Positions 1 to 64,000 of a stretch of 64,000 nucleotides of DNA are shown here, piece by piece. Within the stretch, counting starts at the first letter, position 1. The number at the start of each line of letters is the position of its first letter. The position numbers and the translations under genes are program-made. Below the pieces are notes generated by a model. The model was not told where the DNA came from. It saw only the letters and a list, made by a program, of their open reading frames with translations, and ran no database searches. Origin of the DNA: Paracoccaceae bacterium. GTDB taxonomy: Bacteria > Pseudomonadota > Alphaproteobacteria > Rhodobacterales > Rhodobacteraceae. The stretch is from assembly GCA_011389685.1 (NCBI GenBank), contig JAABTV010000005.1, positions 1-64,000 of the forward strand, read 5' to 3'.

Positions 1-288
1 CCGGGCGATGTGGTGGCGGATCGGGGCTACGACGCCCGCGCGATCCTCGAGCTGATCGCCGCGCATGGCGGACGCGGCCACATCCCGACCCAGCGCGACC
101 GCAAGGTGCAACGCTCGGTCGATCCCGCGATCTATCGGCAGCGCAACCTCGTGGAGAGGTTCTTCAACAAGCTCAAACACTTCCGCAAGATCGCGACACG
201 CTACGAGAAATCCGCCCGCAACTATCTCGCTGCGGTGCTCATGGCTTGCTCCCGCCTCTGGGCAAGGCATTATGAGTCCGCATCCTAG
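1..288 (+). mobile_element. IS5-family transposase, C-terminal fragment (5' part outside window)
   Basis: The reading frame is open from base 1, so only the C-terminal end of a DDE transposase is visible. Numbering from the first in-frame GTG (base 10), the VADRGYD stretch carries what looks like the second catalytic Asp (D4). Y42, R45, E49 and K56 match the Y-(2)-R-(3)-E-(6)-K signature of the IS4/IS5 superfamily, E49 being the catalytic Glu. The HFRKIATRYEKSARNYLAAV-type ending is typical of the IS427-like group. The TAG stop (286-288) sits in a CTAG tetranucleotide that also contains the stop codon of the convergent bpt/ate gene. No sequence remains between the two genes for a separate right inverted repeat, so the IS end either overlaps the transposase 3' end or has been lost. 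Whether the element is intact cannot be seen here. Confidence 0.85.
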
Positions 289-1112
289 CGCCGGAACCGG
301 TCGCCGCGCATGTCGGGCAGCGAGATGTTGGCCACCTGTTCGGCGATCGGATCGGTCGAGAGCGGGTGGGTGTCGGCGGCATAGGCGCTTGGGTTTCGGA
401 CCGGCTCCCAGCTGCCGCCGCGATAGATCTCCAGCCCCGAGAACTTGGCCTTGTAGCCCATCTTGGGCGAGCCGGGCACCCAGTAGCCGAGATAGACGTA
501 GGGCAGGCCGGCCTCGCGGGCGATCTCGATATGGTCGAGGATGATATAAGTGCCGAGACTGTCGCGCGGGCGGCCCGGCTCGAAGAAGGAATAGACCATC
601 GAGAGCCCGTCATCGAGCACATCGGTCAGGCACACGGCGGTGAGCGCGCCGGTCTCGGCTTCGGCATATTCGATGACGCGGCTGCGGATCGGGGTTTCCT
701 CAATCATGGCGGCGAATTCGAACACGTCCATGTCGGCCATGCCGCCATCGGCGTGGCGGCTGTCGAGATAGCGGCGGAAGAGCTCGTATTGATCCTCGGT
801 CGCCCAGGGGCTGGTGGTGCGGCGTTCCAATGCGCGGTTGCGGCGCAGGGTGCGCTTCTGGCTTTTCGAGGGGGTGAAATCGGCCACCCGGATACGGGCC
901 GAGAGACAGGCCGCGCATTCGGCGCAGGAGGGGCGGTAGAGCACGTTCTGCGAGCGCCGGAACCCCTGCTTGGAGAGCGCGTCGTTGAGGCGCTCGGCAT
1001 TGTCGCCTTGCAGGGCGGTGAACAGTTTGCGCTCCATCCGGCCCTCGAGATAGGGGCAGGGCTGGGGCGCGGTCACGTAGAATTGCGGAGCGAGTGGGAG
1101 TGTATGGCGCAT
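285..1112 (-). CDS. bpt: Leucyl/arginyl-tRNA--protein transferase (Bpt/Ate family)
   Basis: A 275-residue protein of the ATE-fold aminoacyl-tRNA-protein transferases. In bacteria these add Leu to N-terminal Asp/Glu (Bpt) and so feed N-degron proteolysis; older annotations call them arginyltransferases (ate). The N-terminal half has the conserved cysteines C19 (CPYLEG) and C63/C66/C69 (PSCAECAAC). The C-terminal half has the GNAT-like block with [15 protein letters not shown] and the [15 protein letters not shown] motifs. The length is normal for the family. Its stop codon overlaps that of the convergent IS5 fragment by two bases, but the C-terminus does not look truncated. It is transcribed away from a 177-bp gap in which I see no clear signal. 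Which amino acid is transferred cannot be decided from the sequence. Confidence 0.9.
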
Positions 1113-1289
1113 GTCGGTCAGATGTGGTGTGTCATCAGGACGATAACAACAGGTTCGCCGTTCTCCAAGCTTTGATTCAAATGTGACTTGTGGGGGAACG
1201 GGAAAATGCCGAGCGGCAATTGCCCTGCCACGCGCCGCACTCGCGGGCGGTTTGCGATGCTGGCTGTATCGGGTGTTTCCCGAAACGCT

Positions 1290-1763
1290 TCAATACCCGG
1301 CGCGGCGGTTGAGCGCGACGGTGCCGAGGAGTTTGTCGGTGAGCCCCTGTTTGCGCGCGTCGGTGAGCATGAGTGCGACCGAGATCACCTGGAGCGGGAA
1401 GAAGGTGATCGAGAGCATGAAGCCGAGCGTGTGCTGGAGCGCCAGCACCTGGTCGAGCGGGCGGCCGAGCCGGTCGCGCAGTTCGAGCGCGACGAGGCGC
1501 ATGCCCGGTGTCGCCGAGCCCTGGGTGATGGTCACCCAGCGATAGGCGAAATTCAGCAGCCACCACAGCGGCAGGATCAGGATCAGCGCCAGTCCGAGGC
1601 TGAGCAGGGCCACGATGACGGTCAGGGCGAGGATCAGCAGGGTATCGACGAAAAACGCGATGAGCCGTTTGAGCGGCACATCGGCGTAGAACTCGGGCTG
1701 GAACTGCGGGTCGGGCAGGTGCCAGTCGGGGGGAGGGTCGGGGATGTGGTCGCTCATCATCAT
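1290..1763 (-). CDS. RDD-family integral membrane protein
   Basis: A 157-residue protein with three hydrophobic segments (about 35-55, 57-74 and 112-131), preceded by a proline-rich cytoplasmic tail. The conserved Arg and Asp of the RDD family are in PLKRLIAFFVDTL (R33, D40), and the C-terminus has the LTDKLLGT motif. RDD proteins are poorly characterised small membrane proteins, some linked to ion transport, so no substrate can be assigned. Three consecutive ATG codons begin the frame (1763, 1760, 1757); no strong Shine-Dalgarno chooses between them. A strong terminator separates it from the upstream DUF2852 gene, so it is probably transcribed independently. Confidence 0.8.
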   Translation of the reverse strand: MMMSDHIPDPPPDWHLPDPQFQPEFYADVPLKRLIAFFVDTLLILALTVIVALLSLGLALILILPLWWLLNFAYRWVTITQGSATPGMRLVALELRDRLGRPLDQVLALQHTLGFMLSITFFPLQVISVALMLTDARKQGLTDKLLGTVALNRRAGY

Positions 1764-1788
1764 GATATGGGGTGAGGGGCCTTGATGG

Positions 1789-1818
1789 AAAAGAGCCGGC
1801 CCCCTGATCGGGGGCCGG
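1789..1818 (-). terminator. Intrinsic terminator of the DUF2852 gene
   Basis: A perfect 9-bp stem (CCGGCCCCC at 1796-1804 with GGGGGCCGG at 1810-1818, loop TGATC) lies 22 bp beyond the DUF2852 stop. Read on the minus strand it is followed by CTCTTTT. It lies before the RDD start, so it separates the two minus-strand genes. Confidence 0.8.
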
Positions 1819-1839
1819 GTGGTCGGTGTAGCGCGGGGG

Positions 1840-2298
1840 TCAGGCCTGTTGCCAGCCTTCGGGCCCGGTTTCGCGCCGGTCCTGCGGGGGTTCGCTGCTG
1901 CGGGCGCGGGCGGCGTCGCGGGCGCGGTCGTCCATGAACTGGTCGAACTCGGCCTTGTCCTTGGCGGCGCGCAGGCGTTCGAGAAAGCTCTCGAACTGTT
2001 TCTGCTCGTCTTCGAGGCGGCGCAGCGTGTCGTCCTTGTAGGCGTCGAAGGCGGAATTGCCCGAACTGCGATAGGCCGTGTGGTGGCCGCGTTGGCGGCG
2101 TTGTGCGCATCCTTTGAACATCTGTTTGCTCCATATCATGTAGGCGAGAAGGGCGAGGCCGATGGGCCAGAAAAGGATGAAGCCAAGCACCATGGCGGCG
2201 ATCCATGCGCCCTTGCCCTTGCTGTCGAGCCAATCCTCGGCCCGCCGGAGCCACGCGACCGGGGCGGGGGAGGATGTGCTGTGCGTTGCGGTTGTCAT
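1840..2298 (-). CDS. DUF2852 family membrane protein
   Basis: A 152-residue protein recognised as DUF2852, common in Rhodobacterales and of unknown function. One transmembrane segment (about 32-56, AWIAAMVLGFILFWPIGLAL) is followed by a basic stretch, then a predicted coiled-coil region (about 95-125, rich in E/K/R heptads), and a polar tail rich in Arg, Asp and Glu. It is probably an inner-membrane protein with its C-terminus in the cytoplasm (positive-inside rule). It is monocistronic, with a strong terminator directly downstream and a 356-bp gap with a repeat element upstream. Confidence 0.8.
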   Translation of the reverse strand: MTTATHSTSSPAPVAWLRRAEDWLDSKGKGAWIAAMVLGFILFWPIGLALLAYMIWSKQMFKGCAQRRQRGHHTAYRSSGNSAFDAYKDDTLRRLEDEQKQFESFLERLRAAKDKAEFDQFMDDRARDAARARSSEPPQDRRETGPEGWQQA

Positions 2299-2482
2299 GT
2301 CACTCTCCGTTTGTCGAACTCTTGTGTCGGGCGGGTGATGTTAATGCCTTTCACATCTCCAATGTCGGGGCTGTGGGCGGGTTTGGCAAGGGTGTATGTG
2401 AATGTTTTTTACATTATCTTGGAAAATGATTTTATATCAAGATATTGTATCATACTTGCGTATCGCCTTTGAGCCAGTTCAC

Positions 2483-2651
2483 TCGCCCGGAACGGCGGCA
2501 AAGCCGCCCGGTCAGCACCTGGCCGCCCCCCGGCCGGGTGCTTTCGAGGGGTTGCGCATCGCTTCGGGTGCGGGATGACGTTGCAAGATAAACTGCCCTG
2601 CGCTGATGTCGTGAGCACCCGACCGCGGCCGTGTGCTGCCCTTGCGTAGGG
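2483..2651. repeat. Dispersed TIR-type repeat, copy 1 (shorter form)
   Basis: This stretch aligns with 14312-14506 over almost its whole length. Shared blocks include CGGCAAAGCCGCCCG, GGGTTGCGCATCGCTTC, GATGACGTTGCAAGATAAAC (2575-2594), GAGCACCCGACCGCGGCC and TGTGCTGCCC. Imperfect terminal inverted repeats bound the core (about 2510-2526 and 2624-2640). Relative to copy 2 it lacks an internal segment of about 25 bp that includes a GGCACGCC-type hairpin. It sits in the gap between DUF2852 and ybaK, right after the ybaK stop. The rest of the gap (2299-2482) is AT-richer and shows no gene. Confidence 0.85.
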
Positions 2652-2654
2652 AAC

Positions 2655-3116
2655 TCAAAGGGTAAAATCCGCAACCTGCGCGCCCGACATGGTTTCGAGA
2701 TCGCGGGGCGGGATCGAAAACACGTGGCGCGGCGTGCCGGCGGCGGCCCAGACGGTTTCGAACTCGAGCAGGCGGGGATCGAGAAAGGCGCGGATCGGGT
2801 TGAGATGCCCGATCGGCGCGACCCCGCCGATGGCAAAGCCGGTCTGTTCGCGGATGAGGGCCGCATCGGCCTTGCCCAGGTCTTCGCCGGCCAGCGCGGT
2901 GGCGCGGGCATGATCGACCTGATTGCCGCCGGCGGTGATGAAGAGCACCACGCGGCCCGAGGTTGCGCCGCGAAAGATGATCGACTTGGCGATCTGGTCG
3001 ACATGGCAGCCGACCGCATCGGCGGCCATCTGCGCGGTGCGGCACTCGCCGGCCTCGACGATCTCGGCGGCATGTCCGTCGAGCGCGGCGCGAACGCGTT
3101 TGAGGGATTTCGACAT
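2655..3116 (-). CDS. YbaK/EbsC-type aminoacyl-tRNA deacylase
   Basis: A 153-residue single-domain YbaK/ProX protein. These proteins act in trans to hydrolyse mischarged tRNAs such as Cys-tRNA(Pro) or Ala-tRNA(Pro). The conserved lysine is present in QIAKSIIF (K44), and the GFAIGGVAPIGH motif of the substrate pocket follows. The start at 3116 (MSKSLKRV) matches family N-termini; an upstream in-frame ATG at 3185 would add a low-complexity extension without homology and is rejected. It is divergent from glnE. The precise mischarged substrate cannot be inferred. Confidence 0.85.
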   Translation of the reverse strand: MSKSLKRVRAALDGHAAEIVEAGECRTAQMAADAVGCHVDQIAKSIIFRGATSGRVVLFITAGGNQVDHARATALAGEDLGKADAALIREQTGFAIGGVAPIGHLNPIRAFLDPRLLEFETVWAAAGTPRHVFSIPPRDLETMSGAQVADFTL

Positions 3117-3140
3117 TGTGCGGTCCGTTGACAGGGGGAT

Positions 3141-3160
3141 GGTGGGTTTGAAAACCCACC
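3141..3160. repeat. Short palindrome between ybaK and glnE
   Basis: GGTGGGTTT and AAACCCACC form a perfect 9-bp inverted repeat around a 2-nt centre, followed by CCTACG. Lying in the divergent promoter region it cannot be a terminator for either neighbour. Similar GGTGGGTTT/AAACCCACCCTAC motifs recur in intergenic DNA of many proteobacteria (general recollection, not checked). Confidence 0.55.
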
Positions 3161-3233
3161 CTACGGCGCCGGGTGGCGAATGCAATGGGCCAAGTCATTG
3201 ACGACATTCGACGGACCGCGCAAAGCTGGCGCC

Positions 3234-6029
3234 ATGAGTTTCGCATCCCGCATCACCCGCCTGCCGATTGGCTTTGACCCGGATCGTGGCGCGGAGGCGC
3301 GGGCGCTGGTGCCGGGGGTCGGGGGCGATCTGGCCGCCCTGATCGAGGGGGCGGGCGGGTGCAGCCCCTATCTGGGCGGTCTGCTGGAGAAGGAGCGCGA
3401 CTGGCTGGAAGGGGCACTGGACGATCCCGAAGCGGCGCTGGCGGTGGAGTTTTCCCGGCTGGGCGAGGTCGGGCCGGGCGATCTGGGCAGGGAGCTGCGC
3501 CGGACCAAGCGACGGGTGGCGCTGCTCACCGGGCTGGCCGATCTGGGCGGTGTCTGGGCGCTGGAAGAGGTGACCGGCGCGCTTACGCGGTTTGCCGATC
3601 TGGCGGTGCAATTGGCGATGCGCGCCGCACTTGAGCCCGAGATAAGGCGTGGCAAGCTGCCCGGCATGGGCGAGGAAGATCTTGAGACCTGCGCGGGCTG
3701 GGTGGCGCTGGCGATGGGCAAGATGGGGGCGGGGGAGTTGAACTATTCCTCGGATATCGACCTTATCTGCCTGTTCGACGAGAGCCGCTTCGAGCGCGAC
3801 GATTACATGGAGGCGCGGGCGGGGTTCGTGCGCGCGACGCGCAAGATGGCGGCGATGCTGTCGGACATGACCGGCGAGGGCTATGTGTTTCGCACCGATC
3901 TGCGGCTGCGCCCCGATCCCAGCGTCACGCCGGTCTGCATCGCCATGGCCGCCGCCGAGACCTATTACGAGAGCTTGGGCCGCACCTGGGAGCGCGCGGC
4001 CTATATCAAGGCGCGCCCTGCGGCAGGCGACATCGCGGCGGGGGAGCGGTTCCTGGAGATTTTGCGCCCGTTCGTGTGGCGCAAGCATCTCGATTTCGCG
4101 GCCATCCAGGACGCCCATGACATGCGGCTGCGCATTCGCGAGCACAAGGGGCTGGGCGGCAAGCTGGTGCTGCCGGGCCATGACATGAAGCTGGGCCGGG
4201 GCGGCATTCGCGAGATCGAGTTCTTTACCCAGACGCGGCAGATCATCGCCGGCGGGCGCGACCGCGATCTGCGGGTGCGCGGCACGGTCGAGGGGCTGCT
4301 TGTGCTGGCCGAAAAGGGCTGGGTGCCGGAGGCGGCGGCCGAGACGCTGGCGGCGCATTACCGGGCGCATCGCGAGATCGAGCACCGCATCCAGATGGTC
4401 AACGATGCCCAGACCCACCGCCTGCCGACCGTCGAGGACGGGATCGCGCGGATCGCGGCGATGTCCGGGCAGACGCAGGCCGAGTTCGAGGCGGCGCTGC
4501 GCGCGCGCATCGACGAGGTGCATGAGTTGATCGAGAGTTTCTTTGCGCCCGGTGAGGGTGGCGCGGCCCCCGCGCCGGAGCCGCTGGCCGATCATCCGGT
4601 GGTGTCGCGCTGGACCACCTATCCGGCGTTGCGTTCGGAGCGGGCGGTGACGATCTTCAACCGGTTGCGCCCCGAGATCCTGCGCAAGTTGCAGGACACC
4701 GCCCAGCCCGAGGATGCGCTGATCGCCTTTGACGGGTTCCTTGCGGGGCTGCCCGCGGGGGTGCAGGTCTTCTCGCTGTTCGAGGCCAATCCGCAACTGA
4801 TCGACCTGCTGGTCGATATCGTCGGCACGTCGCCGGCGCTGGCGCGGCACCTGTCGCGCAATGCAGGCGTGTTCGATGCGGTGATCGGGGGCGATTTCTT
4901 TGCCGACTGGCCGGGGGCGGCGGCGCTGACCGAGGAGTTGGGCGCGCGGCTGGAGGGCGAGGCGGATTACGAGCGCAAGCTTGATTTCGCGCGGCGCTGG
5001 GCCAAGGAATGGCATTTCCGCATCGGTGTGCATCACCTGCGCGGGCTGATCGATGCCGGGGAGGCCGGGCGGCACTATGCCGACCTTGCCGGGGCGTCGC
5101 TGGCGGCCCTCTGGCCTGAGGTGGTGGCGCAGTTTGCGCAAAAGCACGGCGACCCGCCCGGGCGGGGGGCCTGTGTTCTGGGAATGGGGAGCCTTGGTGC
5201 GGCGCGGCTGAATGCGGGGTCCGATCTGGACCTGATCGTGATTTACGACCCGGACGGCGTCGAGATGTCGGAGGGGCGGCGCCCGCTGGCGGCGCGGCCC
5301 TATTACGCGCGCCTCACGCAGGCGCTGATCACGGCAGTGACGGCGCCGATGGCCGAGGGGCGGCTTTACGAGGTCGACATGCGGCTGCGCCCGTCGGGCA
5401 ACCAGGGCCCGGTGGCGACCAGCTGGGAGGCGTTTCGCGCCTATCAGAGCAACGAGGCCTGGGTCTGGGAGCACATGGCGCTGACCCGGGCGCGGGTGGT
5501 GGCCGGCGAGCCCGGGCTTGGCGCGGATGTGGAGGCGTTCCGCTGCGCGGTTCTGGCCGAGAAGTCGGGCGACCGGGCCGGGATCCTGCGCGAGTTGGCC
5601 CGGATGCGGGCGCGGATCGCAGCGGCCAAGGCGCCAGAGGGCCCGTGGGAGGCCAAGATCGGCCCGGGGCGGATGCAGGATATCGAACTGGTGGCGCAGG
5701 CCGGGGCGTTGATGGGGGCGGTGCCGGGGCGGTCGGTGGCCGAGGGGTTGGAGGCTGCTGTCGCAAGTGGCTGGTTGAGTGACGCGGATCGCGCAGCATT
5801 GGAGGCGTCTTATACGCTTTGCTGGCAGGTGCAGGCGGTGTCGAAACTGCTGAGCGACAAGCCGTTGCGGCCCGACGCGCTGGGCGGCGGGGGCGCGGCG
5901 ATGCTGATGCGGGAGACCGGGATGGACAGGCTGGACGATCTCGGCGCGCGGCTGGCCGAACTGGCCGGGCGCGCCGAGACGGTGATCGAGGCGGCGATCG
6001 CGTGCGAGTCCGAGGAGAAGAACGGGTGA
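3234..6029 (+). CDS. glnE: Bifunctional glutamine synthetase adenylyltransferase / adenylyl-removing enzyme
   Basis: A 931-residue protein that switches glutamine synthetase by adenylylation and deadenylylation in response to PII. It has the duplicated nucleotidyltransferase architecture. The N-terminal (adenylyl-removing) domain has the G-x-LNYSSDIDL motif at about 163-177. The C-terminal (adenylyl-transferring) domain has GMGSLGAARLNAGSDLDL at about 650-668. All metal-binding Asp pairs are present. A helical linker (about 420-560) joins them. The start is placed at 3234 (MSFASRITRLPIGFDPD), which matches homologues; an ATG at 3180 would extend it without support. The 3' end overlaps the next small gene by 4 bp. 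Confidence 0.93.
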   Translation: MSFASRITRLPIGFDPDRGAEARALVPGVGGDLAALIEGAGGCSPYLGGLLEKERDWLEGALDDPEAALAVEFSRLGEVGPGDLGRELRRTKRRVALLTGLADLGGVWALEEVTGALTRFADLAVQLAMRAALEPEIRRGKLPGMGEEDLETCAGWVALAMGKMGAGELNYSSDIDLICLFDESRFERDDYMEARAGFVRATRKMAAMLSDMTGEGYVFRTDLRLRPDPSVTPVCIAMAAAETYYESLGRTWERAAYIKARPAAGDIAAGERFLEILRPFVWRKHLDFAAIQDAHDMRLRIREHKGLGGKLVLPGHDMKLGRGGIREIEFFTQTRQIIAGGRDRDLRVRGTVEGLLVLAEKGWVPEAAAETLAAHYRAHREIEHRIQMVNDAQTHRLPTVEDGIARIAAMSGQTQAEFEAALRARIDEVHELIESFFAPGEGGAAPAPEPLADHPVVSRWTTYPALRSERAVTIFNRLRPEILRKLQDTAQPEDALIAFDGFLAGLPAGVQVFSLFEANPQLIDLLVDIVGTSPALARHLSRNAGVFDAVIGGDFFADWPGAAALTEELGARLEGEADYERKLDFARRWAKEWHFRIGVHHLRGLIDAGEAGRHYADLAGASLAALWPEVVAQFAQKHGDPPGRGACVLGMGSLGAARLNAGSDLDLIVIYDPDGVEMSEGRRPLAARPYYARLTQALITAVTAPMAEGRLYEVDMRLRPSGNQGPVATSWEAFRAYQSNEAWVWEHMALTRARVVAGEPGLGADVEAFRCAVLAEKSGDRAGILRELARMRARIAAAKAPEGPWEAKIGPGRMQDIELVAQAGALMGAVPGRSVAEGLEAAVASGWLSDADRAALEASYTLCWQVQAVSKLLSDKPLRPDALGGGGAAMLMRETGMDRLDDLGARLAELAGRAETVIEAAIACESEEKNG

Positions 6030-6292
6030 AAGGTGACAGGTTCGACCCCAAGGGGCTGATATTCGAATCCTACCGGATCGAGGGCATCCAAATGGCCGAA
6101 TGCCGGACGATCTTCCTCGACTGGGCATTGAGCCTGCCCGAGGATCTCGAAGCCGGCGAGGCGATTGCCGTGCTGATCGAGCGATATGGTGCGGAGCGGG
6201 ACCACCCGATGACGCAGGTGCTGCGCGAGGGGCTGGGGCAGGCGCGCCGCACCGGGCGGCGCGGTGGGCGCCGGGGGCGGTCGGGAGGCTGA
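6026..6292 (+). CDS. Conserved small protein coupled to glnE
   Basis: An 88-residue ORF starting at a GTG that overlaps the glnE stop in a GTGA junction, suggesting translational coupling. The N-terminal 65 residues are well formed (FDPKGLIFESYRIEG, AECRTIFLDWALSLP, HPMTQVLREGL) and predicted helical. The C-terminus is Arg/Gly-rich. I recall similar small ORFs in Rhodobacterales but no named domain. The Arg/Gly tail could be nucleic-acid-binding, which is inference only. A tandem 12-bp repeat (6284-6295 and 6296-6307) straddles its stop codon. Confidence 0.65.
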   Translation: MKGDRFDPKGLIFESYRIEGIQMAECRTIFLDWALSLPEDLEAGEAIAVLIERYGAERDHPMTQVLREGLGQARRTGRRGGRRGRSGG

Positions 6293-6652
6293 ACCGGAGG
6301 CTGAACCGGGGTGCGGGAACCGGCGGGCGGAGGGGGCGAAAGAATCGCCCCGGCGCTATTGCGATGCAGCTTTGCGTGTCGTTTTCGTGACACCCGATTC
6401 CGATCAGGAAAAAACTTTCGTCACCCCCGAGTGGTGGTGCCCGGGCGCAGCCTTTTGGGCCTGCCGGGGTGGGGTGACCTTCAATTCCGAGCGGTAAAGG
6501 TGCGGAAATCAAGCCGTTTCGCGAACCGGCCATGGCGGGCCTTTTCGCGCCCGTCCATCGACTCGCCCTGTGGATGAATCACCCGGGTTTTGCCGATCCG
6601 GCGTCGCTGTCACGGTCAACCGCAAAATCGGCCAGTTTTGAAAATAAAGCAG
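6293..6652. other. Gene-free stretch upstream of the nrdJ promoter
   Basis: No ORF here looks real. It holds the second half of a 12-bp tandem repeat, a 7-bp hairpin (GGGGCGA/TCGCCCC near 6334-6352) without a T-run that could end glnE transcription, and TGTGGATGA at 6569-6577, one base off a DnaA box (complement TCATCCACA against TTATCCACA). Confidence 0.4.
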
Positions 6653-6717
6653 TTGACCTTCGGGGGCTCCCTACGCCAGTTTGTGTAGGCCGGTCGGGAG
6701 GACACAACATATAGTGG
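6653..6717 (+). promoter_or_regulatory. nrdJ promoter region with a pair of NrdR-type boxes
   Basis: ACACAACATATAGTGG (6702-6717) closely matches the NrdR palindrome (ACACWATATWTWGTGT-like). A weaker partner, CTACGCCAGTTTGTGT (6671-6686), begins exactly 31 bp upstream, which is the three-helical-turn spacing usual for NrdR box pairs. A -35-like TTGACC is at 6653-6658; the -10 is not clear (CAGTTT at 6677-6682 would be 18 bp away and overlap box 1). NrdR-ATP repression of the reductase fits the downstream gene. The leader to the start codon is about 190 nt and shows no cobalamin-riboswitch B12 box. Confidence 0.6.
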
Positions 6718-6910
6718 CCCTCGAGGGACAGGCAGGGAAAAAAGAACAGTCGGACCCTGGTCGCAGAACATGCGGGCCGATACCGCCTTCGGCGCGGGAT
6801 GCGGGTCGTTGGGATCTGAGCTTGCCCTGTCACATCCTGAGAACGGCGCGCTCTCTCGCATCTGCGGCGGGCGGAACGGGGACTGGAAGCTGAAAATTCA
6901 TGGGGCAGCA

Positions 6911-9900
6911 ATGAAAATCGAAAGAAGATTCACCAAGGCCGGGCAGGACGCATATGCCGAGATCGACTTTGTCACCACGGCGTCGGAGATCCGCAATCCC
7001 GACGGCACCATCGTGTTCCGTCTCGACGAGGTCGAGGTGCCGAGCAGTTGGAGCCAGGTCGCATCGGACGTGATCGCGCAGAAATATTTCCGCAAGGCCG
7101 GCGTGCCGGCCAAGCTCAAGCGGGTCGCGGAAAAGGGCGTGCCCGAATTCCTCTGGCGCTCGGTCGCGGATGGCGATGACGTGGAGAATGGCAGCGAGAC
7201 CTCGGCCAGGCAGGTGTTCGACCGGCTGGCGGGGGCCTGGGCCTATTGGGGCTGGAAGGGCGGCTATTTCTCGACCGAGGAAGACGCCCAGGCCTATTTC
7301 GACGAGATGCGCTTCATGCTGGCCACCCAGATGGCCGCGCCCAACAGCCCGCAATGGTTCAACACCGGCCTGCACTGGGCCTATGGCATCGACGGGCCGG
7401 GACAGGGCCATTACTATGTCGATTTCAAGACCGGCAAGCTTACCAGGTCGACAAGTTCCTATGAGCATCCGCAGCCGCATGCCTGTTTCATCCAGAGTGT
7501 TGCCGACGATCTGGTGAGCGATGGCGGCATCATGGATCTGTGGGTGCGCGAGGCGCGGCTGTTCAAGTATGGCTCGGGCACCGGCACCAATTTCTCCAGC
7601 CTGCGCGCCGAGGGCGAGAGACTGTCGGGCGGGGGCAAGTCCTCGGGGCTGATGGGGTTCCTCAAGATCGGCGACCGCGCGGCGGGCGCGATCAAGTCGG
7701 GCGGCACCACGCGCCGCGCCGCCAAGATGGTGATCGTCGATGCGGATCACCCCGATATCGAGGAATACATCAACTGGAAGGTCAAGGAAGAGCAGAAGGT
7801 TGCGAGCATCGTCGCCGGCTCGAAGATGCACGAGCAGAAGCTCAACGGGATCTTCGCCGCGATCCGGGCCTGGGACGGGGCATTGGACGACGCCACCGAC
7901 CCCAAGGTGAACACGGGGCTGAAAGCGGCGATCCGCGACGCCAAGAAGGTCGCGATCCCCGAAACCTATGTCAAACGGGTGCTGGATTATGCGCGCCAGG
8001 GCTATGGCTCGATCGAGTTTCCCACCTATGACACCGATTGGGATTCCGAGGCCTATGCGTCGGTCTCCGGCCAGAACTCGAACAACTCGATCCGGGTGAC
8101 CGATGCGTTCCTCAAGGCGGTCAAGGATGATGCCGATTGGGAGTTGATCCGCCGCACCGACGGGACGGTCGCCAAGACCATCAAGGCGCGCGACCTCTGG
8201 GAACAGGTGGGCCATGCCGCATGGGCCTGTGCCGATCCGGGCATCCAGTATCACGACACGATCAACGCCTGGCACACCTGCCCGGCGGATGGCGCGATCC
8301 GTGGCTCGAACCCGTGTTCGGAATACATGTTCCTCGATGACACGGCCTGCAACCTTGCCTCGATGAACCTGCTGACCTTCCTCAAGGACGGCGAGTTCCA
8401 ATCCGAGGATTACATGCATGCGACGCGGCTCTGGACCGTGACGCTCGAAATCTCGGTGCTGATGGCGCAGTTTCCGTCCAAGGAAATCGCCCAGCGCTCC
8501 TATGATTTCCGCACGCTGGGGCTTGGCTATGCCAATATCGGCGGCCTCTTGATGAACATGGGGCTGGGCTATGACAGCGACGAGGGCCGCGCGATGTGCG
8601 GCGCGCTGACCGCGATCATGACCGGCGTCAGCTATGCGACCTCGGCCGAGATGGCGGGCGAGTTGGGCGCCTTCCCGGGCTATGCGCGCAACGCGGAGCA
8701 CATGTTGCGGGTCATCCGCAACCACCGCAACGCCGCCTATGGTGCGACCGAGGGCTATGAGGGTCTTGAGGTCAAACCCGTGCCGCTCGATCTGCGCAAC
8801 TGCCCCGAGGCACGGCTGGTCGATCTGTCGATGGCGGTCTGGGACGAGGCGCTCAAGCTGGGCGAGGCGCATGGCTATCGCAATGCGCAGGTATCGGTGA
8901 TCGCGCCGACCGGCACGATCGGCCTGGTCATGGATTGCGACACCACCGGGATCGAGCCAGATTTCGCGCTGGTGAAGTTCAAGAAACTGGCCGGGGGCGG
9001 GTATTTCAAGATCATCAACCAGTCGGTGCCCGCAGCACTTGCCAAGCTCGGCTATGGCTCGGCGCAGATCGAGGAAATCATCGCCCATGCGGTCGGTCAC
9101 GGCTCGATGGGCCAGGCGCCGGCGATCAACCACGGCACGCTTGCGGGGCACGGTTTCACGCAACGCGAGATCGACAAGGTCGAGGCGGCGCTGGGCAGCG
9201 CCTTCGACATCCGCTTTGTCTTCAACCAGTGGACGCTGGGTGCGGAGTTCTGCATGCAGACGCTGGGCATCCCGGCCGAAAAGCTCAACGATCCGACCTT
9301 CGACCTGCTGCGGCATCTGGGGTTCTCGCGCGCCGATATCGACGCGGCGAACGATCATGTCTGTGGCACCATGACCCTTGAAGGGGCGCCGCATCTGAAG
9401 ACCGAGCATTACCACGTCTTCGACTGCGCCAACCCCTGTGGCAAGACCGGCAAGCGCTATCTCGGCACCGAGTCGCATATCCACATGATGGCCGCCGCGC
9501 AGAGTTTCATCTCGGGGGCGATCTCGAAGACGATCAACATGCCCAACGATGCCACCATCGAGGATTGCCAGAAGGCGTATGAGCTGAGCTGGTCATTGGG
9601 GGTGAAGGCGAACGCGCTTTATCGTGACGGCTCGAAACTCAGCCAGCCGCTGGCGGCGGCGCTGGTCGAGGATGACGAGGACGCGCAGGAGGTGCTGGAA
9701 AGCGGGTCGAACCACGAGAAGGCCGCCGTTCTGGCCGAGAAGGTCATCGAGAAGGTGGTGATCAAGGAGATCGTGCGCTCGAACCGCGAGAAGATGCCGG
9801 AACGTCGCAAGGGGTATACCCAGAAGGCGATCGTCGGCGGGCACAAGGTCTACCTGCGCACCGGCGAATACGAGGATGGCCAGCTTGGCGAGATCTTCAT

Positions 9901-10597
9901 CGACATGCACAAGGAAGGCGCCGGTTTCCGGGCGATGATGAACAATTTCGCCATCGCCGTCAGCGTCGGCCTGCAATACGGTGTGCCGCTGGAGGAATTC
10001 GTCGATGCCTTCACCTTCACCAAGTTCGAACCGGCGGGCATGGTGCAGGGCAATGACAGCATCAAGAACGCGACCTCGATCCTCGATTACATCTTCCGCG
10101 AACTGGCTGTGAGCTATCTCGACCGGACCGATCTGGCGCATGTGAAACCGCAAGGCGCGAGCTTCGACGATCTGGGACGGGGCGAGGAAGAGGGGGTGTC
10201 GAACATCAAGGAGATGTCGCCAAGCGCCGCCTCGCGCTCGCTCGAAGTGCTCAAGCAGATCAGCTCGACCGGGTATCTGCGCAAGCGGTTGCCGCAGGAA
10301 CTGGTGGTGTTCCAGGGCGGGCAGGCGGTCGGTGGCACCGCGATGAACGGCAGCGATCCGGTTGCCGCGCTCAACACGCTGGTGCCGCAGGCCGCGGGAA
10401 CGGCGGGCGCGGTGATGGCCGCATCGACCGCCGCGACGGCTGTCGCCTCGGGGACGGTGCCGATGGATGCGCGCACCAAGGCGCGGATGCAGGGCTATGA
10501 GGGCGAGGCTTGCGGCGAGTGCGGCAACTACACACTGGTCAGGAACGGCACCTGCATGAAATGCAACACCTGTGGCGCGACGAGCGGGTGTAGCTGA
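6911..10597 (+). CDS. nrdJ: Adenosylcobalamin-dependent (class II) ribonucleoside-diphosphate reductase
   Basis: A 1228-residue NrdJ that reduces ribonucleotides to deoxyribonucleotides using B12 as radical source, so it works with or without oxygen. The redox cysteine C192 is in PHACFIQSV. The radical-site motif N467-P-C469-S-E471 ([21 protein letters not shown]) is intact. The FKIINQSVP and [19 protein letters not shown] blocks of the barrel follow. The C-terminus has paired CxxC motifs ([22 protein letters not shown]) of the zinc-binding/thiol-shuttle type found in long NrdJ proteins. The start at 6911 ([11 protein letters not shown], with GGGG ten bases upstream) matches homologues. It is monocistronic, between NrdR-type boxes and a strong terminator. 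Confidence 0.95.
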
Positions 10598-10668
10598 AGG
10601 TTCAGGGGCGGGTGCGCTCGCCCCGGACGCGGATCGGAGACAGGCAACAACCAAAATCGGGCAGTCAA

Positions 10669-10830
10669 TCAAAGACCCGATCCGCGAGACTCGAGGGGGC
10701 CACGGCCCCCTCTTTTTCTTTGTGGCATGTCGCGCGGATCGGCGGTGAGGCGATCCCCGGCCTGATCGGTGAGCGGGGGCGGCACGGTGTCGATCGCCCC
10801 GGCCACGGCGCCGGCGATGGCGTCCGGCAT
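10669..10830 (-). CDS. Possible 53-residue protein antisense to the nrdJ terminator
   Basis: An ATG at 10830 has a well-placed Shine-Dalgarno (GAAAGGAATGTC upstream on the minus strand). The frame encodes a short protein beginning MPDAIAGAVAGAIDTVPP with a basic Arg/Gly-rich tail. The 3' third is the complement of the nrdJ terminator hairpin, which is odd for a real gene. I recognise no family. The good ribosome-binding site is the only positive evidence. Confidence 0.3.
   Translation of the reverse strand: MPDAIAGAVAGAIDTVPPPLTDQAGDRLTADPRDMPQRKRGGRGPLESRGSGL
10693..10721 (+). terminator. Intrinsic terminator of nrdJ
   Basis: GAGGGGGCC (10693-10701) pairs perfectly with GGCCCCCTC (10704-10712), followed by TTTTTCTTT. 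It is 96 bp after the nrdJ stop, and the T-tract is on the plus strand. Confidence 0.9.
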
Positions 10831-10988
10831 GACATTCCTTTCGACAGGGCAGCATGACCAATGGCGCAAGGGCCGTTCGGGCGGGCGGGTGGCGCGGGAT
10901 GCTTGATCCCGAGGCAAAAACAGGCGACCTTGGCCAAGATCCGTGCGACAATGAAAAACATTGCGGGTCGAGACCGGGGGAGGGACCG

Positions 10989-12581
10989 TTGCGATATATT
11001 CCGTTGATCATCAGCCTGTTACTGGTGCCCGTGGGGCTGGCGCTGGCGTTCTGGCTGCCCTTCTGGGGCGGGGTTCTGGCAGGGCTTGCGGGGATTGTCG
11101 CGCTGATCGGTCTCAGCGACTTCTTCCAGACCCGGCGGGCGGTGCTCAAGAACTATCCGATCTCGGCGCGGCTGCGCTTCCTGTTCGAGCATTTCCGCCC
11201 CGAGATCCGGCAGTATTTCCTCGAAAGCGATCACGATGAGACCCCCTATTCGCGCGAACAGCGCGCACTTGTCTATCGCCGCGCCAAGGGGATCGAGGGG
11301 CTGCGCCCGTTCGGCACGCTGCGCAACGTGAATGCGGTGGGCCATGAATGGATCAACCATTCCATGGCCCCCACCCATCTGGACAGCCATGATTTCCGGG
11401 TCCGCATCGGCGGGCCGGATTGCACGCAACCCTATGATGCCTCGCCGCTCAATATCTCGGGGATGTCCTATGGCGCGCTTTCGCCCAACGCGATCGAGGC
11501 GCTGAACTGGGGGGCGAAGATCGGCGGGTTTGCCCATACCACCGGCGAGGGGTCGATCTCGCGGTTTCATCGCAAGCATGGCGGCGACCTGGTCTGGCAG
11601 ATCGGATCGGGCTATTTCGGCTGCCGCACGCCCGAAGGCGCGTTCGATCCCGAACGGTTTGCGCAGACAGCCGCCGATGATCAGGTCAGGATGATCGAAA
11701 TCAAGCTGAGCCAGGGGGCCAAGCCCGGGCATGGCGGCATCCTGCTCGGCGCCAAGGTGACCGAGGCGATCGCCGAGGCGCGTGGCGTGCCGGTCGGGCA
11801 GGATTGCATCAGCCCGCCGGGCCATTCGGAATTCTCATCGCCCGAGGGGCTGTGCCGTTTTATCGCCCGGCTGCGCGAGTTGTCGGGTGGCAAGCCGGTG
11901 GGGATCAAGCTTTGCGTTGGCCACCCGTGGGAGTTCTTCGCCATCGCCAAGGCGTTTCACGAGACCGGGGTCACGCCCGATTTCATCACCGTGGATGGCT
12001 CCGAGGGTGGCACCGGGGCGGCGCCGGCCGAGTTTGCCGATCACAAGGGCGCCCCCATTCGCGAGGGGCTGATGCTGGTGCATAACACGCTTGTCGGCAT
12101 GGGGCTGCGCGAGCGCGTCCACCTGATCGCCTCGGGCAAGCTCATCAGCGCGTTCGATCTGTGCCGGATGTTCGCGCTGGGCGCGGATGGCTGCAACGTG
12201 GCGCGCGGGTTCATGTTCGCGGTCGGCTGCATCCAGGCGCAGGTTTGCCATAGCGGCAAATGCCCGACCGGTGTCACCACCCAGGATCCGGGCCGGTATC
12301 GGGCGTTGGCGGTCACCGACAAATATCAGCGCGTCGCGAATTTTCACCGCAACACCATGATCGCATTGAAGGAAGCCGTGGAATCGTCGGGCTTGAAGAC
12401 GCCACAGGATTTCACACCGCATCACCTGATGATCCGGGTCAACAGCCGCGAGGTGCGGTCGGCGGCGAGCCAGTATCTGTGGCTGGAGCCGGGCGAACTG
12501 CTTTCGGGCAAGGTCGAACATCCGGCCTTTGCCAAATACTGGGACCGGGCCCGGATCGACAGTTTCGATTTCGCCTCCTGA
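10989..12581 (+). CDS. Membrane-anchored FMN-binding glutamate synthase-like protein
   Basis: A 530-residue protein. It has an N-terminal pair of hydrophobic segments (about 2-40, YIPLIISLLLVPVGLALAFW then GVLAGLAGIVALIGL) and then a full glutamate synthase alpha/beta-barrel domain. The SGMSYGALS phosphate/FMN loop is present. So are the iron-sulfur cysteines C414, C420 and C425 (CIQAQVCHSGKCP), as in the GltB synthase domain. It lacks the amidotransferase domain, so it is not a classical GOGAT. Members of this group are annotated only as FMN-binding glutamate synthase family proteins; substrate unknown. The start is most likely TTG at 10989, preceded by a strong GGGAGGGA; an in-frame ATG at 10854 would add an unlikely 45-residue extension. 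Confidence 0.8.
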   Translation: MRYIPLIISLLLVPVGLALAFWLPFWGGVLAGLAGIVALIGLSDFFQTRRAVLKNYPISARLRFLFEHFRPEIRQYFLESDHDETPYSREQRALVYRRAKGIEGLRPFGTLRNVNAVGHEWINHSMAPTHLDSHDFRVRIGGPDCTQPYDASPLNISGMSYGALSPNAIEALNWGAKIGGFAHTTGEGSISRFHRKHGGDLVWQIGSGYFGCRTPEGAFDPERFAQTAADDQVRMIEIKLSQGAKPGHGGILLGAKVTEAIAEARGVPVGQDCISPPGHSEFSSPEGLCRFIARLRELSGGKPVGIKLCVGHPWEFFAIAKAFHETGVTPDFITVDGSEGGTGAAPAEFADHKGAPIREGLMLVHNTLVGMGLRERVHLIASGKLISAFDLCRMFALGADGCNVARGFMFAVGCIQAQVCHSGKCPTGVTTQDPGRYRALAVTDKYQRVANFHRNTMIALKEAVESSGLKTPQDFTPHHLMIRVNSREVRSAASQYLWLEPGELLSGKVEHPAFAKYWDRARIDSFDFAS

Positions 12582-12666
12582 GCGATGCCGCTGGGGTGGC
12601 GACGGGGCGCGTGATCGCTTGGTATGGTGGAACCATAGTTCCCCACATTGAACGATCAACACAACA

Positions 12667-12720
12667 CCGGTTCGCGCCCGGCCCCGAGGGTGGGCGCGAA
12701 CCGGATCGCAAGCGATCCGG
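12667..12720. repeat. Two overlapping perfect hairpins after the glutamate synthase-like gene
   Basis: CCGGTTCGCGCCC (12667-12679) pairs with GGGCGCGAACCGG (12692-12704) over 13 bp. The CCGG at 12701-12704 is also the left edge of a second 9-bp stem, CCGGATCGC (12701-12709) with GCGATCCGG (12712-12720). The two stems share four bases, so they compete. There is no T-tract; they could end or stabilise the upstream transcript. Confidence 0.6.
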
Positions 12721-12777
12721 GGGAAATTGCGGCTGCTGTGCGAGCGCTTTGATGAAATGGATTTTGGTTCCACCAAA

Positions 12778-12893
12778 CTAAAGCGTTCCGCGAAAAACCT
12801 GACTCACAGCTTTTCGCGGAACGCGCGCTTTGCTGATATGTTGCGCTGCGTTCCGCCCTATCCCTGTCTCAGGTATAAGGCGGAACGCTTTAG
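12778..12893. repeat. 116-bp element with 14-bp perfect terminal inverted repeats
   Basis: CTAAAGCGTTCCGC (12778-12791) is exactly inverted at 12880-12893. Inside, GCGTTCCGC occurs four times in alternating orientation. It forms two further stems: 14 bp (12783-12796 with 12811-12824) and 10 bp (12848-12857 with 12879-12888). There is no coding capacity. The gap 12582-12992 holds only this, the preceding hairpins and a short CCGGCCT/AGGCCGG palindrome downstream of pepT. Confidence 0.75.
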
Positions 12894-12992
12894 CCCGTGT
12901 CGCGTTTGATTGGAAGCACCGGCCTCGGCTCAAGGCCGGGGCGGGTCGGCTTGATTCCGTTCTGGCGCGACATGCCATGGCGCCGGCAGGGT

Positions 12993-14243
12993 TCAGCCTG
13001 CTTGCCCTGCGGCGTGACGGGCCAGACAGAGGCAGGTGCGGGTGGCGGCGCCCATGTCCTGCACGCTGATCCATTCCAGCGGCCCGTGCAGGTTCTGCAT
13101 GCCGGTGAAGATATTGGGGCAGGGCACGCCCATTTCGGTCAGGCGGGAGCCGTCGGTGCCGCCGCGGATCGGTTCGGAGCGCGGCTCGAACCCCGCCTCG
13201 CGGGTGGCGGCATGGGCGAGTTCGACCGGGGTCATGTCGTCTTCGAGCCAGTAGCGCATGTTGCGGTATTGCGGCGTGATCTCGCAGGTGATGCGGGCGC
13301 GCGGTTCGGTGCTCTGCACGGTGGCGCAGACCTCTTGCAGCAGCGTGCCCTTGGCGGCCAGCCCGTCGCGTTCGAAATCGCGCAGGATGAAATGCAGGAC
13401 CGCCTCGGCAGCGGTGCCCTTCATGTCGGTGATCATGATGAATCCGTCGCGGCCATCGGTGGTTTCAGGGGTCATCGTGGCTTGCGGCAGGGTCTGGACG
13501 ATCTTCGACGCGAGGTGCAGCGCGTTCACCAGCTTGTCCCTGGCGGTGCCGGGGTGGATCGACACGCCCTCGATCTGCACGGTGGCGCCGTCGGCGGAAA
13601 AGGTCTCGTACTCGATCTCGCCCAGTGCGCCGCCATCGAAGGTGAAGGCGAAATCGGCGCCGAGATCGGCGGGCAGGTCGGCGTGGACGCCGCGTCCGAT
13701 TTCCTCGTCCGGGGTGAAGGCGATGCGGATCCGCCCGTGCGGGATGTCGGGGTTCTCCAGGAGGTGGCGCGCGGCGGTCATGATGATCGCGATGCCGGCC
13801 TTGTCGTCGGCGCCCAAGAGCGTGGCGCCGCTGGCGGTGACGATGTCGTGGCCCTCTTTGCTGGCGAGATAGGGGTAGGCATCGGGCGAGAGCACCAGCC
13901 CGGGCGCGTCGGGGAAGGTGATCGAATCGCCCGCATAGGCGCGGTGGACGCGCGGCTTGACGCCGGTCGCATTGAAGGCGGGGGCGGTATCGACATGGGC
14001 GAGCAACCCCATCACCGGCGCGGCGTGATCGACAGTGGCGGGGATCGTGGCCAGCACGGTGCCGTAATCGGTGAGGGTGACATCGGATGCGCCGATGTCT
14101 TGCAGTTCGTCGACCAGCAGGTTGAGCATGTCGAATTGCGCTTGCGTGCTGGGCGATGTGGGCGAGGCCGCGTCGCTCTGGCTGTCGATGGCGGCATAGC
14201 GCAGCAGGCGGGATTCCAGTTCGGCGTCAAACTCGGTTTTCAT
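12993..14243 (-). CDS. pepT: Peptidase T (tripeptide aminopeptidase, M20B)
   Basis: A 416-residue zinc aminopeptidase that releases the N-terminal residue of tripeptides in the cytoplasm. The metal-ligand motif LLAHVDTAP (H83, D85) is present, as are the GADDKAG and TPDEEIGRG motifs with the catalytic Glu pair and the later HPGTARDK region of the dimerisation domain. The length is close to the family norm (about 408). The start at 14243 (MKTEFDAELESRLLRYAAID) is preceded by AAGGAAA; a longer frame upstream reads through the repeat element and is rejected. It is a single gene bounded by repeat elements on both sides. Confidence 0.92.
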   Translation of the reverse strand: MKTEFDAELESRLLRYAAIDSQSDAASPTSPSTQAQFDMLNLLVDELQDIGASDVTLTDYGTVLATIPATVDHAAPVMGLLAHVDTAPAFNATGVKPRVHRAYAGDSITFPDAPGLVLSPDAYPYLASKEGHDIVTASGATLLGADDKAGIAIIMTAARHLLENPDIPHGRIRIAFTPDEEIGRGVHADLPADLGADFAFTFDGGALGEIEYETFSADGATVQIEGVSIHPGTARDKLVNALHLASKIVQTLPQATMTPETTDGRDGFIMITDMKGTAAEAVLHFILRDFERDGLAAKGTLLQEVCATVQSTEPRARITCEITPQYRNMRYWLEDDMTPVELAHAATREAGFEPRSEPIRGGTDGSRLTEMGVPCPNIFTGMQNLHGPLEWISVQDMGAATRTCLCLARHAAGQAG

Positions 14244-14311
14244 GGGGTCGCTTTCCTTGTCGGGTGTTGCCTGCTTTGTCCTGTGGGCGGCAGGCAAGGT
14301 CAAGAGGCGGG

Positions 14312-14506
14312 CTTCGCCCGGAACAGCGGCAAAGCCGCCCGGGCAGCACACGGCCGCCCCGTCGTGCCGGAGGCACGCCTTTGGCGTGACCGGGTGCTTT
14401 CGATGGGTTGCGCATCGCTTCAGGTAGCGGATGACGTTGCAAGATAAACTGCCCAACGCTGACGTTGCGAGCACCCGACCGCGGCCCTGTGCTGCCCTTT
14501 CGTTGG
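14312..14506. repeat. Dispersed TIR-type repeat, copy 2 (longer form)
   Basis: Partner of 2483-2651. The core is bounded by GGGCAGCACACGGCCGC (14341-14357) and its near-perfect inverse GCGGCCCTGTGCTGCCC (14481-14497), 16 of 17 matching. An extra internal palindrome (GTGCCGGAGGCACGCCTTTGGCGTGAC) is absent from copy 1. The right-hand flank GCTGCCCTTTCGTTG recurs at the right edge of the element at 35763-35830. It lies between the divergent pepT and GTA promoters. Confidence 0.85.
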
Positions 14507-14547
14507 GCATCCTGTGAATCTAACTGAGATACACTTGGGAGTTAATA

Positions 14548-14614
14548 TTTCGTAACGAAAACGGTCTCTTAGCGGATCGAGAAATTTGACAGAGCGCGCG
14601 GTCTGGCCTAGCTT
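14548..14614 (+). promoter_or_regulatory. Putative GTA operon promoter with an upstream dyad
   Basis: TTGACA (14586-14591), a 17-bp spacer and TAGCTT (14609-14614) form a strong sigma-70-type promoter with start near 14621. Upstream, TTTCGT-A-ACGAAA (14548-14560) is a perfect dyad centred about 67 bp before the start. That position suits a class I activator; it is a candidate site for the GTA activator GafA or another regulator, which is inference. There is no other plausible promoter before g1. Confidence 0.6.
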
Positions 14615-14621
14615 TCGTGGC

Positions 14622-14657
14622 ATGCTGGACGAGATCGGCAAGCGGCCCCGGGGGTGA
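14622..14657 (+). CDS. Possible 11-residue leader ORF upstream of GTA g1
   Basis: An ATG lies at the predicted transcription start, so the message would be leaderless. The ORF reads MLDEIGKRPRG and its TGA (14655-14657) falls in the loop of the following terminator hairpin. A ribosome translating it would disrupt that hairpin. It may equally be chance in a short untranslated leader. Confidence 0.3.
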   Translation: MLDEIGKRPRG

Positions 14658-14675
14658 CCCCGGCGGCCGTTTTTT
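14643..14675 (+). terminator. Intrinsic terminator between the GTA promoter and g1
   Basis: CGGCC (14643-14647) pairs with GGCCG (14665-14669). CCGGGG (14648-14653) pairs with CCCCGG (14658-14663), with one bulged C and a GTGA loop. Six T residues follow (14670-14675). It is the expected form of a strong terminator and lies about 55 nt after the predicted start and 55 nt before g1. It implies a short terminated leader RNA unless read-through is promoted. Confidence 0.8.
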
Positions 14676-14730
14676 CATGTCCGGCAAGGACGGAGGCAAC
14701 AGGAACTCCAGATGAGGCAGATAAGACCAG

Positions 14731-15081
14731 ATGGCATCAGACCAGAACCGACGCGACCAGGAGCGCCTGCGGCGGGCGCTTGAGGTGGTGGAGACCCAAT
14801 TGCGGGCAATGAAGGGCGATCTGGAGCGGCTGCACAGGCAGATCCGCGCCGGGCAACTGAACGGGCTGACGGATTCGGCCCGGGTCACACAGGAGATCCG
14901 CCAATGGCTGCGGATCGCCATGGAGATGGAGACACGTCTTGAAAAACGATCAACCAGAGAAGACCAGCGGGACAGACCCCGTGCCATTGACCTCGATGCC
15001 GCGAGGACTCGCATCGGGTGCCGCCTGGATCGCCTCAGAAGGGTCAGATGTCCAGGCCGCTTTCCTGAACGAGTTGAGTGA
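14731..15081 (+). CDS. GTA gp1, small terminase-like protein (TerS)
   Basis: A 116-residue protein with a long amphipathic helical N-terminal half (DQERLRRALEVVETQLRAMKGDLERLHRQIRAG) and a basic tail rich in Arg. It is the first gene of the canonical RcGTA order. The R. capsulatus homologue g1 is the GTA small terminase, which works with TerL in head-full packaging of random host DNA. Its last third overlaps the start of g2 in another frame (about 140 bp with the TTG start, 86 bp with the alternative ATG). The ATG at 14731 lacks a strong Shine-Dalgarno. Confidence 0.8.
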   Translation: MASDQNRRDQERLRRALEVVETQLRAMKGDLERLHRQIRAGQLNGLTDSARVTQEIRQWLRIAMEMETRLEKRSTREDQRDRPRAIDLDAARTRIGCRLDRLRRVRCPGRFPERVE

Positions 15082-16351
15082 GGAGGAGCTCTTAGCGCTG
15101 CCCTATCTCTTCGAGTTCTGGGCGCTGGAGCATCAGCTACCGCCCAGGGGCGATTGGCGCACATGGGTGATCATGGGCGGGCGTGGCGCGGGCAAGACCC
15201 GCGCCGGGGCCGAATGGGTGCGGGCATCGGTCGAAGGGTCGGGGCCGCGCGATCACGGGCGCTGTCGGCGGATCGCGCTGCTGGGCGAGACGATCGACCA
15301 GGTGCGCGAGGTGATGGTGTTCGGCGAGAGCGGGATCCTCGCCTGCTCGCCCCCCGACCGGCGGCCCGAGTGGCAGGCCGGACGCAAGCGGCTGATCTGG
15401 CCCAACGGGGCGGTGGCGCAGGTGTTTTCGGCGCATGACCCCGAAGGCTTGCGCGGGCCGCAATTCGATGGCGCCTGGGTCGATGAGCTGGCCAAGTGGA
15501 AGCGGGCGCAGGACACATGGGACATGCTGCAATTCGGGTTGCGGCTGGGCGAGGAACCGCGGGTTTGCGTGACCACGACGCCGCGCAACGTCGGGATTCT
15601 GAAAACCATCCTGGGGAATCCGTCGACGGTGGTGACGCATGCCCCGACCGAGGCCAATGCCGCCAACCTGGCGGCCGGGTTCCTTGACGAGGTCAAGGCG
15701 CGCTATGCCGGGACACGGCTGGGGCGGCAGGAGCTGGAGGGGGTGCTGCTGGAGGATGCGGAAGGCGCGCTCTGGACCGCGACGGCGCTGGAGGCGCTGC
15801 GCATCGAGGCGCCGCCCGAGATGGATCGCGTGGTGGTGGCGGTCGATCCGCCGGTGACGGGGCATGCGGGATCGGACGAATGCGGGATCGTGGTGGTGGG
15901 GGCCGTGACGCGCGGGCCGGTGCAGGATTGGCGGGCTTACGTCCTGGCCGATGCCACGGTGCGCGCGGCGAGCCCGGCCACATGGGCGCGCGCCGCGATC
16001 CGGGCGATGGAGCGGTTTGGCGCGGAAAAGCTGGTGGCCGAGGTGAACCAGGGCGGCGACCTGGTCGAATCGGTGATCCGGCAGGTCGATCCGTTGGTGC
16101 CCCTGAAAAAGGTCCATGCGGCGCGTGGCAAGGTGGCGCGGGCCGAGCCGGTGGCGGCGCTTTATGAACAGGGGCGGGTGCGCCACCTGAAGGGGCTGGG
16201 CGAGCTGGAGGACCAGATGTGCCGGATGACGGTGCAGGGTTATGACGGCAAGGGCAGCCCGGACCGGGTGGATGCGCTGGTCTGGGCGCTGAGCGAGCTT
16301 CTGATCGAGCCGGGGGCGAAATGGCGCAAACCGCAGGTGCGGGCGCTTTAG
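14939..16351 (+). CDS. GTA gp2, terminase large subunit
   Basis: A 470-residue packaging ATPase/nuclease. Walker A GGRGAGKT is at 80-87. The Walker B-type FDGAWVDE ends at D182/E183. The C-terminal RNase H-like nuclease begins at VVVAVDPPVTG (Asp about 303), with a further acidic motif in the GSPDRVDALVWAL region. It translocates about 4 kb of host DNA into GTA heads. The start is uncertain: TTG at 14939 (GGAGA nine bases upstream) or ATG at 14996; both overlap g1. The gene ends 10 bp before a composite palindromic repeat, an unusually large break before g3 in an otherwise compact operon. Confidence 0.93.
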   Translation: MKNDQPEKTSGTDPVPLTSMPRGLASGAAWIASEGSDVQAAFLNELSEEELLALPYLFEFWALEHQLPPRGDWRTWVIMGGRGAGKTRAGAEWVRASVEGSGPRDHGRCRRIALLGETIDQVREVMVFGESGILACSPPDRRPEWQAGRKRLIWPNGAVAQVFSAHDPEGLRGPQFDGAWVDELAKWKRAQDTWDMLQFGLRLGEEPRVCVTTTPRNVGILKTILGNPSTVVTHAPTEANAANLAAGFLDEVKARYAGTRLGRQELEGVLLEDAEGALWTATALEALRIEAPPEMDRVVVAVDPPVTGHAGSDECGIVVVGAVTRGPVQDWRAYVLADATVRAASPATWARAAIRAMERFGAEKLVAEVNQGGDLVESVIRQVDPLVPLKKVHAARGKVARAEPVAALYEQGRVRHLKGLGELEDQMCRMTVQGYDGKGSPDRVDALVWALSELLIEPGAKWRKPQVRAL

Positions 16352-16360
16352 GGTGATGGG

Positions 16361-16478
16361 GTTCGTTTTTCGTCGCGAAAAACGGTCCGAAATCCTTCGA
16401 GGATTTCGGGCCCCTGCCGCCGGTGCGGGGCCATTTTTCCGCGACGGAAAAATGACCGGATTTTGCGACGAAATCCGT
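16361..16478. repeat. Composite five-hairpin repeat, copy A
   Basis: Four near-perfect palindromes with 3-nt loops: P1 16364-16372/16376-16384; P2 16387-16396/16400-16409 (10 bp); P3 16432-16441/16445-16454 (10 bp); P4 16457-16465/16469-16477 (one G-T). A further GGCCCC/GGGGCC stem (16409-16414/16427-16432) lies between P2 and P3. The same module order occurs as a reverse complement at 51561-51680. It starts just after the g2 stop. Between it and g3 (16479-16619) I see only an unassigned stretch containing TTAGCGGTTCTTAA. Confidence 0.88.
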
Positions 16479-16619
16479 GCGCCGCAGCCACCGCACGGTG
16501 CTGTTAGCGGTTCTTAAACCTTTCGCGACATGATCCACGACAAGCCGGGTCACACCCCGGATCGCATGAAGAGCCGATGTCAAGACATTGGTGTAAAGAG
16601 AGAAATCGAGGAGAGCCGG

Positions 16620-17807
16620 ATGGCGGTATTTGACTTCTTCAAGGCGCGCGCGCCGGAGGTTCCCGAGGCCAAGGCAAGCGCGGCCGGCCCGGTGATGGCC
16701 TGGCACGGGGCCGGCCGGGTGGCGTGGAGCCCGCGCGACATTGTCACGCTCACCCGGACCGGATTTGCCGGCAACCCGGTGGGGTTTCGCTGTGTCAAGC
16801 TGATCGCCGAGGCGGCCGCGGCGCTGCCGCTGGTGTTGGAGGATCGCGAGACGCGGTTCGATGCGCACCCGGTGCTGGGCCTGATGCGCCGGCCCAACCC
16901 GACGCAGGGCGCGGGCGAGTTCCTGGAAGCACTTTATGCGCAACTTCTGCTGACCGGGAATGCCTATGTCGAGGCGGTGGGGGCCGCGGGCACGGTGCCG
17001 GTCGAGCTTTACGTGCTGCGCTCGGACCGGATGAGCCTCATTCCCGGCGCGGATGGCTGGCCGGTGGGCTATGAATACGCCGTCGGCGGGCGCAAGCACC
17101 GTTTCGCCGTGGGCGAGGGGGTGTCGCCGATCTGTCATATCAAGAGTTTCCACCCGCAGGATGACCATTATGGCCTGTCGCCGATGCAGGCGGCGGCGCA
17201 GGCGGTGGATGTGCACAACAGCGCCTCGCGCTGGTCCAAGGCGCTTCTCGACAACGCGGCGCGGCCCTCGGGGGCGATCGTCTATCGCGGGGCCGAGGGG
17301 CAGGGCAGCCTGAGCACCGATCAGTATGACCGGCTGGTGTCGGAAATGGAGAGCCACCACCAGGGCGCGCGCAATGCCGGGCGGCCGATGCTGCTCGAAG
17401 GGGGGCTCGACTGGAAGCCGATGGGGTTCAGCCCGTCGGACATGGAATTCCAGAAGACCAAGGAGGCGGCGGCGCGCGAGATCGCGCTGGCCTTCGGGGT
17501 GCCGCCGATGCTTTTGGGAATTCCGGGGGATGCGACCTATGCCAATTACCAGGAGGCCAATCGGGCGTTTTACCGCCTGACCGTGCTGCCGATGGCGCAG
17601 CGGGTGGCGGCGGCGCTGATTGCGTGGCTGGGCGATTTCGGCGGCGAGGCGCTGAGTCTCAAGCCCGATCTTGACCAGGTGAGCGCGCTGTCGGCGGAAC
17701 GCGATGCGCAATGGCGGCGCGTGGCCGAGGCGGATTTCCTGAGCATGGCGGAAAAGCGTCGCCTTTTGGGTCTTCCCGTCAGCGCCGAGGGGGAGATGGA
17801 TGATTGA
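16620..17807 (+). CDS. GTA gp3, HK97-family portal protein
   Basis: A 395-residue portal protein that forms the dodecameric DNA gate at one head vertex. Family features are visible: the N-terminal FRCVKLIAEAAAALPL helix, the YVLRSDRM and IKSFHPQDDHYGLSP core motifs, WSKALLDNAARPSGAIVY, and the stem/crown region ending in FGVPPMLLGIPGDATYANYQEA. The start at 16620 has GAGGAGAG just upstream; an in-frame ATG at 16530 is rejected. The gene ends in an 8-bp overlap with g3.5. Confidence 0.95.
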   Translation: MAVFDFFKARAPEVPEAKASAAGPVMAWHGAGRVAWSPRDIVTLTRTGFAGNPVGFRCVKLIAEAAAALPLVLEDRETRFDAHPVLGLMRRPNPTQGAGEFLEALYAQLLLTGNAYVEAVGAAGTVPVELYVLRSDRMSLIPGADGWPVGYEYAVGGRKHRFAVGEGVSPICHIKSFHPQDDHYGLSPMQAAAQAVDVHNSASRWSKALLDNAARPSGAIVYRGAEGQGSLSTDQYDRLVSEMESHHQGARNAGRPMLLEGGLDWKPMGFSPSDMEFQKTKEAAAREIALAFGVPPMLLGIPGDATYANYQEANRAFYRLTVLPMAQRVAAALIAWLGDFGGEALSLKPDLDQVSALSAERDAQWRRVAEADFLSMAEKRRLLGLPVSAEGEMDD

Positions 17808-18033
17808 GGACGATCGCAGATACGGGTTCGAGGCGTTCGATTGCGCCCCGGCGCTGCGGCTTGAGGCGCATGAGCGGGTGGCGCGACTTCAGCATGACGG
17901 GTTGGCGCGGCGGCTGGAAAAGCTCGAAGAGATGATCGAGCGGCTGGAAAAGCGTTTGTGGCTGGCGGTTTACGGCGTGGTTGCCGTGATCCTGGGGCAG
18001 GCGTTCCTGTCGATCCTCGCGGCGGCGCCGTGA
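17800..18033 (+). CDS. GTA gp3.5, small membrane-type protein
   Basis: A 77-residue protein with a coiled-coil-prone middle (about 25-52, LQHDGLARRLEKLEEMIERLEKR) and a C-terminal hydrophobic segment (about 54-74). It is in the position of RcGTA g3.5, between portal and protease. No function is established that I know of. The membrane segment suggests inner-membrane anchoring of an assembly intermediate, which is inference. Confidence 0.8.
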   Translation: MIEDDRRYGFEAFDCAPALRLEAHERVARLQHDGLARRLEKLEEMIERLEKRLWLAVYGVVAVILGQAFLSILAAAP

Positions 18034-18056
18034 GGGGAACGAGGATGGAGAGAGAG

Positions 18057-18629
18057 ATGGATCTTGCGGAAATGAGTGGGCTGGAGAAGAAATTCTGCCG
18101 GTTCGACGAGGCGCTGAGCGTGACCGAGGCCGAGAGCGGCGGGGCGGTGATCGAGGGCTATGCCAGCCTGTTCGGGGCGCGCGACCAGGGCGGCGACGTG
18201 GTGGAAGCGGGCGCCTATGCGGCGAGCCTCAAGCGGCTGGCAAGCGAGGGGCGGCGGGTCAAGATGCTGTGGCAGCACGATCCGGCCCAGCCGATCGGCA
18301 TCTGGGACGAGGTGCGCGAGGACGGCAAGGGCCTTTACGTGAAGGGCCGGCTTCTGGATGCGGTGGGACGGGCGCGCGAGGCGGCGGCGCTGATTGCTGC
18401 CGGCGCGATTGACGGGCTCTCGATCGGCTATCGCACGCTCAGGGCGCAGAAGGGTGACACGGGGCTGCGGCTCCTCAAGGAACTGGAGCTTTGGGAGGTG
18501 TCGCTGGTGACCTTTCCGATGCTGCCCAGTGCGCGGGTGGGGGCCAAGGGCGAGAGCCCGGAGGCCGAGACCTGGCGCGAATTGGCGGCGGAGTTCGACA
18601 CCGCCGCCCGCGAGTTGGCGCGCGACTGA
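18057..18629 (+). CDS. GTA gp4, prohead protease (HK97 family)
   Basis: A 190-residue serine protease of the HK97 prohead protease group. The catalytic His is in KMLWQHDP and the Ser in IDGLSIGY; the EVSLVTFPM strand follows. It matures the capsid by removing the N-terminal region of gp5. The start at 18057 (MDLAEMSGLEKKF) has GGAGAG at good spacing; 18045 and 18072 are alternatives. It is followed directly by the capsid gene. Confidence 0.9.
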   Translation: MDLAEMSGLEKKFCRFDEALSVTEAESGGAVIEGYASLFGARDQGGDVVEAGAYAASLKRLASEGRRVKMLWQHDPAQPIGIWDEVREDGKGLYVKGRLLDAVGRAREAAALIAAGAIDGLSIGYRTLRAQKGDTGLRLLKELELWEVSLVTFPMLPSARVGAKGESPEAETWRELAAEFDTAARELARD

Positions 18630-18672
18630 CGCGCTGGGATGACGACGTAACGTAGGAACGAAGGAAAACGCG

Positions 18673-19854
18673 ATGCGTGAACCCGAGACCAAGGCTCGGG
18701 CCGGGGGAGAGGTGTCTCCAATGGCCGAGATGAAGTCTGCCGTGACCGGCTTTCTGAGCGAGCTCAGGGACTTCAAACACGATATTCACACAAGGTTTCA
18801 ACAGCAGGAAGAGCGACTGACCATGCTTGATCGAAAATCTCATATCGCGGCCCGTCCCGCACTGGCCGTTTCGGCCGATCTCGAGGCGCCGCACAAGAAG
18901 GCGTTCGACGCCTATCTGCGCTCGGGCGACGATGACGGGCTGCGCGGGCTCGAACTGGAAGGCAAGGCGATGAGCAGCGCGGTGGCGAGCGATGGCGGCT
19001 ATCTTGTCGATCCGCAGACCGCGGCGCAGATTCGCAGCGTTCTGGAATCGACCGCCTCGATCCGGGCGGTGGCGAATGTCGTCAATGTCGAAGCGACATC
19101 CTATGACGTGCTGGTGGATCACACCGATGTCGGCGCCGGCTGGGCCACCGAGACCGGCGCGGCGAGCGAGACGGCGACGCCCTCGATCGACCGAATCACC
19201 ATTCCGCTGCATGAATTGTCGGCCCTGCCCAAGGCCAGCCAACGCCTGCTCGATGACAGCGCATTCGACATCGAAGGCTGGCTGGCGGGGCGGATCGCCG
19301 ACAAGTTTGCCCGCGCCGAGGCGGCGGCCTTCGTGAGCGGCAACGGGGTGGACAAGCCCACCGGGTTCCTGACCCACACGGTCGTGGCGAATACGGGCTG
19401 GAGCTGGGGCAATCTGGGTTACGTGCCGACCGGCGTGGATGGCGATTTCAATGGCGGCGAGGCGATCATCGACCTGGTCTACGCGCTGGGTGCGCAATAC
19501 CGGGCCAATGGCACCTTCGTGATGAACTCCAAGACTGCTGGCGCGGTGCGCAAGCTCAAGGACAATGACGGGCGGTTCCTGTGGTCCGATGGCCTGGCCG
19601 CAGGTGAGCCGGCGCGCCTGCTGGGCTACCGCGTGCTCATTGCCGAGGACATGCCCGACATCGCCAGCGGCGCCGATGCCGTCGCGTTCGGCGATTTCGC
19701 GTCCGGTTACACCGTGGCCGAGCGCCCGGACCTGCGCATCCTGCGCGATCCGTTCAGCGCCAAGCCGCATGTGCTGTTCTATGCCACCAAGCGCGTGGGC
19801 GGCGATGTGAGCGATTTCGCGGCGATCAAGCTGTTGAGATTCGCCACCTCCTAA
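18673..19854 (+). CDS. GTA gp5, major capsid protein (HK97 fold)
   Basis: A 393-residue major capsid protein. The N-terminal 100 or so residues form a charged helical scaffolding (delta) region (MKSAVTGFLSELRDFKHDIH, coiled-coil-prone), which gp4 is expected to remove. The HK97 fold follows (AMSSAVASDGGYLVDPQTAAQI, the P-domain DRITIPLHELSALPKASQRLLDDS, and the GYRVLIAEDMPDI loop). The start has GAAGGAAAACGCG upstream. A GC-rich hairpin directly after the stop may set a high capsid-to-downstream ratio. Confidence 0.95.
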   Translation: MREPETKARAGGEVSPMAEMKSAVTGFLSELRDFKHDIHTRFQQQEERLTMLDRKSHIAARPALAVSADLEAPHKKAFDAYLRSGDDDGLRGLELEGKAMSSAVASDGGYLVDPQTAAQIRSVLESTASIRAVANVVNVEATSYDVLVDHTDVGAGWATETGAASETATPSIDRITIPLHELSALPKASQRLLDDSAFDIEGWLAGRIADKFARAEAAAFVSGNGVDKPTGFLTHTVVANTGWSWGNLGYVPTGVDGDFNGGEAIIDLVYALGAQYRANGTFVMNSKTAGAVRKLKDNDGRFLWSDGLAAGEPARLLGYRVLIAEDMPDIASGADAVAFGDFASGYTVAERPDLRILRDPFSAKPHVLFYATKRVGGDVSDFAAIKLLRFATS

Positions 19855-19866
19855 GGGCGGCGGATC

Positions 19867-19888
19867 GGGGGCGGGGCGACCCGCCCCC
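19867..19888 (+). other. Hairpin after the capsid gene
   Basis: GGGGGCGGG (19867-19875) pairs with CCCGCCCCC (19880-19888) across a GCGA tetraloop, 12 bp after the gp5 stop. There is no T-tract, so partial termination or 3'-end protection of capsid mRNA is more likely than full termination. The 146-bp gap to g6 holds no gene. Confidence 0.7.
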
Positions 19889-20000
19889 GGGCGCGCGGGG
19901 TCCGGGACAGACGTTGTCCGGCTGCTCCCCTCCGTCCGAGCAACGCGGGCCCCGTGCGCCGCATTTCCCCGGAAGGGTCCGGAATTTTCGGAGTGTATCC

Positions 20001-20600
20001 ATGATGTTGATCGAAGAAACCGCTGTGCCTCTGGCCGCCTTGCCGGTGGAGGCGTTCAAGGCGCATCTGCGGCTGGGGTCCGGCTTTGCCGAGGACAGCT
20101 TGCAGGATGCGGTGTTAGAGAGTTTCCTGCGCGCGGCCATAGCGGCCATCGAGGCGCGCACCGGCAAGGTATTGATCGAGCGCGGCTTTTCCTGGGTTCT
20201 GACCCAGTGGCGCGACCAGGCGGGCCAGGCCATGCCGGTGGCCCCGGTGAGTGCGATCACCGAGGTGGTGCTGATTGACCGGGGCGAGGTCGAAGAGGTG
20301 GTCGACCCCGCGCTTTACCGGCTCGACCGCGACATGCAGCGCCCGCGCCTGCGCCCCGTGGGCACGCTTTTGCCCAAAATTCCGAGCGCCGGATCGGTGC
20401 GGATCGGCTTTGTCGCGGGGTTCGGCGCGGGCTGGGGCGATCTGCCTTCGGATCTGGCGCAGGCGGTGCTGCTCCTGGCGGCGCATTACTATGAATACCG
20501 CCACGAGACATCGCTGGGCGACGGGTGCATGCCGTTCGGCGTCACCTCGCTCATCGAGCGGTATCGCACTGTGCGTCTTTTTGCGGGGGGTGCGGCATGA
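20001..20600 (+). CDS. GTA gp6, head-tail adaptor
   Basis: A 199-residue protein of the head-tail connector family (phiE125 gp8/HK97 gp6-like). It contains the mostly helical AVLESFLRAAIAAIEARTGK and DLAQAVLLLAAHYYEYRHE regions. In the RcGTA structure the product at this position is the adaptor that binds beneath the portal. The start ATG at 20001 has GGAG seven bases upstream. It overlaps g7 by ATGA. Confidence 0.88.
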   Translation: MMLIEETAVPLAALPVEAFKAHLRLGSGFAEDSLQDAVLESFLRAAIAAIEARTGKVLIERGFSWVLTQWRDQAGQAMPVAPVSAITEVVLIDRGEVEEVVDPALYRLDRDMQRPRLRPVGTLLPKIPSAGSVRIGFVAGFGAGWGDLPSDLAQAVLLLAAHYYEYRHETSLGDGCMPFGVTSLIERYRTVRLFAGGAA

Positions 20601-20935
20601 GCGAATATCACCTCAACCGCAAGCTGGTTCTGGAAACGCCCGAGCGGGTGGCGGACGGGGCCGGTGGCTTTGTCGAAAGCTGGGTGGCGCTGGGCGAGCT
20701 TTGGGCCGAGGTCCGGCCGCGCACCGGGCGCGAGAAGGCGGGTGGCACGGTGGCGCTGGCCACGGTGGGCTATCGCATCACGCTGCGCGCCGCGCCGGTG
20801 GGCCAGAGCGCGCGCCCGCGCCCCGAGCAGCGGCTGCGCGACGGCAACCGCATCTTTCGCATTCTCGCCGTGACCGAGCGTGACCCGCAATCGCGTTACC
20901 TCATCTGTTACGCCGACGAGGAGGTGGCGGCATGA
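20597..20935 (+). CDS. GTA gp7, head-tail stopper
   Basis: A 112-residue beta-rich protein of the phage head-tail joining (head closure) family, with WVALGELWAEVRPRTGREK and LRDGNRIFRILAVTERDP motifs. It corresponds to the RcGTA stopper ring between adaptor and tail terminator. It overlaps both neighbours by 4-bp ATGA junctions, so translation is coupled. Confidence 0.85.
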   Translation: MSEYHLNRKLVLETPERVADGAGGFVESWVALGELWAEVRPRTGREKAGGTVALATVGYRITLRAAPVGQSARPRPEQRLRDGNRIFRILAVTERDPQSRYLICYADEEVAA

Positions 20936-21342
20936 GCTATGGTGTGGCGGCCGCCCTTCAGGCGGCGATCTTTCAGGCGCTGAGCAATGATGCGGCGCTG
21001 GCCGCGCTGGTGGATGACGCGGTGTTCGATGCGGCCCCGGCTGGGGCCTTGCCCGGCACTTATGTGACGCTTGGCCCGGAATTGACCCGCGACCGGTCGG
21101 ATCAGACCGGCCATGGCGCGCTGCACCGGATCACCGTGTCGGTGGTGACCGACAGTGCGGGGTTCCAGCCGGCCAAGGACGTGGCGGCGGCGGTCAGCGA
21201 TGCATTGGTCGATGCCGACCTGGCGCTGGCGCGCGGGCGGCTGGTCTATCTCAACTTCGAGCGCGCGCTGGCGCGGCGCGAGGGCAGCGGTGCGCGGCGG
21301 CGGATCGACCTCTGGTTCCGCGCCCGGGTGCAGGACGACTGA
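20932..21342 (+). CDS. GTA gp8, tail terminator (DUF3168)
   Basis: A 136-residue DUF3168 protein. AAALQAAIFQALSNDAALAALV and the GHGALHRITVSVVTDSAG / RARVQDD strands are typical. In RcGTA this product caps the tail tube at the head side and stops tube polymerisation. The start overlaps the g7 stop. Confidence 0.87.
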   Translation: MSYGVAAALQAAIFQALSNDAALAALVDDAVFDAAPAGALPGTYVTLGPELTRDRSDQTGHGALHRITVSVVTDSAGFQPAKDVAAAVSDALVDADLALARGRLVYLNFERALARREGSGARRRIDLWFRARVQDD

Positions 21343-21373
21343 TCTTTAACTTTGACATGAACGGAGACATCAC

Positions 21374-21790
21374 ATGGCGGCCCAGAATGGCAAGGACCTG
21401 TTGATCAAGGTGGACCTGACCGGGGACGGTCAGTTCGGAACGGTGGCGGGGCTGCGCGCGACGCGGGTGAGCTTCAACGCCGAAAGCGTGGACGTGACCA
21501 GCCTCGAATCCCAGGGCGGCTGGCGCGAGTTGCTGGCCGGGGCGGGGGTGAAATCGGCCTCGATCTCGGGCTCTGGCGTCTTCAGGGACTCTGACAGCGA
21601 CGCGCGCGCTCGGCAGATATTCTTTGATGGCGAGACCCCGGATTTCCAGGTGGTGATCCCCGATTTCGGCATTGTCGCGGGGCCGTTCCAGCTGACCGGC
21701 CTCGACTATGCCGGCAGCCATAACGGCGAGGCGACTTATGAATTGTCGCTGGCCTCGGCAGGGGCGCTGAACTTCACGGCGGTGGTGTGA
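21374..21790 (+). CDS. GTA gp9, major tail tube protein
   Basis: A 138-residue tail tube protein of the TP901-1 major tail family. It contains AAQNGKDLLIKVD, FNAESVDVTSLESQGGWRELL (a common tail-tube block) and a C-terminal GEATYELSLASAGALNFTAVV. It forms hexameric rings stacked along the tape measure. It has its own ribosome-binding site (GGAG before 21374) after a short gap, which suits high expression. Confidence 0.92.
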   Translation: MAAQNGKDLLIKVDLTGDGQFGTVAGLRATRVSFNAESVDVTSLESQGGWRELLAGAGVKSASISGSGVFRDSDSDARARQIFFDGETPDFQVVIPDFGIVAGPFQLTGLDYAGSHNGEATYELSLASAGALNFTAVV

Positions 21791-22110
21791 TGGCGAACCC
21801 GTGGAGCGGCGAGGTGGCGCTTGTCATCGACGGTGAGGCCCGGGTGCTCAAGCTGACGCTGGGGGCCCTGGCCGAGCTGGAGGCGGGGCTGGAGAGCGGC
21901 ACGCTGATCGAGCTGGTCGAGCGGTTCGAAGGCGGGGCGTTTTCGAGCCGCGACGTTCTGGCGCTGATCGTGGCGGGGCTGCGGGGCGGTGGATGGCAGG
22001 GGAGTGCCGCCGACCTGATGCAGGCCGAGATCGCCGGCGGGCCGATGGCGGCGGCGCGGGTGGCGGCCGAGCTTCTGGCGCGGGCCTTCATGCTGCCCGA
22101 GGCGGGCTGA
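21790..22110 (+). CDS. GTA gp10, tail assembly chaperone-like protein
   Basis: A 106-residue member of the GTA gp10 family. It has an N-terminal strand block (WSGEVALVIDGEARVLKLTLGALAELEAGL) followed by helices. It occupies the slot of tail assembly chaperones that keep the tape measure soluble. The ATG at 21790 overlaps the g9 TGA; a GTG one codon earlier is possible. Confidence 0.85.
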   Translation: MANPWSGEVALVIDGEARVLKLTLGALAELEAGLESGTLIELVERFEGGAFSSRDVLALIVAGLRGGGWQGSAADLMQAEIAGGPMAAARVAAELLARAFMLPEAG

Positions 22111-22114
22111 GCCG

Positions 22115-22324
22115 GTGGCGGGGTTCGACTGGCCCGCGCTGATGCGCGCCGGGATGCGGGGCCTCGGCCTCAGCCCGGCGGAGTTCTGGGCGCTGACCCC
22201 GGCCGAGTTGCAATTCCTGCTGGGCCCCGAACGGGGCGCGGCACCGCTGGGCCGGGCGCGGCTGGATGAGCTGATCCGCGCCTTCCCCGACGATCAAGGA
22301 GAGAGAGACGATGGCGGAAATTGA
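22115..22324 (+). CDS. GTA gp10.1, small tail assembly chaperone
   Basis: A 69-residue protein with the LGLSPAEFWALTPAEL motif of small phage tail assembly chaperones (rcc01693.1-type). It starts with GTG at 22115, 4 bp after the g10 stop, and overlaps the tape measure start by 14 bp in another frame. The two-chaperone arrangement resembles gpG/gpGT of siphophages, but I see no slippery sequence linking g10 and g10.1. Confidence 0.8.
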   Translation: MAGFDWPALMRAGMRGLGLSPAEFWALTPAELQFLLGPERGAAPLGRARLDELIRAFPDDQGERDDGGN

Positions 22325-22973
22325 CGGGTTTGACGAGCTTGAAACACAGGTGGACGCGCTGGAACGGACGCTGGGCGATGCGACCAGCGTGGCCGCCGTG
22401 TTCGAGGTCGAATTGCAGCGCATTCGCGGCACGATGGCCCAGACGGGTCAGGATGTGGCGACGCTTGAACGTGGCTTGAGCCGGGGCTTGCGGCGGGCCT
22501 TTGACGGGGTGCTGCTGGACGGGGCCAAACTTTCGGATGCGCTCGACACGGTGGCGCGCTCGATGATCAACGCCAGCTATAATGCCGCCGTCAAGCCAGT
22601 GACGGATCATGTCGGCGGCTTGCTCGCACGCGGGGTCGGCAGCCTGATGGGCGGGCTGTTTCCCTTTGCCGACGGCGCGCCGTTCAGCCAGGGCCGAGTG
22701 ATGCCCTTTGCTAATGGCGGCGTGGTGGGCGGTCCGACCTATTTCCCGATGCGCGGCGGCACGGGGTTGATGGGCGAGGCGGGGCCAGAGGCGATCATGC
22801 CGCTGGCGCGTGGCTCTGATGGCAAGCTCGGTGTACGCACCGAAGGCGGCGGGCGGCCCATTCAGGTGGTGATGAACATCACGACATCCGATGCGGGCAG
22901 TTTCCGCCGCAGCGAGGCGCAGATCGCCGCACAGATGGGTCGGGCGATCGCGCGCGGCCAGCGCAACCGCTGA
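22311..22973 (+). CDS. GTA gp11, tape measure protein
   Basis: A 220-residue tape measure protein, very short compared with phage relatives, as expected for the short GTA tail. The N-terminal half is helical/coiled coil (DELETQVDALERTLGDATSV). The second half has the Gly-rich FANGGVVGGPTYFPMRGG and MGEAGPEAIMPLARGSDGKLGV motif seen at the C-terminus of lambda-type tape measures. GGAGAGAGAG precedes the ATG. Confidence 0.9.
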   Translation: MAEIDGFDELETQVDALERTLGDATSVAAVFEVELQRIRGTMAQTGQDVATLERGLSRGLRRAFDGVLLDGAKLSDALDTVARSMINASYNAAVKPVTDHVGGLLARGVGSLMGGLFPFADGAPFSQGRVMPFANGGVVGGPTYFPMRGGTGLMGEAGPEAIMPLARGSDGKLGVRTEGGGRPIQVVMNITTSDAGSFRRSEAQIAAQMGRAIARGQRNR

Positions 22974-22985
22974 AGAGGGCAAGCG

Positions 22986-23618
22986 ATGAATTTCCACGAG
23001 GTAAGATTTCCCGCCAATCTGAGCTTCGGCTCGGTCGGGGGGCCGGAGCGGCGCACCGATGTCGTGACGCTGGCCAACGGGTTCGAGGAGCGCAACACGC
23101 CCTGGGCCCACGCGCGCCGGCGCTATGACGCGGGGGTGTCGATGCGCTCGCTCGACGATATCGAGACGCTGATCGCGTTCTTCGAGGCGCGGCGCGGGCA
23201 GATGTTCGGTTTTCGCTGGAAGGACTGGTCGGATTTCAAATCCTGCAAGGCCAGTACGGCGCCCACCTATACCGATCAGCAGATCGCGGTGGGTGACGAG
23301 GTCACGGCAGCGTTCCAGTTGATGAAGACTTATCGCTCGGGTGCGTCCACCTATGTTCGCCCGATTACCAAGCCGGTCAAGGGCAGCGTGCGCATCGGCA
23401 TCGAGGGCGAGGAACAGCGCGAGGGCGTGCATTACGAGGTCGATGAGACGACCGGTTTCGTCACTTTCGCCCATCCGGTCAACCTCGGCATGCGGATCTC
23501 GGCGGGGTTCGAGTTCGACGTGCCGGTGCGCTTTGACACCGACCGGATCATGACCAACGTGGCCTCGTTCCGGGCGGGCGATGTGCCCAGCGTGCCGGTG
23601 GTGGAGGTGCGGGTCTGA
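22986..23618 (+). CDS. GTA gp12, distal tail protein (DUF2460)
   Basis: A 210-residue DUF2460 protein, starting MNFHEVRFPANLSFGSVGGPERRTDVV and containing FFEARRGQMFGFRWKDWSDF, a signature of the family. It corresponds to the distal tail protein ring linking tube and hub. Its last base is the first base of the g13 ATG. Confidence 0.92.
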   Translation: MNFHEVRFPANLSFGSVGGPERRTDVVTLANGFEERNTPWAHARRRYDAGVSMRSLDDIETLIAFFEARRGQMFGFRWKDWSDFKSCKASTAPTYTDQQIAVGDEVTAAFQLMKTYRSGASTYVRPITKPVKGSVRIGIEGEEQREGVHYEVDETTGFVTFAHPVNLGMRISAGFEFDVPVRFDTDRIMTNVASFRAGDVPSVPVVEVRV

Positions 23619-24502
23619 TGGCGTTCAACGAAGGGCTGCGCGCCCATCTGCAAAGCGGCGTGACGACGGTGTGCCACGCCTGGGCGATCACCCGTGCCGA
23701 TGGCGTGGTGTTCGGGTTCACGGATCATGACGAGGGGCTGAGCTTTGACGGCATCGCTTTCAGGGCCGACACCGGGTTGTCGGCGATGGCGCTGCAGCAA
23801 TCGACCGGGCTTTCGGTGGACAATACCGAGGCGCTGGGCGCGCTGTCGGATGCCGCCGTGAGCGAGGCCGATATCGAGGCCGGGCGCTTTGACGGCGCCG
23901 AGGTGCGGGCCTGGCGGGTGAACTGGGCCGATGTGAATGAGCGTCAGTTGATGTTTCGCGGCACGATCGGTGAGTTGAAGCGCGCGGGCGGGGCATTCCG
24001 GGCCGAGCTGCGCGGGCTGGCGGCGGCGCTCAACCGGCCCTTGGGGCGGGTGTTCCAGAAACCCTGCACCGCCGTTCTGGGCGATGCGGCCTGTGGGTTC
24101 GATGTGACGGCGCCGGGGTATGCCACGGAGCTTGCGGTCGAGATGGTCGAGGATCGCAGCCGGTTCCGCTTCGACTCGCTGCCGGGGTTCGAGCCGGGCT
24201 GGTTCGCGCGTGGGATTCTGGAAGGGTTGAGCGGGGCCAGCGCGGGGCTGCGCGGGATCGTCAAGCGCGATCTGTTCGAAGAGGGAAAGCGCGTGATCGA
24301 GCTGTGGCAGCCGATGCGCGACGAGATCGCGCCGGGCGATATGATCCGCCTTGTCGCGGGCTGCGACAAGCGGATGGAGACCTGTCGGCTCAAGTTCAAC
24401 AATCTGCTCAATTTCCGGGGCTTTCCCGACCTGCCCGGCGAAAGCTGGCTGATGGTGCAGCCCGGGCAATCCGGGCAGCTGGGCGGGGGCAGTCGGCGAT
24501 GA
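23618..24502 (+). CDS. GTA gp13, tail hub protein (DUF2163)
   Basis: A 294-residue DUF2163/BR0599-family protein, the hub of the GTA baseplate. The central block KPCTAVLGDAACGFDV and the C-terminal block GCDKRMETCRLKFNN-LNFRGFP together hold four conserved cysteines. They are arranged like the iron-sulfur-binding C-terminus of lambda gpL. An Fe-S cluster is therefore plausible, which is inference from family resemblance. It overlaps g14 by ATGA. Confidence 0.9.
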   Translation: MAFNEGLRAHLQSGVTTVCHAWAITRADGVVFGFTDHDEGLSFDGIAFRADTGLSAMALQQSTGLSVDNTEALGALSDAAVSEADIEAGRFDGAEVRAWRVNWADVNERQLMFRGTIGELKRAGGAFRAELRGLAAALNRPLGRVFQKPCTAVLGDAACGFDVTAPGYATELAVEMVEDRSRFRFDSLPGFEPGWFARGILEGLSGASAGLRGIVKRDLFEEGKRVIELWQPMRDEIAPGDMIRLVAGCDKRMETCRLKFNNLLNFRGFPDLPGESWLMVQPGQSGQLGGGSRR

Positions 24503-24942
24503 GCGGGCGCGACGACATCGTTTGCGCGGCCCGCGGCTGGGTCGGCACGCCCTATCGGCATCAGGCCGCTGTCAGGGGGGCGGGCTGCGATTGCCTGGGG
24601 CTGTTGCGCGGGGTCTGGCGCGAGGTTCTGGGCGCGGAGCCTGAACCGGTGCCGCCCTATTCGATGGACTGGGCCGAGCCGCAGGGCGACGAGCGTTTGT
24701 GGCAGGCCGCGCGGCGGCATCTTGACGAGGTGTCGCCGTCTGACGAGGCGCCGGGTGACGTGATCCTGTTCCGGATGCGCGCGGGGGCGGTGGCCAAGCA
24801 TCTGGGGCTTGCCGCGCACATCGGCCCGGGCGCCACGTTCATTCATTCCTATGCCGGGCACGGGGTGGTCGAAAGCCCGCTCAGCGCGCCCTGGCGGCGC
24901 CGGATCGCGGCGCGGTTCAGATTTCCCGAGGAGGCCAGTTGA
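24499..24942 (+). CDS. GTA gp14, NlpC/P60-type cell-wall peptidase
   Basis: A 147-residue peptidase with the NlpC/P60 Cys motif GAGCDCLGLLRGV and the His motif AKHLGLAAHIG. The substrate side chain is probably peptidoglycan stem peptide, cleaved during DNA entry. In RcGTA it is a structural baseplate component. It overlaps g13 by 4 bp and g15 by 1 bp. Confidence 0.92.
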   Translation: MSGRDDIVCAARGWVGTPYRHQAAVRGAGCDCLGLLRGVWREVLGAEPEPVPPYSMDWAEPQGDERLWQAARRHLDEVSPSDEAPGDVILFRMRAGAVAKHLGLAAHIGPGATFIHSYAGHGVVESPLSAPWRRRIAARFRFPEEAS

Positions 24943-27900
24943 TGGCGACGATACTTCTTTCCGCTGCCGGTGCCGCGATCGGCGGCTCGATCGGCGGCAC
25001 GATCCTGGGGCTGTCGTCGGTGGCAGTGGGCCGTTTCGCGGGCGCCGCGCTGGGCCGGGTGATCGACCAGCGCGTGATGGGCGCGGGTTCGGACGCGGTT
25101 GAGACCGGGCGGGTCGAGCGGTTCAGACTGACCGGCGCGGGCGAGGGCGACCCCGTCGCGCAGGTCTTTGGCCGGATGCAGGTTTCGGGCCACGTGATCT
25201 GGGCGACGCGGTTTTCCGAGAGCGTGACGGTCACGGGCGGCGGCAAGGGCGCCACGCGCCAGCCCGAGCGGCGCGAGTTTTCCTATTCGGTTTCGCTCGC
25301 CATCGCGCTGTGTGAGGGTGAGATCACCGGCGTGGGCCGGGTCTGGGCCGACGGGACCGAGATCGCGCCGGATGACCTGAACATGCGGGTCCATCGCGGC
25401 ACGCGCGACCAGTTGCCGGATGCCAAGATGGAAGCGGTCGAGGGGGCGGGGCAGGTGCCCGCCTATCGCGGCACGGCCTATGTGGTGATCGAGGATCTGC
25501 AGCTTGGCGCGTTCGGCAACCGGGTGCCGCAATTCACTTTCGAGGTCATGCGCCCTGCACAGCCGGGGGGGGGCGATGCGGACGAGGATATGGCCCACGG
25601 TATCCGCGCCGTGGCGATGATGCCGGGAAGTGGCGAATACGCGCTGGCTACGACGCCGGTACATTTCTCGCACGGGCTGGGCAAATCGACGCTGGCCAAC
25701 GTGAATACGCCCGCGGGCAAGACGGATTTCGCGGTGTCGGTCGAGCGTCTTGGCATCGAGGTGCCGAATTGCGGTTCGACATCGCTGATCGTGAGCTGGT
25801 TCGGCGACGATCTGCGCTGCGGCGACTGCACGATCCGGCCCAAGGTCGAACAGGCGGAGTTCGACGGCAGCGAAATGCCGTGGAGCGTGGCGGGCGAGAC
25901 CCGGGCCAGCGCCGTGCCCGTGGCGCGCGATGCGAATGATCGCCCGGTTTACGGTGGCACACCTGCCGATGCCTCGGTGATCGAGGCGATCGAAGCGTTG
26001 ACCGCCGCCGGTCAGGACGTGGTGTTCTATCCGTTCATCCTGATGGACCAGATGGGGGGCAACACGCTGACCGACCCCCATAGCGGCGAGGAGAGCCAGC
26101 CGGCTCTGCCATGGCGGGGGCGGATCACCACCTCGCTTGCGCCGGGCGTGGCGGGCAGCCCCGATGACACGGCCGCGGCTGATGTAGAAGTGGCCGATTT
26201 CTTCGGCACGGCGCAGGCGTCGGATTTCGCGATTGCGGCGGGCGCCGTCAGCTATTCCGGCCCGGCCGAATGGCGCTATCGTCGCTTTATCCTGCACCAG
26301 GCCGCGCTCTGTGCCGCCGCCGGCGGTGTCGATGGCTTCTGTATCGGCTCGGAAATGCGTGGGCTGACACAGATCAGGGGCGCAGGCGGGTTTCCGGCGG
26401 TGCAGGCGTTGCGCGATCTCGCCGCCGAATGCCGCGCGATCCTCGGGGTGGATACGAAAATCGGCTATGCTGCTGACTGGTCGGAGTATTTCGGCTATAA
26501 CGCGCCGGGGGGCGACCGCTATTTCCATCTCGATCCGCTCTGGGCGGATGACAATATCGACTTTATCGGCATCGACAATTACATGCCGCTGTCGGATTGG
26601 CGCGATGGGCGGGACCACCTCGATGCGCAGGACTGGGCCTCGATCTACGATCTCGACTACCTGCAATCGAACGTCATGGGCGGCGAGGGGTATGACTGGT
26701 TCTATCATTCGCCCGAGGCCCGCGCGGCACAGATCCGCACACCCATCACCGATGGCGCCCATGATGAGCCGTGGATCTGGCGGGTGAAGGACATCGCCAA
26801 CTGGTGGCGCCTTGCCCATCACGAGCGTATCGGCGGGGTGCGGCAGGAAGAGCCGACCGACTGGGTGCCGATGTCGAAACCGATCTGGTTCACCGAACTG
26901 GGTTGTGCTGCGATCGACAAGGGCACCAACCAGCCCAACAAGTTTCTCGATCCCAAATCCTCGGAATCGGCGATCCCCTATCATTCGAACGGGCGGCGCG
27001 ACGAGTTCATCCAGATGCAGTATCTGCGCGCGATGACACGGTTCTGGACTGATCCGGCCAACAACCCGGTGAGCCCCGAATACGGCGGGTCGATGGTGGA
27101 CATGTCGCGTGCCCATGTCTGGGCCTGGGATGCGCGGCCCTATCCGTTTTTTCCGGGCAATGCCGCGCTCTGGACCGATGCGGCCAATTATGCGCGCGGG
27201 CACTGGATCACGGGGCGGGTGTCGGCGCGCGCGCTCGCTTCGGTGGTCGAGGAAATTTGCGCCCGTGCAGGGTTGAGCGATATCGACGTCTCAGAGCTCC
27301 ACGGTGTGGTGCGCGGCTACACGGTGCCGGATGTGGGCGATGCGCGCACGGCGTTGCAGCCCCTGATGCTGGCCCAAGGTTTCGACGTGGTCGAGCGTGA
27401 CGGGGTCTTGCGTTTCTCGATGCGCGACGGGGTTGAGGACCGGGCGCAGGATGCCGCCACGCTGGTGGCCCATGACGAGATCGACGGCGCGGTCGAACGC
27501 AGCCGCGCCGCCGAGGCGGAACTGGTCGGGCGGGTGCGGCTGCGTTTCGTGCAGGCGGATGCGAATTTCGATGTGCTGGCCGAGGAGGCGGTGCTGCCCG
27601 ACGAGGCGACCCATGCGGTGGCCAGCAGCGAACTGCCCATCGCGCTGACCCGCGCCGAGGGGCGGCAGGTGGTCGAACGCTGGCTGTCCGAATCGCGAGT
27701 GGCGCGCGATGGCTTGCGCTTTGCGCTGCCGCCCTCGCGGCTTGATGTCGGGCCGGGCGATGTGCTCAGGCTTGACACCGACGCGGGCGGCGACCTCTTG
27801 CGCGTTGACCGGGTCGAACTGGGCGCGTCGCAGATCGTCGAAGCGGTGCGGATCGAGCCCGAGACCTATCAACCCTCCGACATTGATGAGGACGGCGTGC

Positions 27901-28856
27901 AGCTTGGCGAGTTTGTGCCGCCGGTGCCGGTGTTCCCGTTGTTCCTCGACCTGCCGCTGATGAGCGGCGCGGAACATCCCCATGCGCCGCATCTGGCGAT
28001 CACGGCCGATCCCTGGCCCGGGTCGGTCGCGGTCTTTGGCTCCGACAGCGACAGCAACTATGCGCTCGACCGGATCATCGCGGCGCGGGCCACGGTCGGG
28101 GTCACGCAATCGCCGCTGGTGGCGGCGCGCGCGGGGTTGATCGACCGGGGCGACGGAGTGTTGGTCGAGCTGACATCCGGCCAGTTCGAATCGGTTGACG
28201 ACCTCGCCCTGCTCAACGGCGCGAACCTGGCCGCGATCGGCGATGGCAGCGCCGAAAACTGGGAGCTGTTCCAGTTCCGCGATGCCGAGCTTGTGGGGCC
28301 GAACACCTATTTCCTGCGCCACAGGTTGCGCGGGCAACTGGGCAGCGACGCATGGCAACCCCCGGTCTGGCCCGCGGGATCCTATGTCGTTCTGTTGAAC
28401 GGGGTGCCGGATCAGATCGGCCTGTCGCCGGCACAGCGAAACCGCGCCCGCCACTACCGGATTGGCCCGGCCCGGCGCGCCTATAGTGACCCGTCCTATG
28501 TCCACCGGGTCTCGGCGTTCTCCGGCGTCGGGTTGAAACCGCTCAGCCCGGTGCATCTGCGCGCGACGCAGGAGGCGGGCGATCTTGCCTTGCGCTGGGT
28601 GCGGCGCACCCGGATTGATGGCGACAATTGGGACGGGATCGACGTGCCGCTGGGCGAAGAGCGCGAAAGCTATGTGGTGCGGGTGATGCAGGGCGGGACG
28701 ATCCTGCGCGAAGAGCAGGTGAACGCGCCCGAATGGACCTATGCGGCAGCCGCGCAGGCTGCCGACGGGGTCAGTGGTGCGACCGACCTTGCGGTGGCGC
28801 AGGTCTCGGCGATCTACGGGGCGGGGGCCTTCGGAACGCTGACGGTGACGCTCTGA
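24942..28856 (+). CDS. GTA gp15, large baseplate/host-recognition protein ('megatron')
   Basis: A 1304-residue protein. It has a hydrophobic Gly/Ala-rich N-terminus (ILLSAAGAAIGGSIGGTILGL), then a large glycoside-hydrolase-like TIM-barrel domain (about 320-760) carrying GYAADWSEYFGY, DNIDFIGIDNYMPLSDWRDG and WFTELGCAAIDKGTN. Phage-tail modules with repeated beta-rich segments follow to the C-terminus. It makes the baseplate tip and spike. The GTA-TIM fold is conserved, but whether it still cleaves glycan is unknown. GAGGAGG precedes the ATG. It ends the operon, 4 bp from a convergent gene. Confidence 0.93.
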   Translation: MATILLSAAGAAIGGSIGGTILGLSSVAVGRFAGAALGRVIDQRVMGAGSDAVETGRVERFRLTGAGEGDPVAQVFGRMQVSGHVIWATRFSESVTVTGGGKGATRQPERREFSYSVSLAIALCEGEITGVGRVWADGTEIAPDDLNMRVHRGTRDQLPDAKMEAVEGAGQVPAYRGTAYVVIEDLQLGAFGNRVPQFTFEVMRPAQPGGGDADEDMAHGIRAVAMMPGSGEYALATTPVHFSHGLGKSTLANVNTPAGKTDFAVSVERLGIEVPNCGSTSLIVSWFGDDLRCGDCTIRPKVEQAEFDGSEMPWSVAGETRASAVPVARDANDRPVYGGTPADASVIEAIEALTAAGQDVVFYPFILMDQMGGNTLTDPHSGEESQPALPWRGRITTSLAPGVAGSPDDTAAADVEVADFFGTAQASDFAIAAGAVSYSGPAEWRYRRFILHQAALCAAAGGVDGFCIGSEMRGLTQIRGAGGFPAVQALRDLAAECRAILGVDTKIGYAADWSEYFGYNAPGGDRYFHLDPLWADDNIDFIGIDNYMPLSDWRDGRDHLDAQDWASIYDLDYLQSNVMGGEGYDWFYHSPEARAAQIRTPITDGAHDEPWIWRVKDIANWWRLAHHERIGGVRQEEPTDWVPMSKPIWFTELGCAAIDKGTNQPNKFLDPKSSESAIPYHSNGRRDEFIQMQYLRAMTRFWTDPANNPVSPEYGGSMVDMSRAHVWAWDARPYPFFPGNAALWTDAANYARGHWITGRVSARALASVVEEICARAGLSDIDVSELHGVVRGYTVPDVGDARTALQPLMLAQGFDVVERDGVLRFSMRDGVEDRAQDAATLVAHDEIDGAVERSRAAEAELVGRVRLRFVQADANFDVLAEEAVLPDEATHAVASSELPIALTRAEGRQVVERWLSESRVARDGLRFALPPSRLDVGPGDVLRLDTDAGGDLLRVDRVELGASQIVEAVRIEPETYQPSDIDEDGVQLGEFVPPVPVFPLFLDLPLMSGAEHPHAPHLAITADPWPGSVAVFGSDSDSNYALDRIIAARATVGVTQSPLVAARAGLIDRGDGVLVELTSGQFESVDDLALLNGANLAAIGDGSAENWELFQFRDAELVGPNTYFLRHRLRGQLGSDAWQPPVWPAGSYVVLLNGVPDQIGLSPAQRNRARHYRIGPARRAYSDPSYVHRVSAFSGVGLKPLSPVHLRATQEAGDLALRWVRRTRIDGDNWDGIDVPLGEERESYVVRVMQGGTILREEQVNAPEWTYAAAAQAADGVSGATDLAVAQVSAIYGAGAFGTLTVTL

Positions 28857-28860
28857 CCAG

Positions 28861-29199
28861 TCATCCCGAGGCGCAGGAGATGCAGCGCGTCACACCGGGG
28901 TCGAGTTCGAGCCGTTTTAGCGCGATCTCGTCCCCGCAATCCTCGCAATAGCCGAATTCGCCCGCGTCGATGCGTTTGAGCGCCGCCCGCAACCGGCGCC
29001 CCAGCGCATCGCGCCGCACCTGCGTGGCCTTGGCCATGGCCTGATTCTGCAACGCGTCCATCCGGCTCAGCCGCCCGACCGATTGCTGGTCGAGCGTCAC
29101 CACCCCCTGACCCTCGCGCCCAAGCGCGTTGTCTTCCTCAAGCCCGGCAAGCTGTGTCTCGATCAGGGCGCGGAACCGGGCGATTTCGGTGTCATCCAT
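28861..29199 (-). CDS. TraR/DksA-type zinc-finger protein
   Basis: A 112-residue protein with an N-terminal helical/coiled-coil region and a C-terminal four-cysteine zinc finger (YCEDCGDEIALKRLELDP then CISC). This is the DksA/TraR C4-type family, whose members bind the RNA polymerase secondary channel. It is shorter than DksA and lacks the acidic tip motif DxxDxA in standard form, so a DksA role is uncertain. The start is chosen at 29199 (MDDTEIARF, with GAGG upstream); 29211 and a GTG at 29217 are alternatives. It is convergent with GTA g15. Confidence 0.8.
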   Translation of the reverse strand: MDDTEIARFRALIETQLAGLEEDNALGREGQGVVTLDQQSVGRLSRMDALQNQAMAKATQVRRDALGRRLRAALKRIDAGEFGYCEDCGDEIALKRLELDPGVTRCISCASG

Positions 29200-29283
29200 C
29201 GTGATCTGCATCCTCACGGCTTTGCGTTTGGCTCTGTGAGCCTATGTGATATAACAGGGGCGAAGCAAAGGACATGAGATCAG

Positions 29284-30093
29284 ATGGCAAAAACGCACAC
29301 CAAACTGGCCGAGCTTGACCCGGTCTGGGCCCGCATCGTCGACGAGGCCGAACAGGCCGTCCGTAACGAGCCGCTTCTGGGCGGGCTTGTCCATTCCAGC
29401 GTGATCTATCACGGCTCGCTCGAACGGGCGCTGGCCTATCGGATTTCGCTCAAACTCGCCTCGGGCGAGATGTCGGCCCAGATCCTGCGCGAAATCTGTG
29501 ACGAGGCCTATTCCTCCGACCCTGCGCTCGCCACCGATGCGCGCGCCGATATCGCCGCGGTTTATGACCGTGACCCGGCCTGCCATCGCTTCCTTCAGCC
29601 CCTGTTGTTTTTCAAGGGCTTTCTCGCCGTGCAGGCCTATCGCGTGGCGCATTGGCTTTGGAGCGAAGGGCGCACGGACCTTGCGCTCTTTGTCCAGATG
29701 CGCGTGTCCGAGGTGTTTTCCATCGACATCCACCCGGCGGCGCGGATCGGCAAGGGCATCATGATCGACCACGCCCATTCGATCGTCATCGGGGAAACCG
29801 CCGTTGTGGGCGACAATGTCTCTCTCCTGCATTCGGTCACGCTGGGCGGGACCGGCAAGGACGACAAGGATCGTCACCCCAAGATCGGCAATGGCGTGCT
29901 GATCGGTGCGGGGGCCAAGGTGCTGGGCAATATCCGGGTCGGCGATTGCTCGCGCATCGCGGCCGGGTCGGTGGTGCTGACCGAGGTGCCGCCCTGCAAG
30001 ACGGTGGCGGGCGTGCCCGCGCGGATCGTCGGCGAAGCGGGCTGCGACCAGCCCGCGATGACCATGGACCAGATTCTCAAGAACGGCGCGTAA
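29284..30093 (+). CDS. cysE: Serine O-acetyltransferase
   Basis: A 269-residue enzyme making O-acetylserine from serine and acetyl-CoA, the first step of cysteine synthesis. The N-terminal helical domain (about 1-140) is followed by a left-handed beta helix of hexapeptide repeats (IHPAARIGKGIMIDHAHSIVIGETAVVGDNV). The catalytic His is in DHAHSIVIGE and the active-site loop is GGTGKDDKDRHPKIGNGV. The C-terminal tail (QPAMTMDQILKNGA) lacks the usual terminal Ile, which elsewhere anchors cysteine synthase. AAGGAC precedes the ATG. Confidence 0.93.
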   Translation: MAKTHTKLAELDPVWARIVDEAEQAVRNEPLLGGLVHSSVIYHGSLERALAYRISLKLASGEMSAQILREICDEAYSSDPALATDARADIAAVYDRDPACHRFLQPLLFFKGFLAVQAYRVAHWLWSEGRTDLALFVQMRVSEVFSIDIHPAARIGKGIMIDHAHSIVIGETAVVGDNVSLLHSVTLGGTGKDDKDRHPKIGNGVLIGAGAKVLGNIRVGDCSRIAAGSVVLTEVPPCKTVAGVPARIVGEAGCDQPAMTMDQILKNGA

Positions 30094-30230
30094 CACGGCG
30101 ATTTGTCGGCGAAAAATAGAATTGTGCACGGGGGCGGCTGGGTGCGTGACCCGGTTGCTTGCCGACCTTCATGCAATCCGCCTCGTCCGTTTCCGAACAG
30201 AGGGCATGTGTCCGCCCGAGGTGGGCGCGA

Positions 30231-30261
30231 ATGCGCCCGCCTGTGGGGCGGGCGGGCGCAT
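30231..30261. repeat. Palindromic element between convergent cysE and the M20 peptidase
   Basis: ATGCGCCCGCC (30231-30241) pairs with GGCGGGCGCAT (30251-30261). It is nested in a larger imperfect inverted pair TCCGCCCGAG / TCCCGGGCGGA (about 30211-30287), with a CCCGGG/CCCGGG stem at the right. There is no T-tract on either strand. The position suggests 3'-end processing or protection for both genes. Confidence 0.6.
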
Positions 30262-30321
30262 GCCCGGGCCGCAAGCGTCCCGGGCGGAAAAAATCAAATC
30301 GGGGGCATCTTGCCCCAAGCC

Positions 30322-31695
30322 TCACCTGGTGAGCGCATCGAGAATCCGCGCCCAGCTGCGCGTGCCCTTGTGGAAACTCTCCATATCGTATTTCTCGTTC
30401 GGGGAATGGATCTGGTCGTCATCCTTGCCGAACCCGATCAGCATCGAATCCATGTCGGTGATGGTCTTGAAATAGCCCGCGATCGGGATCGACCCGCCGC
30501 AGCCGATATAGGCGGCGGTGTCGGGCCATTCGTCGGAAAGCGCCTTCCGGGCCTTCTCGAACGCCGGATCATCAATCGACATCTGCGACGCGGGCGACCC
30601 CTTTTCGGTGCGGTATTCCACGCTGAACCCCTCAGGCAACTGCCCTTCGAGATAGGCGCGAAAACTCTCGCGGATCGCATCCGGGTCTTGCGTGCCGACA
30701 AGGCGGAAGCTGATCTTGGCGCTGGCCTGCGAGGGCAGCACGGTCTTGAACCCGTCGCCGGTATAGCCGCCCCAGATGCCGTTCACATCGCAGGTCGGCC
30801 GCGACCAGATCATTTCAAGCGGTGTGCGGTCCTGCTCCCCCGCCGGCGCCTTCAGCCCCACATCGCCCAGAAACTTCGCGTGATCGAAACCCAGCCCCTG
30901 CCATTGGCTCAGGATGTCATCCGAAAGCTCGGGCACGCCGTCGTAAAAGCCGGGCAGGGTGATGCGCCCGGTCTCGTCATGCAGCCCGGCAATGATCTTC
31001 GCCAGCACCCGGATCGGGTTCATCGCGATGCCGCCATACATGCCCGAATGCAGATCGCGGCTTGGCCCGGTGATGGTGAAATCCTCGCCCAGCAGCCCGC
31101 GCAGCATGGTGGTGATCGCGGGCACGCGGCTTTCGAACATGCCGGTGTCGCAAATCAGCGCGATATCGGCTTTGAGCTCGTCGCGATTCGCTTCCATGAA
31201 CGGCACCAGCGAGGGCGAGCCCGATTCTTCCTCGCCCTCAAGGAAAAACGTGATCCGGCAGGGCAGGCTGCCATGCTCCGCTTTCCACGCCCGGCAGGCT
31301 TCGACAAAGGTCATGAGCTGGCCCTTGTCATCCGCCGCCCCGCGCCCGCGAATGACCCGGCCCGCATCGGTTTCCTCGATGGCCGGATCAAACGGGTCGC
31401 GATCCCACAACTCCAGCGGATCGACCGGCTGCACGTCGTAATGGCCATAGAAAAGCAGGTGCGGCCCGTCGCCCTCGACATGGCCCACGACCATGGGATG
31501 GCCCGTCGTTGGGCGTTTTTCCGCTTTGACTCTAAGGCTTTGCAGATCCGCGACCAGCCAGTCGGCGGCCCTGTCACACTCCGCCTTGTAGGCCGGATCG
31601 GTCGAGATGGACTGAATCCGCAAAAGCTCCATCAGGCGGTCGGTGGCGGCAGGCAGATCGGAATCGATCCGGGCCAGAACGGCGTCGAGTGACAT
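30322..31695 (-). CDS. M20-family dipeptidase/metallopeptidase
   Basis: A 457-residue M20/M25/M40 peptidase of the carnosinase-like dipeptidase group. Metal-binding motifs: FYGHYDVQPVDP (H85, D87), RGAADDKGQ, and FLEGEEESGSPS with the catalytic Glu pair. The dimerisation-domain His is in SRDLHSGMYGG. No signal peptide is present, so it is cytoplasmic. The start at 31695 (MSLDAVLARI) has GGAG upstream; the longer frame is rejected. Substrate specificity is unknown. Confidence 0.88.
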   Translation of the reverse strand: MSLDAVLARIDSDLPAATDRLMELLRIQSISTDPAYKAECDRAADWLVADLQSLRVKAEKRPTTGHPMVVGHVEGDGPHLLFYGHYDVQPVDPLELWDRDPFDPAIEETDAGRVIRGRGAADDKGQLMTFVEACRAWKAEHGSLPCRITFFLEGEEESGSPSLVPFMEANRDELKADIALICDTGMFESRVPAITTMLRGLLGEDFTITGPSRDLHSGMYGGIAMNPIRVLAKIIAGLHDETGRITLPGFYDGVPELSDDILSQWQGLGFDHAKFLGDVGLKAPAGEQDRTPLEMIWSRPTCDVNGIWGGYTGDGFKTVLPSQASAKISFRLVGTQDPDAIRESFRAYLEGQLPEGFSVEYRTEKGSPASQMSIDDPAFEKARKALSDEWPDTAAYIGCGGSIPIAGYFKTITDMDSMLIGFGKDDDQIHSPNEKYDMESFHKGTRSWARILDALTR

Positions 31696-31783
31696 GGGCG
31701 AGCTCCTCGAATAATGGGAAATCGTGCTGCGGCAGAGAGTAACAGCCGCGCCCGCGGTGTCCAGCGCGACATGGATCGGGCAC

Positions 31784-31825
31784 TTGATTTCGGTCAAAGC
31801 CCCGGGGGGCGGCAATTTGTATTCT
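31784..31825 (+). promoter_or_regulatory. FnrL-type box and -10 of the hemA promoter
   Basis: TTGAT-TTCG-GTCAA (31784-31797) matches the FNR/FnrL consensus TTGAT-N4-ATCAA in nine of ten positions. A -10-like TATTCT is at 31820-31825, predicting a start near 31832. The box centre (31790.5) is then 41.5 bp upstream, the class II activator position. hemA of Rhodobacter sphaeroides is known to be FnrL-activated, so oxygen-responsive control is likely here. Confidence 0.75.
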
Positions 31826-31942
31826 TTCTAAAAGATGTGCCAATGGATAATATGCCGGGCACGATGCGAACAGGGCCACGGCCCGCCACCGGACACATGG
31901 CCCGCAAGGCCGGACACCGGGATCAGAACAAGGGGACGTCGC

Positions 31943-33172
31943 GTGGACTATACGGCTCAACTGGATCGGTGCCTCAACAATCTGCACGAGGAGGGGCGCT
32001 ATCGCACCTTTATCGACATCGAGCGCCAGAACGGCAATTTCCCCCATGCCATGTGGCGCCGCCCGGATGGCAGCGAACAGCCGATCACGGTGTGGTGCGG
32101 CAACGATTATCTCGGCATGGGCCAGAACCCGGCGGTCCTGTCGGCCATGCACGCGGCGATCGACGCCACCGGCGCGGGCTCGGGCGGCACGCGCAACATT
32201 TCCGGCACCACCGTCCACCACAAGCGGCTCGAGGCCGAACTGGCCGACCTGCACGGTAAAGAGGCGGCGCTTTTGTTCACCAGCGCCTATATTGCCAATG
32301 ACGCGACGCTCAGCACCCTGCCCAAGCTGTTTCCCGGGCTGATCATTTATTCCGACGCGCTGAACCATGCCAGCATGATCGAGGGCGTGCGCCGCAATGG
32401 TGGTGCCAAACGCATCTTCCGGCATAACGACGTGGAGCATCTGCGCGAATTGCTGGCCGCCGACGATCCCGCCGCGCCCAAGCTGATCGCCTTCGAATCG
32501 GTCTATTCGATGGATGGCGATTTCGGACCCATCGAGGCGATCTGCGACCTGGCCGACGAGTTCGGCGCCCTCACCTATATCGACGAGGTCCACGCCGTGG
32601 GCATGTATGGCCCGCGCGGCGCCGGGGTGGCCGAACGTGACCGTCTGATGCACCGGCTCGACATCATCAATGGCACGCTGGCCAAGGCCTATGGCGTGAT
32701 GGGCGGCTATATCGCGGCCAACGCGAAAATGTGCGACGCGATCCGCTCCTACGCGCCCGGCTTCATCTTCACCACCTCGCTCGCACCCGCCATCGCCGCC
32801 GGGGCCGCGGCTTCGGTCGCCTTCCTGAAAACCTCCGAGGGCCAGGCCCTGCGCGACCGCCATCAGGAACAGGCCAGGGCGCTCAAGCTGCGCCTCAAGG
32901 GGCTGGGCCTGCCGATCATCGACCATGGCAGCCATATCGTGCCGGTCATCGTCGGCGATCCGGTCCATACCAAGCAACTCTCGGACATGCTGCTCGATCG
33001 GTTCGGCATCTATGTCCAGCCGATCAACTTCCCCACCGTGCCGCGCGGCACCGAACGGCTGCGCTTCACCCCGTCGCCGGTGCATGGCCCGGACGGAACG
33101 GACCGGCTGATCCGCGCGATGGACGATCTCTGGTCGCAATGTGCGCTGAATCGTGCCGAACTCTCGGCCTGA
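31943..33172 (+). CDS. hemA: 5-aminolevulinate synthase
   Basis: A 409-residue PLP enzyme condensing glycine and succinyl-CoA to 5-aminolevulinate (Shemin pathway), the committed step to haem, and to B12 or bacteriochlorophyll where made. The start is GTG at 31943, with AAGGGGAC seven bases upstream. That start puts the PLP lysine at K248 ([14 protein letters not shown]), the residue number known for R. capsulatus ALAS. The cofactor motif [15 protein letters not shown] and substrate loop [15 protein letters not shown] are intact. An FnrL-type box lies upstream. Confidence 0.96.
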
Positions 33173-33243
33173 GCGCGTGCCGCATGTGCAAATATTCTTG
33201 CGCTGTGCTATGCATATGCAATGAAGACGAGCGAGTCGGGGCG

Positions 33244-33266
33244 GCCCTGACTCGATTCGTCAGGGC
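33244..33266 (+). other. Hairpin between hemA and the RodZ-like gene
   Basis: GCCCTGAC (33244-33251) pairs with GTCAGGGC (33259-33266) around a 7-nt loop, 15 bp before the GTG start of the next gene. There is no T-tract. It may lie in the 5' leader of the RodZ-like gene or attenuate hemA read-through. Confidence 0.5.
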
Positions 33267-33281
33267 AACAGGGGCAGGAAC

Positions 33282-34508
33282 GTGATCGGTCGCAAATCCA
33301 AGCGCGAAGCGCAGGAGCACGCCGACGAACCCAAGTGGTTCGATGATTTCGACATGCGCCTCGGAGACCTGATGCGCGGCGAACGCGCCACCTTGGGCAA
33401 ATCACTTCTCGACGTTCAACGCGAGCTTCGGATCCGGGCCGCCTATATCGCGGCCATCGAGAATGCCGACCCTTCGGTGTTCGACACGCCCGGTTTCATC
33501 GCCGGTTACGTGCGTTCCTATGCGCGCTATCTCGGCATGGATCCCGACAAGGCATTCGCGGCATTCTGCGCCGAATCCGGCTTTTCGACGGCGCATGGCA
33601 TGTCCGCCGCCGCCTCGACGATCCGCAAGCCCGACACCCCGCGCGGCCCGCGCCGTTCGGGTCTGGGGCGCAATGATCCCGATCCGGTCCTCGGCTCCGG
33701 GCTCGGCTTTTCCCCCGCCAGCGACAGCATGTTCTCGCGGATCGAACCGCGCGCCATCGGCTCACTTCTGGTGCTGGTGGCGCTGGTCGGCACACTGGGC
33801 TTCGGCGGCTGGACCCTCCTCAACGAGGTCCAGCGCGTGCAGGTTGCCCCGGTCGATCAAACCCCGAACGTGTTGGCCGATCTCGACCCGCTCGCCGGTG
33901 TCGTCGCCGTGTCCGACAACGAGGACGTGGTGAACGCTTCCACCGACCGGGCCGGCGTCTTCAACGCGCCGACCCAAACGCTCGACCGGCTCTATCGCCC
34001 CGAGGCGCTCGACGTGCCGGTGATGGTGTCGCGCGACGGCCCGATCTCGACGCTCGATCCGCGCGCCTCGGGCAGTTTCTCCGAGCCCGACACCGTCAGC
34101 ATGGCGGCGGCCGTCGAACCCGCCGAACCCACCATGCCGCAGGTCATCGCCGAGCAGGAACAAGGCGTGGTGCTGTTTGCCGTGCGCCCGGCATGGGTGC
34201 GCATCCGCGCGGGCGACGGCTCGATCATCTTCGAGAAGATCCTCGAAGCGGGTGAGGAATACAAACTCCCCGACGATGTCGAGGCCCCCACGCTTCAGGC
34301 CGGCATGTCCGGCTCGCTCTATTTCGAGATCGACGGCGAGTTGTTCGGCCCCGCCGGCGAAGGCACCGCGACGGTGCGGCGCCTGTCCATCGCCCGCGAT
34401 CAGCTTCTGGCCAGCTACGAACCCGCCGATCTCAGCCGCGATCCCGAACTGGCCAAGGTCATCGCGCTGGCCGAGGCACAGTCCGGCCAGCCGCAGGAAC
34501 AGAACTGA
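33282..34508 (+). CDS. RodZ-like protein (HTH + TM + DUF4115)
   Basis: A 408-residue bitopic membrane protein. It has an N-terminal cytoplasmic helix-turn-helix of the HTH_25/RodZ type (about 27-100, [36 protein letters not shown]), a proline/Arg-rich linker, one transmembrane helix (about 158-181), and a periplasmic DUF4115 beta domain near the C-terminus ([27 protein letters not shown]). RodZ links MreB to the membrane in rod-shaped cells. It lies directly upstream of ispG, the same neighbour as rodZ in enterobacteria. It starts with GTG at 33282. Confidence 0.85.
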
Positions 34509-34579
34509 ATCGCCGCATTGCAGCGCGGGGGCAGGGGGATTATCTGTCCCCTGACAGCAACCGCGACCGGGAAACGCTC

Positions 34580-35695
34580 ATGTCTCTCAATCACGTCCGC
34601 CCGTGGCGCAATATCTATCGCCGCAAAAGCCGCCAGATCCATGTCGGCCCGGTGCCGGTCGGGGGGGATGCGCCCATCGCGGTGCAGACCATGACCAACA
34701 CGCCGACCACCGATGTCGCGGCCACCATCGCCCAGGTGCAGGCCGCCGCCGAGGCCGGCGCCGATATCGTTCGCGTCTCCGTGCCCGACGAGGCCTCGTC
34801 GAAGGCCCTGCACGAGATCACCCGCGAAAGCCCGGTGCCCATCGTCGCCGACATCCATTTCCATTACCGCCGCGCCATCGAGGCCGCCGAGGCCGGGGCG
34901 GCCTGCCTGCGTATCAACCCCGGCAATATCGGCAGTCAGGCGCGCGTGCGCGAGGTGATCGACGCGGCGCGCGATCATGGCTGCTCGATCCGCATCGGCG
35001 TCAATGCCGGCAGTCTCGAAAAGCACCTGCTTGAAAAATATGGCGAGCCGTGCCCCGACGCGATGGTCGAAAGCGGACTCGATCATATCCGTATCCTGCA
35101 AGACCACGATTTTCACGAATTCAAGATCAGCGTGAAAGCCTCCGACGTGTTCATGTCGGCCACCGCCTATCAGCAACTGGCCGAGGCCACCGACGCGCCC
35201 ATTCACCTCGGCATCACCGAGGCGGGCGGCCTGACCTCCGGCACGATCAAGAGCGCGATCGGGCTGGGACAGCTCCTGTGGATGGGCATCGGCGACACGT
35301 TGCGGGTGTCTCTCTCCGCCGATCCGGTCGAAGAGGTCAAGGTCGGGTTCGAGATCCTCAAATCGCTCGGGCTGCGCCATCGCGGGGTCAACATCATCTC
35401 CTGCCCGTCCTGTGCGCGGCAGGGCTTCGACGTGATCAGGACGGTCGAGGAACTGGAAAAACGCCTCGCCCATATCCACACCCCGATGAGCCTTTCGATC
35501 ATCGGCTGCGTCGTGAACGGCCCCGGTGAGGCGCTGATGACCGATGTCGGCTTCACTGGCGGCGGCGCCGGGTCGGGCATGGTCTATCTTGCCGGCAAGC
35601 AGGATCACAAGCAGGGCAACGAAGGCATGATCGACCACATCGTCGACCTGGTCGAAAAGCGCGCCGCCGAGATCGACTCGGCGAGCGAGGCGTGA
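34580..35695 (+). CDS. ispG: 4-hydroxy-3-methylbut-2-enyl diphosphate synthase (flavodoxin)
   Basis: A 371-residue Fe-S enzyme of the MEP isoprenoid pathway, converting MEcPP to HMBPP. It has an N-terminal TIM barrel ([34 protein letters not shown]). The [4Fe-4S] ligands are C275 and C278 ([12 protein letters not shown]) and C310 ([10 protein letters not shown]), matching the E. coli spacing. It follows the RodZ-like gene by 71 bp and may share its transcript. Confidence 0.96.
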
Positions 35696-35742
35696 TGCGT
35701 GCGCTGCGTTGTGGCGTCTTGCACATGATCGAATTCACCCCC

Positions 35743-35830
35743 GCCCGGGCTGCTTGCAGCCCGGGCAGCGCCCGACCCGCCCCATGGGCGGGCGCTCCGC
35801 ACCCACCCCCACCCGGGTCGGGCGCTGCCC
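35743..35830. repeat. Hairpin plus 68-bp TIR element, copy 1
   Basis: A perfect 11-bp stem (35743-35753/35756-35766) abuts an element with perfect 17-bp terminal inverted repeats: GGGCAGCGCCCGACCCG (35763-35779) and its inverse at 35814-35830. Inside is CCCGCCC-CAT-GGGCGGG (35776-35792). The same plan occurs at 55417-55501. It follows ispG by 47 bp. The rest of the gap to 35994 shows no gene. Confidence 0.8.
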
Positions 35831-35994
35831 TTTCGTTGTGCCGCGGGCGAGGCGTGATGCGTGCGTTGCGTTAACCGGTTTGACCCGTGAAATTGCTGCG
35901 CTGCGGCGGTGCACGCATGGCAGCCGGGCGGCAGCCGGGAATCACCCCCCGGATTTTGGCCGAAAAATCACCGTTAACCCCACCGCGCGCTGCC

Positions 35995-36528
35995 TCATTG
36001 CCCGGTCCCGTCTTCTAGATAACGGGTCAGAACTGGGGCGGGCATATGCCCTTGGATCATCATCCGTGGCATGACGTAGAAGGGCAGATCGCCCACCCCC
36101 AGCGCATCGGCCAGATCGCCATGCGCGTTCCGGTCGATCAACATCACCTTCACATTGTAACCTTTGGATAACTCGAGCAATTCCTCTTTTGCTCTTTGGC
36201 AATCGGGACACTCGTCAGCGATGAATAGCGCGATCTTCATGCTGGCATCCGGGTCTCCGAACCCCGGCAGGTCGCCATCGAAAAGCGCGTCCGCATGGCG
36301 TGCGATCAACGCGTGATCGGCAGCAATCTCCTCTTCATAGGCGGGTGTTGGGTAGGTGGCCTGAGGAACGCCAATCAACTCATTGATAAGGCTTGGATTT
36401 CCCAGGATCACCGCGCGAATCTCGGCGCGCAGAACTTGCCGCTCCGCGTCCGTCAGGGCGCGGAAATCCGTCTCGGCCAGGGCCGGCCCGGTCCAAAACA
36501 ACAGCGCAGCAACGCAAAACCGTTTCAT
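35995..36528 (-). CDS. Compact periplasmic DsbA-like thioredoxin-fold protein
   Basis: A 177-residue secreted protein with a signal peptide (about 1-18, ending PALAE). Its N-terminal helical region (LTDAERQVLRAEIRAVILGNPSLINEL) resembles that of the adjacent larger DsbA. A redox motif C107-P-D-C110 and a cis-Pro candidate P149 (GDLPFYV) are present. The helical insertion of DsbA is missing, so the fold is close to plain thioredoxin. The pairing of CPDC with acidic residues is unusual for oxidases. It is 6 bp after the 249-residue paralogue, so the two are probably co-transcribed. Confidence 0.75.
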   Translation of the reverse strand: MKRFCVAALLFWTGPALAETDFRALTDAERQVLRAEIRAVILGNPSLINELIGVPQATYPTPAYEEEIAADHALIARHADALFDGDLPGFGDPDASMKIALFIADECPDCQRAKEELLELSKGYNVKVMLIDRNAHGDLADALGVGDLPFYVMPRMMIQGHMPAPVLTRYLEDGTGQ

Positions 36529-36534
36529 CGCCGA

Positions 36535-37284
36535 TCAACGGTCGCGCATCTCGTCCACGATCTCGATCATCCCGGCAAGCGGCACATACCCCCTAACCAT
36601 CTGGTCTTCCACGACAAAAGTGGGGGTCCCGTTGATGCTCATGCGCTGGGCCAGGGCATGGTTCGCCGCGATCACCTCGCTCACCGCGTCGCTGTCCATC
36701 CACGCAAGGATCGCATCCGCATCGAGATCGAGCGACTCCGCCAGCCGCCGCAAGACAGGTTCTTCGGGACTGGGCTTGAGCTTCATGAGCGCATCGCTGA
36801 CCGCGTGATAGGCCGCGTCACCCGCGAGTTGAAGCGTCGCGATCGCGAATCGCGAAGAGGTTAAGGAATCCGCTCCAAGTATCGGAAATTCCTTGATGAT
36901 CATGCGGATGTTGCCATCCGTTTCAAGCAGTTGCGCCACCTCGTCATGGGCGCGGCGGCAATAGCTGCAGCGATAATCCATGAACTCGACGATGGTCACA
37001 TCCCCGTCCGGGTTGCCACCCACCCATGAGTCGGGGTCCTCGAACAGCGCCTCGGCATTGTTGCGGACGAGAGACTCATCATCCGCAGCCTGCTGTTGGG
37101 CCTGCCGCTGTTCGAGAACAGCCACCGCCTCCATGATGATTTCAGGGTTTTCAAGGAGATAGCTGCGAATCTCCGCGCGGAACGCGCTGCGTTCATCGGC
37201 GCTCATCTCGGTCAGATCGAACGCCGTGGCCGGCGTGGTCAGCATCAGACCGGCGACCAACGCAAAGGGAAGGATGGGTTTCAT
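36535..37284 (-). CDS. DsbA-family periplasmic thiol-disulfide oxidoreductase (Com1-like)
   Basis: A 249-residue protein with a signal peptide (about 1-21) and an N-terminal helical region before the thioredoxin fold. Its active site is C106-S-Y-C109 (MDYRCSYCRRAHDEV), and it has a cis-Pro loop NGTPTFVVEDQ. The domain order matches Com1/DsbA-like oxidoreductases that work with DsbB-like membrane proteins or independently. It lies between the M48 protease gene (6 bp upstream) and its shorter paralogue. Confidence 0.88.
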   Translation of the reverse strand: MKPILPFALVAGLMLTTPATAFDLTEMSADERSAFRAEIRSYLLENPEIIMEAVAVLEQRQAQQQAADDESLVRNNAEALFEDPDSWVGGNPDGDVTIVEFMDYRCSYCRRAHDEVAQLLETDGNIRMIIKEFPILGADSLTSSRFAIATLQLAGDAAYHAVSDALMKLKPSPEEPVLRRLAESLDLDADAILAWMDSDAVSEVIAANHALAQRMSINGTPTFVVEDQMVRGYVPLAGMIEIVDEMRDR

Positions 37285-37290
37285 GGTCTT

Positions 37291-38616
37291 CTATCTCCGT
37301 TTCTTTCCTGAGGCCTCAGCCGCCAAGAGCATATCCTGGGCCCGTTGCCAACCTGGCGACCCGCGCGGCAAAAGGTCCGATGCGCGTTTCGCGTGAATTT
37401 CGGCGTCTTCCATCCGTCCTTGCAGCGCATATCGCTCCGACGTCATCAGCGACGCCATGCCCATTTGCCCGCTTTTCGCATAGGCTTGGCCCAGATCCCT
37501 CATCACTCTTGCGTTATTTCCATCCGCCGCGCGTGATTTCTCAAGGATTTTCAGCGCGTTCGCCCTGTCTCGCGCGGCAAGCAGCGCATGGCCATAGCTG
37601 CCCAGGATCAGCGCGTCGCGCGGGGCGTGATTGACCGCATTGCGATAGGCGGTGAGTGCCGCACGGGTGTTTCGGCTTTCCATAAGGATTTGCCCGTAAA
37701 GTTCGTGATAGAACGGATCGCGCGGATGCGAGGCGAGAAGTTTCTGCATCGCGGCAACGGCTTTCGCGGTGTTGCTGTCGCGGTGATGGGAAATGGCAAG
37801 GCGCATCAGCTCGATATCGGGCGCGGCGCTGTCCCCGACGCGCCCGCGCGTCCATTTGGGAGACCTGAGAAAGGCGGTGAGTTTCCCTTTGGCGCGAGAG
37901 AACCAATAGTCGAACTTCGGTTCGGAAGGCTTTGATTTTGAATAGGTATCTGCCAGAGCCTTGGCATGGCGCAGCCGGTCGCGGCTCATCGGGTGGGTGC
38001 GCGCATAGGGGTCCTGCCGCGCGGCCGAGATCAATTCCTGCCCGGCAAACATCTCGATCACCCGAACCAGGCCGTTCGGATCGACACCGGCGCGGGCCAT
38101 GTAGCGGATGGCGGATTGATCGGCCGATGATTCCTCGGCCCGCGTGTGACCCATGAATACGCGGCTGGCCGAGCTTGAAATCCCCACGCCAAGCGCGGTT
38201 GCCGCCTCGCTGCTTCCGCTCGCCGCTGCGGCCGCGGCAAGGGCCATGCCGATGCCCGCGACGTTTTTCGCCACGCGCGCGTTCAGGGTGCGCCGCGCGA
38301 TATGGCCATGCGCAAGGTGGGCGGCCTCATGGGCGATCACGGCCTGCAATTCGGCCGCGTTCTCGAGCCGCATGATCATGCCGGAATGAATAAAAACATG
38401 ATTGTTATCAATTACAAAGGCGTTCATTTTGCGGTCCTGAACCACAAGGATCCTGACCCTTGCCGGCGACAGGCCCGCCGCGGCCAGAACCGGTTTGGCA
38501 AGTTGGTTCAGGGCGTTTTCGATATCCGGGTCACGCAGCAACGTGGCCGCCGATGCGGGCAGCGTGGAAGCGAGCAAGAGCACACCCGCGAGACAGGTTG
38601 CGAGAAAACGGTGCAT
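37291..38616 (-). CDS. Periplasmic M48 metalloprotease with TPR region (BepA-like)
   Basis: A 441-residue protein with a signal peptide (about 1-24). The peptidase domain carries H96-E-x-x-H100 (VIAHEAAHLAHGH) and a downstream Glu in HTRAEESSADQSA that completes the zinc site. The C-terminal 200 residues form TPR-like helical repeats (PFYHELYGQILMESRNTRAAL and following). This is the BepA/YfgC arrangement, which assists or degrades outer-membrane proteins such as LptD. Co-location with DsbA-like genes fits periplasmic folding quality control. The start at 38616 is chosen for the signal peptide. Confidence 0.87.
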   Translation of the reverse strand: MHRFLATCLAGVLLLASTLPASAATLLRDPDIENALNQLAKPVLAAAGLSPARVRILVVQDRKMNAFVIDNNHVFIHSGMIMRLENAAELQAVIAHEAAHLAHGHIARRTLNARVAKNVAGIGMALAAAAAASGSSEAATALGVGISSSASRVFMGHTRAEESSADQSAIRYMARAGVDPNGLVRVIEMFAGQELISAARQDPYARTHPMSRDRLRHAKALADTYSKSKPSEPKFDYWFSRAKGKLTAFLRSPKWTRGRVGDSAAPDIELMRLAISHHRDSNTAKAVAAMQKLLASHPRDPFYHELYGQILMESRNTRAALTAYRNAVNHAPRDALILGSYGHALLAARDRANALKILEKSRAADGNNARVMRDLGQAYAKSGQMGMASLMTSERYALQGRMEDAEIHAKRASDLLPRGSPGWQRAQDMLLAAEASGKKRR

Positions 38617-38671
38617 TGACGCGCGGGTCCCTCCCTGTGAAAACCGATTGCGCACAGTTAGGAAGAAATCC

Positions 38672-39817
38672 ATGCGAAACTCAAGGCGCGGACAGGTCGA
38701 TCCCTTTATCGTGATGGACGTGATGGAGACCGCGCGACGTGCCGAAGAGGCTGGGCGGAGCATCATCCACATGGAAGTCGGTCAGCCCGGAACGCCCGCC
38801 CCGCAAGGCGCGCGCGCGGCCCTCGCCCGGGCGATGAAGGACGAGCCGCTGGGATATTCCGTGGCCCTCGGCCTGCCCGCGCTTCGTCAACGGATCGCGC
38901 GGCTTTATGGCGAGTGGTATGACGTCGATCTCGACCCGGGCCGGGTGATCGTCACCGCGGGGTCGTCCGGGGCGTTCGTGCTGGCCTTCACGGCGCTGTT
39001 CGACGCGGGCGAGCGTGTCGGGATCGGTGAGCCGGGCTATCCTTCCTACCGGCAGATCCTGCGCGCGCTCAATGTCGAGTCAGTGGGCATCGCCACGCGT
39101 GACGAAAACCGCCTCCAGCCGGTGCCGGAAGATCTGGAAAACCTGGGTTTACAGGGGCTTATGGTTGCATCGCCCGCGAACCCAAGCGGCACGATGCTCG
39201 ACAAGTCGGCGCTGTCGGCACTGTTCGAGACCTGTGCGGCGCGCGACATCGCTTTCATCAGCGACGAAATTTATCACGGCATCGAATACGAGGCCAAGGC
39301 GGTGACGGCGCTCGAGGTGACCGACGACGCCTATGTGATCAATTCCTTCTCCAAGTATTTCTCGATGACGGGCTGGCGGGTGGGCTGGATGGTCGTCCCC
39401 GAGGCGCATGTCCGCCTGATCGAACGGCTGGCCCAGAACCTGTTCATCTGTGCGTCGCATGCCGGGCAGGTGGCGGCCCTCGCAGCGATGGAGTGTGACG
39501 AGGAATTGCAAGGAAATCTCGACGTTTACAAGGCCAATCGGGCCTTGATGCTCGAAGGATTGCCCGCGGCTGGGTTCGACCGAATCGCGCCGCCGGACGG
39601 GGCGTTCTATGTCTATGCCGATGTCTCGCACCTGACCGATGACAGCCGCGCCTTTGCGGCTGAGATCCTTGAAAAGGCAGGGGTTGCGGTGACTCCTGGC
39701 CTCGATTTCGATCCGCATCGCGGCCATGGCACGATCCGGTTTTCCTATGCCCGCTCGACCGCGGACATCCGCGAAGGACTCGCGCGACTCAAGCGATTCA
39801 TGCAGTCGCGTGAGTGA
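38672..39817 (+). CDS. PLP-dependent class I/II aminotransferase
   Basis: A 381-residue fold-type I aminotransferase. The PLP lysine is K228 in NSFSKYFSMTGWRVGW. The substrate-carboxylate Arg is in HGTIRFSYARS, and the cofactor contacts are ASPANPSGTML and SDEIYHGIEY. The start at 38672 has AGGAAG upstream; it faces away from the M48 gene. The amino donor and acceptor cannot be read from sequence. Confidence 0.88.
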   Translation: MRNSRRGQVDPFIVMDVMETARRAEEAGRSIIHMEVGQPGTPAPQGARAALARAMKDEPLGYSVALGLPALRQRIARLYGEWYDVDLDPGRVIVTAGSSGAFVLAFTALFDAGERVGIGEPGYPSYRQILRALNVESVGIATRDENRLQPVPEDLENLGLQGLMVASPANPSGTMLDKSALSALFETCAARDIAFISDEIYHGIEYEAKAVTALEVTDDAYVINSFSKYFSMTGWRVGWMVVPEAHVRLIERLAQNLFICASHAGQVAALAAMECDEELQGNLDVYKANRALMLEGLPAAGFDRIAPPDGAFYVYADVSHLTDDSRAFAAEILEKAGVAVTPGLDFDPHRGHGTIRFSYARSTADIREGLARLKRFMQSRE

Positions 39818-39874
39818 TTTCCATTCGGTCCGGTTTGCGCTAGGGTTGCGTCAAAACACCCGGGTGATGGGGCA

Positions 39875-41086
39875 ATGAGCAGTTTTCATCGATTCTTCGC
39901 CGTTCTGGCGTTGGTCTGGACGGTCATCCCGGCCATGGCACAGGATCTGAGCGGTCTGGCGCGGGTCGATCCCGATCAAAGCGCCCTGTTCGATCAAGAC
40001 GGCGAAACCGTCCTCGACCTGCGCCTGAGCCAGGGCGTGCCCTATCGATTTTTCACACTGGAAGGGCCGAACCGTCTGGTCCTCGACTTTCGCGAAGTGG
40101 ACTGGACCGGGCTTGGCGTGGCGGCTTTCAACCGGTCCGGGCGGATTGATGACGTGCGATTTGGCGGATTCCGCCCCGGATGGTCGCGGATGGTGCTCGA
40201 TCTGGCGCAGCCGTTGAAGGTGCGGCAAAGCGATATGCGCATCGACCAGACCAACAGCACCGCGCGGTTGCGGTTGCACCTTGCGCCGGTGGACCGCGAC
40301 CAGTTCGCCCGACTTTCGGTGAGACCCGATGGCCCGGAATGGGGCATCGCTGCGCCCGCGCCGCCACCGTCCGGCAACAAGCGACGTCTCGTTGTGGTGC
40401 TTGACCCCGGTCATGGCGGGATCGATCCCGGGGCCGAGCGCGACGGACATTCCGAAAAGGATCTCATGCTGGCCTTCGCCCGCGAGCTGCGCGAGGCCTT
40501 GTTGCGGGTTGACGGAATCGAGGTTGTGCTGACGCGCGATTCGGATGTGTTCGTGTCGCTGGAACGTCGGGTTGCCATCGCCCATCAGGCCGGAGCGCAT
40601 TTGTTTCTGTCGCTGCATGCAGATGCCTTGTCGGAGGGCCATGCCACGGGAGCAACGATTCATACCCTGTCCGATCAGGCCAGCGACAAGGCAAGCGAGC
40701 TTCTGGCCGAACGCCACAACCGCGCGGACATTCTGGCCGGGATCGACCTGACCGGGGCGGATGACACCGTGGCCGATATCCTGATGGACCTGGCGCGCGT
40801 CGAAACCCAGCCCCGGACCGCGCGTCTTGCCGAGGCATTAATCGAGTCGCTGCGCGCGGCCAAGGCGCCGCTCAACCGCCGCCCCTACCGTTCTGCCGCT
40901 TTCTCTGTGCTCAAGGCTGCGGATATCCCTTCGGTTCTTCTGGAACTCGGTTTCCTGTCAAGCGACCGTGATCGGCGCAACATCATCGATTCGGATTGGC
41001 GCAGGACAATGGCCGCGGCGTTGCGCGATGGCATTCAGGCCTGGATCATTACCGATGCGTCCCTGCGTCAACTGGTGCGGCAATGA
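39875..41086 (+). CDS. Periplasmic N-acetylmuramoyl-L-alanine amidase (AmiC/AmiB type)
   Basis: A 403-residue cell-separation amidase. It has a signal peptide (about 1-22), an AMIN domain (about 30-140, VPYRFFTLEGPNRLVLDF) that targets the septum, then an Amidase_3 zinc domain. That domain has H180 (LDPGHGGIDPGAE), H248 (LSLHADA) and E357 (LLELGFLSS) as ligand/catalytic residues. It splits septal peptidoglycan by removing stem peptides. Its neighbour is PBP1A, so synthesis and hydrolysis genes are side by side. Confidence 0.93.
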   Translation: MSSFHRFFAVLALVWTVIPAMAQDLSGLARVDPDQSALFDQDGETVLDLRLSQGVPYRFFTLEGPNRLVLDFREVDWTGLGVAAFNRSGRIDDVRFGGFRPGWSRMVLDLAQPLKVRQSDMRIDQTNSTARLRLHLAPVDRDQFARLSVRPDGPEWGIAAPAPPPSGNKRRLVVVLDPGHGGIDPGAERDGHSEKDLMLAFARELREALLRVDGIEVVLTRDSDVFVSLERRVAIAHQAGAHLFLSLHADALSEGHATGATIHTLSDQASDKASELLAERHNRADILAGIDLTGADDTVADILMDLARVETQPRTARLAEALIESLRAAKAPLNRRPYRSAAFSVLKAADIPSVLLELGFLSSDRDRRNIIDSDWRRTMAAALRDGIQAWIITDASLRQLVRQ

Positions 41087-41204
41087 TGCGTTTGACCGGA
41101 ATCAGGGCGAAACCGGCGGGTTCTGGCCGACCTGGCGCGGCAATGTGTTTTGACCGCCCGGACCCTGCAAACTATATAGGCAAAACAAGAAGCAGGGGGC
41201 GCGA

Positions 41205-43772
41205 GTGCTAAGGTTTGTCATGTCCACTTTGGGCGGAATTTTCAGTCTCATCACGATGGGGCTGATGGCGGTTGCCCTATCGGTGGGGGCCGTGTTCTGG
41301 ATCTACGGACAGGATTTGCCCAGCCATGCCAGTCTTGCGCAATACACACCTCCAACGATCAGTCGCATCTATTCCGGCGAGGGCCGGATCATCGACGAAT
41401 TCGCGCAGGAACGGCGGCTTTTCGTGCCCGCCGAGGACATTCCCGATCTGGTCAAGCAAGCGTTCATCAGCGCCGAGGACAAGAACTTCTATGAGCATCA
41501 GGGCTATGACCTTCGCGGCATTCTCAGCGCCGCCTACGATGCTGTGCGCTCGCGCGGGAGCAACATTCGGGGCGCCTCGACCATCACACAGCAGGTGATG
41601 AAGAACTTCCTGTTATCCGGGGACCGGCGCGCCGAACGCAAGATCAAGGAAATCATCCTTGCCACGCGGCTTGAGGATACGCTGAGCAAGGACCGGATTC
41701 TCGAACTTTATCTCAACGAGATTTTTCTGGGTCAGAATTCCTATGGGGTCGCAGCGGCGGCGCAGACCTATTTCAACAAGTCGCTTGAGGAATTGGCACC
41801 ACATGAGGCGGCGTTCCTGGCCTCATTGCCCAAAGCTCCGAGCGATTATCACCCGGTGCGCCGAAAGGATCGGTTACTGGAGCGGAGGAACTTTGTTCTC
41901 AGGGAAATGATGGAGAACGGTTACCTGGCCCAATCTGTCTACAACGAGGAGCTCCAGCGGCCTCTGCGTTCGGTCCAGAACGGAGATTTCGAAAGCTATC
42001 GCACGGACTTGCCCTCGCGCGACTATTTCACTGACGAGATTCGCAGGCAATTGTCACAGGATTTCGGTGAGGAAGAATTCTTCTCCGGTGGCTTGAGCGT
42101 TCGTGCGACCGTTGACCCCGACATGCAGAGGATTGCGGCCCATTCGTTGCAGCTCAAGCTTGAGGAATACGACCGGGGGCTGGGGATTTGGCGTGGCACG
42201 GGGGAGGTACTTGCCCCGGAAACGCTGGGAAGCGAGGCGCAATGGCGCGACGCCCTGGCACAGGTCGATATTGCCCGCGACATAGAGCTTGAGAACCCGT
42301 GGTATCCGGCTGTGGTTCTTGAATTGGGGGCCAATGACGCGCGGATCGGTATCGAAGGCGTCGAAGGCGTCGAAGGCGATGATGACGGGCACTGGATTCC
42401 GGCCAACGACGTTCAATGGGCCCGCAAGCGGCTTGACGATGGAAAGCTCGGGCGCAAGGCGCGGGTCGCCGCGGACCTTCTTGAGGTCGGCGATGTCGTG
42501 CATGTGCGGCGCATGACCAGCGACGATGACGGCAGCTTCATCCGCTGGACTTTGCGACAGGTGCCCGAAGTGCAGGGCGGTTTCATGGCCATGGACGTCA
42601 ATACCGGTCGTGTCCTGGCGATGCAGGGCGGGTTTTCCTATCAGCATTCCGTTTTCAACCGGGCGACGCAGGCGCGGCGGCAGCCGGGCTCGTCCTTCAA
42701 GCCCTTTGTCTATGCGTCGGCGCTGGACAGTGGGTATACACCGGCGACGATCCTCGTCGATGCGCCGATCGAGATCGACACACCCCAGGGCGTATGGCGC
42801 CCTCGAAATGCATCGAACCAGTTCTACGGGCCGACGCCGTTGCGCACCGGGATCGAGCGATCCCGCAACCTCATGACAGTCCGCCTTGCCCAGGAGGTCG
42901 GGATGGACGTGGTGGCGGATTATGCCGAACGGTTCGGCGTTTATGACCGCATGAGTCCGTTTCTGGCCAACGCGCTTGGGTCCGAGGAAAGCACCTTGTT
43001 CAAGATGGTGGCGGCCTATGCGATGTTTGCCAATGGTGGGCAACGGGTCGAGCCGACGCTGGTCGACCGGGTGCAGGACCGATACGGCAAGACAGTCTAT
43101 CGTCACGATTCGCGAGAATGCCGCGATTGCAACAGTCCGGCCATTCCGAGAAGCGAGAGTCCGGATATCGTGTCATACCGCGAACGGGTCATGAACGAGG
43201 TGACCGCCTATCAACTGACGTCGATGATGCGAGGCGTGGTCGATCGCGGCACAGCAGCGAGAACGGTCAACCTGCCGGTGCCCGTGGCGGGCAAGACCGG
43301 CACAACCAATGAAGCCAAGGATGTCTGGTTCATCGGCTTCACCTCGAATATCGTGGCCGGGTGCTATATCGGATATGACAATCCGCGCGGTCTTGGCCGC
43401 GGGGCTTCGGGCGGGGGGATGTGCGGGCCGGTCTTTCAGAATTTCATGAGCCAGGCGATCAAGAAATACGGCGGCGGACAGTTTCGTGTTCCCAAGGAAT
43501 GCACATTCATCAACATCGACCGTTTCACCGGTGCGCCGCTTGGACCGGATGCGAACGGGGATCACGTGGTCGCCGAATGTTTCCGCGAAGGCGAAGAGCC
43601 GCTGTTCGGCGTGATGTATGACGGCGGTTTTGCGATGGGTGAAAACCTGCCATTGTTCGAAGAGGCGCAGGGTGCGAGTGCCGGGCGGGAGGTGACGACA
43701 TCGAGCGGCAAGAAGGCCGTGGTGGGTCCCAAGGCGAACTTTGGCACCCTGAGCTCGGGTGGCCTCTACTGA
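41205..43772 (+). CDS. mrcA: Penicillin-binding protein 1A (bifunctional transglycosylase/transpeptidase)
   Basis: An 855-residue class A PBP. It has one N-terminal transmembrane helix (about 8-32). The GT51 domain carries SAEDKNFYEHQGYD and RGASTITQQVMKN. The transpeptidase domain carries S496-S-F-K499 (RQPGSSFKPF) and K697-T-G-T. An OB-like insertion lies between them (about 330-450) and includes a short VEGVEGVEG-type repeat. The start is GTG at 41205 with AGGGGG upstream; ATG at 41220 is possible. Confidence 0.94.
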   Translation: MLRFVMSTLGGIFSLITMGLMAVALSVGAVFWIYGQDLPSHASLAQYTPPTISRIYSGEGRIIDEFAQERRLFVPAEDIPDLVKQAFISAEDKNFYEHQGYDLRGILSAAYDAVRSRGSNIRGASTITQQVMKNFLLSGDRRAERKIKEIILATRLEDTLSKDRILELYLNEIFLGQNSYGVAAAAQTYFNKSLEELAPHEAAFLASLPKAPSDYHPVRRKDRLLERRNFVLREMMENGYLAQSVYNEELQRPLRSVQNGDFESYRTDLPSRDYFTDEIRRQLSQDFGEEEFFSGGLSVRATVDPDMQRIAAHSLQLKLEEYDRGLGIWRGTGEVLAPETLGSEAQWRDALAQVDIARDIELENPWYPAVVLELGANDARIGIEGVEGVEGDDDGHWIPANDVQWARKRLDDGKLGRKARVAADLLEVGDVVHVRRMTSDDDGSFIRWTLRQVPEVQGGFMAMDVNTGRVLAMQGGFSYQHSVFNRATQARRQPGSSFKPFVYASALDSGYTPATILVDAPIEIDTPQGVWRPRNASNQFYGPTPLRTGIERSRNLMTVRLAQEVGMDVVADYAERFGVYDRMSPFLANALGSEESTLFKMVAAYAMFANGGQRVEPTLVDRVQDRYGKTVYRHDSRECRDCNSPAIPRSESPDIVSYRERVMNEVTAYQLTSMMRGVVDRGTAARTVNLPVPVAGKTGTTNEAKDVWFIGFTSNIVAGCYIGYDNPRGLGRGASGGGMCGPVFQNFMSQAIKKYGGGQFRVPKECTFINIDRFTGAPLGPDANGDHVVAECFREGEEPLFGVMYDGGFAMGENLPLFEEAQGASAGREVTTSSGKKAVVGPKANFGTLSSGGLY

Positions 43773-43835
43773 GCTTGCCGGGCGATCCGGGCTCGTCTAT
43801 CACCCGTCACTGAGCATGACAGTCAGGAAAATTCG

Positions 43836-44963
43836 ATGCGCGCTGATACGCAGACCACCATTGATGAAATCGAGAAATCGCTTGACCTGCTTCGGCAGCG
43901 GGTGGGTTGGGAAACCGCCCGGCACAGGCTCGAGGAATTCAATGCTCGGGTGGAAGATCCCAACCTCTGGGATGACCCGGACAAGGCGCAGAAACTGATG
44001 CGTGATCGGCAGGCTTTGGTAGATCAGATCGAAACCTGCGAAGCGATCGCCCGCGACTTGAGCGACAATGTCGAATTGATCGAACTTGGAGAGATGGAAG
44101 GCGACGAAGACGTCGTGAAAGACGCCGAGACTGCGCTTCAGTCTTTGGCGACAAAGGCTGCGGAAAAGGAACTCGAGGCGCTATTGGACGGTGAGGCGGA
44201 TGCCAATGACACTTACCTGGAGATCCATGCCGGAGCTGGCGGGACCGAAAGTTGCGACTGGGCATCGATGTTGGCGCGGATGTATGTTCGCTGGGCCGAG
44301 AAAAGGGGCTACAAGGTCGAGCTTCAGGCGGAAAGCCCGGGCGATGAGGCCGGGATAAAATCGGCCACTTACAAGATATCGGGCCATAATGCCTATGGCT
44401 GGCTCAAGTCGGAAAGCGGGGTTCACAGGCTGGTGCGCATCTCGCCCTATGACAGCGCGGCCAAGCGGCACACGTCGTTTTCGTCGGTCTGGGTTTACCC
44501 GGTCGTGGACGACAATATCGAGATCGAGGTCAACCCGGCCGATCTGCGGATCGACACCTATCGCAGCTCAGGAGCCGGGGGACAGCATGTCAACACGACG
44601 GATTCGGCCGTCAGGATCACGCACCTGCCCACCGGCATCGTGGTCACCAGTTCCGAGAAATCTCAACACCAGAACCGCGATATCGCCATGAAGGCACTGA
44701 AATCGCGGCTCTATCAGATGGAACTCGAGCGGCGAACCCAAGCCATCAACGAGGCGCACGAAGCCAAGGGCGAGGCAGGCTGGGGCAACCAGATACGCTC
44801 TTACGTGCTTCAGCCCTACCAGATGGTCAAGGATCTCAGGACCAATTACGAGACTTCGGACACCAAGGGCGTGCTCGATGGTGATCTGGACGGGTTGATG
44901 GCGGCCACACTGGCCCAGAACGTGAGCGGCAAGAGCCGGGCCGAGGCCCGAGGCGAAGAGTGA
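43836..44963 (+). CDS. prfB: Peptide chain release factor 2
   Basis: A 375-residue RF2 that recognises UGA and UAA stops. The GGQ motif is at 248-250 ([19 protein letters not shown]). The tripeptide-anticodon region contains [16 protein letters not shown] upstream of it, as in RF2. The frame is continuous with no internal UGA, so the autoregulatory +1 frameshift of many RF2 genes is absent. CAGGAAAA precedes the ATG. Confidence 0.95.
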
Positions 44964-45050
44964 TCGCACCGACCGCCCGGCGGTTTCAAGGTGCAGAGTT
45001 GCAATGACCGTGTGACAGTCTAACCTGCCCTTCAAAGACGCAAGGGGAGC

Positions 45051-46478
45051 ATGAACGTGAGCGATATTCTGGACCAGGAAGCCTTGGGGCTGGCCGCCGA
45101 TATCAAGGCCGGGAATTTGAGTGCCGAAGAATTGATGCGAGCGACGCTCGACCGTATCGAACAGGTCAATCCACAGGTCAATGCGATCGTGTCACTCAGG
45201 GATCCGGATGAACTCATTGCCGAGGCGCGACAGGCGGATCAGAGCGAGCGCAAGGGCTGGATGCACGGGTTTCCCCTTGCGGTGAAGGATCTTGCCAATG
45301 CCAAGGGTTTGCGCACGACCATGGGGTCGCCGGTCTTCGCCGATCAGGTCGCGCCGAAAGACGATATCGTGGTTGCCCGGATGCGCGCCGCTGGGGCGAT
45401 CATCATCGGCAAGACCAATACGCCGGAATTCGGGCTTGGATCCAACACGTTCAATCCGGTGTTCGGTGCGACATGCAACCCCTTTGATCTGACACGTTCG
45501 GCAGGTGGGTCCTCGGGTGGTGCTGCGGCGGCGTTGGCCTGCCGAATGCTGCCCGTGGCGGATGGTTCCGACATGATGGGCAGTCTTCGAAATCCGGCGG
45601 CGTGGAACAATGTCTTTGGGTTCCGCCCCAGTTGGGGGCGGGTGCCGTCCGAACCGATTGGCGACAGTTTCCTGCACCAGTTGGCGACCAACGGGCCGAT
45701 GGCGCGCAGCCCAAAGGATATCGCGGCGCTTCTGGATGTCCAATCCGGCCCGGATGCACGCCAGCCGCATGGGTGTCCGGACGAGCCTGCTTTGCCTGGC
45801 ATCGAGGCCGATGTGAAAGGCCGCAGGATCGGATGGTTGCGCGATTGGGGCGGGGCATACGCGTTTGAGCCGGGCATTCTCGAGTCAAGCGTCGATGCAC
45901 TCGGCTCTTTCAACGATATCGGTTGTATACTCGAGGAGGTGTCGCCACCGTTTGAGGCGGAAGCGATCTGGGAGAGCTGGACGACCTTGAGGTCCTGGTC
46001 GGTTGCCGCCGCAACGGCCGCGCTTCTCGAAAACGAAGAGACCCGACACAGGTTGAAACCCGAAGCCATTTGGGAAATCGAACGGGGTTTGAGGTTTTCG
46101 GCAATGGATGTTCACAGGGCCAGCCTGATCAGAACAAATTGGTTCAAGGCAGCGGCCGCGCTGTTCGATCGCTACGACGCCTTGATCCTGCCGTCGACGC
46201 AGGCCTGGCCCTTTCCGATTGAGTGGCGTTATCCTGAAAGTATTGGCGAATCCGAGATGGACACCTATCACCGGTGGATGGAGGTGGTGGTTCCCGTCAG
46301 TCTTATCGGATTGCCTTGTCTCAATATGCCCGCCGGGTTCAATGCTCAAGGGCTGCCGCTGGGGCTACAGATGTTCGGGCGACGTGGCGCCGACGCGGCT
46401 TTGTTGCAGCTTGGGCAGGCATGGCATGCTGCGACGAACAATGTCCGCAGGAAGCCACCGATCTTGGCATCTGCATGA
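45051..46478 (+). CDS. Amidase-signature family enzyme
   Basis: A 475-residue amidase with a full Ser-cisSer-Lys triad: K79 (LAVKDLANA), S154 (SAGGSSGGAAAALA) and S178 (DGSDMMGSLRNPA). The sequence is closer to general amidases than to GatA, whose helper genes gatB/gatC are not nearby. The substrate is unknown. Codon usage and GC are slightly less extreme than in the GTA block. GGGGAG precedes the ATG. It is followed by a DUF2189 membrane gene after 59 bp. Confidence 0.88.
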   Translation: MNVSDILDQEALGLAADIKAGNLSAEELMRATLDRIEQVNPQVNAIVSLRDPDELIAEARQADQSERKGWMHGFPLAVKDLANAKGLRTTMGSPVFADQVAPKDDIVVARMRAAGAIIIGKTNTPEFGLGSNTFNPVFGATCNPFDLTRSAGGSSGGAAAALACRMLPVADGSDMMGSLRNPAAWNNVFGFRPSWGRVPSEPIGDSFLHQLATNGPMARSPKDIAALLDVQSGPDARQPHGCPDEPALPGIEADVKGRRIGWLRDWGGAYAFEPGILESSVDALGSFNDIGCILEEVSPPFEAEAIWESWTTLRSWSVAAATAALLENEETRHRLKPEAIWEIERGLRFSAMDVHRASLIRTNWFKAAAALFDRYDALILPSTQAWPFPIEWRYPESIGESEMDTYHRWMEVVVPVSLIGLPCLNMPAGFNAQGLPLGLQMFGRRGADAALLQLGQAWHAATNNVRRKPPILASA

Positions 46479-46537
46479 TTTTTGGGCCAGATCAGGCGAT
46501 CAAGGACCATGGCCGGATTGAGTGAAAGGGAGGGTCG

Positions 46538-47314
46538 ATGAAAAAAGCAGCGGAACTGGGTGTTCCGGAGATGCGCCCCGTCGAAATGTCCATGTTGAGC
46601 GAAGCGCTCAGGCGTGGTTGGGCGGACATGAAACGTGCACCGGGTTACGGCTTTCTGTTTGCAAGTGCTTATGTGGTCATTGGCCTGCTGCTCGCCGCGG
46701 TGACATGGGCCACCGGCCAAACCTATTGGCTTGTTTTTGCAGCGGTCGGGTTCCCTTTGGTTGGGCCTTTCGCCGCCGTCGGTCTTTACGAAGTGTCGCG
46801 ACGCCTGGAACAGGAGCGCCCGCTTGAATCCAGAAAGATCTTTGGCGTCGTCTTTCAACAAAGTCGCAGGCAATTGCCGTCCATTTGCGCGATCATCATC
46901 ATGATCTTTCTGTTCTGGTTCTTCCTGGCCCACATGATCTTTGCCCTGTTTCTTGGTCTTTCAACGATGACAAATGTATCCTCTTCCTTTGAGGTGTATT
47001 TGACGCCGAACGGGATGATGATGCTTGGGGTCGGAACGGTTGTCGGCGCTGTTTTCGCGCTGCTGATCTACATGATAACAGTGGTCTCCATGCCGCTCTT
47101 GCTGGATCGGGAGGTGGATTTCGTGACCGCGATGATTACCAGTTTTCAAACCGTCCTTGCCAATCCGGCTCCGATGTTGATCTGGGCCGCTTTCATTGCG
47201 GTGGTTACCTTCATTGCCATGCTTCCGGCATTCCTGGGGTTGTTTCTGACCTTGCCATTGCTTGGGCACGCCAGTTGGCACCTATACGACCAGATACTGA
47301 TCCGGGATGCCTAG
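46538..47314 (+). CDS. DUF2189 integral membrane protein
   Basis: A 258-residue protein recognised as DUF2189. It has about six hydrophobic segments (near 40-60, 64-84, 112-140, 160-182, 208-245), with the conserved [19 protein letters not shown] and [21 protein letters not shown] blocks. Function is unknown; a permease-like fold has been suggested for similar proteins. AAAGGGAGGG precedes the ATG. Its 3' end lies 6 bp from the convergent regulator. Confidence 0.85.
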
Positions 47315-47320
47315 TTCCCG

Positions 47321-48139
47321 CTAGCGGAATGGCGTGTCCAGCTGCAGGAGCTTTGCGTGAAACGGGTTGAGATCGTCGCGCTTTGAGAATCCTGCCTTGC
47401 GGGCGGTTGAAAGGATGATGTCAGTCCTGCCGCCTAGGTGTTCATAAACCATACGGGCCGCGCGCCGCCCCGTAAGGCTTTCCCGGACCGTTCTGGTTGC
47501 GTAGCCCTCCCAGAAATTGTTCTCGTAGGAAGAAACCGGCGACAGGAAATTAAAGGTGCAGGTCATGGCCCCGTGCCGCGCAATGAGCGCGGCCACGCCC
47601 TGCTCCTGTCTTATGGCGATGCCACGGAACTCCCGGTTCTGACGGGAGTCCGACAAACCTTGTTGGACCATCGCTTCTTTGGGCTCAAACCCTCGAATGA
47701 ATGTGAATCCATCTTCCCGGAAGACATTGACGAGGCCGATCACGAACAGCGTTTCGTCGGTGAAACTAGGACGGCTGAAACGATAGAGACCGTTCGGGAA
47801 ATCCGTCTCGGAAAGATCGACCGATCCTCGCCCTAGAAAACCGGAGACTGCGGAATGGTTGAGCAAGTCATGATTGCGCGACGCAATCTGACTGACGGGT
47901 TCAAGGAGAATGCGTGAATCCACGCCAAAGAACACGCAGATTCGGTGCAAGACATCAGGTCGTGGAAAGCTCTCGCTTGAAAGGTAGCGGTTGAACTGGG
48001 TGCGGTTGATTCCCAACTCGCGGCACAAGCCTGCAATGGACGCATAGTTCTGCGACAACAGCCGCAGGTTCGCACCGAAAATGCGCCTCAGTTCGGACGG
48101 TTCCTTATCGTGCTCATCACTTGATTGACGCAGGTTCAC
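47321..48139 (-). CDS. XRE-type HTH transcriptional regulator with unrecognised C-terminal domain
   Basis: A 272-residue protein. Residues about 15-80 form a lambda-repressor-like HTH (FGANLRLLSQNYASIAGLCRELGINRTQFNRYL, then SFPRPDVLHRICVFFGVDSRILL). The C-terminal 190 residues (YRFSRPSFTDETLFVIGLVNVF, MTCTFNFLSPVSSYENNFWEGYA) match no family I know and may be a ligand-sensing module. It is divergent from the cold-shock-like gene and probably acts on the palindromes between them. Confidence 0.8.
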   Translation of the reverse strand: MNLRQSSDEHDKEPSELRRIFGANLRLLSQNYASIAGLCRELGINRTQFNRYLSSESFPRPDVLHRICVFFGVDSRILLEPVSQIASRNHDLLNHSAVSGFLGRGSVDLSETDFPNGLYRFSRPSFTDETLFVIGLVNVFREDGFTFIRGFEPKEAMVQQGLSDSRQNREFRGIAIRQEQGVAALIARHGAMTCTFNFLSPVSSYENNFWEGYATRTVRESLTGRRAARMVYEHLGGRTDIILSTARKAGFSKRDDLNPFHAKLLQLDTPFR

Positions 48140-48218
48140 CTACTTGCCCCCGGCTTGCATGTTTCCAATCCGAACGGATTCGCGATCTTCAGAAATGCAT
48201 ACCAAGATTTGGGATGAA

Positions 48219-48287
48219 AAGTGACGCTTTTTTGCGTCTTGGGTGGCGCTAAATAGCGTCACTTCGGGATTGAATTGTCACAATTCA
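48219..48287. promoter_or_regulatory. Operator-like palindromes between the XRE regulator and the cold-shock-like gene
   Basis: TGAATTGT-C-ACAATTCA (48271-48287) is a perfect 8-bp dyad. AAGTGACGCT (48219-48228) is exactly inverted at 48255-48264, and between them GACGC-T6-GCGTC (48223-48238) forms another. TGTCAC/GTGACA flanks the dyad on the right. This density of dyads in a 239-bp divergent gap fits autoregulation by the XRE protein (inference). Confidence 0.6.
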
Positions 48288-48378
48288 TGTTGTGGTGACA
48301 CTGTTTTGGGAATGTCAAAAGCCGAGTACTTTCCTAACGTTGTTAACACTAGGAACATTGGTTCATTGAGGGAATTGG

Positions 48379-48714
48379 ATGTACGGCGTCGTGATCTGGA
48401 GTGATATCAAACACAAGAGAGCGGTCATCTGGTGCGAGGATCACGGTGACCTGGCGTTTTATACGCGAACCGATGCGAATGTACTCGGTGAGGAAACATT
48501 CGATCCCGGCGATCTTGTCCATTTCGATATCGTCGATGGCCAGCAAATGCGCATAGCTGTCAATCCCAGAGTGGTTGCGGAGCAACAGTTTCCGATGTTG
48601 GCGGATCGGTTGGGGGTGTTTGGGGGTGGGGTGGCGGAGTCTTGCGGAACCATTCCGTCCGGGAATGTTGTGCCCTTTCCGATGCGCAATGCGAGACGGC
48701 GCCTGGCATCCTGA
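48379..48714 (+). CDS. Cold-shock-domain-like small protein
   Basis: A 111-residue protein. Residues 1-52 follow the cold-shock-domain pattern of hydrophobic and Gly positions (YGVVIWSDIKHKRAVIW, DHGDLAFYTR, FDPGDLVHFDI). The aromatic RNP1/RNP2 residues are largely replaced, so RNA binding may be weak or altered. The C-terminal half is not recognised. GAGGG precedes the ATG. Confidence 0.6.
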   Translation: MYGVVIWSDIKHKRAVIWCEDHGDLAFYTRTDANVLGEETFDPGDLVHFDIVDGQQMRIAVNPRVVAEQQFPMLADRLGVFGGGVAESCGTIPSGNVVPFPMRNARRRLAS

Positions 48715-48752
48715 TCACGAGGGACAATCAGGACGCGATCGGGGGTGCCGGT

Positions 48753-49313
48753 TCACTGACCGCGTGACAGGGCAGCGACGCCGGTGCGGGCGACTTCGAT
48801 CAACCCGAGCGGGCCCATGAGCTGGGCGAATGCGTCGATCTTGTCGGGCGTGCCGGTGATCTCGAAAATGAAGCTTTCAAGCGTGCTGTCCATCACATTG
48901 GCGCGGAAGATATCCGCGAGCCGGAGGGCTTCGACGCGCTTTTCCCCGGTGCCCGAGACCTTGAGCAAGGCCAGTTCCCTCTCGACCGAGGGGCCTTCGA
49001 CGGTCAGGTCGTGAACCTCGTGCACCGGCACGATCCGCCCCAACTGGGCCTTGATCTGCTCGATCACCTGCGGCGTGCCGGTGGTCACGATGGTGATGCG
49101 CGAGCGATGACCCTCGTGGTCGGTCTCGGCCACGGTCAAGCTGTCGATATTGTAGCCCCGGCCCGAAAAGAGCCCGATCACGCGCGCCAGAACGCCGGCC
49201 TCATTGTCCACGACGACGGCAAGCGTGTGGGTTTCGGTCACGTCGCTGAAATCGGGACGCAGGTTATAGGCCGAATGCTTGGTCGAGCCCTTCTTGATCT
49301 TGAGTGCGGACAT
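48753..49313 (-). CDS. ilvN: Acetolactate synthase small (regulatory) subunit
   Basis: A 186-residue regulatory subunit. The N-terminal ACT domain (about 28-105) carries the valine-site pattern HTLAVVVDNEAGVLARVIGLFSGRGYNIDSL. The C-terminal ALS_ss_C domain follows (LALLKVSGTGEKRVEALRLADIFRANV). It stimulates the large subunit and confers valine feedback. It lies 30 bp after ilvB on the same strand. Confidence 0.95.
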   Translation of the reverse strand: MSALKIKKGSTKHSAYNLRPDFSDVTETHTLAVVVDNEAGVLARVIGLFSGRGYNIDSLTVAETDHEGHRSRITIVTTGTPQVIEQIKAQLGRIVPVHEVHDLTVEGPSVERELALLKVSGTGEKRVEALRLADIFRANVMDSTLESFIFEITGTPDKIDAFAQLMGPLGLIEVARTGVAALSRGQ

Positions 49314-49343
49314 TGGCTTGGTTCCTTCTATCCCTGCGGTCTC

Positions 49344-51098
49344 TTACACCAGAACGGCGCCGGACGAGCCGATCGCATCCTTGGTTTTTGCCTCACCCAG
49401 CAGCATCTTGTTGTGGGCTTCGCCTGAGGGGATCATCGGAAAGCAGTTCTCGTGCTTTTCGACCAGACAGTCGAGGATCACCGGCCCGTCATAGGCGAGC
49501 ATTTCCCTGATCGCTTCATCGAGATCGTCGGGGTTGTCCACCTTTATTCCTTTGCAGCCAAAGGCTTCGGCCAGTTTCACGAAATCGGGCAGGGCCTCGG
49601 ACCAGCTTTGCGAATAGCGCTCGCCATGCAGCAGTTCCTGCCACTGGCGCACCATGCCGAGGCGTTCGTTGTTCATGATGAACTGCTTGACCGGCAGGCG
49701 GAATTGCACCGCCGTGCCCATCTCCTGCATGTTCATGAGCCAGGATGCCTCGCCCGCGACATTGATCACCAGCGCCTCGGGATGGGCCATCTGCACGCCG
49801 ACCGAGGCGGGCAGGCCATAACCCATCGTGCCAAGTCCGCCGGAGGTCATCCAGCGGTTGGGGTCGTTGAAGGTCAGATACTGGGCGGCCCACATCTGGT
49901 GCTGGCCCACTTCGGTGCAGATATAGCGGTCATGATTGCGGGTCAGCTCTTCGAGGCGATGGAGCGCATATTGCGGCTTGATCACCGGGCCGGTCTGTTT
50001 GAACGACAGGCAGTCGATCTTTTTCCACTCCTCGATCCGGGCCCACCAGCCTTTCAGCCCTTCCTTGTCGGTCTTGCGGCCGCGCGATTTCCAGATTTTC
50101 AGAATATCCTCAAGCACATGGCCCACATCGCCGATGATCGGGATATCGACGCGGATCACCTTGTTGACCGACGAGGGGTCGATGTCGATATGCGCCTTTT
50201 TCGAGTTCGGGCTGAAGGCCGAGACCAGCCCGGTGATGCGGTCGTCGAAACGCGCGCCGATATTGATCATCAGGTCACAGTCATGCATGGCCATGTTGGC
50301 CTCGTAGAGACCGTGCATGCCCAGCATGCCGAGCCAGTTCTTGCCAGTGCCCGGATAGGCGCCCAGCCCCATCAGTGTCGAGGTGACCGGGAAATCGGTG
50401 CTGTCCACCAGTTCGCGCAGAAGCTGGCTGGCCGCGGTGCCGGAATTGATCACGCCGCCGCCGGTGTAGATGATCGGTTTCTTGGCCTTTTCGATGGCTT
50501 CGACCAATTCCGTGATCGCGTCCAGATCCCCCTTTACGGGGGGTTGGTAATGGCTGGTCTTGGCCTTCTGCGGCGGGGTGTAGGTCGATGAGGCGAATTG
50601 CACATCCTTGGGGATGTCGACCAGCACCGGACCGGGGCGGCCCGTGGTTGCGACGTGAAACGCCTCGTGGATCGTGCCCGAGAGGTTCGCGGTATCCTTG
50701 ACCAGCCAGTTATGCTTGGTGCAGGCGCGGGTGATGCCGACGGTGTCGGCCTCCTGAAAGGCGTCGTTGCCGATCATGAAGGTCGGAACCTGCCCCGAAA
50801 GCACCACGAGCGGGATCGAATCCATCAGCGCATCGGTGATGCCGGTGACGGCATTTGTTGCGCCGGGGCCGGAGGTTACGAGGACGACGCCGGGTTTTCC
50901 GGTGCTGCGGGCATAGCCTTCGGCGGCGTGGACGGCGCCTTGTTCGTGGCGCACGAGCACGTGGCGGATATCGTTCTGCTGGAAGATCTCGTCATAAATC
51001 GGAAGCACCGCGCCCCCGGGATAGCCGAATACGACGTCCACGCCCTGATCGCGCAGGGCCTGAACCACCATTCTCGCTCCGGTCATTTGACGTGTCAT
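49344..51098 (-). CDS. ilvB: Acetolactate synthase large (catalytic) subunit
   Basis: A 584-residue ThDP/FAD enzyme making acetolactate and acetohydroxybutyrate in valine, leucine and isoleucine synthesis. The catalytic Glu lies in VRHEQGAVHAAEGYARSTGKPG. The FAD-binding middle domain and the C-terminal ThDP motif (GEASWLMNMQEMGTAVQFRLPVKQFIMNN) are complete. The closest subtype is IlvI-like. It is preceded by an attenuator, so its expression should track branched-chain aminoacyl-tRNA charging. Confidence 0.96.
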   Translation of the reverse strand: MTRQMTGARMVVQALRDQGVDVVFGYPGGAVLPIYDEIFQQNDIRHVLVRHEQGAVHAAEGYARSTGKPGVVLVTSGPGATNAVTGITDALMDSIPLVVLSGQVPTFMIGNDAFQEADTVGITRACTKHNWLVKDTANLSGTIHEAFHVATTGRPGPVLVDIPKDVQFASSTYTPPQKAKTSHYQPPVKGDLDAITELVEAIEKAKKPIIYTGGGVINSGTAASQLLRELVDSTDFPVTSTLMGLGAYPGTGKNWLGMLGMHGLYEANMAMHDCDLMINIGARFDDRITGLVSAFSPNSKKAHIDIDPSSVNKVIRVDIPIIGDVGHVLEDILKIWKSRGRKTDKEGLKGWWARIEEWKKIDCLSFKQTGPVIKPQYALHRLEELTRNHDRYICTEVGQHQMWAAQYLTFNDPNRWMTSGGLGTMGYGLPASVGVQMAHPEALVINVAGEASWLMNMQEMGTAVQFRLPVKQFIMNNERLGMVRQWQELLHGERYSQSWSEALPDFVKLAEAFGCKGIKVDNPDDLDEAIREMLAYDGPVILDCLVEKHENCFPMIPSGEAHNKMLLGEAKTKDAIGSSGAVLV

Positions 51099-51133
51099 CT
51101 TCCATCTCCGTTTAACGTCATGTTTTCACGCAT

Positions 51134-51157
51134 AAAAAAACCCCCGAACGGCGGGGG
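51134..51157 (-). terminator. Attenuator terminator of the ilvBN operon
   Basis: On the minus strand, a 6-bp GC stem (CCCCCG at 51141-51146 with CGGGGG at 51152-51157, 5-nt loop) is followed by seven T residues (51140-51134). It lies between the leader peptide stop and ilvB, in the place of a transcription attenuator. Confidence 0.88.
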
Positions 51158-51183
51158 CGCATGGGTCGGGAACAGGGGTTCCG

Positions 51184-51231
51184 TCAGCGGCCCATGCGCG
51201 GTGTTCCTACAAGAATTACGAGGCAATGCAT
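51184..51231 (-). CDS. ilvBN leader peptide
   Basis: A 15-residue ORF, MHCLVILVGTPRMGR. Five of its residues 4-8 are branched-chain amino acids (LVILV). Stalling of a ribosome there when charged Leu, Ile or Val tRNA is low would block the downstream terminator. It is in line with a promoter 30 bp upstream and a terminator 27 bp downstream. Confidence 0.85.
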   Translation of the reverse strand: MHCLVILVGTPRMGR

Positions 51232-51259
51232 CGTGGAGTCCCTTTCACGTGTGAGCGGC

Positions 51260-51288
51260 AGATTATGTCTGGGGTCAAGCAGCGTCAA
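51260..51288 (-). promoter_or_regulatory. Promoter of the ilvBN leader
   Basis: On the minus strand, TTGACG (51288-51283), a 17-bp spacer and TAATCT (51265-51260) give a near-consensus promoter with start about 51253, roughly 20 nt before the leader peptide ATG. Confidence 0.8.
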
Positions 51289-51560
51289 CCGCCAAATCGT
51301 GAATAATGTGTCGCAAGGACCAATTGCGGTGAACATTTCTTTCGCGCAGGGCAGGTTGGGTGCATGATGGGAAAATTGCGGCCGAGATCGGCCCGGGCCG
51401 GTCGAGCCGGCGCCGGAAAGGGCGAGGATTGCGCGAACATCCATGCGCGAATGGAATGGTTAACGCCGGTTCGGGGCGCAAATCGGGGGGGTGACATCCG
51501 GCTGCCGGGTGGATTCAGGTCTCGGGAACCGATGCGAGGGTTAACGCAACGTTCGGGCGG
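51289..51560. other. Gene-free stretch between the ilv promoter and the composite repeat
   Basis: No convincing ORF, terminator or paired motif. Two GTTAAC sites (near 51461 and 51540) are present but without the spacing of a CtrA box. It separates two minus-strand transcription units. Confidence 0.4.
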
Positions 51561-51680
51561 GCGGATTTCGTCGCGAGATCCGGTCATTTTTCCGTCGCGG
51601 AAAAATTTCTGCGCCGATCAAGGTGGCGCACCAAGAATCCTCGCAGGATTCTTGACCGTTTTTCGTGACGAAAAACGGCG
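51561..51680. repeat. Composite five-hairpin repeat, copy B (inverted relative to copy A)
   Basis: Modules in plus-strand order: P4' 51562-51570/51574-51582; P3' 51585-51594/51598-51607; a GCGCC/GGCGC stem (51611-51615/51624-51628); P2' 51632-51641/51645-51654 (10 bp, perfect); P1' 51656-51665/51669-51678 (10 bp, perfect). This is copy A (16361-16478) reversed. P1 lies next to a stop codon in both, here that of the DUF1289 gene 4 bp away. P2 differs from copy A at three stem positions, each with the matching change on the other arm. Confidence 0.88.
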
Positions 51681-51682
51681 CG

Positions 51683-51916
51683 CTAGCGTTTCAGCCGCGC
51701 GGCGCGCCCGCCGCGGCGTTTGCGCAGGAGGCCGGCGCGGTCGGGCAATTCGTCGATCACCGCGCGGCGCTCTTGCGCGCTCATCCGCGACCAGGTTGCG
51801 ATCTCGTCGAGGGTGCGGTGACAGCCGGTGCAGATCCGCGCCTCGGGGTGGACGATGCAGATCTTGATGCAGGGGCTTTCGACCTCGTCGCGTTGCCAGA
51901 TGTCATCGCTTTTCAT
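51683..51916 (-). CDS. DUF1289 small Cys-rich protein
   Basis: A 77-residue DUF1289 protein. The conserved block SPCIKICIVHPEARICTGCHRTLDEIATW has four cysteines that probably bind a metal or cluster. A basic Arg-rich C-terminus follows. Function is unknown. It begins 3 bp after the ruvX stop, in an operon ccmI-ruvX-DUF1289. Confidence 0.88.
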   Translation of the reverse strand: MKSDDIWQRDEVESPCIKICIVHPEARICTGCHRTLDEIATWSRMSAQERRAVIDELPDRAGLLRKRRGGRAARLKR

Positions 51917-51919
51917 GTC

Positions 51920-52387
51920 TCACCCGATATGCCTGATCCGGTCCAGCAGTCCCTGCAGGATATAGGAGGCGGCGACGTGGTCGATGACCTCGGCGCGACG
52001 CTTTCGTGTTGTATCCGCCTCCAAGAGCGCCTTTTCGGCGGCCACGGTCGAGAGCCGTTCATCCCAGAAGGTGATCGGCAACTTGGTGCGCCGCGCGAGA
52101 TTGCGGGCAAAGGCGCGGGTCGACTGGCAACGCGGACCCTCAGTGCCGTCCATGTTGCGCGGCAGGCCGAGCACGATGCCGGCGATGTCGCGGGCGGTGA
52201 GGATGGCGAGAAGCGCTTCGGCGTCGGCGGTGAATTTCTTGCGCCGTATGGTCTCCAACGGGGTCGCGACCGAGCGCATCCCGTCCGAGACCGCCACGCC
52301 GATGGTGCGCTCGCCGAGGTCGAGCCCGGCGAGCGCGTGCCGGGGCGGCAGCGCGGCGGCGAAATCCTCGGTCGCCTCGACGATCAT
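51920..52387 (-). CDS. ruvX: Holliday junction resolvase RuvX / pre-16S rRNA nuclease YqgF
   Basis: A 155-residue RNase H-like nuclease. Motifs: GLDLGERTIGVAVSD with the catalytic Asp, GLPRNMDGTEGPRC, and WDERLSTVAAEKALLEAD with DHVAASYILQ carrying the second and third acidic residues. YqgF homologues mature the 5' end of 16S rRNA; a resolvase role is also proposed. The start overlaps the ccmI stop by ATGA. Confidence 0.9.
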   Translation of the reverse strand: MIVEATEDFAAALPPRHALAGLDLGERTIGVAVSDGMRSVATPLETIRRKKFTADAEALLAILTARDIAGIVLGLPRNMDGTEGPRCQSTRAFARNLARRTKLPITFWDERLSTVAAEKALLEADTTRKRRAEVIDHVAASYILQGLLDRIRHIG

Positions 52388-53943
52388 TCGATGAGCCCGG
52401 CCGAGCGCGCGGCGGTTTCGATCGTGGCACGCGCGGTGCGGTTGTCGCCATGCGCGGCCAGGGCCGCGTCGAAGGCCGATTGCGCCGCGTCGCGGTCGCC
52501 GAGAATGGCCTGCGAGGTGATGAGCCGCGCCCATTCCTGCGCGCTGCCGCCTTGGTCGTCGAGCCGCTCCGCGAGGGTTTCGACCATGGTGCGGATCATC
52601 GCCTCGCGGTCCTCTTGCGGCATTTGCGCGGCGTTCTCCATATCCTCGGCGGTCGGGCCAGCAAGTCCCGCGCCACCTTCGCCGGGCAGGGGCAATTCGG
52701 GGGTTGCGGGCGCGGTTTTCAGCAGACCCGCGCGCACGGCGCCTTCGCGCACGGTGGCGAGCATCTGGGGCTGATCGGCGAAGATCATCTGCGCCTCGTT
52801 CCAGATGGCGCGGGCGTGGTCGGTGTTGCCCAACACGCCCAGGGCGCCGATCAGTCGGGACCACTCCTCGGGCGTGCCGCCTTCGGTCGCGAGTTTCTGA
52901 TTGAGGCTTTCGACCATGTCTTCGATCATCTCCCGGCGTTCGGCCTCGGAGAGTTGGGCGGCGTTGGCGATGGCTTCGGGGTCGGGGCCGCGGAGGCTGG
53001 CGGGGTCGGGCTGGGAATAGTTGCGCACCCCGGCCCGCCAGGCGATGTCGTCGATCTGGCGGCGGATCGGGGCGATCCATGGCGCGTTCTCGGGACCCTG
53101 GCGCAAGAGACCGTCCCAGAGGCGGAAGGCCCGGTCGGGGCGGTCGTTCTGCAGGAACATCTGGCCGGTGTAGTAGCGCGCGATCGGGTTGGCGGGGTCC
53201 TTTTCGAGGGCGCGGCGCAGCTCGGCCTCGGCCTCGGGCGAGACATAGCCCTGGGCGGCGGTGATCATCAGATCGGCGAGCAGCACGTGATCGTCGGCGC
53301 TGGCCCCGGTGCCGCGCAGGCGCACCACGGCGGCCTGTGCGCGGGCGGCGGCGGCGTAATTGCCAAGCGCGGCCTCGTTGCGGGCCAGCAGCATCTGGCC
53401 CTGAAGGTCATCGGGGCGCGCGGCCACGGTTTCGCGCAGTTTCACCACCAGATCGGCAAAGCGTTCCTCGCCGGGGGTGTTGAGCGGGGCCGCGGGGAGT
53501 TCGGCGAGGCGTTCGGCCTGGCTCGGTCGTGTGGCGCGCATCTCGTTCGAGAGGGCGATGCGCTGCGACAGCGGCAGGTCGCGCGCGCCGGGTTTGCCCA
53601 GCACCGGGTAGAGCGCCAGCGAGCCACCGACGGTGGCCACAAGCACGACGCCCGCCAGCGCCAGCGTGGCGCTGCGCGGTTGGGCGCTGCCCTTGCCGGC
53701 CTCGCGCAGCCGCGCATCCGCCTGCAGCACGCGGCGGCCGACCTCGGTGCGGGTGCGTTCGGCGTCGGCCTCGTCGATCAGGCCGCGGGCGAGATCGCGC
53801 TCGACCTCCCTCAGCTGATCGCGATAGATGCGCAGGTCGTAGGCGGCGGGGTGATCCTCTTCGGGCTTGGCACGCAGGAGCGTCGCGGCAAAAATGAACG
53901 CGATGGCGAGTGCGAGTGCGGCGGCGGTGATCCAGAATACCAT
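52384..53943 (-). CDS. ccmI: Cytochrome c biogenesis protein CcmI
   Basis: A 519-residue protein with two N-terminal transmembrane helices (about 2-22 and 92-112) flanking a cytoplasmic loop (RAKPEEDHPAAYDLRIYRDQL) that has a leucine-zipper-like character. A long periplasmic region with TPR repeats follows (ARYYTGQMFLQNDRPDRAFRLW). CcmI chaperones apocytochrome c for haem ligation. A duplicated C-terminal motif (MIEDMVESLNQKLATEGGTPEEWSRLI and MIRTMVETLAERLDDQGGSAQEWARLI) is visible. The start at 53943 is preferred to 53967. Confidence 0.88.
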   Translation of the reverse strand: MVFWITAAALALAIAFIFAATLLRAKPEEDHPAAYDLRIYRDQLREVERDLARGLIDEADAERTRTEVGRRVLQADARLREAGKGSAQPRSATLALAGVVLVATVGGSLALYPVLGKPGARDLPLSQRIALSNEMRATRPSQAERLAELPAAPLNTPGEERFADLVVKLRETVAARPDDLQGQMLLARNEAALGNYAAAARAQAAVVRLRGTGASADDHVLLADLMITAAQGYVSPEAEAELRRALEKDPANPIARYYTGQMFLQNDRPDRAFRLWDGLLRQGPENAPWIAPIRRQIDDIAWRAGVRNYSQPDPASLRGPDPEAIANAAQLSEAERREMIEDMVESLNQKLATEGGTPEEWSRLIGALGVLGNTDHARAIWNEAQMIFADQPQMLATVREGAVRAGLLKTAPATPELPLPGEGGAGLAGPTAEDMENAAQMPQEDREAMIRTMVETLAERLDDQGGSAQEWARLITSQAILGDRDAAQSAFDAALAAHGDNRTARATIETAARSAGLIE

Positions 53944-54149
53944 TGCGGGCCCCGGTTGAAGCTTCATGTGCTCTGCATGTAATCGTGCAGGTCCCCGGGC
54001 GAAAGGGCAAATGGCCGCACGGATACGCGATGTCGCATTCGGATGTCATTGTGACGGATGCAAACGTGGGGGCAAACCTGCAAAGTTGCACTAGGATGGC
54101 GCGGGGTCATCGCATTGGGATTCGGCGGGAATCGGGGGAATCGGGGCGC

Positions 54150-55394
54150 ATGAGACGTTATTCAGCCTTTGCCGTTGCGCGGGAAGCCGCGCGCTATCAC
54201 GAGGGGTGGGCGCGGGCGTGGCGCTCGCCCGAGCCGAAGCAGAAATACGACGTGATCATCGTGGGGGCCGGCGGGCACGGGCTGGCCACGGCGTTCTATC
54301 TGGGAAAGAATTTCGGCATCACCAACGTCACCATCCTCGAAAAGGGCTGGCTGGGCGGTGGCAATACCGGGCGCAACACCACGATCATCCGCTCGAATTA
54401 CCTGCAGGACCCGTCGGCGGCGATCTATGAGAAGTCGCGCTCGCTCTATGAGACGATGAGCCAGGATCTCAATTACAACGTGATGTATTCGCCGCGCGGG
54501 GTGCTGATGCTGGCGCAAACCGAGCACGAGGTGCGCGGCTACAAGCGCACCGCGCATGCCAACGCGCTCCAGGGCGTGGAGACCGCGTTCGTCTCGCCCG
54601 AGCGGGTCAAGGAACTGGTGCCGATCATCTCGCTCGAGGGACCACGCTATCCGGTGCTGGGCGGGCTGTGGCAGGCGCGCGCCGGCACCGGGCGGCATGA
54701 CGCGGTGGCCTGGGGCTATGCGCGGGCGTGCAGCGACATGGGCATGGACATCATCCAGCAATGCGAGGTCACCGGCATCCGCAAGGACGGCGGCAAGGTG
54801 GTGGGGGTGGACACCACCAAGGGCGCGATCGACTGTGACAAGCTGGGCGTGGTGGTGGCGGGGCATTCCGGGGTGCTGGCCGAGAAGGCGGGATTCCGGT
54901 TGCCGATCGAGAGCGTGGCGCTTCAGGCGCTGGTGTCGGAACCCATCAAGCCCTGCATGGATATCGTGGTGATGGCCAACACGGTGCATGGCTACATGAG
55001 CCAGTCCGACAAGGGCGAGATGGTGATCGGGGGCGGCGCGGACGGGTATAACAACTATACCCAGCGCGGCAGTTTCCATCACATCGAGGAAACCGTGCGC
55101 GCGCTGGTCGAAACCTTCCCGATGATCTCGCGGCTCAAGATGCTGCGCCAATGGGGCGGGATCGTCGACATGACCGGGGATCGCTCGCCGATCCTTTCCA
55201 AGACGCCGGTCGAGAACGTGTTTTTCAACTGCGGCTGGGGCACCGGCGGGTTCAAGGCGACCCCGGGCTCGGGCTGGGGCTTTGCCGAACTGGTGGCCAA
55301 GGGGCATTCGCCGCTTTGCGAGGCGTTCGGGCTGAACCGCTTCCGCGAGGGCCGGTTCGTGGATGAAAGCGTGGCGGCGGGGGTGGCGCATTGA
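54150..55394 (+). CDS. soxB: Sarcosine oxidase beta subunit
   Basis: A 414-residue flavoprotein subunit of heterotetrameric sarcosine oxidase. The dinucleotide-binding motif is VGAGGHGLATAFYL. H183 in GTGRHDAVAWGYAR corresponds to the histidine that covalently binds FMN in this family. It carries the site of sarcosine demethylation. It opens the operon soxBDAG; the upstream 206-bp gap from ccmI must hold divergent promoters, but none stands out. Confidence 0.93.
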   Translation: MRRYSAFAVAREAARYHEGWARAWRSPEPKQKYDVIIVGAGGHGLATAFYLGKNFGITNVTILEKGWLGGGNTGRNTTIIRSNYLQDPSAAIYEKSRSLYETMSQDLNYNVMYSPRGVLMLAQTEHEVRGYKRTAHANALQGVETAFVSPERVKELVPIISLEGPRYPVLGGLWQARAGTGRHDAVAWGYARACSDMGMDIIQQCEVTGIRKDGGKVVGVDTTKGAIDCDKLGVVVAGHSGVLAEKAGFRLPIESVALQALVSEPIKPCMDIVVMANTVHGYMSQSDKGEMVIGGGADGYNNYTQRGSFHHIEETVRALVETFPMISRLKMLRQWGGIVDMTGDRSPILSKTPVENVFFNCGWGTGGFKATPGSGWGFAELVAKGHSPLCEAFGLNRFREGRFVDESVAAGVAH

Positions 55395-55416
55395 TGCGCC
55401 GCGGTTGCGAGAGGAG

Positions 55417-55501
55417 CCGGGGCGCAGCCCCGGATCGCGCCCGACCCGCCCCATGGGCGGGCGCGATTTCATCGCACCCACCCCGGTTCGGGCGCAATCC
55501 G
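55417..55501. repeat. Hairpin plus 71-bp TIR element, copy 2, inside the sox operon
   Basis: A CCGGGGC/GCCCCGG stem (55417-55423/55427-55433) abuts terminal inverted repeats CGGATCGCGCCCGACCCG (55431-55448) and the inverse of CGGATTGCGCCCGAACCG at 55484-55501, 16 of 18 matching. The core GCGCCCGACCCGCCCCATGG and CGCACCCACCC are shared with 35763-35830. The TIR tips differ between copies but remain paired. It separates soxB from soxD. Confidence 0.8.
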
Positions 55502-55542
55502 GACCAATCGGGTGCATGTGAACATCATCAAGGAGCCATGAC

Positions 55543-55872
55543 ATGCTGATCCTTGAATGCCCCTGTTGCGGGGTCAAAGGCGAAGAGACCGAGTTTCACG
55601 GCGGCGGCGAGGCGCATATCAAGCGGTTCGGGCCGGGATCGTCGGAGGAAGAGTTCCACGACTATCTCTTTGCCAAGGAGAACCCGCGCGGGGTGCATTT
55701 CGAACGCTGGCGGCATGTGAATGGCTGCGGCAAGTGGTTCCACGTGGCGCGCTGCACGCAGACGCTTGAAGTGTTCGGCAGCTATTCGGCCCAGACCACC
55801 GAGCCGCCGCAGGAGATACGCGACAAGATCACGGCCAAGCGGCCGGGCTGGCGCTGGAGAGAATTCGCATGA
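55543..55872 (+). CDS. soxD: Sarcosine oxidase delta subunit
   Basis: A 109-residue small subunit. The zinc ligands lie in ECPCCG near the N-terminus and in HVNGCGKWFHVARC further on. It stabilises the alpha-beta complex. AAGGAG precedes the ATG. It overlaps soxA by 4 bp. Confidence 0.93.
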   Translation: MLILECPCCGVKGEETEFHGGGEAHIKRFGPGSSEEEFHDYLFAKENPRGVHFERWRHVNGCGKWFHVARCTQTLEVFGSYSAQTTEPPQEIRDKITAKRPGWRWREFA

Positions 55873-58800
55873 GCACACGTCTGGCATTTGGCGGTCGGCG
55901 GATCGACCGCACGAAACCCGTGGAATTCCGCTTCAACGGCAAGCGGCTCAAGGGGTTTGCAGGCGACACGCTGGCCTCGGCGCTGTTGGCCAATGACAAG
56001 GTGATGGTGGGGCGCAGCTTCAAGTATCACCGCCCGCGCGGGATCGTGGCGTCGGGGGCCGAAGAGCCCAACGCGCTGTTCAACATGGGCGAAGGCGGGC
56101 AGTTCGAGCCCAACCAGCGCGCCACCACGACCGAGCTTTTCGACGGGCTGAGCGTGACCAGCCAGAACCATTGGCCGAGCCTCGAATTCGACGTGGGCGC
56201 GATCAACAACAGCCTCGCGCGGTTCTTTCCGGCCGGGTTCTATTACAAGACCTTCATGTTCCCGCGGTTCGCCTGGAAACATGTCTATGAGCCGATCGTG
56301 CGGCAATCGGCGGGGCTGGGCCGTGCGCCGAAGGAGCGCGATGCCGACCGTTACGAGCATTTCCACGCCTTCTTCGACGTGGTGGTGATCGGCGGCGGCG
56401 TGGCCGGGCTTCAGGCGGCGAAGGCGGCGGGCGCGGCGGGTGCAAAGGTGCTTCTGATAGAGCAGACCGCCGATTGGGGCGGGCGTGCCGTGGTCGATGG
56501 CGGCAGCGTGGACGGCAAGCCGGTGGCGGATTTCGTGGCCGAGACGCTGGAGGCACTCGACGCGATGGAAAACGTCACCCGGCGCAGCCGGATGATGGGG
56601 GCCGGGGTCTATGATCATGGCTACCTGCTGGCCTATGAGCGGCTGCGCGATCATTGCCCGGATGCGCCCGGGCCGCGGCATCGCCTCTGGCGCATCCGCG
56701 CCGGGCGGATCGTGACGGCGACCGGGGCCATCGAACGGCCGCTGAGTTTCGCGGGCAACGACGTGCCGGGCGTGATGCTGGCCAGCGCGGTGCGCGACTA
56801 TATCGTCGATTTCGGTGTTTCGCCCGGCGACCGGGTGGTGGTGGTGACCAACAACGACGATGCCTATCGCACGGCGATCGCGGTGCGACAGGCCGGGCTG
56901 GCGGTGCCGGTGATCCTCGACGCGCGTTTGGGCGGTGGTGGCGCGCTGGCTGAGGAGGCGCGGACGCTGGGCATTCGGGTCGAGACCGGCATGGGCGTGG
57001 CCAAGGTGCACGGCGCCAAGCGGGTCGAGGCGGTCAGCGTCTGTGCGCAGGCGGGCGAAGGTGCGGTTCTGGAACGGATCGCCTGTGACGTGGTGGCGAT
57101 GTCGGGTGGCTGGTCGCCGGTGGTGCATCTGTGGTCGCATTGCGGCGGCAAGCTCTTCTGGGACGAGGCGCAGGCGCATTTCCGCCCCGATGGCGAGAAG
57201 CCGCCGCTTGGCGTGGATGGGGCGGGTTTCGTGATCCCGGCGGGGGCCGCCAATGGCGCGCTGGCGCTGGGCGGGGGGCTTGCCGATGCCGACGCCGCGG
57301 GGCGGCGCGCGGTCGAGGAACTGGGGATGACGCCCGCCAAGGGTGCCGTTCCGGTGGCCGAGGAGGCGCCCGAGGCGGCGATGGAGCCGGTCTGGCTGAT
57401 GCCGCAGGGGGCGGGGATCAAGCTGCGCATGAAGGCGTGGCTGGATTACCAGAACGATGTCAAGGTGTCAGACGTGCAACTGGCGGCGCGCGAGGGTTAT
57501 GAATCGGTCGAGCATACCAAGCGCTACACCACGCTGGGGATGGCGACGGATCAGGGCAAGTTGAGCAATATCAATGGGCTGGCGATCCTTTCGGATGCGC
57601 TGGGCCGGCCGATTCCGCAGACCGGCACCACCACCTTCCGCCCGCCCTATGCGCCGATTTCCATGGGCGCGATCGCCGGCGAGGCGCGGGGCGAGATCTT
57701 CCAGCCGCTGCGGCGCACGCCGATGCATGACTGGCACGAGGAGCATGGCGCCCATTGGGAGCCGGTGGGCCAGTGGCGGCGGCCCTATTGCTACCCGAAG
57801 CCGGGCGAGAGCCATGGCGACGCGGTGGCGCGCGAGGTCAGGGCCACGCGCGAAAGCCTTGGGCTTCTCGATGCTTCGACGCTGGGCAAGCTGGTCGTGA
57901 AGGGGCCGGATGCCGGGCGGTTCATGGACATGCTTTACACCAACATGATGAGCACGCTGAAGCCGGGGCGCTGCCGTTACGGGCTGATGTGCAGCGAGAA
58001 CGGGTTCCTGATCGACGATGGCGTGGTGGCGCGGATCGACGAGCAGACCTTCCTGTGCCACACCACCACGGGCGGGGCCGAGCGTATCCATGCCCATATG
58101 GAGGAATGGCTTCAGACCGAGTGGTGGGACTGGCAGGTCTACGTGGCCAACGTGACCGAGCAATACGCCCAGATCGGGGTGGTCGGCCCCAAGGCGCGCA
58201 AGGTGCTGGAGAAGCTCTCGGATGATGATCTGAGCGGTGAGGGCTTCACCTTCATGGGGTGGAAGGATGTGACGCTGGGCGGCATCGCGGCGCGGGTCTA
58301 CCGGATTTCGTTCTCGGGCGAGTTGAGCTTCGAGGTTGCCGTGCCCGCCAGTCAGGGGCTTGCCCTGTGGGACAAGGTGCTTGCGGCCGGGCAGGAATAT
58401 GGCGTGACGCCCTATGGCACCGAGGCGCTGCACGTGATGCGCGCCGAAAAGGGCTTTATCATGATCGGCGACGAGACCGATGGCACGGTCATCCCGCAGG
58501 ATCTGGGGCTCGACTGGGCGATCTCGAAGAAGAAAGAGGATTACCTTGGCAAGCGGGCGCAGGCGCGCAGCCATATGAGCGATCCGAACCGCTGGAAGCT
58601 GGTGGGGCTTGAGACGGTGGACGGATCGGTCATTCCCGACGGCGCCTATGCGGTGGCCGATGGGGTGAACCCCAACGGACAGCGCAACGTTCAGGGGCGT
58701 GTCACCTCGACCTATTTCAGCCCGACGCTGGGCCACGGCATTGCCATGGGGCTGGTTCTGCACGGGCCGGACCGGATGGGCGAGGAGATCGAGTTTCCGG

Positions 58801-58880
58801 GCACCGATGGCAAGAGTTATTGCGCGAAGATCGTGGAGCCGGTTTTCTATGACAAGGACGGGGAGAAACAGAATGTCTGA
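55869..58880 (+). CDS. soxA: Sarcosine oxidase alpha subunit
   Basis: A 1003-residue subunit. Order: an N-terminal ferredoxin-like strand region (FRFNGKRLKGFAGDTLASALL), an NAD-binding Rossmann domain (VVVIGGGVAGLQAAKAAGAAG, about 172-192), further flavoprotein segments, and a C-terminal GcvT-like folate-binding half (about 600-1003, TGDE-type block GYKPGTEALHVMRAEKGFI-like). It channels the methylene group to tetrahydrofolate. Length is normal. It overlaps soxG by 8 bp. Confidence 0.94.
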   Translation: MSTRLAFGGRRIDRTKPVEFRFNGKRLKGFAGDTLASALLANDKVMVGRSFKYHRPRGIVASGAEEPNALFNMGEGGQFEPNQRATTTELFDGLSVTSQNHWPSLEFDVGAINNSLARFFPAGFYYKTFMFPRFAWKHVYEPIVRQSAGLGRAPKERDADRYEHFHAFFDVVVIGGGVAGLQAAKAAGAAGAKVLLIEQTADWGGRAVVDGGSVDGKPVADFVAETLEALDAMENVTRRSRMMGAGVYDHGYLLAYERLRDHCPDAPGPRHRLWRIRAGRIVTATGAIERPLSFAGNDVPGVMLASAVRDYIVDFGVSPGDRVVVVTNNDDAYRTAIAVRQAGLAVPVILDARLGGGGALAEEARTLGIRVETGMGVAKVHGAKRVEAVSVCAQAGEGAVLERIACDVVAMSGGWSPVVHLWSHCGGKLFWDEAQAHFRPDGEKPPLGVDGAGFVIPAGAANGALALGGGLADADAAGRRAVEELGMTPAKGAVPVAEEAPEAAMEPVWLMPQGAGIKLRMKAWLDYQNDVKVSDVQLAAREGYESVEHTKRYTTLGMATDQGKLSNINGLAILSDALGRPIPQTGTTTFRPPYAPISMGAIAGEARGEIFQPLRRTPMHDWHEEHGAHWEPVGQWRRPYCYPKPGESHGDAVAREVRATRESLGLLDASTLGKLVVKGPDAGRFMDMLYTNMMSTLKPGRCRYGLMCSENGFLIDDGVVARIDEQTFLCHTTTGGAERIHAHMEEWLQTEWWDWQVYVANVTEQYAQIGVVGPKARKVLEKLSDDDLSGEGFTFMGWKDVTLGGIAARVYRISFSGELSFEVAVPASQGLALWDKVLAAGQEYGVTPYGTEALHVMRAEKGFIMIGDETDGTVIPQDLGLDWAISKKKEDYLGKRAQARSHMSDPNRWKLVGLETVDGSVIPDGAYAVADGVNPNGQRNVQGRVTSTYFSPTLGHGIAMGLVLHGPDRMGEEIEFPGTDGKSYCAKIVEPVFYDKDGEKQNV

Positions 58881-59442
58881 GGCGAGAAGCGCGCTGCCCG
58901 GGGCCCGGTTCGAGGGGATCGCATTGGTCGAGGAGGCCGGGTTGCAGGGCATGATCACGCTGCGCGGCGATCTGGGCGACGAAACATTCGCAAAGGCGCT
59001 GCGCGAGGTGACGGGCACGGGCGTGCCGGGGCTGCGTGAGGTGGTGCTGAACGGCGAGAAGGGGGCGGCGTGGATGTCGCCCGACGAGCTTCTGGTGATG
59101 GTGCCGCATGGCGAGGCGGGGGCGGCGGTGGCCGCGCTCGATGCCGGGCTGGGCGAGAGCCACGCGCTGGCGGTCGACGTGTCGGATGCGCGGGCGGTGT
59201 TCGATATTCGCGGTGCCCATGCGCGCGAGGTGCTGGGCAAGCTGATGCCGGTGGATTTCGACGCCGGTGCCTTTGGCCCGGGCCAGATCCGCCGCTCGCG
59301 CATGGCGCAGGTGCCCGCTGCCGTCTGGATGACGGGCGAGGATGCGTTCCGCGTCGTCTGTTTCCGGTCGGTCGGGCAATATGTCTTCGATCTCTTGAAG
59401 GCCGCCGCCGCCGAAGGGGGCGAGGTCGGGCTTTACGCCTGA
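58873..59442 (+). CDS. soxG: Sarcosine oxidase gamma subunit
   Basis: A 189-residue subunit related to GcvT fragments, with the WMSPDELLVMVP, VFDIRGAHAREVLGKLMPVDF and VCFRSVGQYVFDLL blocks of the family. It completes the heterotetramer with soxB, soxD and soxA. Genes for serine hydroxymethyltransferase or formyl-THF hydrolase, often found nearby, are not in this window. Confidence 0.92.
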   Translation: MSEARSALPGARFEGIALVEEAGLQGMITLRGDLGDETFAKALREVTGTGVPGLREVVLNGEKGAAWMSPDELLVMVPHGEAGAAVAALDAGLGESHALAVDVSDARAVFDIRGAHAREVLGKLMPVDFDAGAFGPGQIRRSRMAQVPAAVWMTGEDAFRVVCFRSVGQYVFDLLKAAAAEGGEVGLYA

Positions 59443-59539
59443 GCCGCGATGCGCCGGGACCGGGCGGAAAATGGCGCGATCGCGCCGCGCGGTGCGCCGC
59501 GCGCTTGAGCCTTGACGCGGCGCGGCGTAGATTGATGTG

Positions 59540-61312
59540 ATGGCAAAGCTTCCGGTCCTCAGTTCCGATCCGCGTTTGCGCCGTGCCCGTTTGACCGGGT
59601 GGCGGACGCGGATCGCACTGGTGCTCCTGATTGCCATCGCGGGAGTGACGGTGGTTGTGACCAACCGCCTGCTGACCGAACGTTTCACCGAGACCACGCG
59701 CAACCGGGCCGAACTGCGCCTGGCGCTCTATTCCGGCAATCTTGTCAGTGAATTGCGGCGCAATGCCATCGTGCCGCAGCTTCTGGCGCGTGACCCGGCG
59801 CTGATCGGGGCGCTCAATTCCAGCGATTTCAGTCAATCGACGCAACGGCTCATCTCGTTTGTCGAGGAAATCGGCGCCGCGTCGCTCATGTTGCTGGACC
59901 GGGATGGGCGCACGGTGGCGGCGACAGACCGCAACCGCTTGGGCGAGAGTCATCGGCAGGGCCGATATTTCGTGGATGCGCTGCGCTCGAGCAGCACGGT
60001 CTTTTCGGTCACGGAGCGCGAGGCGGGCGGATACCGTTTCATCTATACGCGCCGGGTGGACTGGCAGAACCAGACCCTCGGCGTGATCGCGGTCGAGGTC
60101 GATCTGCAGAAATTCGAGCGCGCCTGGGCGGGGATTTCCGAGGCGGTGATCGTCACGGATTCGACCGGCACGATCATCCTTGCGACCGAACCGCGCTGGC
60201 GCGGGCTGACCGAGGTCGAGGCGTTGCGCCGTGCCCCGGTGGACAGTGCCATCGAGCGCGCGATCCGGGCCACGGCGGACTGGACCTCTCTGCCGGCCGA
60301 TGCCTATGTGCAGGGCGAGGCGGTGATGCGGATGGAGGGGCGGGTGTCGTTTCGCGGCTGGCGGATCGCGACCTTCACGCCCTATGCCAGCGTGCGCGAG
60401 AAGGTGAATGCCTTTCTGGCGCTGGAGATCATGGGATTCGCGATCCTGCTGGCGCTGGCTTTCTACTTCCTCAGTCGCAGGACGGCAGTGCGCATGGCAT
60501 CGTTTCAACGCGAGTCGGCCGAACTTCGCGCATTGAACCAGCGCCTCCAGCGGGAAATCGCCGAACGCCAGAAGATGCAGGGCAAGCTGGAAGTGGCCGA
60601 GCAGACCCTTGAGCAAAGCTCGAAACTGGCGCTGCTGGGCGAGATGTCGGCGGCGGTGTCGCATGAACTGAACCAGCCGCTGGCCGCGATGAAGACCTAT
60701 CTGGCGGGGGCCGCGCTTCTGCTGCGGCGCAACCGGCCCGACGAGGCGCTTTCGTCATTCCAGCGGATCGACGATCTGATCGAGCGGATGGGCGCGATCA
60801 CGCGGCAGTTGAAGAGCTATGCGCGCAAGAGCGGCGATGCCCTGGCCCCTGTAAACATGGGGGATGCCTTGCATTCGGCGCTTGCGATGATGGAGCCGCA
60901 ACTCAAGCAGCGCAAGGTGCAGATCACCCGCGCGATGCCCGATGGGGAGGTGATGGTGTTGGGCGACCGGTTGCGCATCGAACAGGTCATCATCAACCTG
61001 TTGCGCAATGCGCTGGATGCGACGCAGGGCGTTGAAGCGCCCGAAATCGACATCCTGCTGGCGGCGGGTGAGACGGCCACGCTCAGCGTGCGCGACAACG
61101 GGCCGGGGATCGAGGATCTCGATAACCTGTTCGAGCCATTCTACACCACCAAGAAGCCGGGCGAGGGCGTGGGACTGGGACTTGCCATTTCCTCGGGGAT
61201 CGTGAACGACCTTGGCGGGCGGTTGACGGCGCGCAACACCGATGGCGGCGGGGCTGTTTTCGAGATGCGGCTGCCTATCTTTGAAGAGGACGAGACCCGC
61301 GCGGTCGGGTAG
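59540..61312 (+). CDS. dctB: C4-dicarboxylate sensor histidine kinase DctB-like
   Basis: A 590-residue sensor kinase. It has an N-terminal transmembrane helix (about 22-44), a periplasmic Cache (PDC) sensor (about 45-290, including RQGRYFVDALRSSSTVFSV), a second helix (about 296-316), and a coiled coil (QRESAELRALNQRLQREIAERQ). The HisKA H-box has H375 (SHELNQPLAAMK), and the ATPase has N (NLLRNALDA), G1 (DNGPGI) and G2 (GVGLGLAIS) boxes. The ATG at 59540 follows a GTG one codon earlier. It is paired with dctD, 39 bp downstream. Confidence 0.88.
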   Translation: MAKLPVLSSDPRLRRARLTGWRTRIALVLLIAIAGVTVVVTNRLLTERFTETTRNRAELRLALYSGNLVSELRRNAIVPQLLARDPALIGALNSSDFSQSTQRLISFVEEIGAASLMLLDRDGRTVAATDRNRLGESHRQGRYFVDALRSSSTVFSVTEREAGGYRFIYTRRVDWQNQTLGVIAVEVDLQKFERAWAGISEAVIVTDSTGTIILATEPRWRGLTEVEALRRAPVDSAIERAIRATADWTSLPADAYVQGEAVMRMEGRVSFRGWRIATFTPYASVREKVNAFLALEIMGFAILLALAFYFLSRRTAVRMASFQRESAELRALNQRLQREIAERQKMQGKLEVAEQTLEQSSKLALLGEMSAAVSHELNQPLAAMKTYLAGAALLLRRNRPDEALSSFQRIDDLIERMGAITRQLKSYARKSGDALAPVNMGDALHSALAMMEPQLKQRKVQITRAMPDGEVMVLGDRLRIEQVIINLLRNALDATQGVEAPEIDILLAAGETATLSVRDNGPGIEDLDNLFEPFYTTKKPGEGVGLGLAISSGIVNDLGGRLTARNTDGGGAVFEMRLPIFEEDETRAVG

Positions 61313-61351
61313 GGCGCGCGCTGGCATGGATGGTATCAGGGGACGAATGCG

Positions 61352-62686
61352 ATGGCCAAGGCTATGAAGATCGCGATTATCGACGACGAGCAGGACATGC
61401 GCCAGTCGATCAGCCAGTGGCTGGCACTGTCGGGCTATGACACCGAGACATTCGCCAGCGCCGAGGATGCCCTGAAGAAACTGGGGCCGGATTACCCGGG
61501 CATCGTGATCTCGGACATCAAGATGCCGGGCATGGACGGGATGCAGTTTCTGAAAAAGCTGATGGGGCAGGACAGTGCCTTGCCGGTGATCATGATCACC
61601 GGGCATGGCGATGTGCCGATGGCGGTCGAGGCGATGCGCGTGGGGGCCTTTGATTTTCTGGAAAAGCCGTTCAACCCGGACCGGATGAGCGAACTGGCCA
61701 AGAAGGCCGCCCATGCGCGGCGCCTCGTGCTGGACAACCGCACGCTGCGCCGGGAGCTCAGCGATGGCGGGCAGTTGATGAAAAAGCTCATCGGGGTGAG
61801 CCCGGTGATGGAGCGGCTGCGCGAGGATATTCTCGATCTGGGGCAGGCGGATGGTCATGTCCTGATCGACGGTGAAACCGGCACCGGCAAGACGCTGGTC
61901 GCCCATGCGCTGCATGCGGTGGGGCCCCGGGCTGGCAAGAAATTCGTGCTGGTGAGCTGCTCGGCGCTGGAAGAGGACGCGCTGTCGAAACGGCTGTTCG
62001 GGCCGATGATGCCCGAGGACAGTCGGCTTCCGGCGGTCGAGGAGGCGCGCGGCGGCACCCTGGTTCTGGAAGATGTCGAAACGCTTCCCGATGCGGTGCA
62101 GGGCAAGCTCTTGAGCTTTGTCAACGCAGAGGGCACGCCGCCCGAAACCCGGATCATCGCGATTTCCAACCTGCAGGAGCAGGGCAAGACCTGCGAGGAC
62201 GCATTGCGCCCTGATCTTTTCTATCGGCTGGCCGCGCTGCGCATCACGGTGCCGCCGCTGCGCCAGCGCGGCGAAGATATCCTGACGCTCTTTACCCGGC
62301 TTTCGGAGCAGTTCGCCGATGAATATGGCTGTGACGCGCCCAATGTCAGCGCGCAGGAGGCCGCGCAGCTGTTGCAGGCGCCGTGGCCGGGGAATGTGCG
62401 CCAGTTGATCAACGTGGCCGAGCGCGCGGTATTGCAATCGCGGCGCGGGCAGGGGTCGATCACCTCGCTTCTGATGAGCGATCACGAGGACATGCAGCCG
62501 GTGATGACCACCGAGGGCAAGCCGCTCAAGGAATATGTTGAGGCGTTCGAGCGGATGCTGATCGACAACACGATGCGCCGCCACAAGGGCAGCATTTCCA
62601 ACGTGATGGACGAGTTGTGCCTGCCGCGCCGGACGCTCAACGAGAAGATGGCGAAATACGGGCTGCACAGGTCCGATTACCTGTGA
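61352..62686 (+). CDS. dctD: DctD-type response regulator with degenerate sigma-54 interface
   Basis: A 444-residue NtrC-family regulator: receiver (phospho-acceptor D55 in VISDIKMPGMDG), AAA+ domain with Walker A GETGTGKT at 174-181, and a C-terminal Fis-type HTH (ISNVMDELCLPRRTLNEKM). Two canonical features are altered. Between RLFG (214-217) and GGTLVLED (about 234-241) the GAFTGA loop that contacts sigma-54 is missing, replaced by PMMPEDSRLPAVEEAR. Walker B reads LVLED in place of LFLDE. The arginine-finger region (RPDLFYRLAALRI) is retained. It may activate transcription without sigma-54, as R. capsulatus NtrC does. Confidence 0.9.
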   Translation: MAKAMKIAIIDDEQDMRQSISQWLALSGYDTETFASAEDALKKLGPDYPGIVISDIKMPGMDGMQFLKKLMGQDSALPVIMITGHGDVPMAVEAMRVGAFDFLEKPFNPDRMSELAKKAAHARRLVLDNRTLRRELSDGGQLMKKLIGVSPVMERLREDILDLGQADGHVLIDGETGTGKTLVAHALHAVGPRAGKKFVLVSCSALEEDALSKRLFGPMMPEDSRLPAVEEARGGTLVLEDVETLPDAVQGKLLSFVNAEGTPPETRIIAISNLQEQGKTCEDALRPDLFYRLAALRITVPPLRQRGEDILTLFTRLSEQFADEYGCDAPNVSAQEAAQLLQAPWPGNVRQLINVAERAVLQSRRGQGSITSLLMSDHEDMQPVMTTEGKPLKEYVEAFERMLIDNTMRRHKGSISNVMDELCLPRRTLNEKMAKYGLHRSDYL

Positions 62687-63140
62687 GACCGGGCTGACGG
62701 CGCGCGCCCGCGGGCCGGTCGGGCCTTCGCCAATATCGTGAACTCGTCATTTCTCCATTGTAATCGCCCCGTCCATGCCCTTATGTAGGAGTATGGCACA
62801 GGTGGGTTTCCCGCGTGCCGCGAGAGTTTCACTGTCAGGACAGGGTGTAGGTCTTCGAACCGGCAGTCCGGACAGGATGAATGGGTCCCGTCTGGGGCCA
62901 CATGAAAGGTCCGCCACCCCCTCAGGGGTGCTGCGGGCGAATGAACGGGCTGCGACACCGCATGGCGGGCGCGGCCGGAGAAGAACCGCGATGAAGCGCG
63001 CGCGACCATTGAGTGTGAGAGCAGGGGGCCTTGTTGCCCGCGCCTGCCGCGCGGCGTTTATTGCCAGAAACAGACATGATGCAAGGCCGATCGCGCCCCC
63101 CGGGGTGATTGCGGTCCTGTTGTCATGCAAATGGATCACA
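62687..63140 (+). promoter_or_regulatory. Long leader/promoter region of rne
   Basis: This 454-bp gap has no convincing ORF. A weak promoter-like pair is TTGTAA (62758-62763) and TATGTA (62782-62787), 18 bp apart. A leader from there would be about 350 nt and contains a hairpin CACCCC/GGGGTG (near 62917-62932) and other GC stems. RNase E genes often have long 5' leaders that the enzyme cleaves for autoregulation, so this is plausible here (inference). Confidence 0.45.
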
Positions 63141-64000
63141 TGGCCAAGAAAATGCTTATCGATGCCACCCACGCGGAGGAAACCCGCGTCGTGGTGGTGG
63201 ACGGAAACAAGGTCGAGGAATTCGACTTCGAGTCTGAAAACAAACGCCAGCTTGCTGGCAATATCTATCTAGCCAAGGTTACACGGGTCGAACCGTCGCT
63301 TCAGGCGGCCTTTGTCGATTATGGCGGCAACCGCCACGGCTTTCTCGCCTTTTCGGAAATTCATCCCGATTACTATCAGATCCCGGTCGCGGACCGTGAG
63401 AAGCTGATGGAGGAAGAGCGCGCCTATGTCGAGGCGCTCAAGGCGCGCGAGGAAGAGGAAGAGAAGAAGCCCTCGCGCTCGCGCGGCCGGCGGCCGTCTT
63501 CGAAGAAGTCCAGCGCCGAGGAGATCAGGTCCGACGACGCCGTCACGTCCACGGAGGCGCAGTCGGATGACGGTGCGCGTGGCATTTCCGGGATGGAGAC
63601 CATCGACCTTGAAGGTGAAGAGGTTCCCGAGGGCACCTCGCCGATGGATCTGGTGGACGAAACCCCGGTGGAAGAGCCGGATGACGCCGCGAACGGCGAT
63701 GCCGACAACGGCACGGACAATGACGACGTGCAAGGCACCAATGCCGCCGCCAAGGATGACAGCATCGAATCGGTTGCCGATGACGATGACAGCGACGACA
63801 TCCGCCCGCCGCGCAAGCCGCGTGCACGCCGCTACAAGATCCAGGAAGTCATCAAGGTGCGCCAGATCCTTCTGGTGCAGGTCGTCAAGGAAGAGCGCGG
63901 CAACAAGGGCGCGGCGCTGACCACCTATCTTTCGCTTGCCGGACGCTATTGCGTGCTCATGCCCAACACCGCGCGGGGCGGTGGCATCAGCCGCAAGATT
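63141..64000 (+). CDS. rne: Ribonuclease E (N-terminal part, runs off the window)
   Basis: The first 286 codons of RNase E, the main endonuclease of mRNA decay and rRNA/tRNA processing. It starts MAKKMLIDATHAEETRVVVVDG, then the S1 domain begins (AGNIYLAKVTRVEPSLQAAFVDYGGNRHGFLAFSEI). The S1 domain is interrupted by an acidic, low-complexity insertion of about 140 residues (EEEEEKKPSRSRGRRPSS through DDDDSDDIRPPRKPRARR). It resumes at YKIQEVIKVRQILLVQVVKEERGNKGAALTTYLSLAGRY. Such insertions are typical of alphaproteobacterial RNase E. An ATG at 63132 is an alternative start. Confidence 0.94.

Follow-up and report, generated by a model that had tools for sequence, protein, structure and literature searches.

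The GTA cluster and its leader in the window

The window, the whole stretch of 64,000 nt analysed here, carries a GTA operon preceded by a predicted promoter and a predicted intrinsic terminator (Table 1). Pfam and NCBIfam models identified terminase, portal, protease, HK97-type capsid, tail completion and megatron among the genes tested, and the g15 megatron (NF048004) identified the operon as an RcGTA-type cluster. The gene at the g1 position itself matched no Pfam or NCBIfam model. Matches of the window terminase to phage records were all below 60%.

Table 1. Features of the GTA leader and operon in the window, with positions counted from its first nucleotide.
Feature	Position	Strand	Remarks
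Perfect dyad TTTCGTAACGAAA	14548..14560	.	Not conserved beyond the genus among the relatives compared
GTA cluster promoter	14586..14614	+	-35 TTGACA 14586-14591, 17-nt spacer, -10 TAGCTT 14609-14614; family PWM
Spacer with CGnnCGGTC (gagCGCGCGGTCtggcc)	14592..14608	+	Proposed GafA C-domain binding element
Conserved initial transcribed sequence	14622..14642	+	Family consensus CA[T/A]GCTGGAAGAAGTGGGCAAG
Candidate leaderless 11-codon ORF	14622..14657	+	Judged not functional
Intrinsic terminator (predicted)	14643..14675	+	11-bp bulged hairpin 14643-14669 and T6 14670-14675
GTA g1 position, first gene of the operon	14731..15081	+	ATG at 14731; relatives via tblastn
GTA g2, large terminase	14939..16351	+	Terminase_6N/6C
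GTA g15, baseplate megatron	24939..28856	+	NCBIfam NF048004, 1916.8 bits; Pfam GTA_TIM

The preliminary description had noted TTGACA-N17-TAGCTT, a hairpin followed by six T before g1 and an ATG at +1, all of which can be read directly in the sequence, as can the eleven codons whose stop lies in the loop (ATG CTG GAC GAG ATC GGC AAG CGG CCC CGG GGG TGA). The predicted +1, A14622, is also the A of this ATG. The hairpin has 11 pairs, one bulge and a GTGA loop, and the 56 nt from 14621 to 14676 fold at -33 kcal/mol (z -3.88), a value equalled by none of 200 shuffles. Generic scans of the window reported no promoter at the GTA leader and did not list the leader hairpin, the latter probably because of its bulge. 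The -10 agrees with TATAAT at just three of six positions, so that on this single sequence the predicted promoter rests on TTGACA; the call is secure once relatives are compared. The R2 covariance model matched the window leader with 83.3 bits over 14586-14680. The hairpin is unlikely to serve as the terminator of an upstream gene, as pepT (12993-14222) points the opposite way and the promoter lies in between.

Conservation of the leader in Rhodobacteraceae

The window g2 was used as a query against 198 Rhodobacteraceae genomes, one per genus, and found a match at E ≤ 1e-60 in 173. The upstream DNA of 147 g2 regions was analysed; three further genomes left out of this set (G089, G182 and G186) all gave strong R2 matches. 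With a PWM trained on the same regions that it scores, and counting by the -35 to -10 part alone at a score above 12, a promoter was found in 108 of the 147 regions, with a spacer of 17 nt in 108/108. The reverse strand gave no match above the cut-off (best 11.5). The promoter takes the form TTGAC, a 17-nt spacer usually with CGnnCG, then TA. TTGAC is near invariant (107/108 genera), and CGnnCG stands at a fixed place in the spacer in 90/108, each of its four bases being present in 89-100%.

A hairpin with dG ≤ -10 followed by a T-tract was found in 103 of the 108 promoter-scored regions, which belong to related genera and are not independent events; the stem reached dG ≤ -18 in 92. An earlier count with the first version of the matrix, which was 75 nt long and overlapped the hairpin, gave 104/108, with the hairpin ending 44-61 nt past the predicted start. 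The same hairpin finder scored 19/324 shuffles, 2/108 reverse strands and 11/324 places elsewhere in the same kb (2-6%), and with the finder left unused TTTT stood at the expected place in 97/108 regions vs 8/108 in a control window. The hairpin position is not chance, and the hairpin and T-run seen in the preliminary description are thus kept in relatives. For the 39 regions without the promoter, a looser rule gave eight with a variant promoter and terminator, four with a TTGA-type promoter and no terminator, and 27 with neither.

The conservation has sharp borders. In 10-nt bins, information was 0.03-0.10 bits per position upstream and 0.22 in the last 10 nt before the -35, rose to 1.3 in the 10-nt bin that opens the -35 stretch, stayed at 0.35-1.0 on to the T-tract, and fell to 0.21, 0.14 and then below 0.13 past it. 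The initial transcribed sequence had 0.6-1.3 bits at most positions, vs the 0.03-0.10 of the upstream flank. Because conservation is bounded by the -35 and the T-tract, the promoter, spacer, initial transcribed sequence, hairpin and T-tract appear to be under selection as a single unit.

RNAalifold on a MAFFT alignment gave just three pairs, and the stem structure was supplied by hand for the pairing analysis. The stem bears compensatory changes. Stem cells were paired in 82.7% vs 73.7% in shuffles, covariation was 0.309 vs 0.171, and two-sided stem cells numbered 95 vs 38, each value being reached by 0/500 shuffles. The number of pairs with two-sided change (9 vs 7.6, reached by 106/500 shuffles) did not stand out. 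Sliding the 3' side of the stem lowered pairing to 41.5-56.5%, an excess that is partly built in because the structure was derived from the same sequences.

Across whole genomes, the R2 model at E ≤ 0.01 matched in 152 of the 198 family genomes, and a match of at least 38 bits was found in 131, one in each; in the genus of the window, the leader was present in 3/3 genomes searched, that of the window included. In a class-wide sample, 45/289 genomes had a match at E ≤ 0.01, and just two family genomes and G250 exceeded 30 bits, the G250 match also lying before a g2 homologue. The remaining matches, including those of two further family genomes, were weak and often covered the hairpin part alone.

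A separate set of 80 named loci came from a scan that started from the capsid of R. capsulatus and may in part duplicate species of the training set; 75 were searched, and five with short upstream DNA (L224, L242, L248, L255 and L261) were left out. The leader was matched in 74/75, L250 having none, and the terminator was present in 72 of these 74. Of the two exceptions, L244 has a hairpin whose T-tract is short, and L274 is that of Roseovarius spongiae, matched at 25 bits. In Rhodobacteraceae bacterium QY30 (L235, 5058-5149), the match lies about 0.9 kb before the capsid gene, vs about 4 kb in most named loci, possibly through deletion of early GTA genes.

GafA and the proposed role of the leader terminator

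Rhodobacter capsulatus SP108 and DSM 1710 carry the complete promoter-leader-terminator unit, in which the hairpin begins at about +21, the run of six T ends close to +49 and g1 follows about 93-100 nt past the start. In this species GafA is reported to bind one of five probes only, a 50-bp fragment 76-125 bp before g1 that includes the predicted -10 and start, backed by RNA-seq (PMC6363796). The C-terminal domain of GafA has been assigned to this fragment, and the N-terminal part is reported to bind specifically to the flanking fragments on both sides (PMC9638019). Laid on the SP108 sequence (not that of SB1003), the probe begins in or beside the -35, ends at roughly the last positions of the initial transcribed sequence and covers the region of the spacer element, which puts the published start upstream of the hairpin. 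A g1 transcription start past the terminator would have spoken against the preliminary description; the published R. capsulatus start precedes the hairpin.

The window genome encodes a protein with DUF6456 (GafA) at residues 247-383 and an N-terminal helix-turn-helix. DUF6456 was found in 178 of the 198 family genomes and in one of 14 controls, Caulobacter vibrioides, where the match is taken from the literature to be GafZ. A strong leader was present in 128/178 genomes with DUF6456 vs 3/20 without (p 1e-6), both of which also track the presence of a GTA.

GafA has been presented as an activator in contact with the omega subunit of RNAP (PMC9638019). The Caulobacter protein GafZ, a homologue of the C-terminal portion of GafA, is reported to antiterminate at terGTA after the first gene; it was found with elongating RNAP and lets RNAP pass terminators, and an element between the -35 and -10 is critical for its binding (PMC11150451). 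Tran and Le 2024 raised the possibility that GafA might have an unrecognised antitermination activity, with no Rhodobacter target terminator named in the sections covered here (PMC11150451). In the open-access listings and passages covered, no promoter-proximal terminator is described for Rhodobacter-type GTAs, and the stem 'terminat' has 0 occurrences in the main text of either Fogg 2019 or Sherlock and Fogg 2022. GafZ-type antitermination of a GTA is already known; what appears to be new is the conserved terminator before the first gene in Rhodobacteraceae.

The anatomy found here is that of Q-, AlpA- and GafZ-type control, with a conserved element between the -35 and -10 (a putative binding site), a terminator before the first gene, and a dedicated regulator related to a proven antiterminator through DUF6456. 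The proposed spacer element would be the counterpart of the Caulobacter ZBE and the Pseudomonas ABE. The likeness to GafY/GafZ of Caulobacter crescentus covers an RcGTA-type cluster, a homologous regulator and an element between the -35 and -10, and by analogy would extend to terminator bypass. The systems differ in that Caulobacter terGTA follows the first gene and consists of three 150-bp GC-rich repeats, whereas the Rhodobacteraceae terminator is short, intrinsic and before the first gene, and in that GafA is one protein as against GafY and GafZ. The -35 is near consensus in Rhodobacteraceae but degenerate in the GafY-dependent Caulobacter promoter, a near-consensus version of which is reported to be GafYZ-independent and about sixfold weaker (PMC11150451).

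Pseudomonas aeruginosa AlpA also acts through an element between the -35 and -10, with an intrinsic terminator that begins 54 nt (alpB) or 26 nt (PA0807) past the start, and, as reported, belongs to a lysis programme that runs in a subset of cells (PMC7969949). The motifs differ: GGGACGN5GGTA of AlpA with at most one mismatch occurred in 0/108 leaders, and with N6 in 6/108, a count that has no chance control; the likeness noted here is one of anatomy. Q of the lambdoid phage 21 has its binding element in the late promoter and a terminator downstream of it, but requires that the initial transcribed region hold a -10-like pause element (PMC6606751). A search of the Rhodobacteraceae leaders did not find one: matches at ≥ 4/6 occurred in 3/108 (shuffles 14%) and at ≥ 3/6 in 44/108 (shuffles 42%). 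A further likeness is to the Bartonella GTA, reportedly controlled by antitermination to judge by the title of Korotaev et al. 2025, and said to be chimeric, of diverse phage origin. With GafZ at Caulobacter terGTA (PMC11150451), it makes the statement in the preliminary description that no such control had been described for GTAs out of date.

The best reading of the leader, which we consider probable, is default termination near +53 that is relieved by GafA. RNAP starting at 14622 would normally stop at the hairpin and free an RNA of about 53 nt. Once GafA is made, presumably when the host regulatory network permits, its C-terminal domain would bind the element between the -35 and -10, the exact site being proposed here on the basis of the known fragment binding in R. 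capsulatus. By analogy with GafZ, GafA may then load on RNAP and make it resistant to the leader terminator and later ones, and read-through would allow the operon of about 14 kb to be transcribed. The conserved terminator suggests that GafA works at least partly by letting RNAP run through. In addition, because the -35 is near consensus here and degenerate in Caulobacter, the comparison suggests that initiation may not need GafA. GafA has so far been described as an activator, and the conserved terminator offers a candidate antitermination target across much of the family, R. capsulatus included; a termination switch could also explain how a lethal operon is kept silent in most cells. The preliminary description had proposed default termination with read-through by antitermination, an activator or leader translation. 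The conserved promoter-proximal terminator fits read-through by the activator, and it is control by leader translation that falls away, as set out below.

A bolder form of this reading, for which we see somewhat less than an even chance, is that the Rhodobacteraceae GTA promoter fires in every cell, with silencing mainly at the elongation step. The terminated RNA of about 50 nt would then be made by all cells, GafA would be essentially an antiterminator, expression in few cells would be set at the termination switch, and the spacer element and GafA would co-evolve lineage-specific specificities.

It is unlikely that the hairpin is a passive brake that ends leaky transcription while GafA recruits RNAP for initiation only, strong induced initiation overriding incomplete termination. 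The published contact of GafA with omega and the weak -10, which matches TATAAT at five of six positions in only 16/108 regions, would suit such a brake, but the near-invariant TTGAC, set against the degenerate -35 of the GafY-dependent promoter and the GafYZ independence of its near-consensus version, and the strength of the stems argue against it.

We consider it very improbable that the hairpin is a 5' mRNA element that controls the stability or translation of g1, a second hairpin at the g1 ribosome site included, and no terminator. A second pair, CTCGTGCGG..GCATGAG, does lie between the terminator and g1, near the g1 start, in 38/108 genera, and in R. capsulatus the leader forms additional structure with sequence downstream of it; however, the second hairpin is not general, and the T-tract right after the stem is conserved, whereas a stabilising hairpin would need none. 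Near the g1 start, TCGTGCGG was also observed in 47/108 genera and 51/74 named loci. The window is without the second pair.

There is a very small chance that the leader is a gene for a conserved trans-acting sRNA, expressed from its own promoter and ended by its own terminator, with the RNA of about 53 nt as the functional product. The unit resembles an sRNA gene, its 5' part is conserved, and the leader persists in genomes whose GTA is largely deleted (see below). On the other side, there is one strong copy per genome, 17 of 21 strong R2 matches outside the training set lie before a recognisable GTA g1 or g2 (the others being L180, L190, L192 and L194, with L157 counted from the class-wide sample), and Rfam 15 over 14300-14800 gave no family (highest score 21 bits, cut-off 45).

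Attenuation by ribosomes translating the leaderless ORF is refuted as a general mechanism and has next to no probability, since the ATG at +1 and the stop in the loop seen in the window recur in one of two other same-genus genomes but the other lacks a stop in the loop, 56/108 genera have no ATG near +1, and the lengths of the frames scatter. The same scatter and missing ATG led us to reject a conserved leader peptide, and no conserved reading frame was found in the initial transcribed sequence across the 108 regions.

Rearranged loci, other alphaproteobacteria and upstream DNA

In ten genera, the leader and g1 precede an in-frame fusion of g2 (to residue 184) with g15 (from about residue 644), and g3-g14 are absent (L179, 616-3048; L157; L183-L189; L191; genomes G043, G055, G070, G079, G092, G104, G137, G139, G140 and G144). 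The leader is well conserved in these genera (mean 78 bits) and is thus not strictly tied to a working GTA. A capsid search found none in seven of them and capsids of 30-36% identity, taken as unrelated, in three. The codon-level junction, AWxDE|xGC.A.D.G.N, is identical in all ten, with little DNA shared at the junction, and identity to the window varies by genus (64-85% for the g2 part, 48-75% for the g15 part); neither recurrent deletion nor one spreading allele explains the shared junction easily. An intein as the cause of the split g2 was ruled out by the in-frame fusion with g15. A search of viral contigs with the junction returned at least 80 loci; among the matches listed none spans the query in full, and most of them cover the g15 side and start close to the junction, so that the fusion was not confirmed in this second collection. 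Other rearrangements that start inside g2, at loci L181, L182 and L193, join residue 154 to g15 residue 1191 (G111), g2 184 to g2 366 (G030) and g2 185 to g9 78 (G193). L190 (G095) and L192 (G141) keep the leader, but the 3 kb or so that follow gave no match to any GTA gene searched for.

Outside the family, 65 loci were picked by a g2 homologue alone, a choice that does not imply the GTA status of each. Promoter-proximal terminators on the forward vs the reverse strand numbered 22 vs 19 at dG ≤ -12, 16 vs 10 at -15 and 14 vs 6 at -18, a small excess. They were found, with other spacer sequences, in groups f13 (3/3) and f135 (2/2) and as single cases in f53, f96, f101 and f107. The three f13 loci sampled (L302, L303 and L316, from another alphaproteobacterial family) all share a different promoter-like site, TTGACA..GTCACGCT, and a strong terminator. 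Palindrome-like spacers were also seen in other lineages, between the putative -35 and -10 in L087 and L051 (CGCGAATTTCGCG) and in L282 and L284 (GGATTTTCGAAAATCC); the element may have diverged together with the GafA/GafZ domain.

The dyad centred at about -67 had been offered in the preliminary description, and TTTCGTAACGAAA is present in the window; its conservation did not hold, since it is partly kept in one of two same-genus genomes and absent from eight other relatives compared. Some perfect 6-bp dyad occurs upstream in 25/108 regions, the window included, at varying places, and this scatter rules out the -67 dyad as a conserved operator. A motif search of the upstream DNA of relatives gave no clear single motif. 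GTTAA/TTAAC was observed within 0-120 nt upstream of the -35 in 64/108 regions vs 5/108 in the next 120 nt. It resembles CtrA half-sites, or the excess may simply reflect lower G+C there. In R. capsulatus, CtrA reportedly does not bind to the GTA promoter (PMC6363796). Just upstream of the GTA promoter, at 14400-14510, the window also contains an interspersed repeat of about 110 bp, which recurs in at least 39 further places in the window genome at 79-93% identity (among the best 40 of 121 candidates scored).
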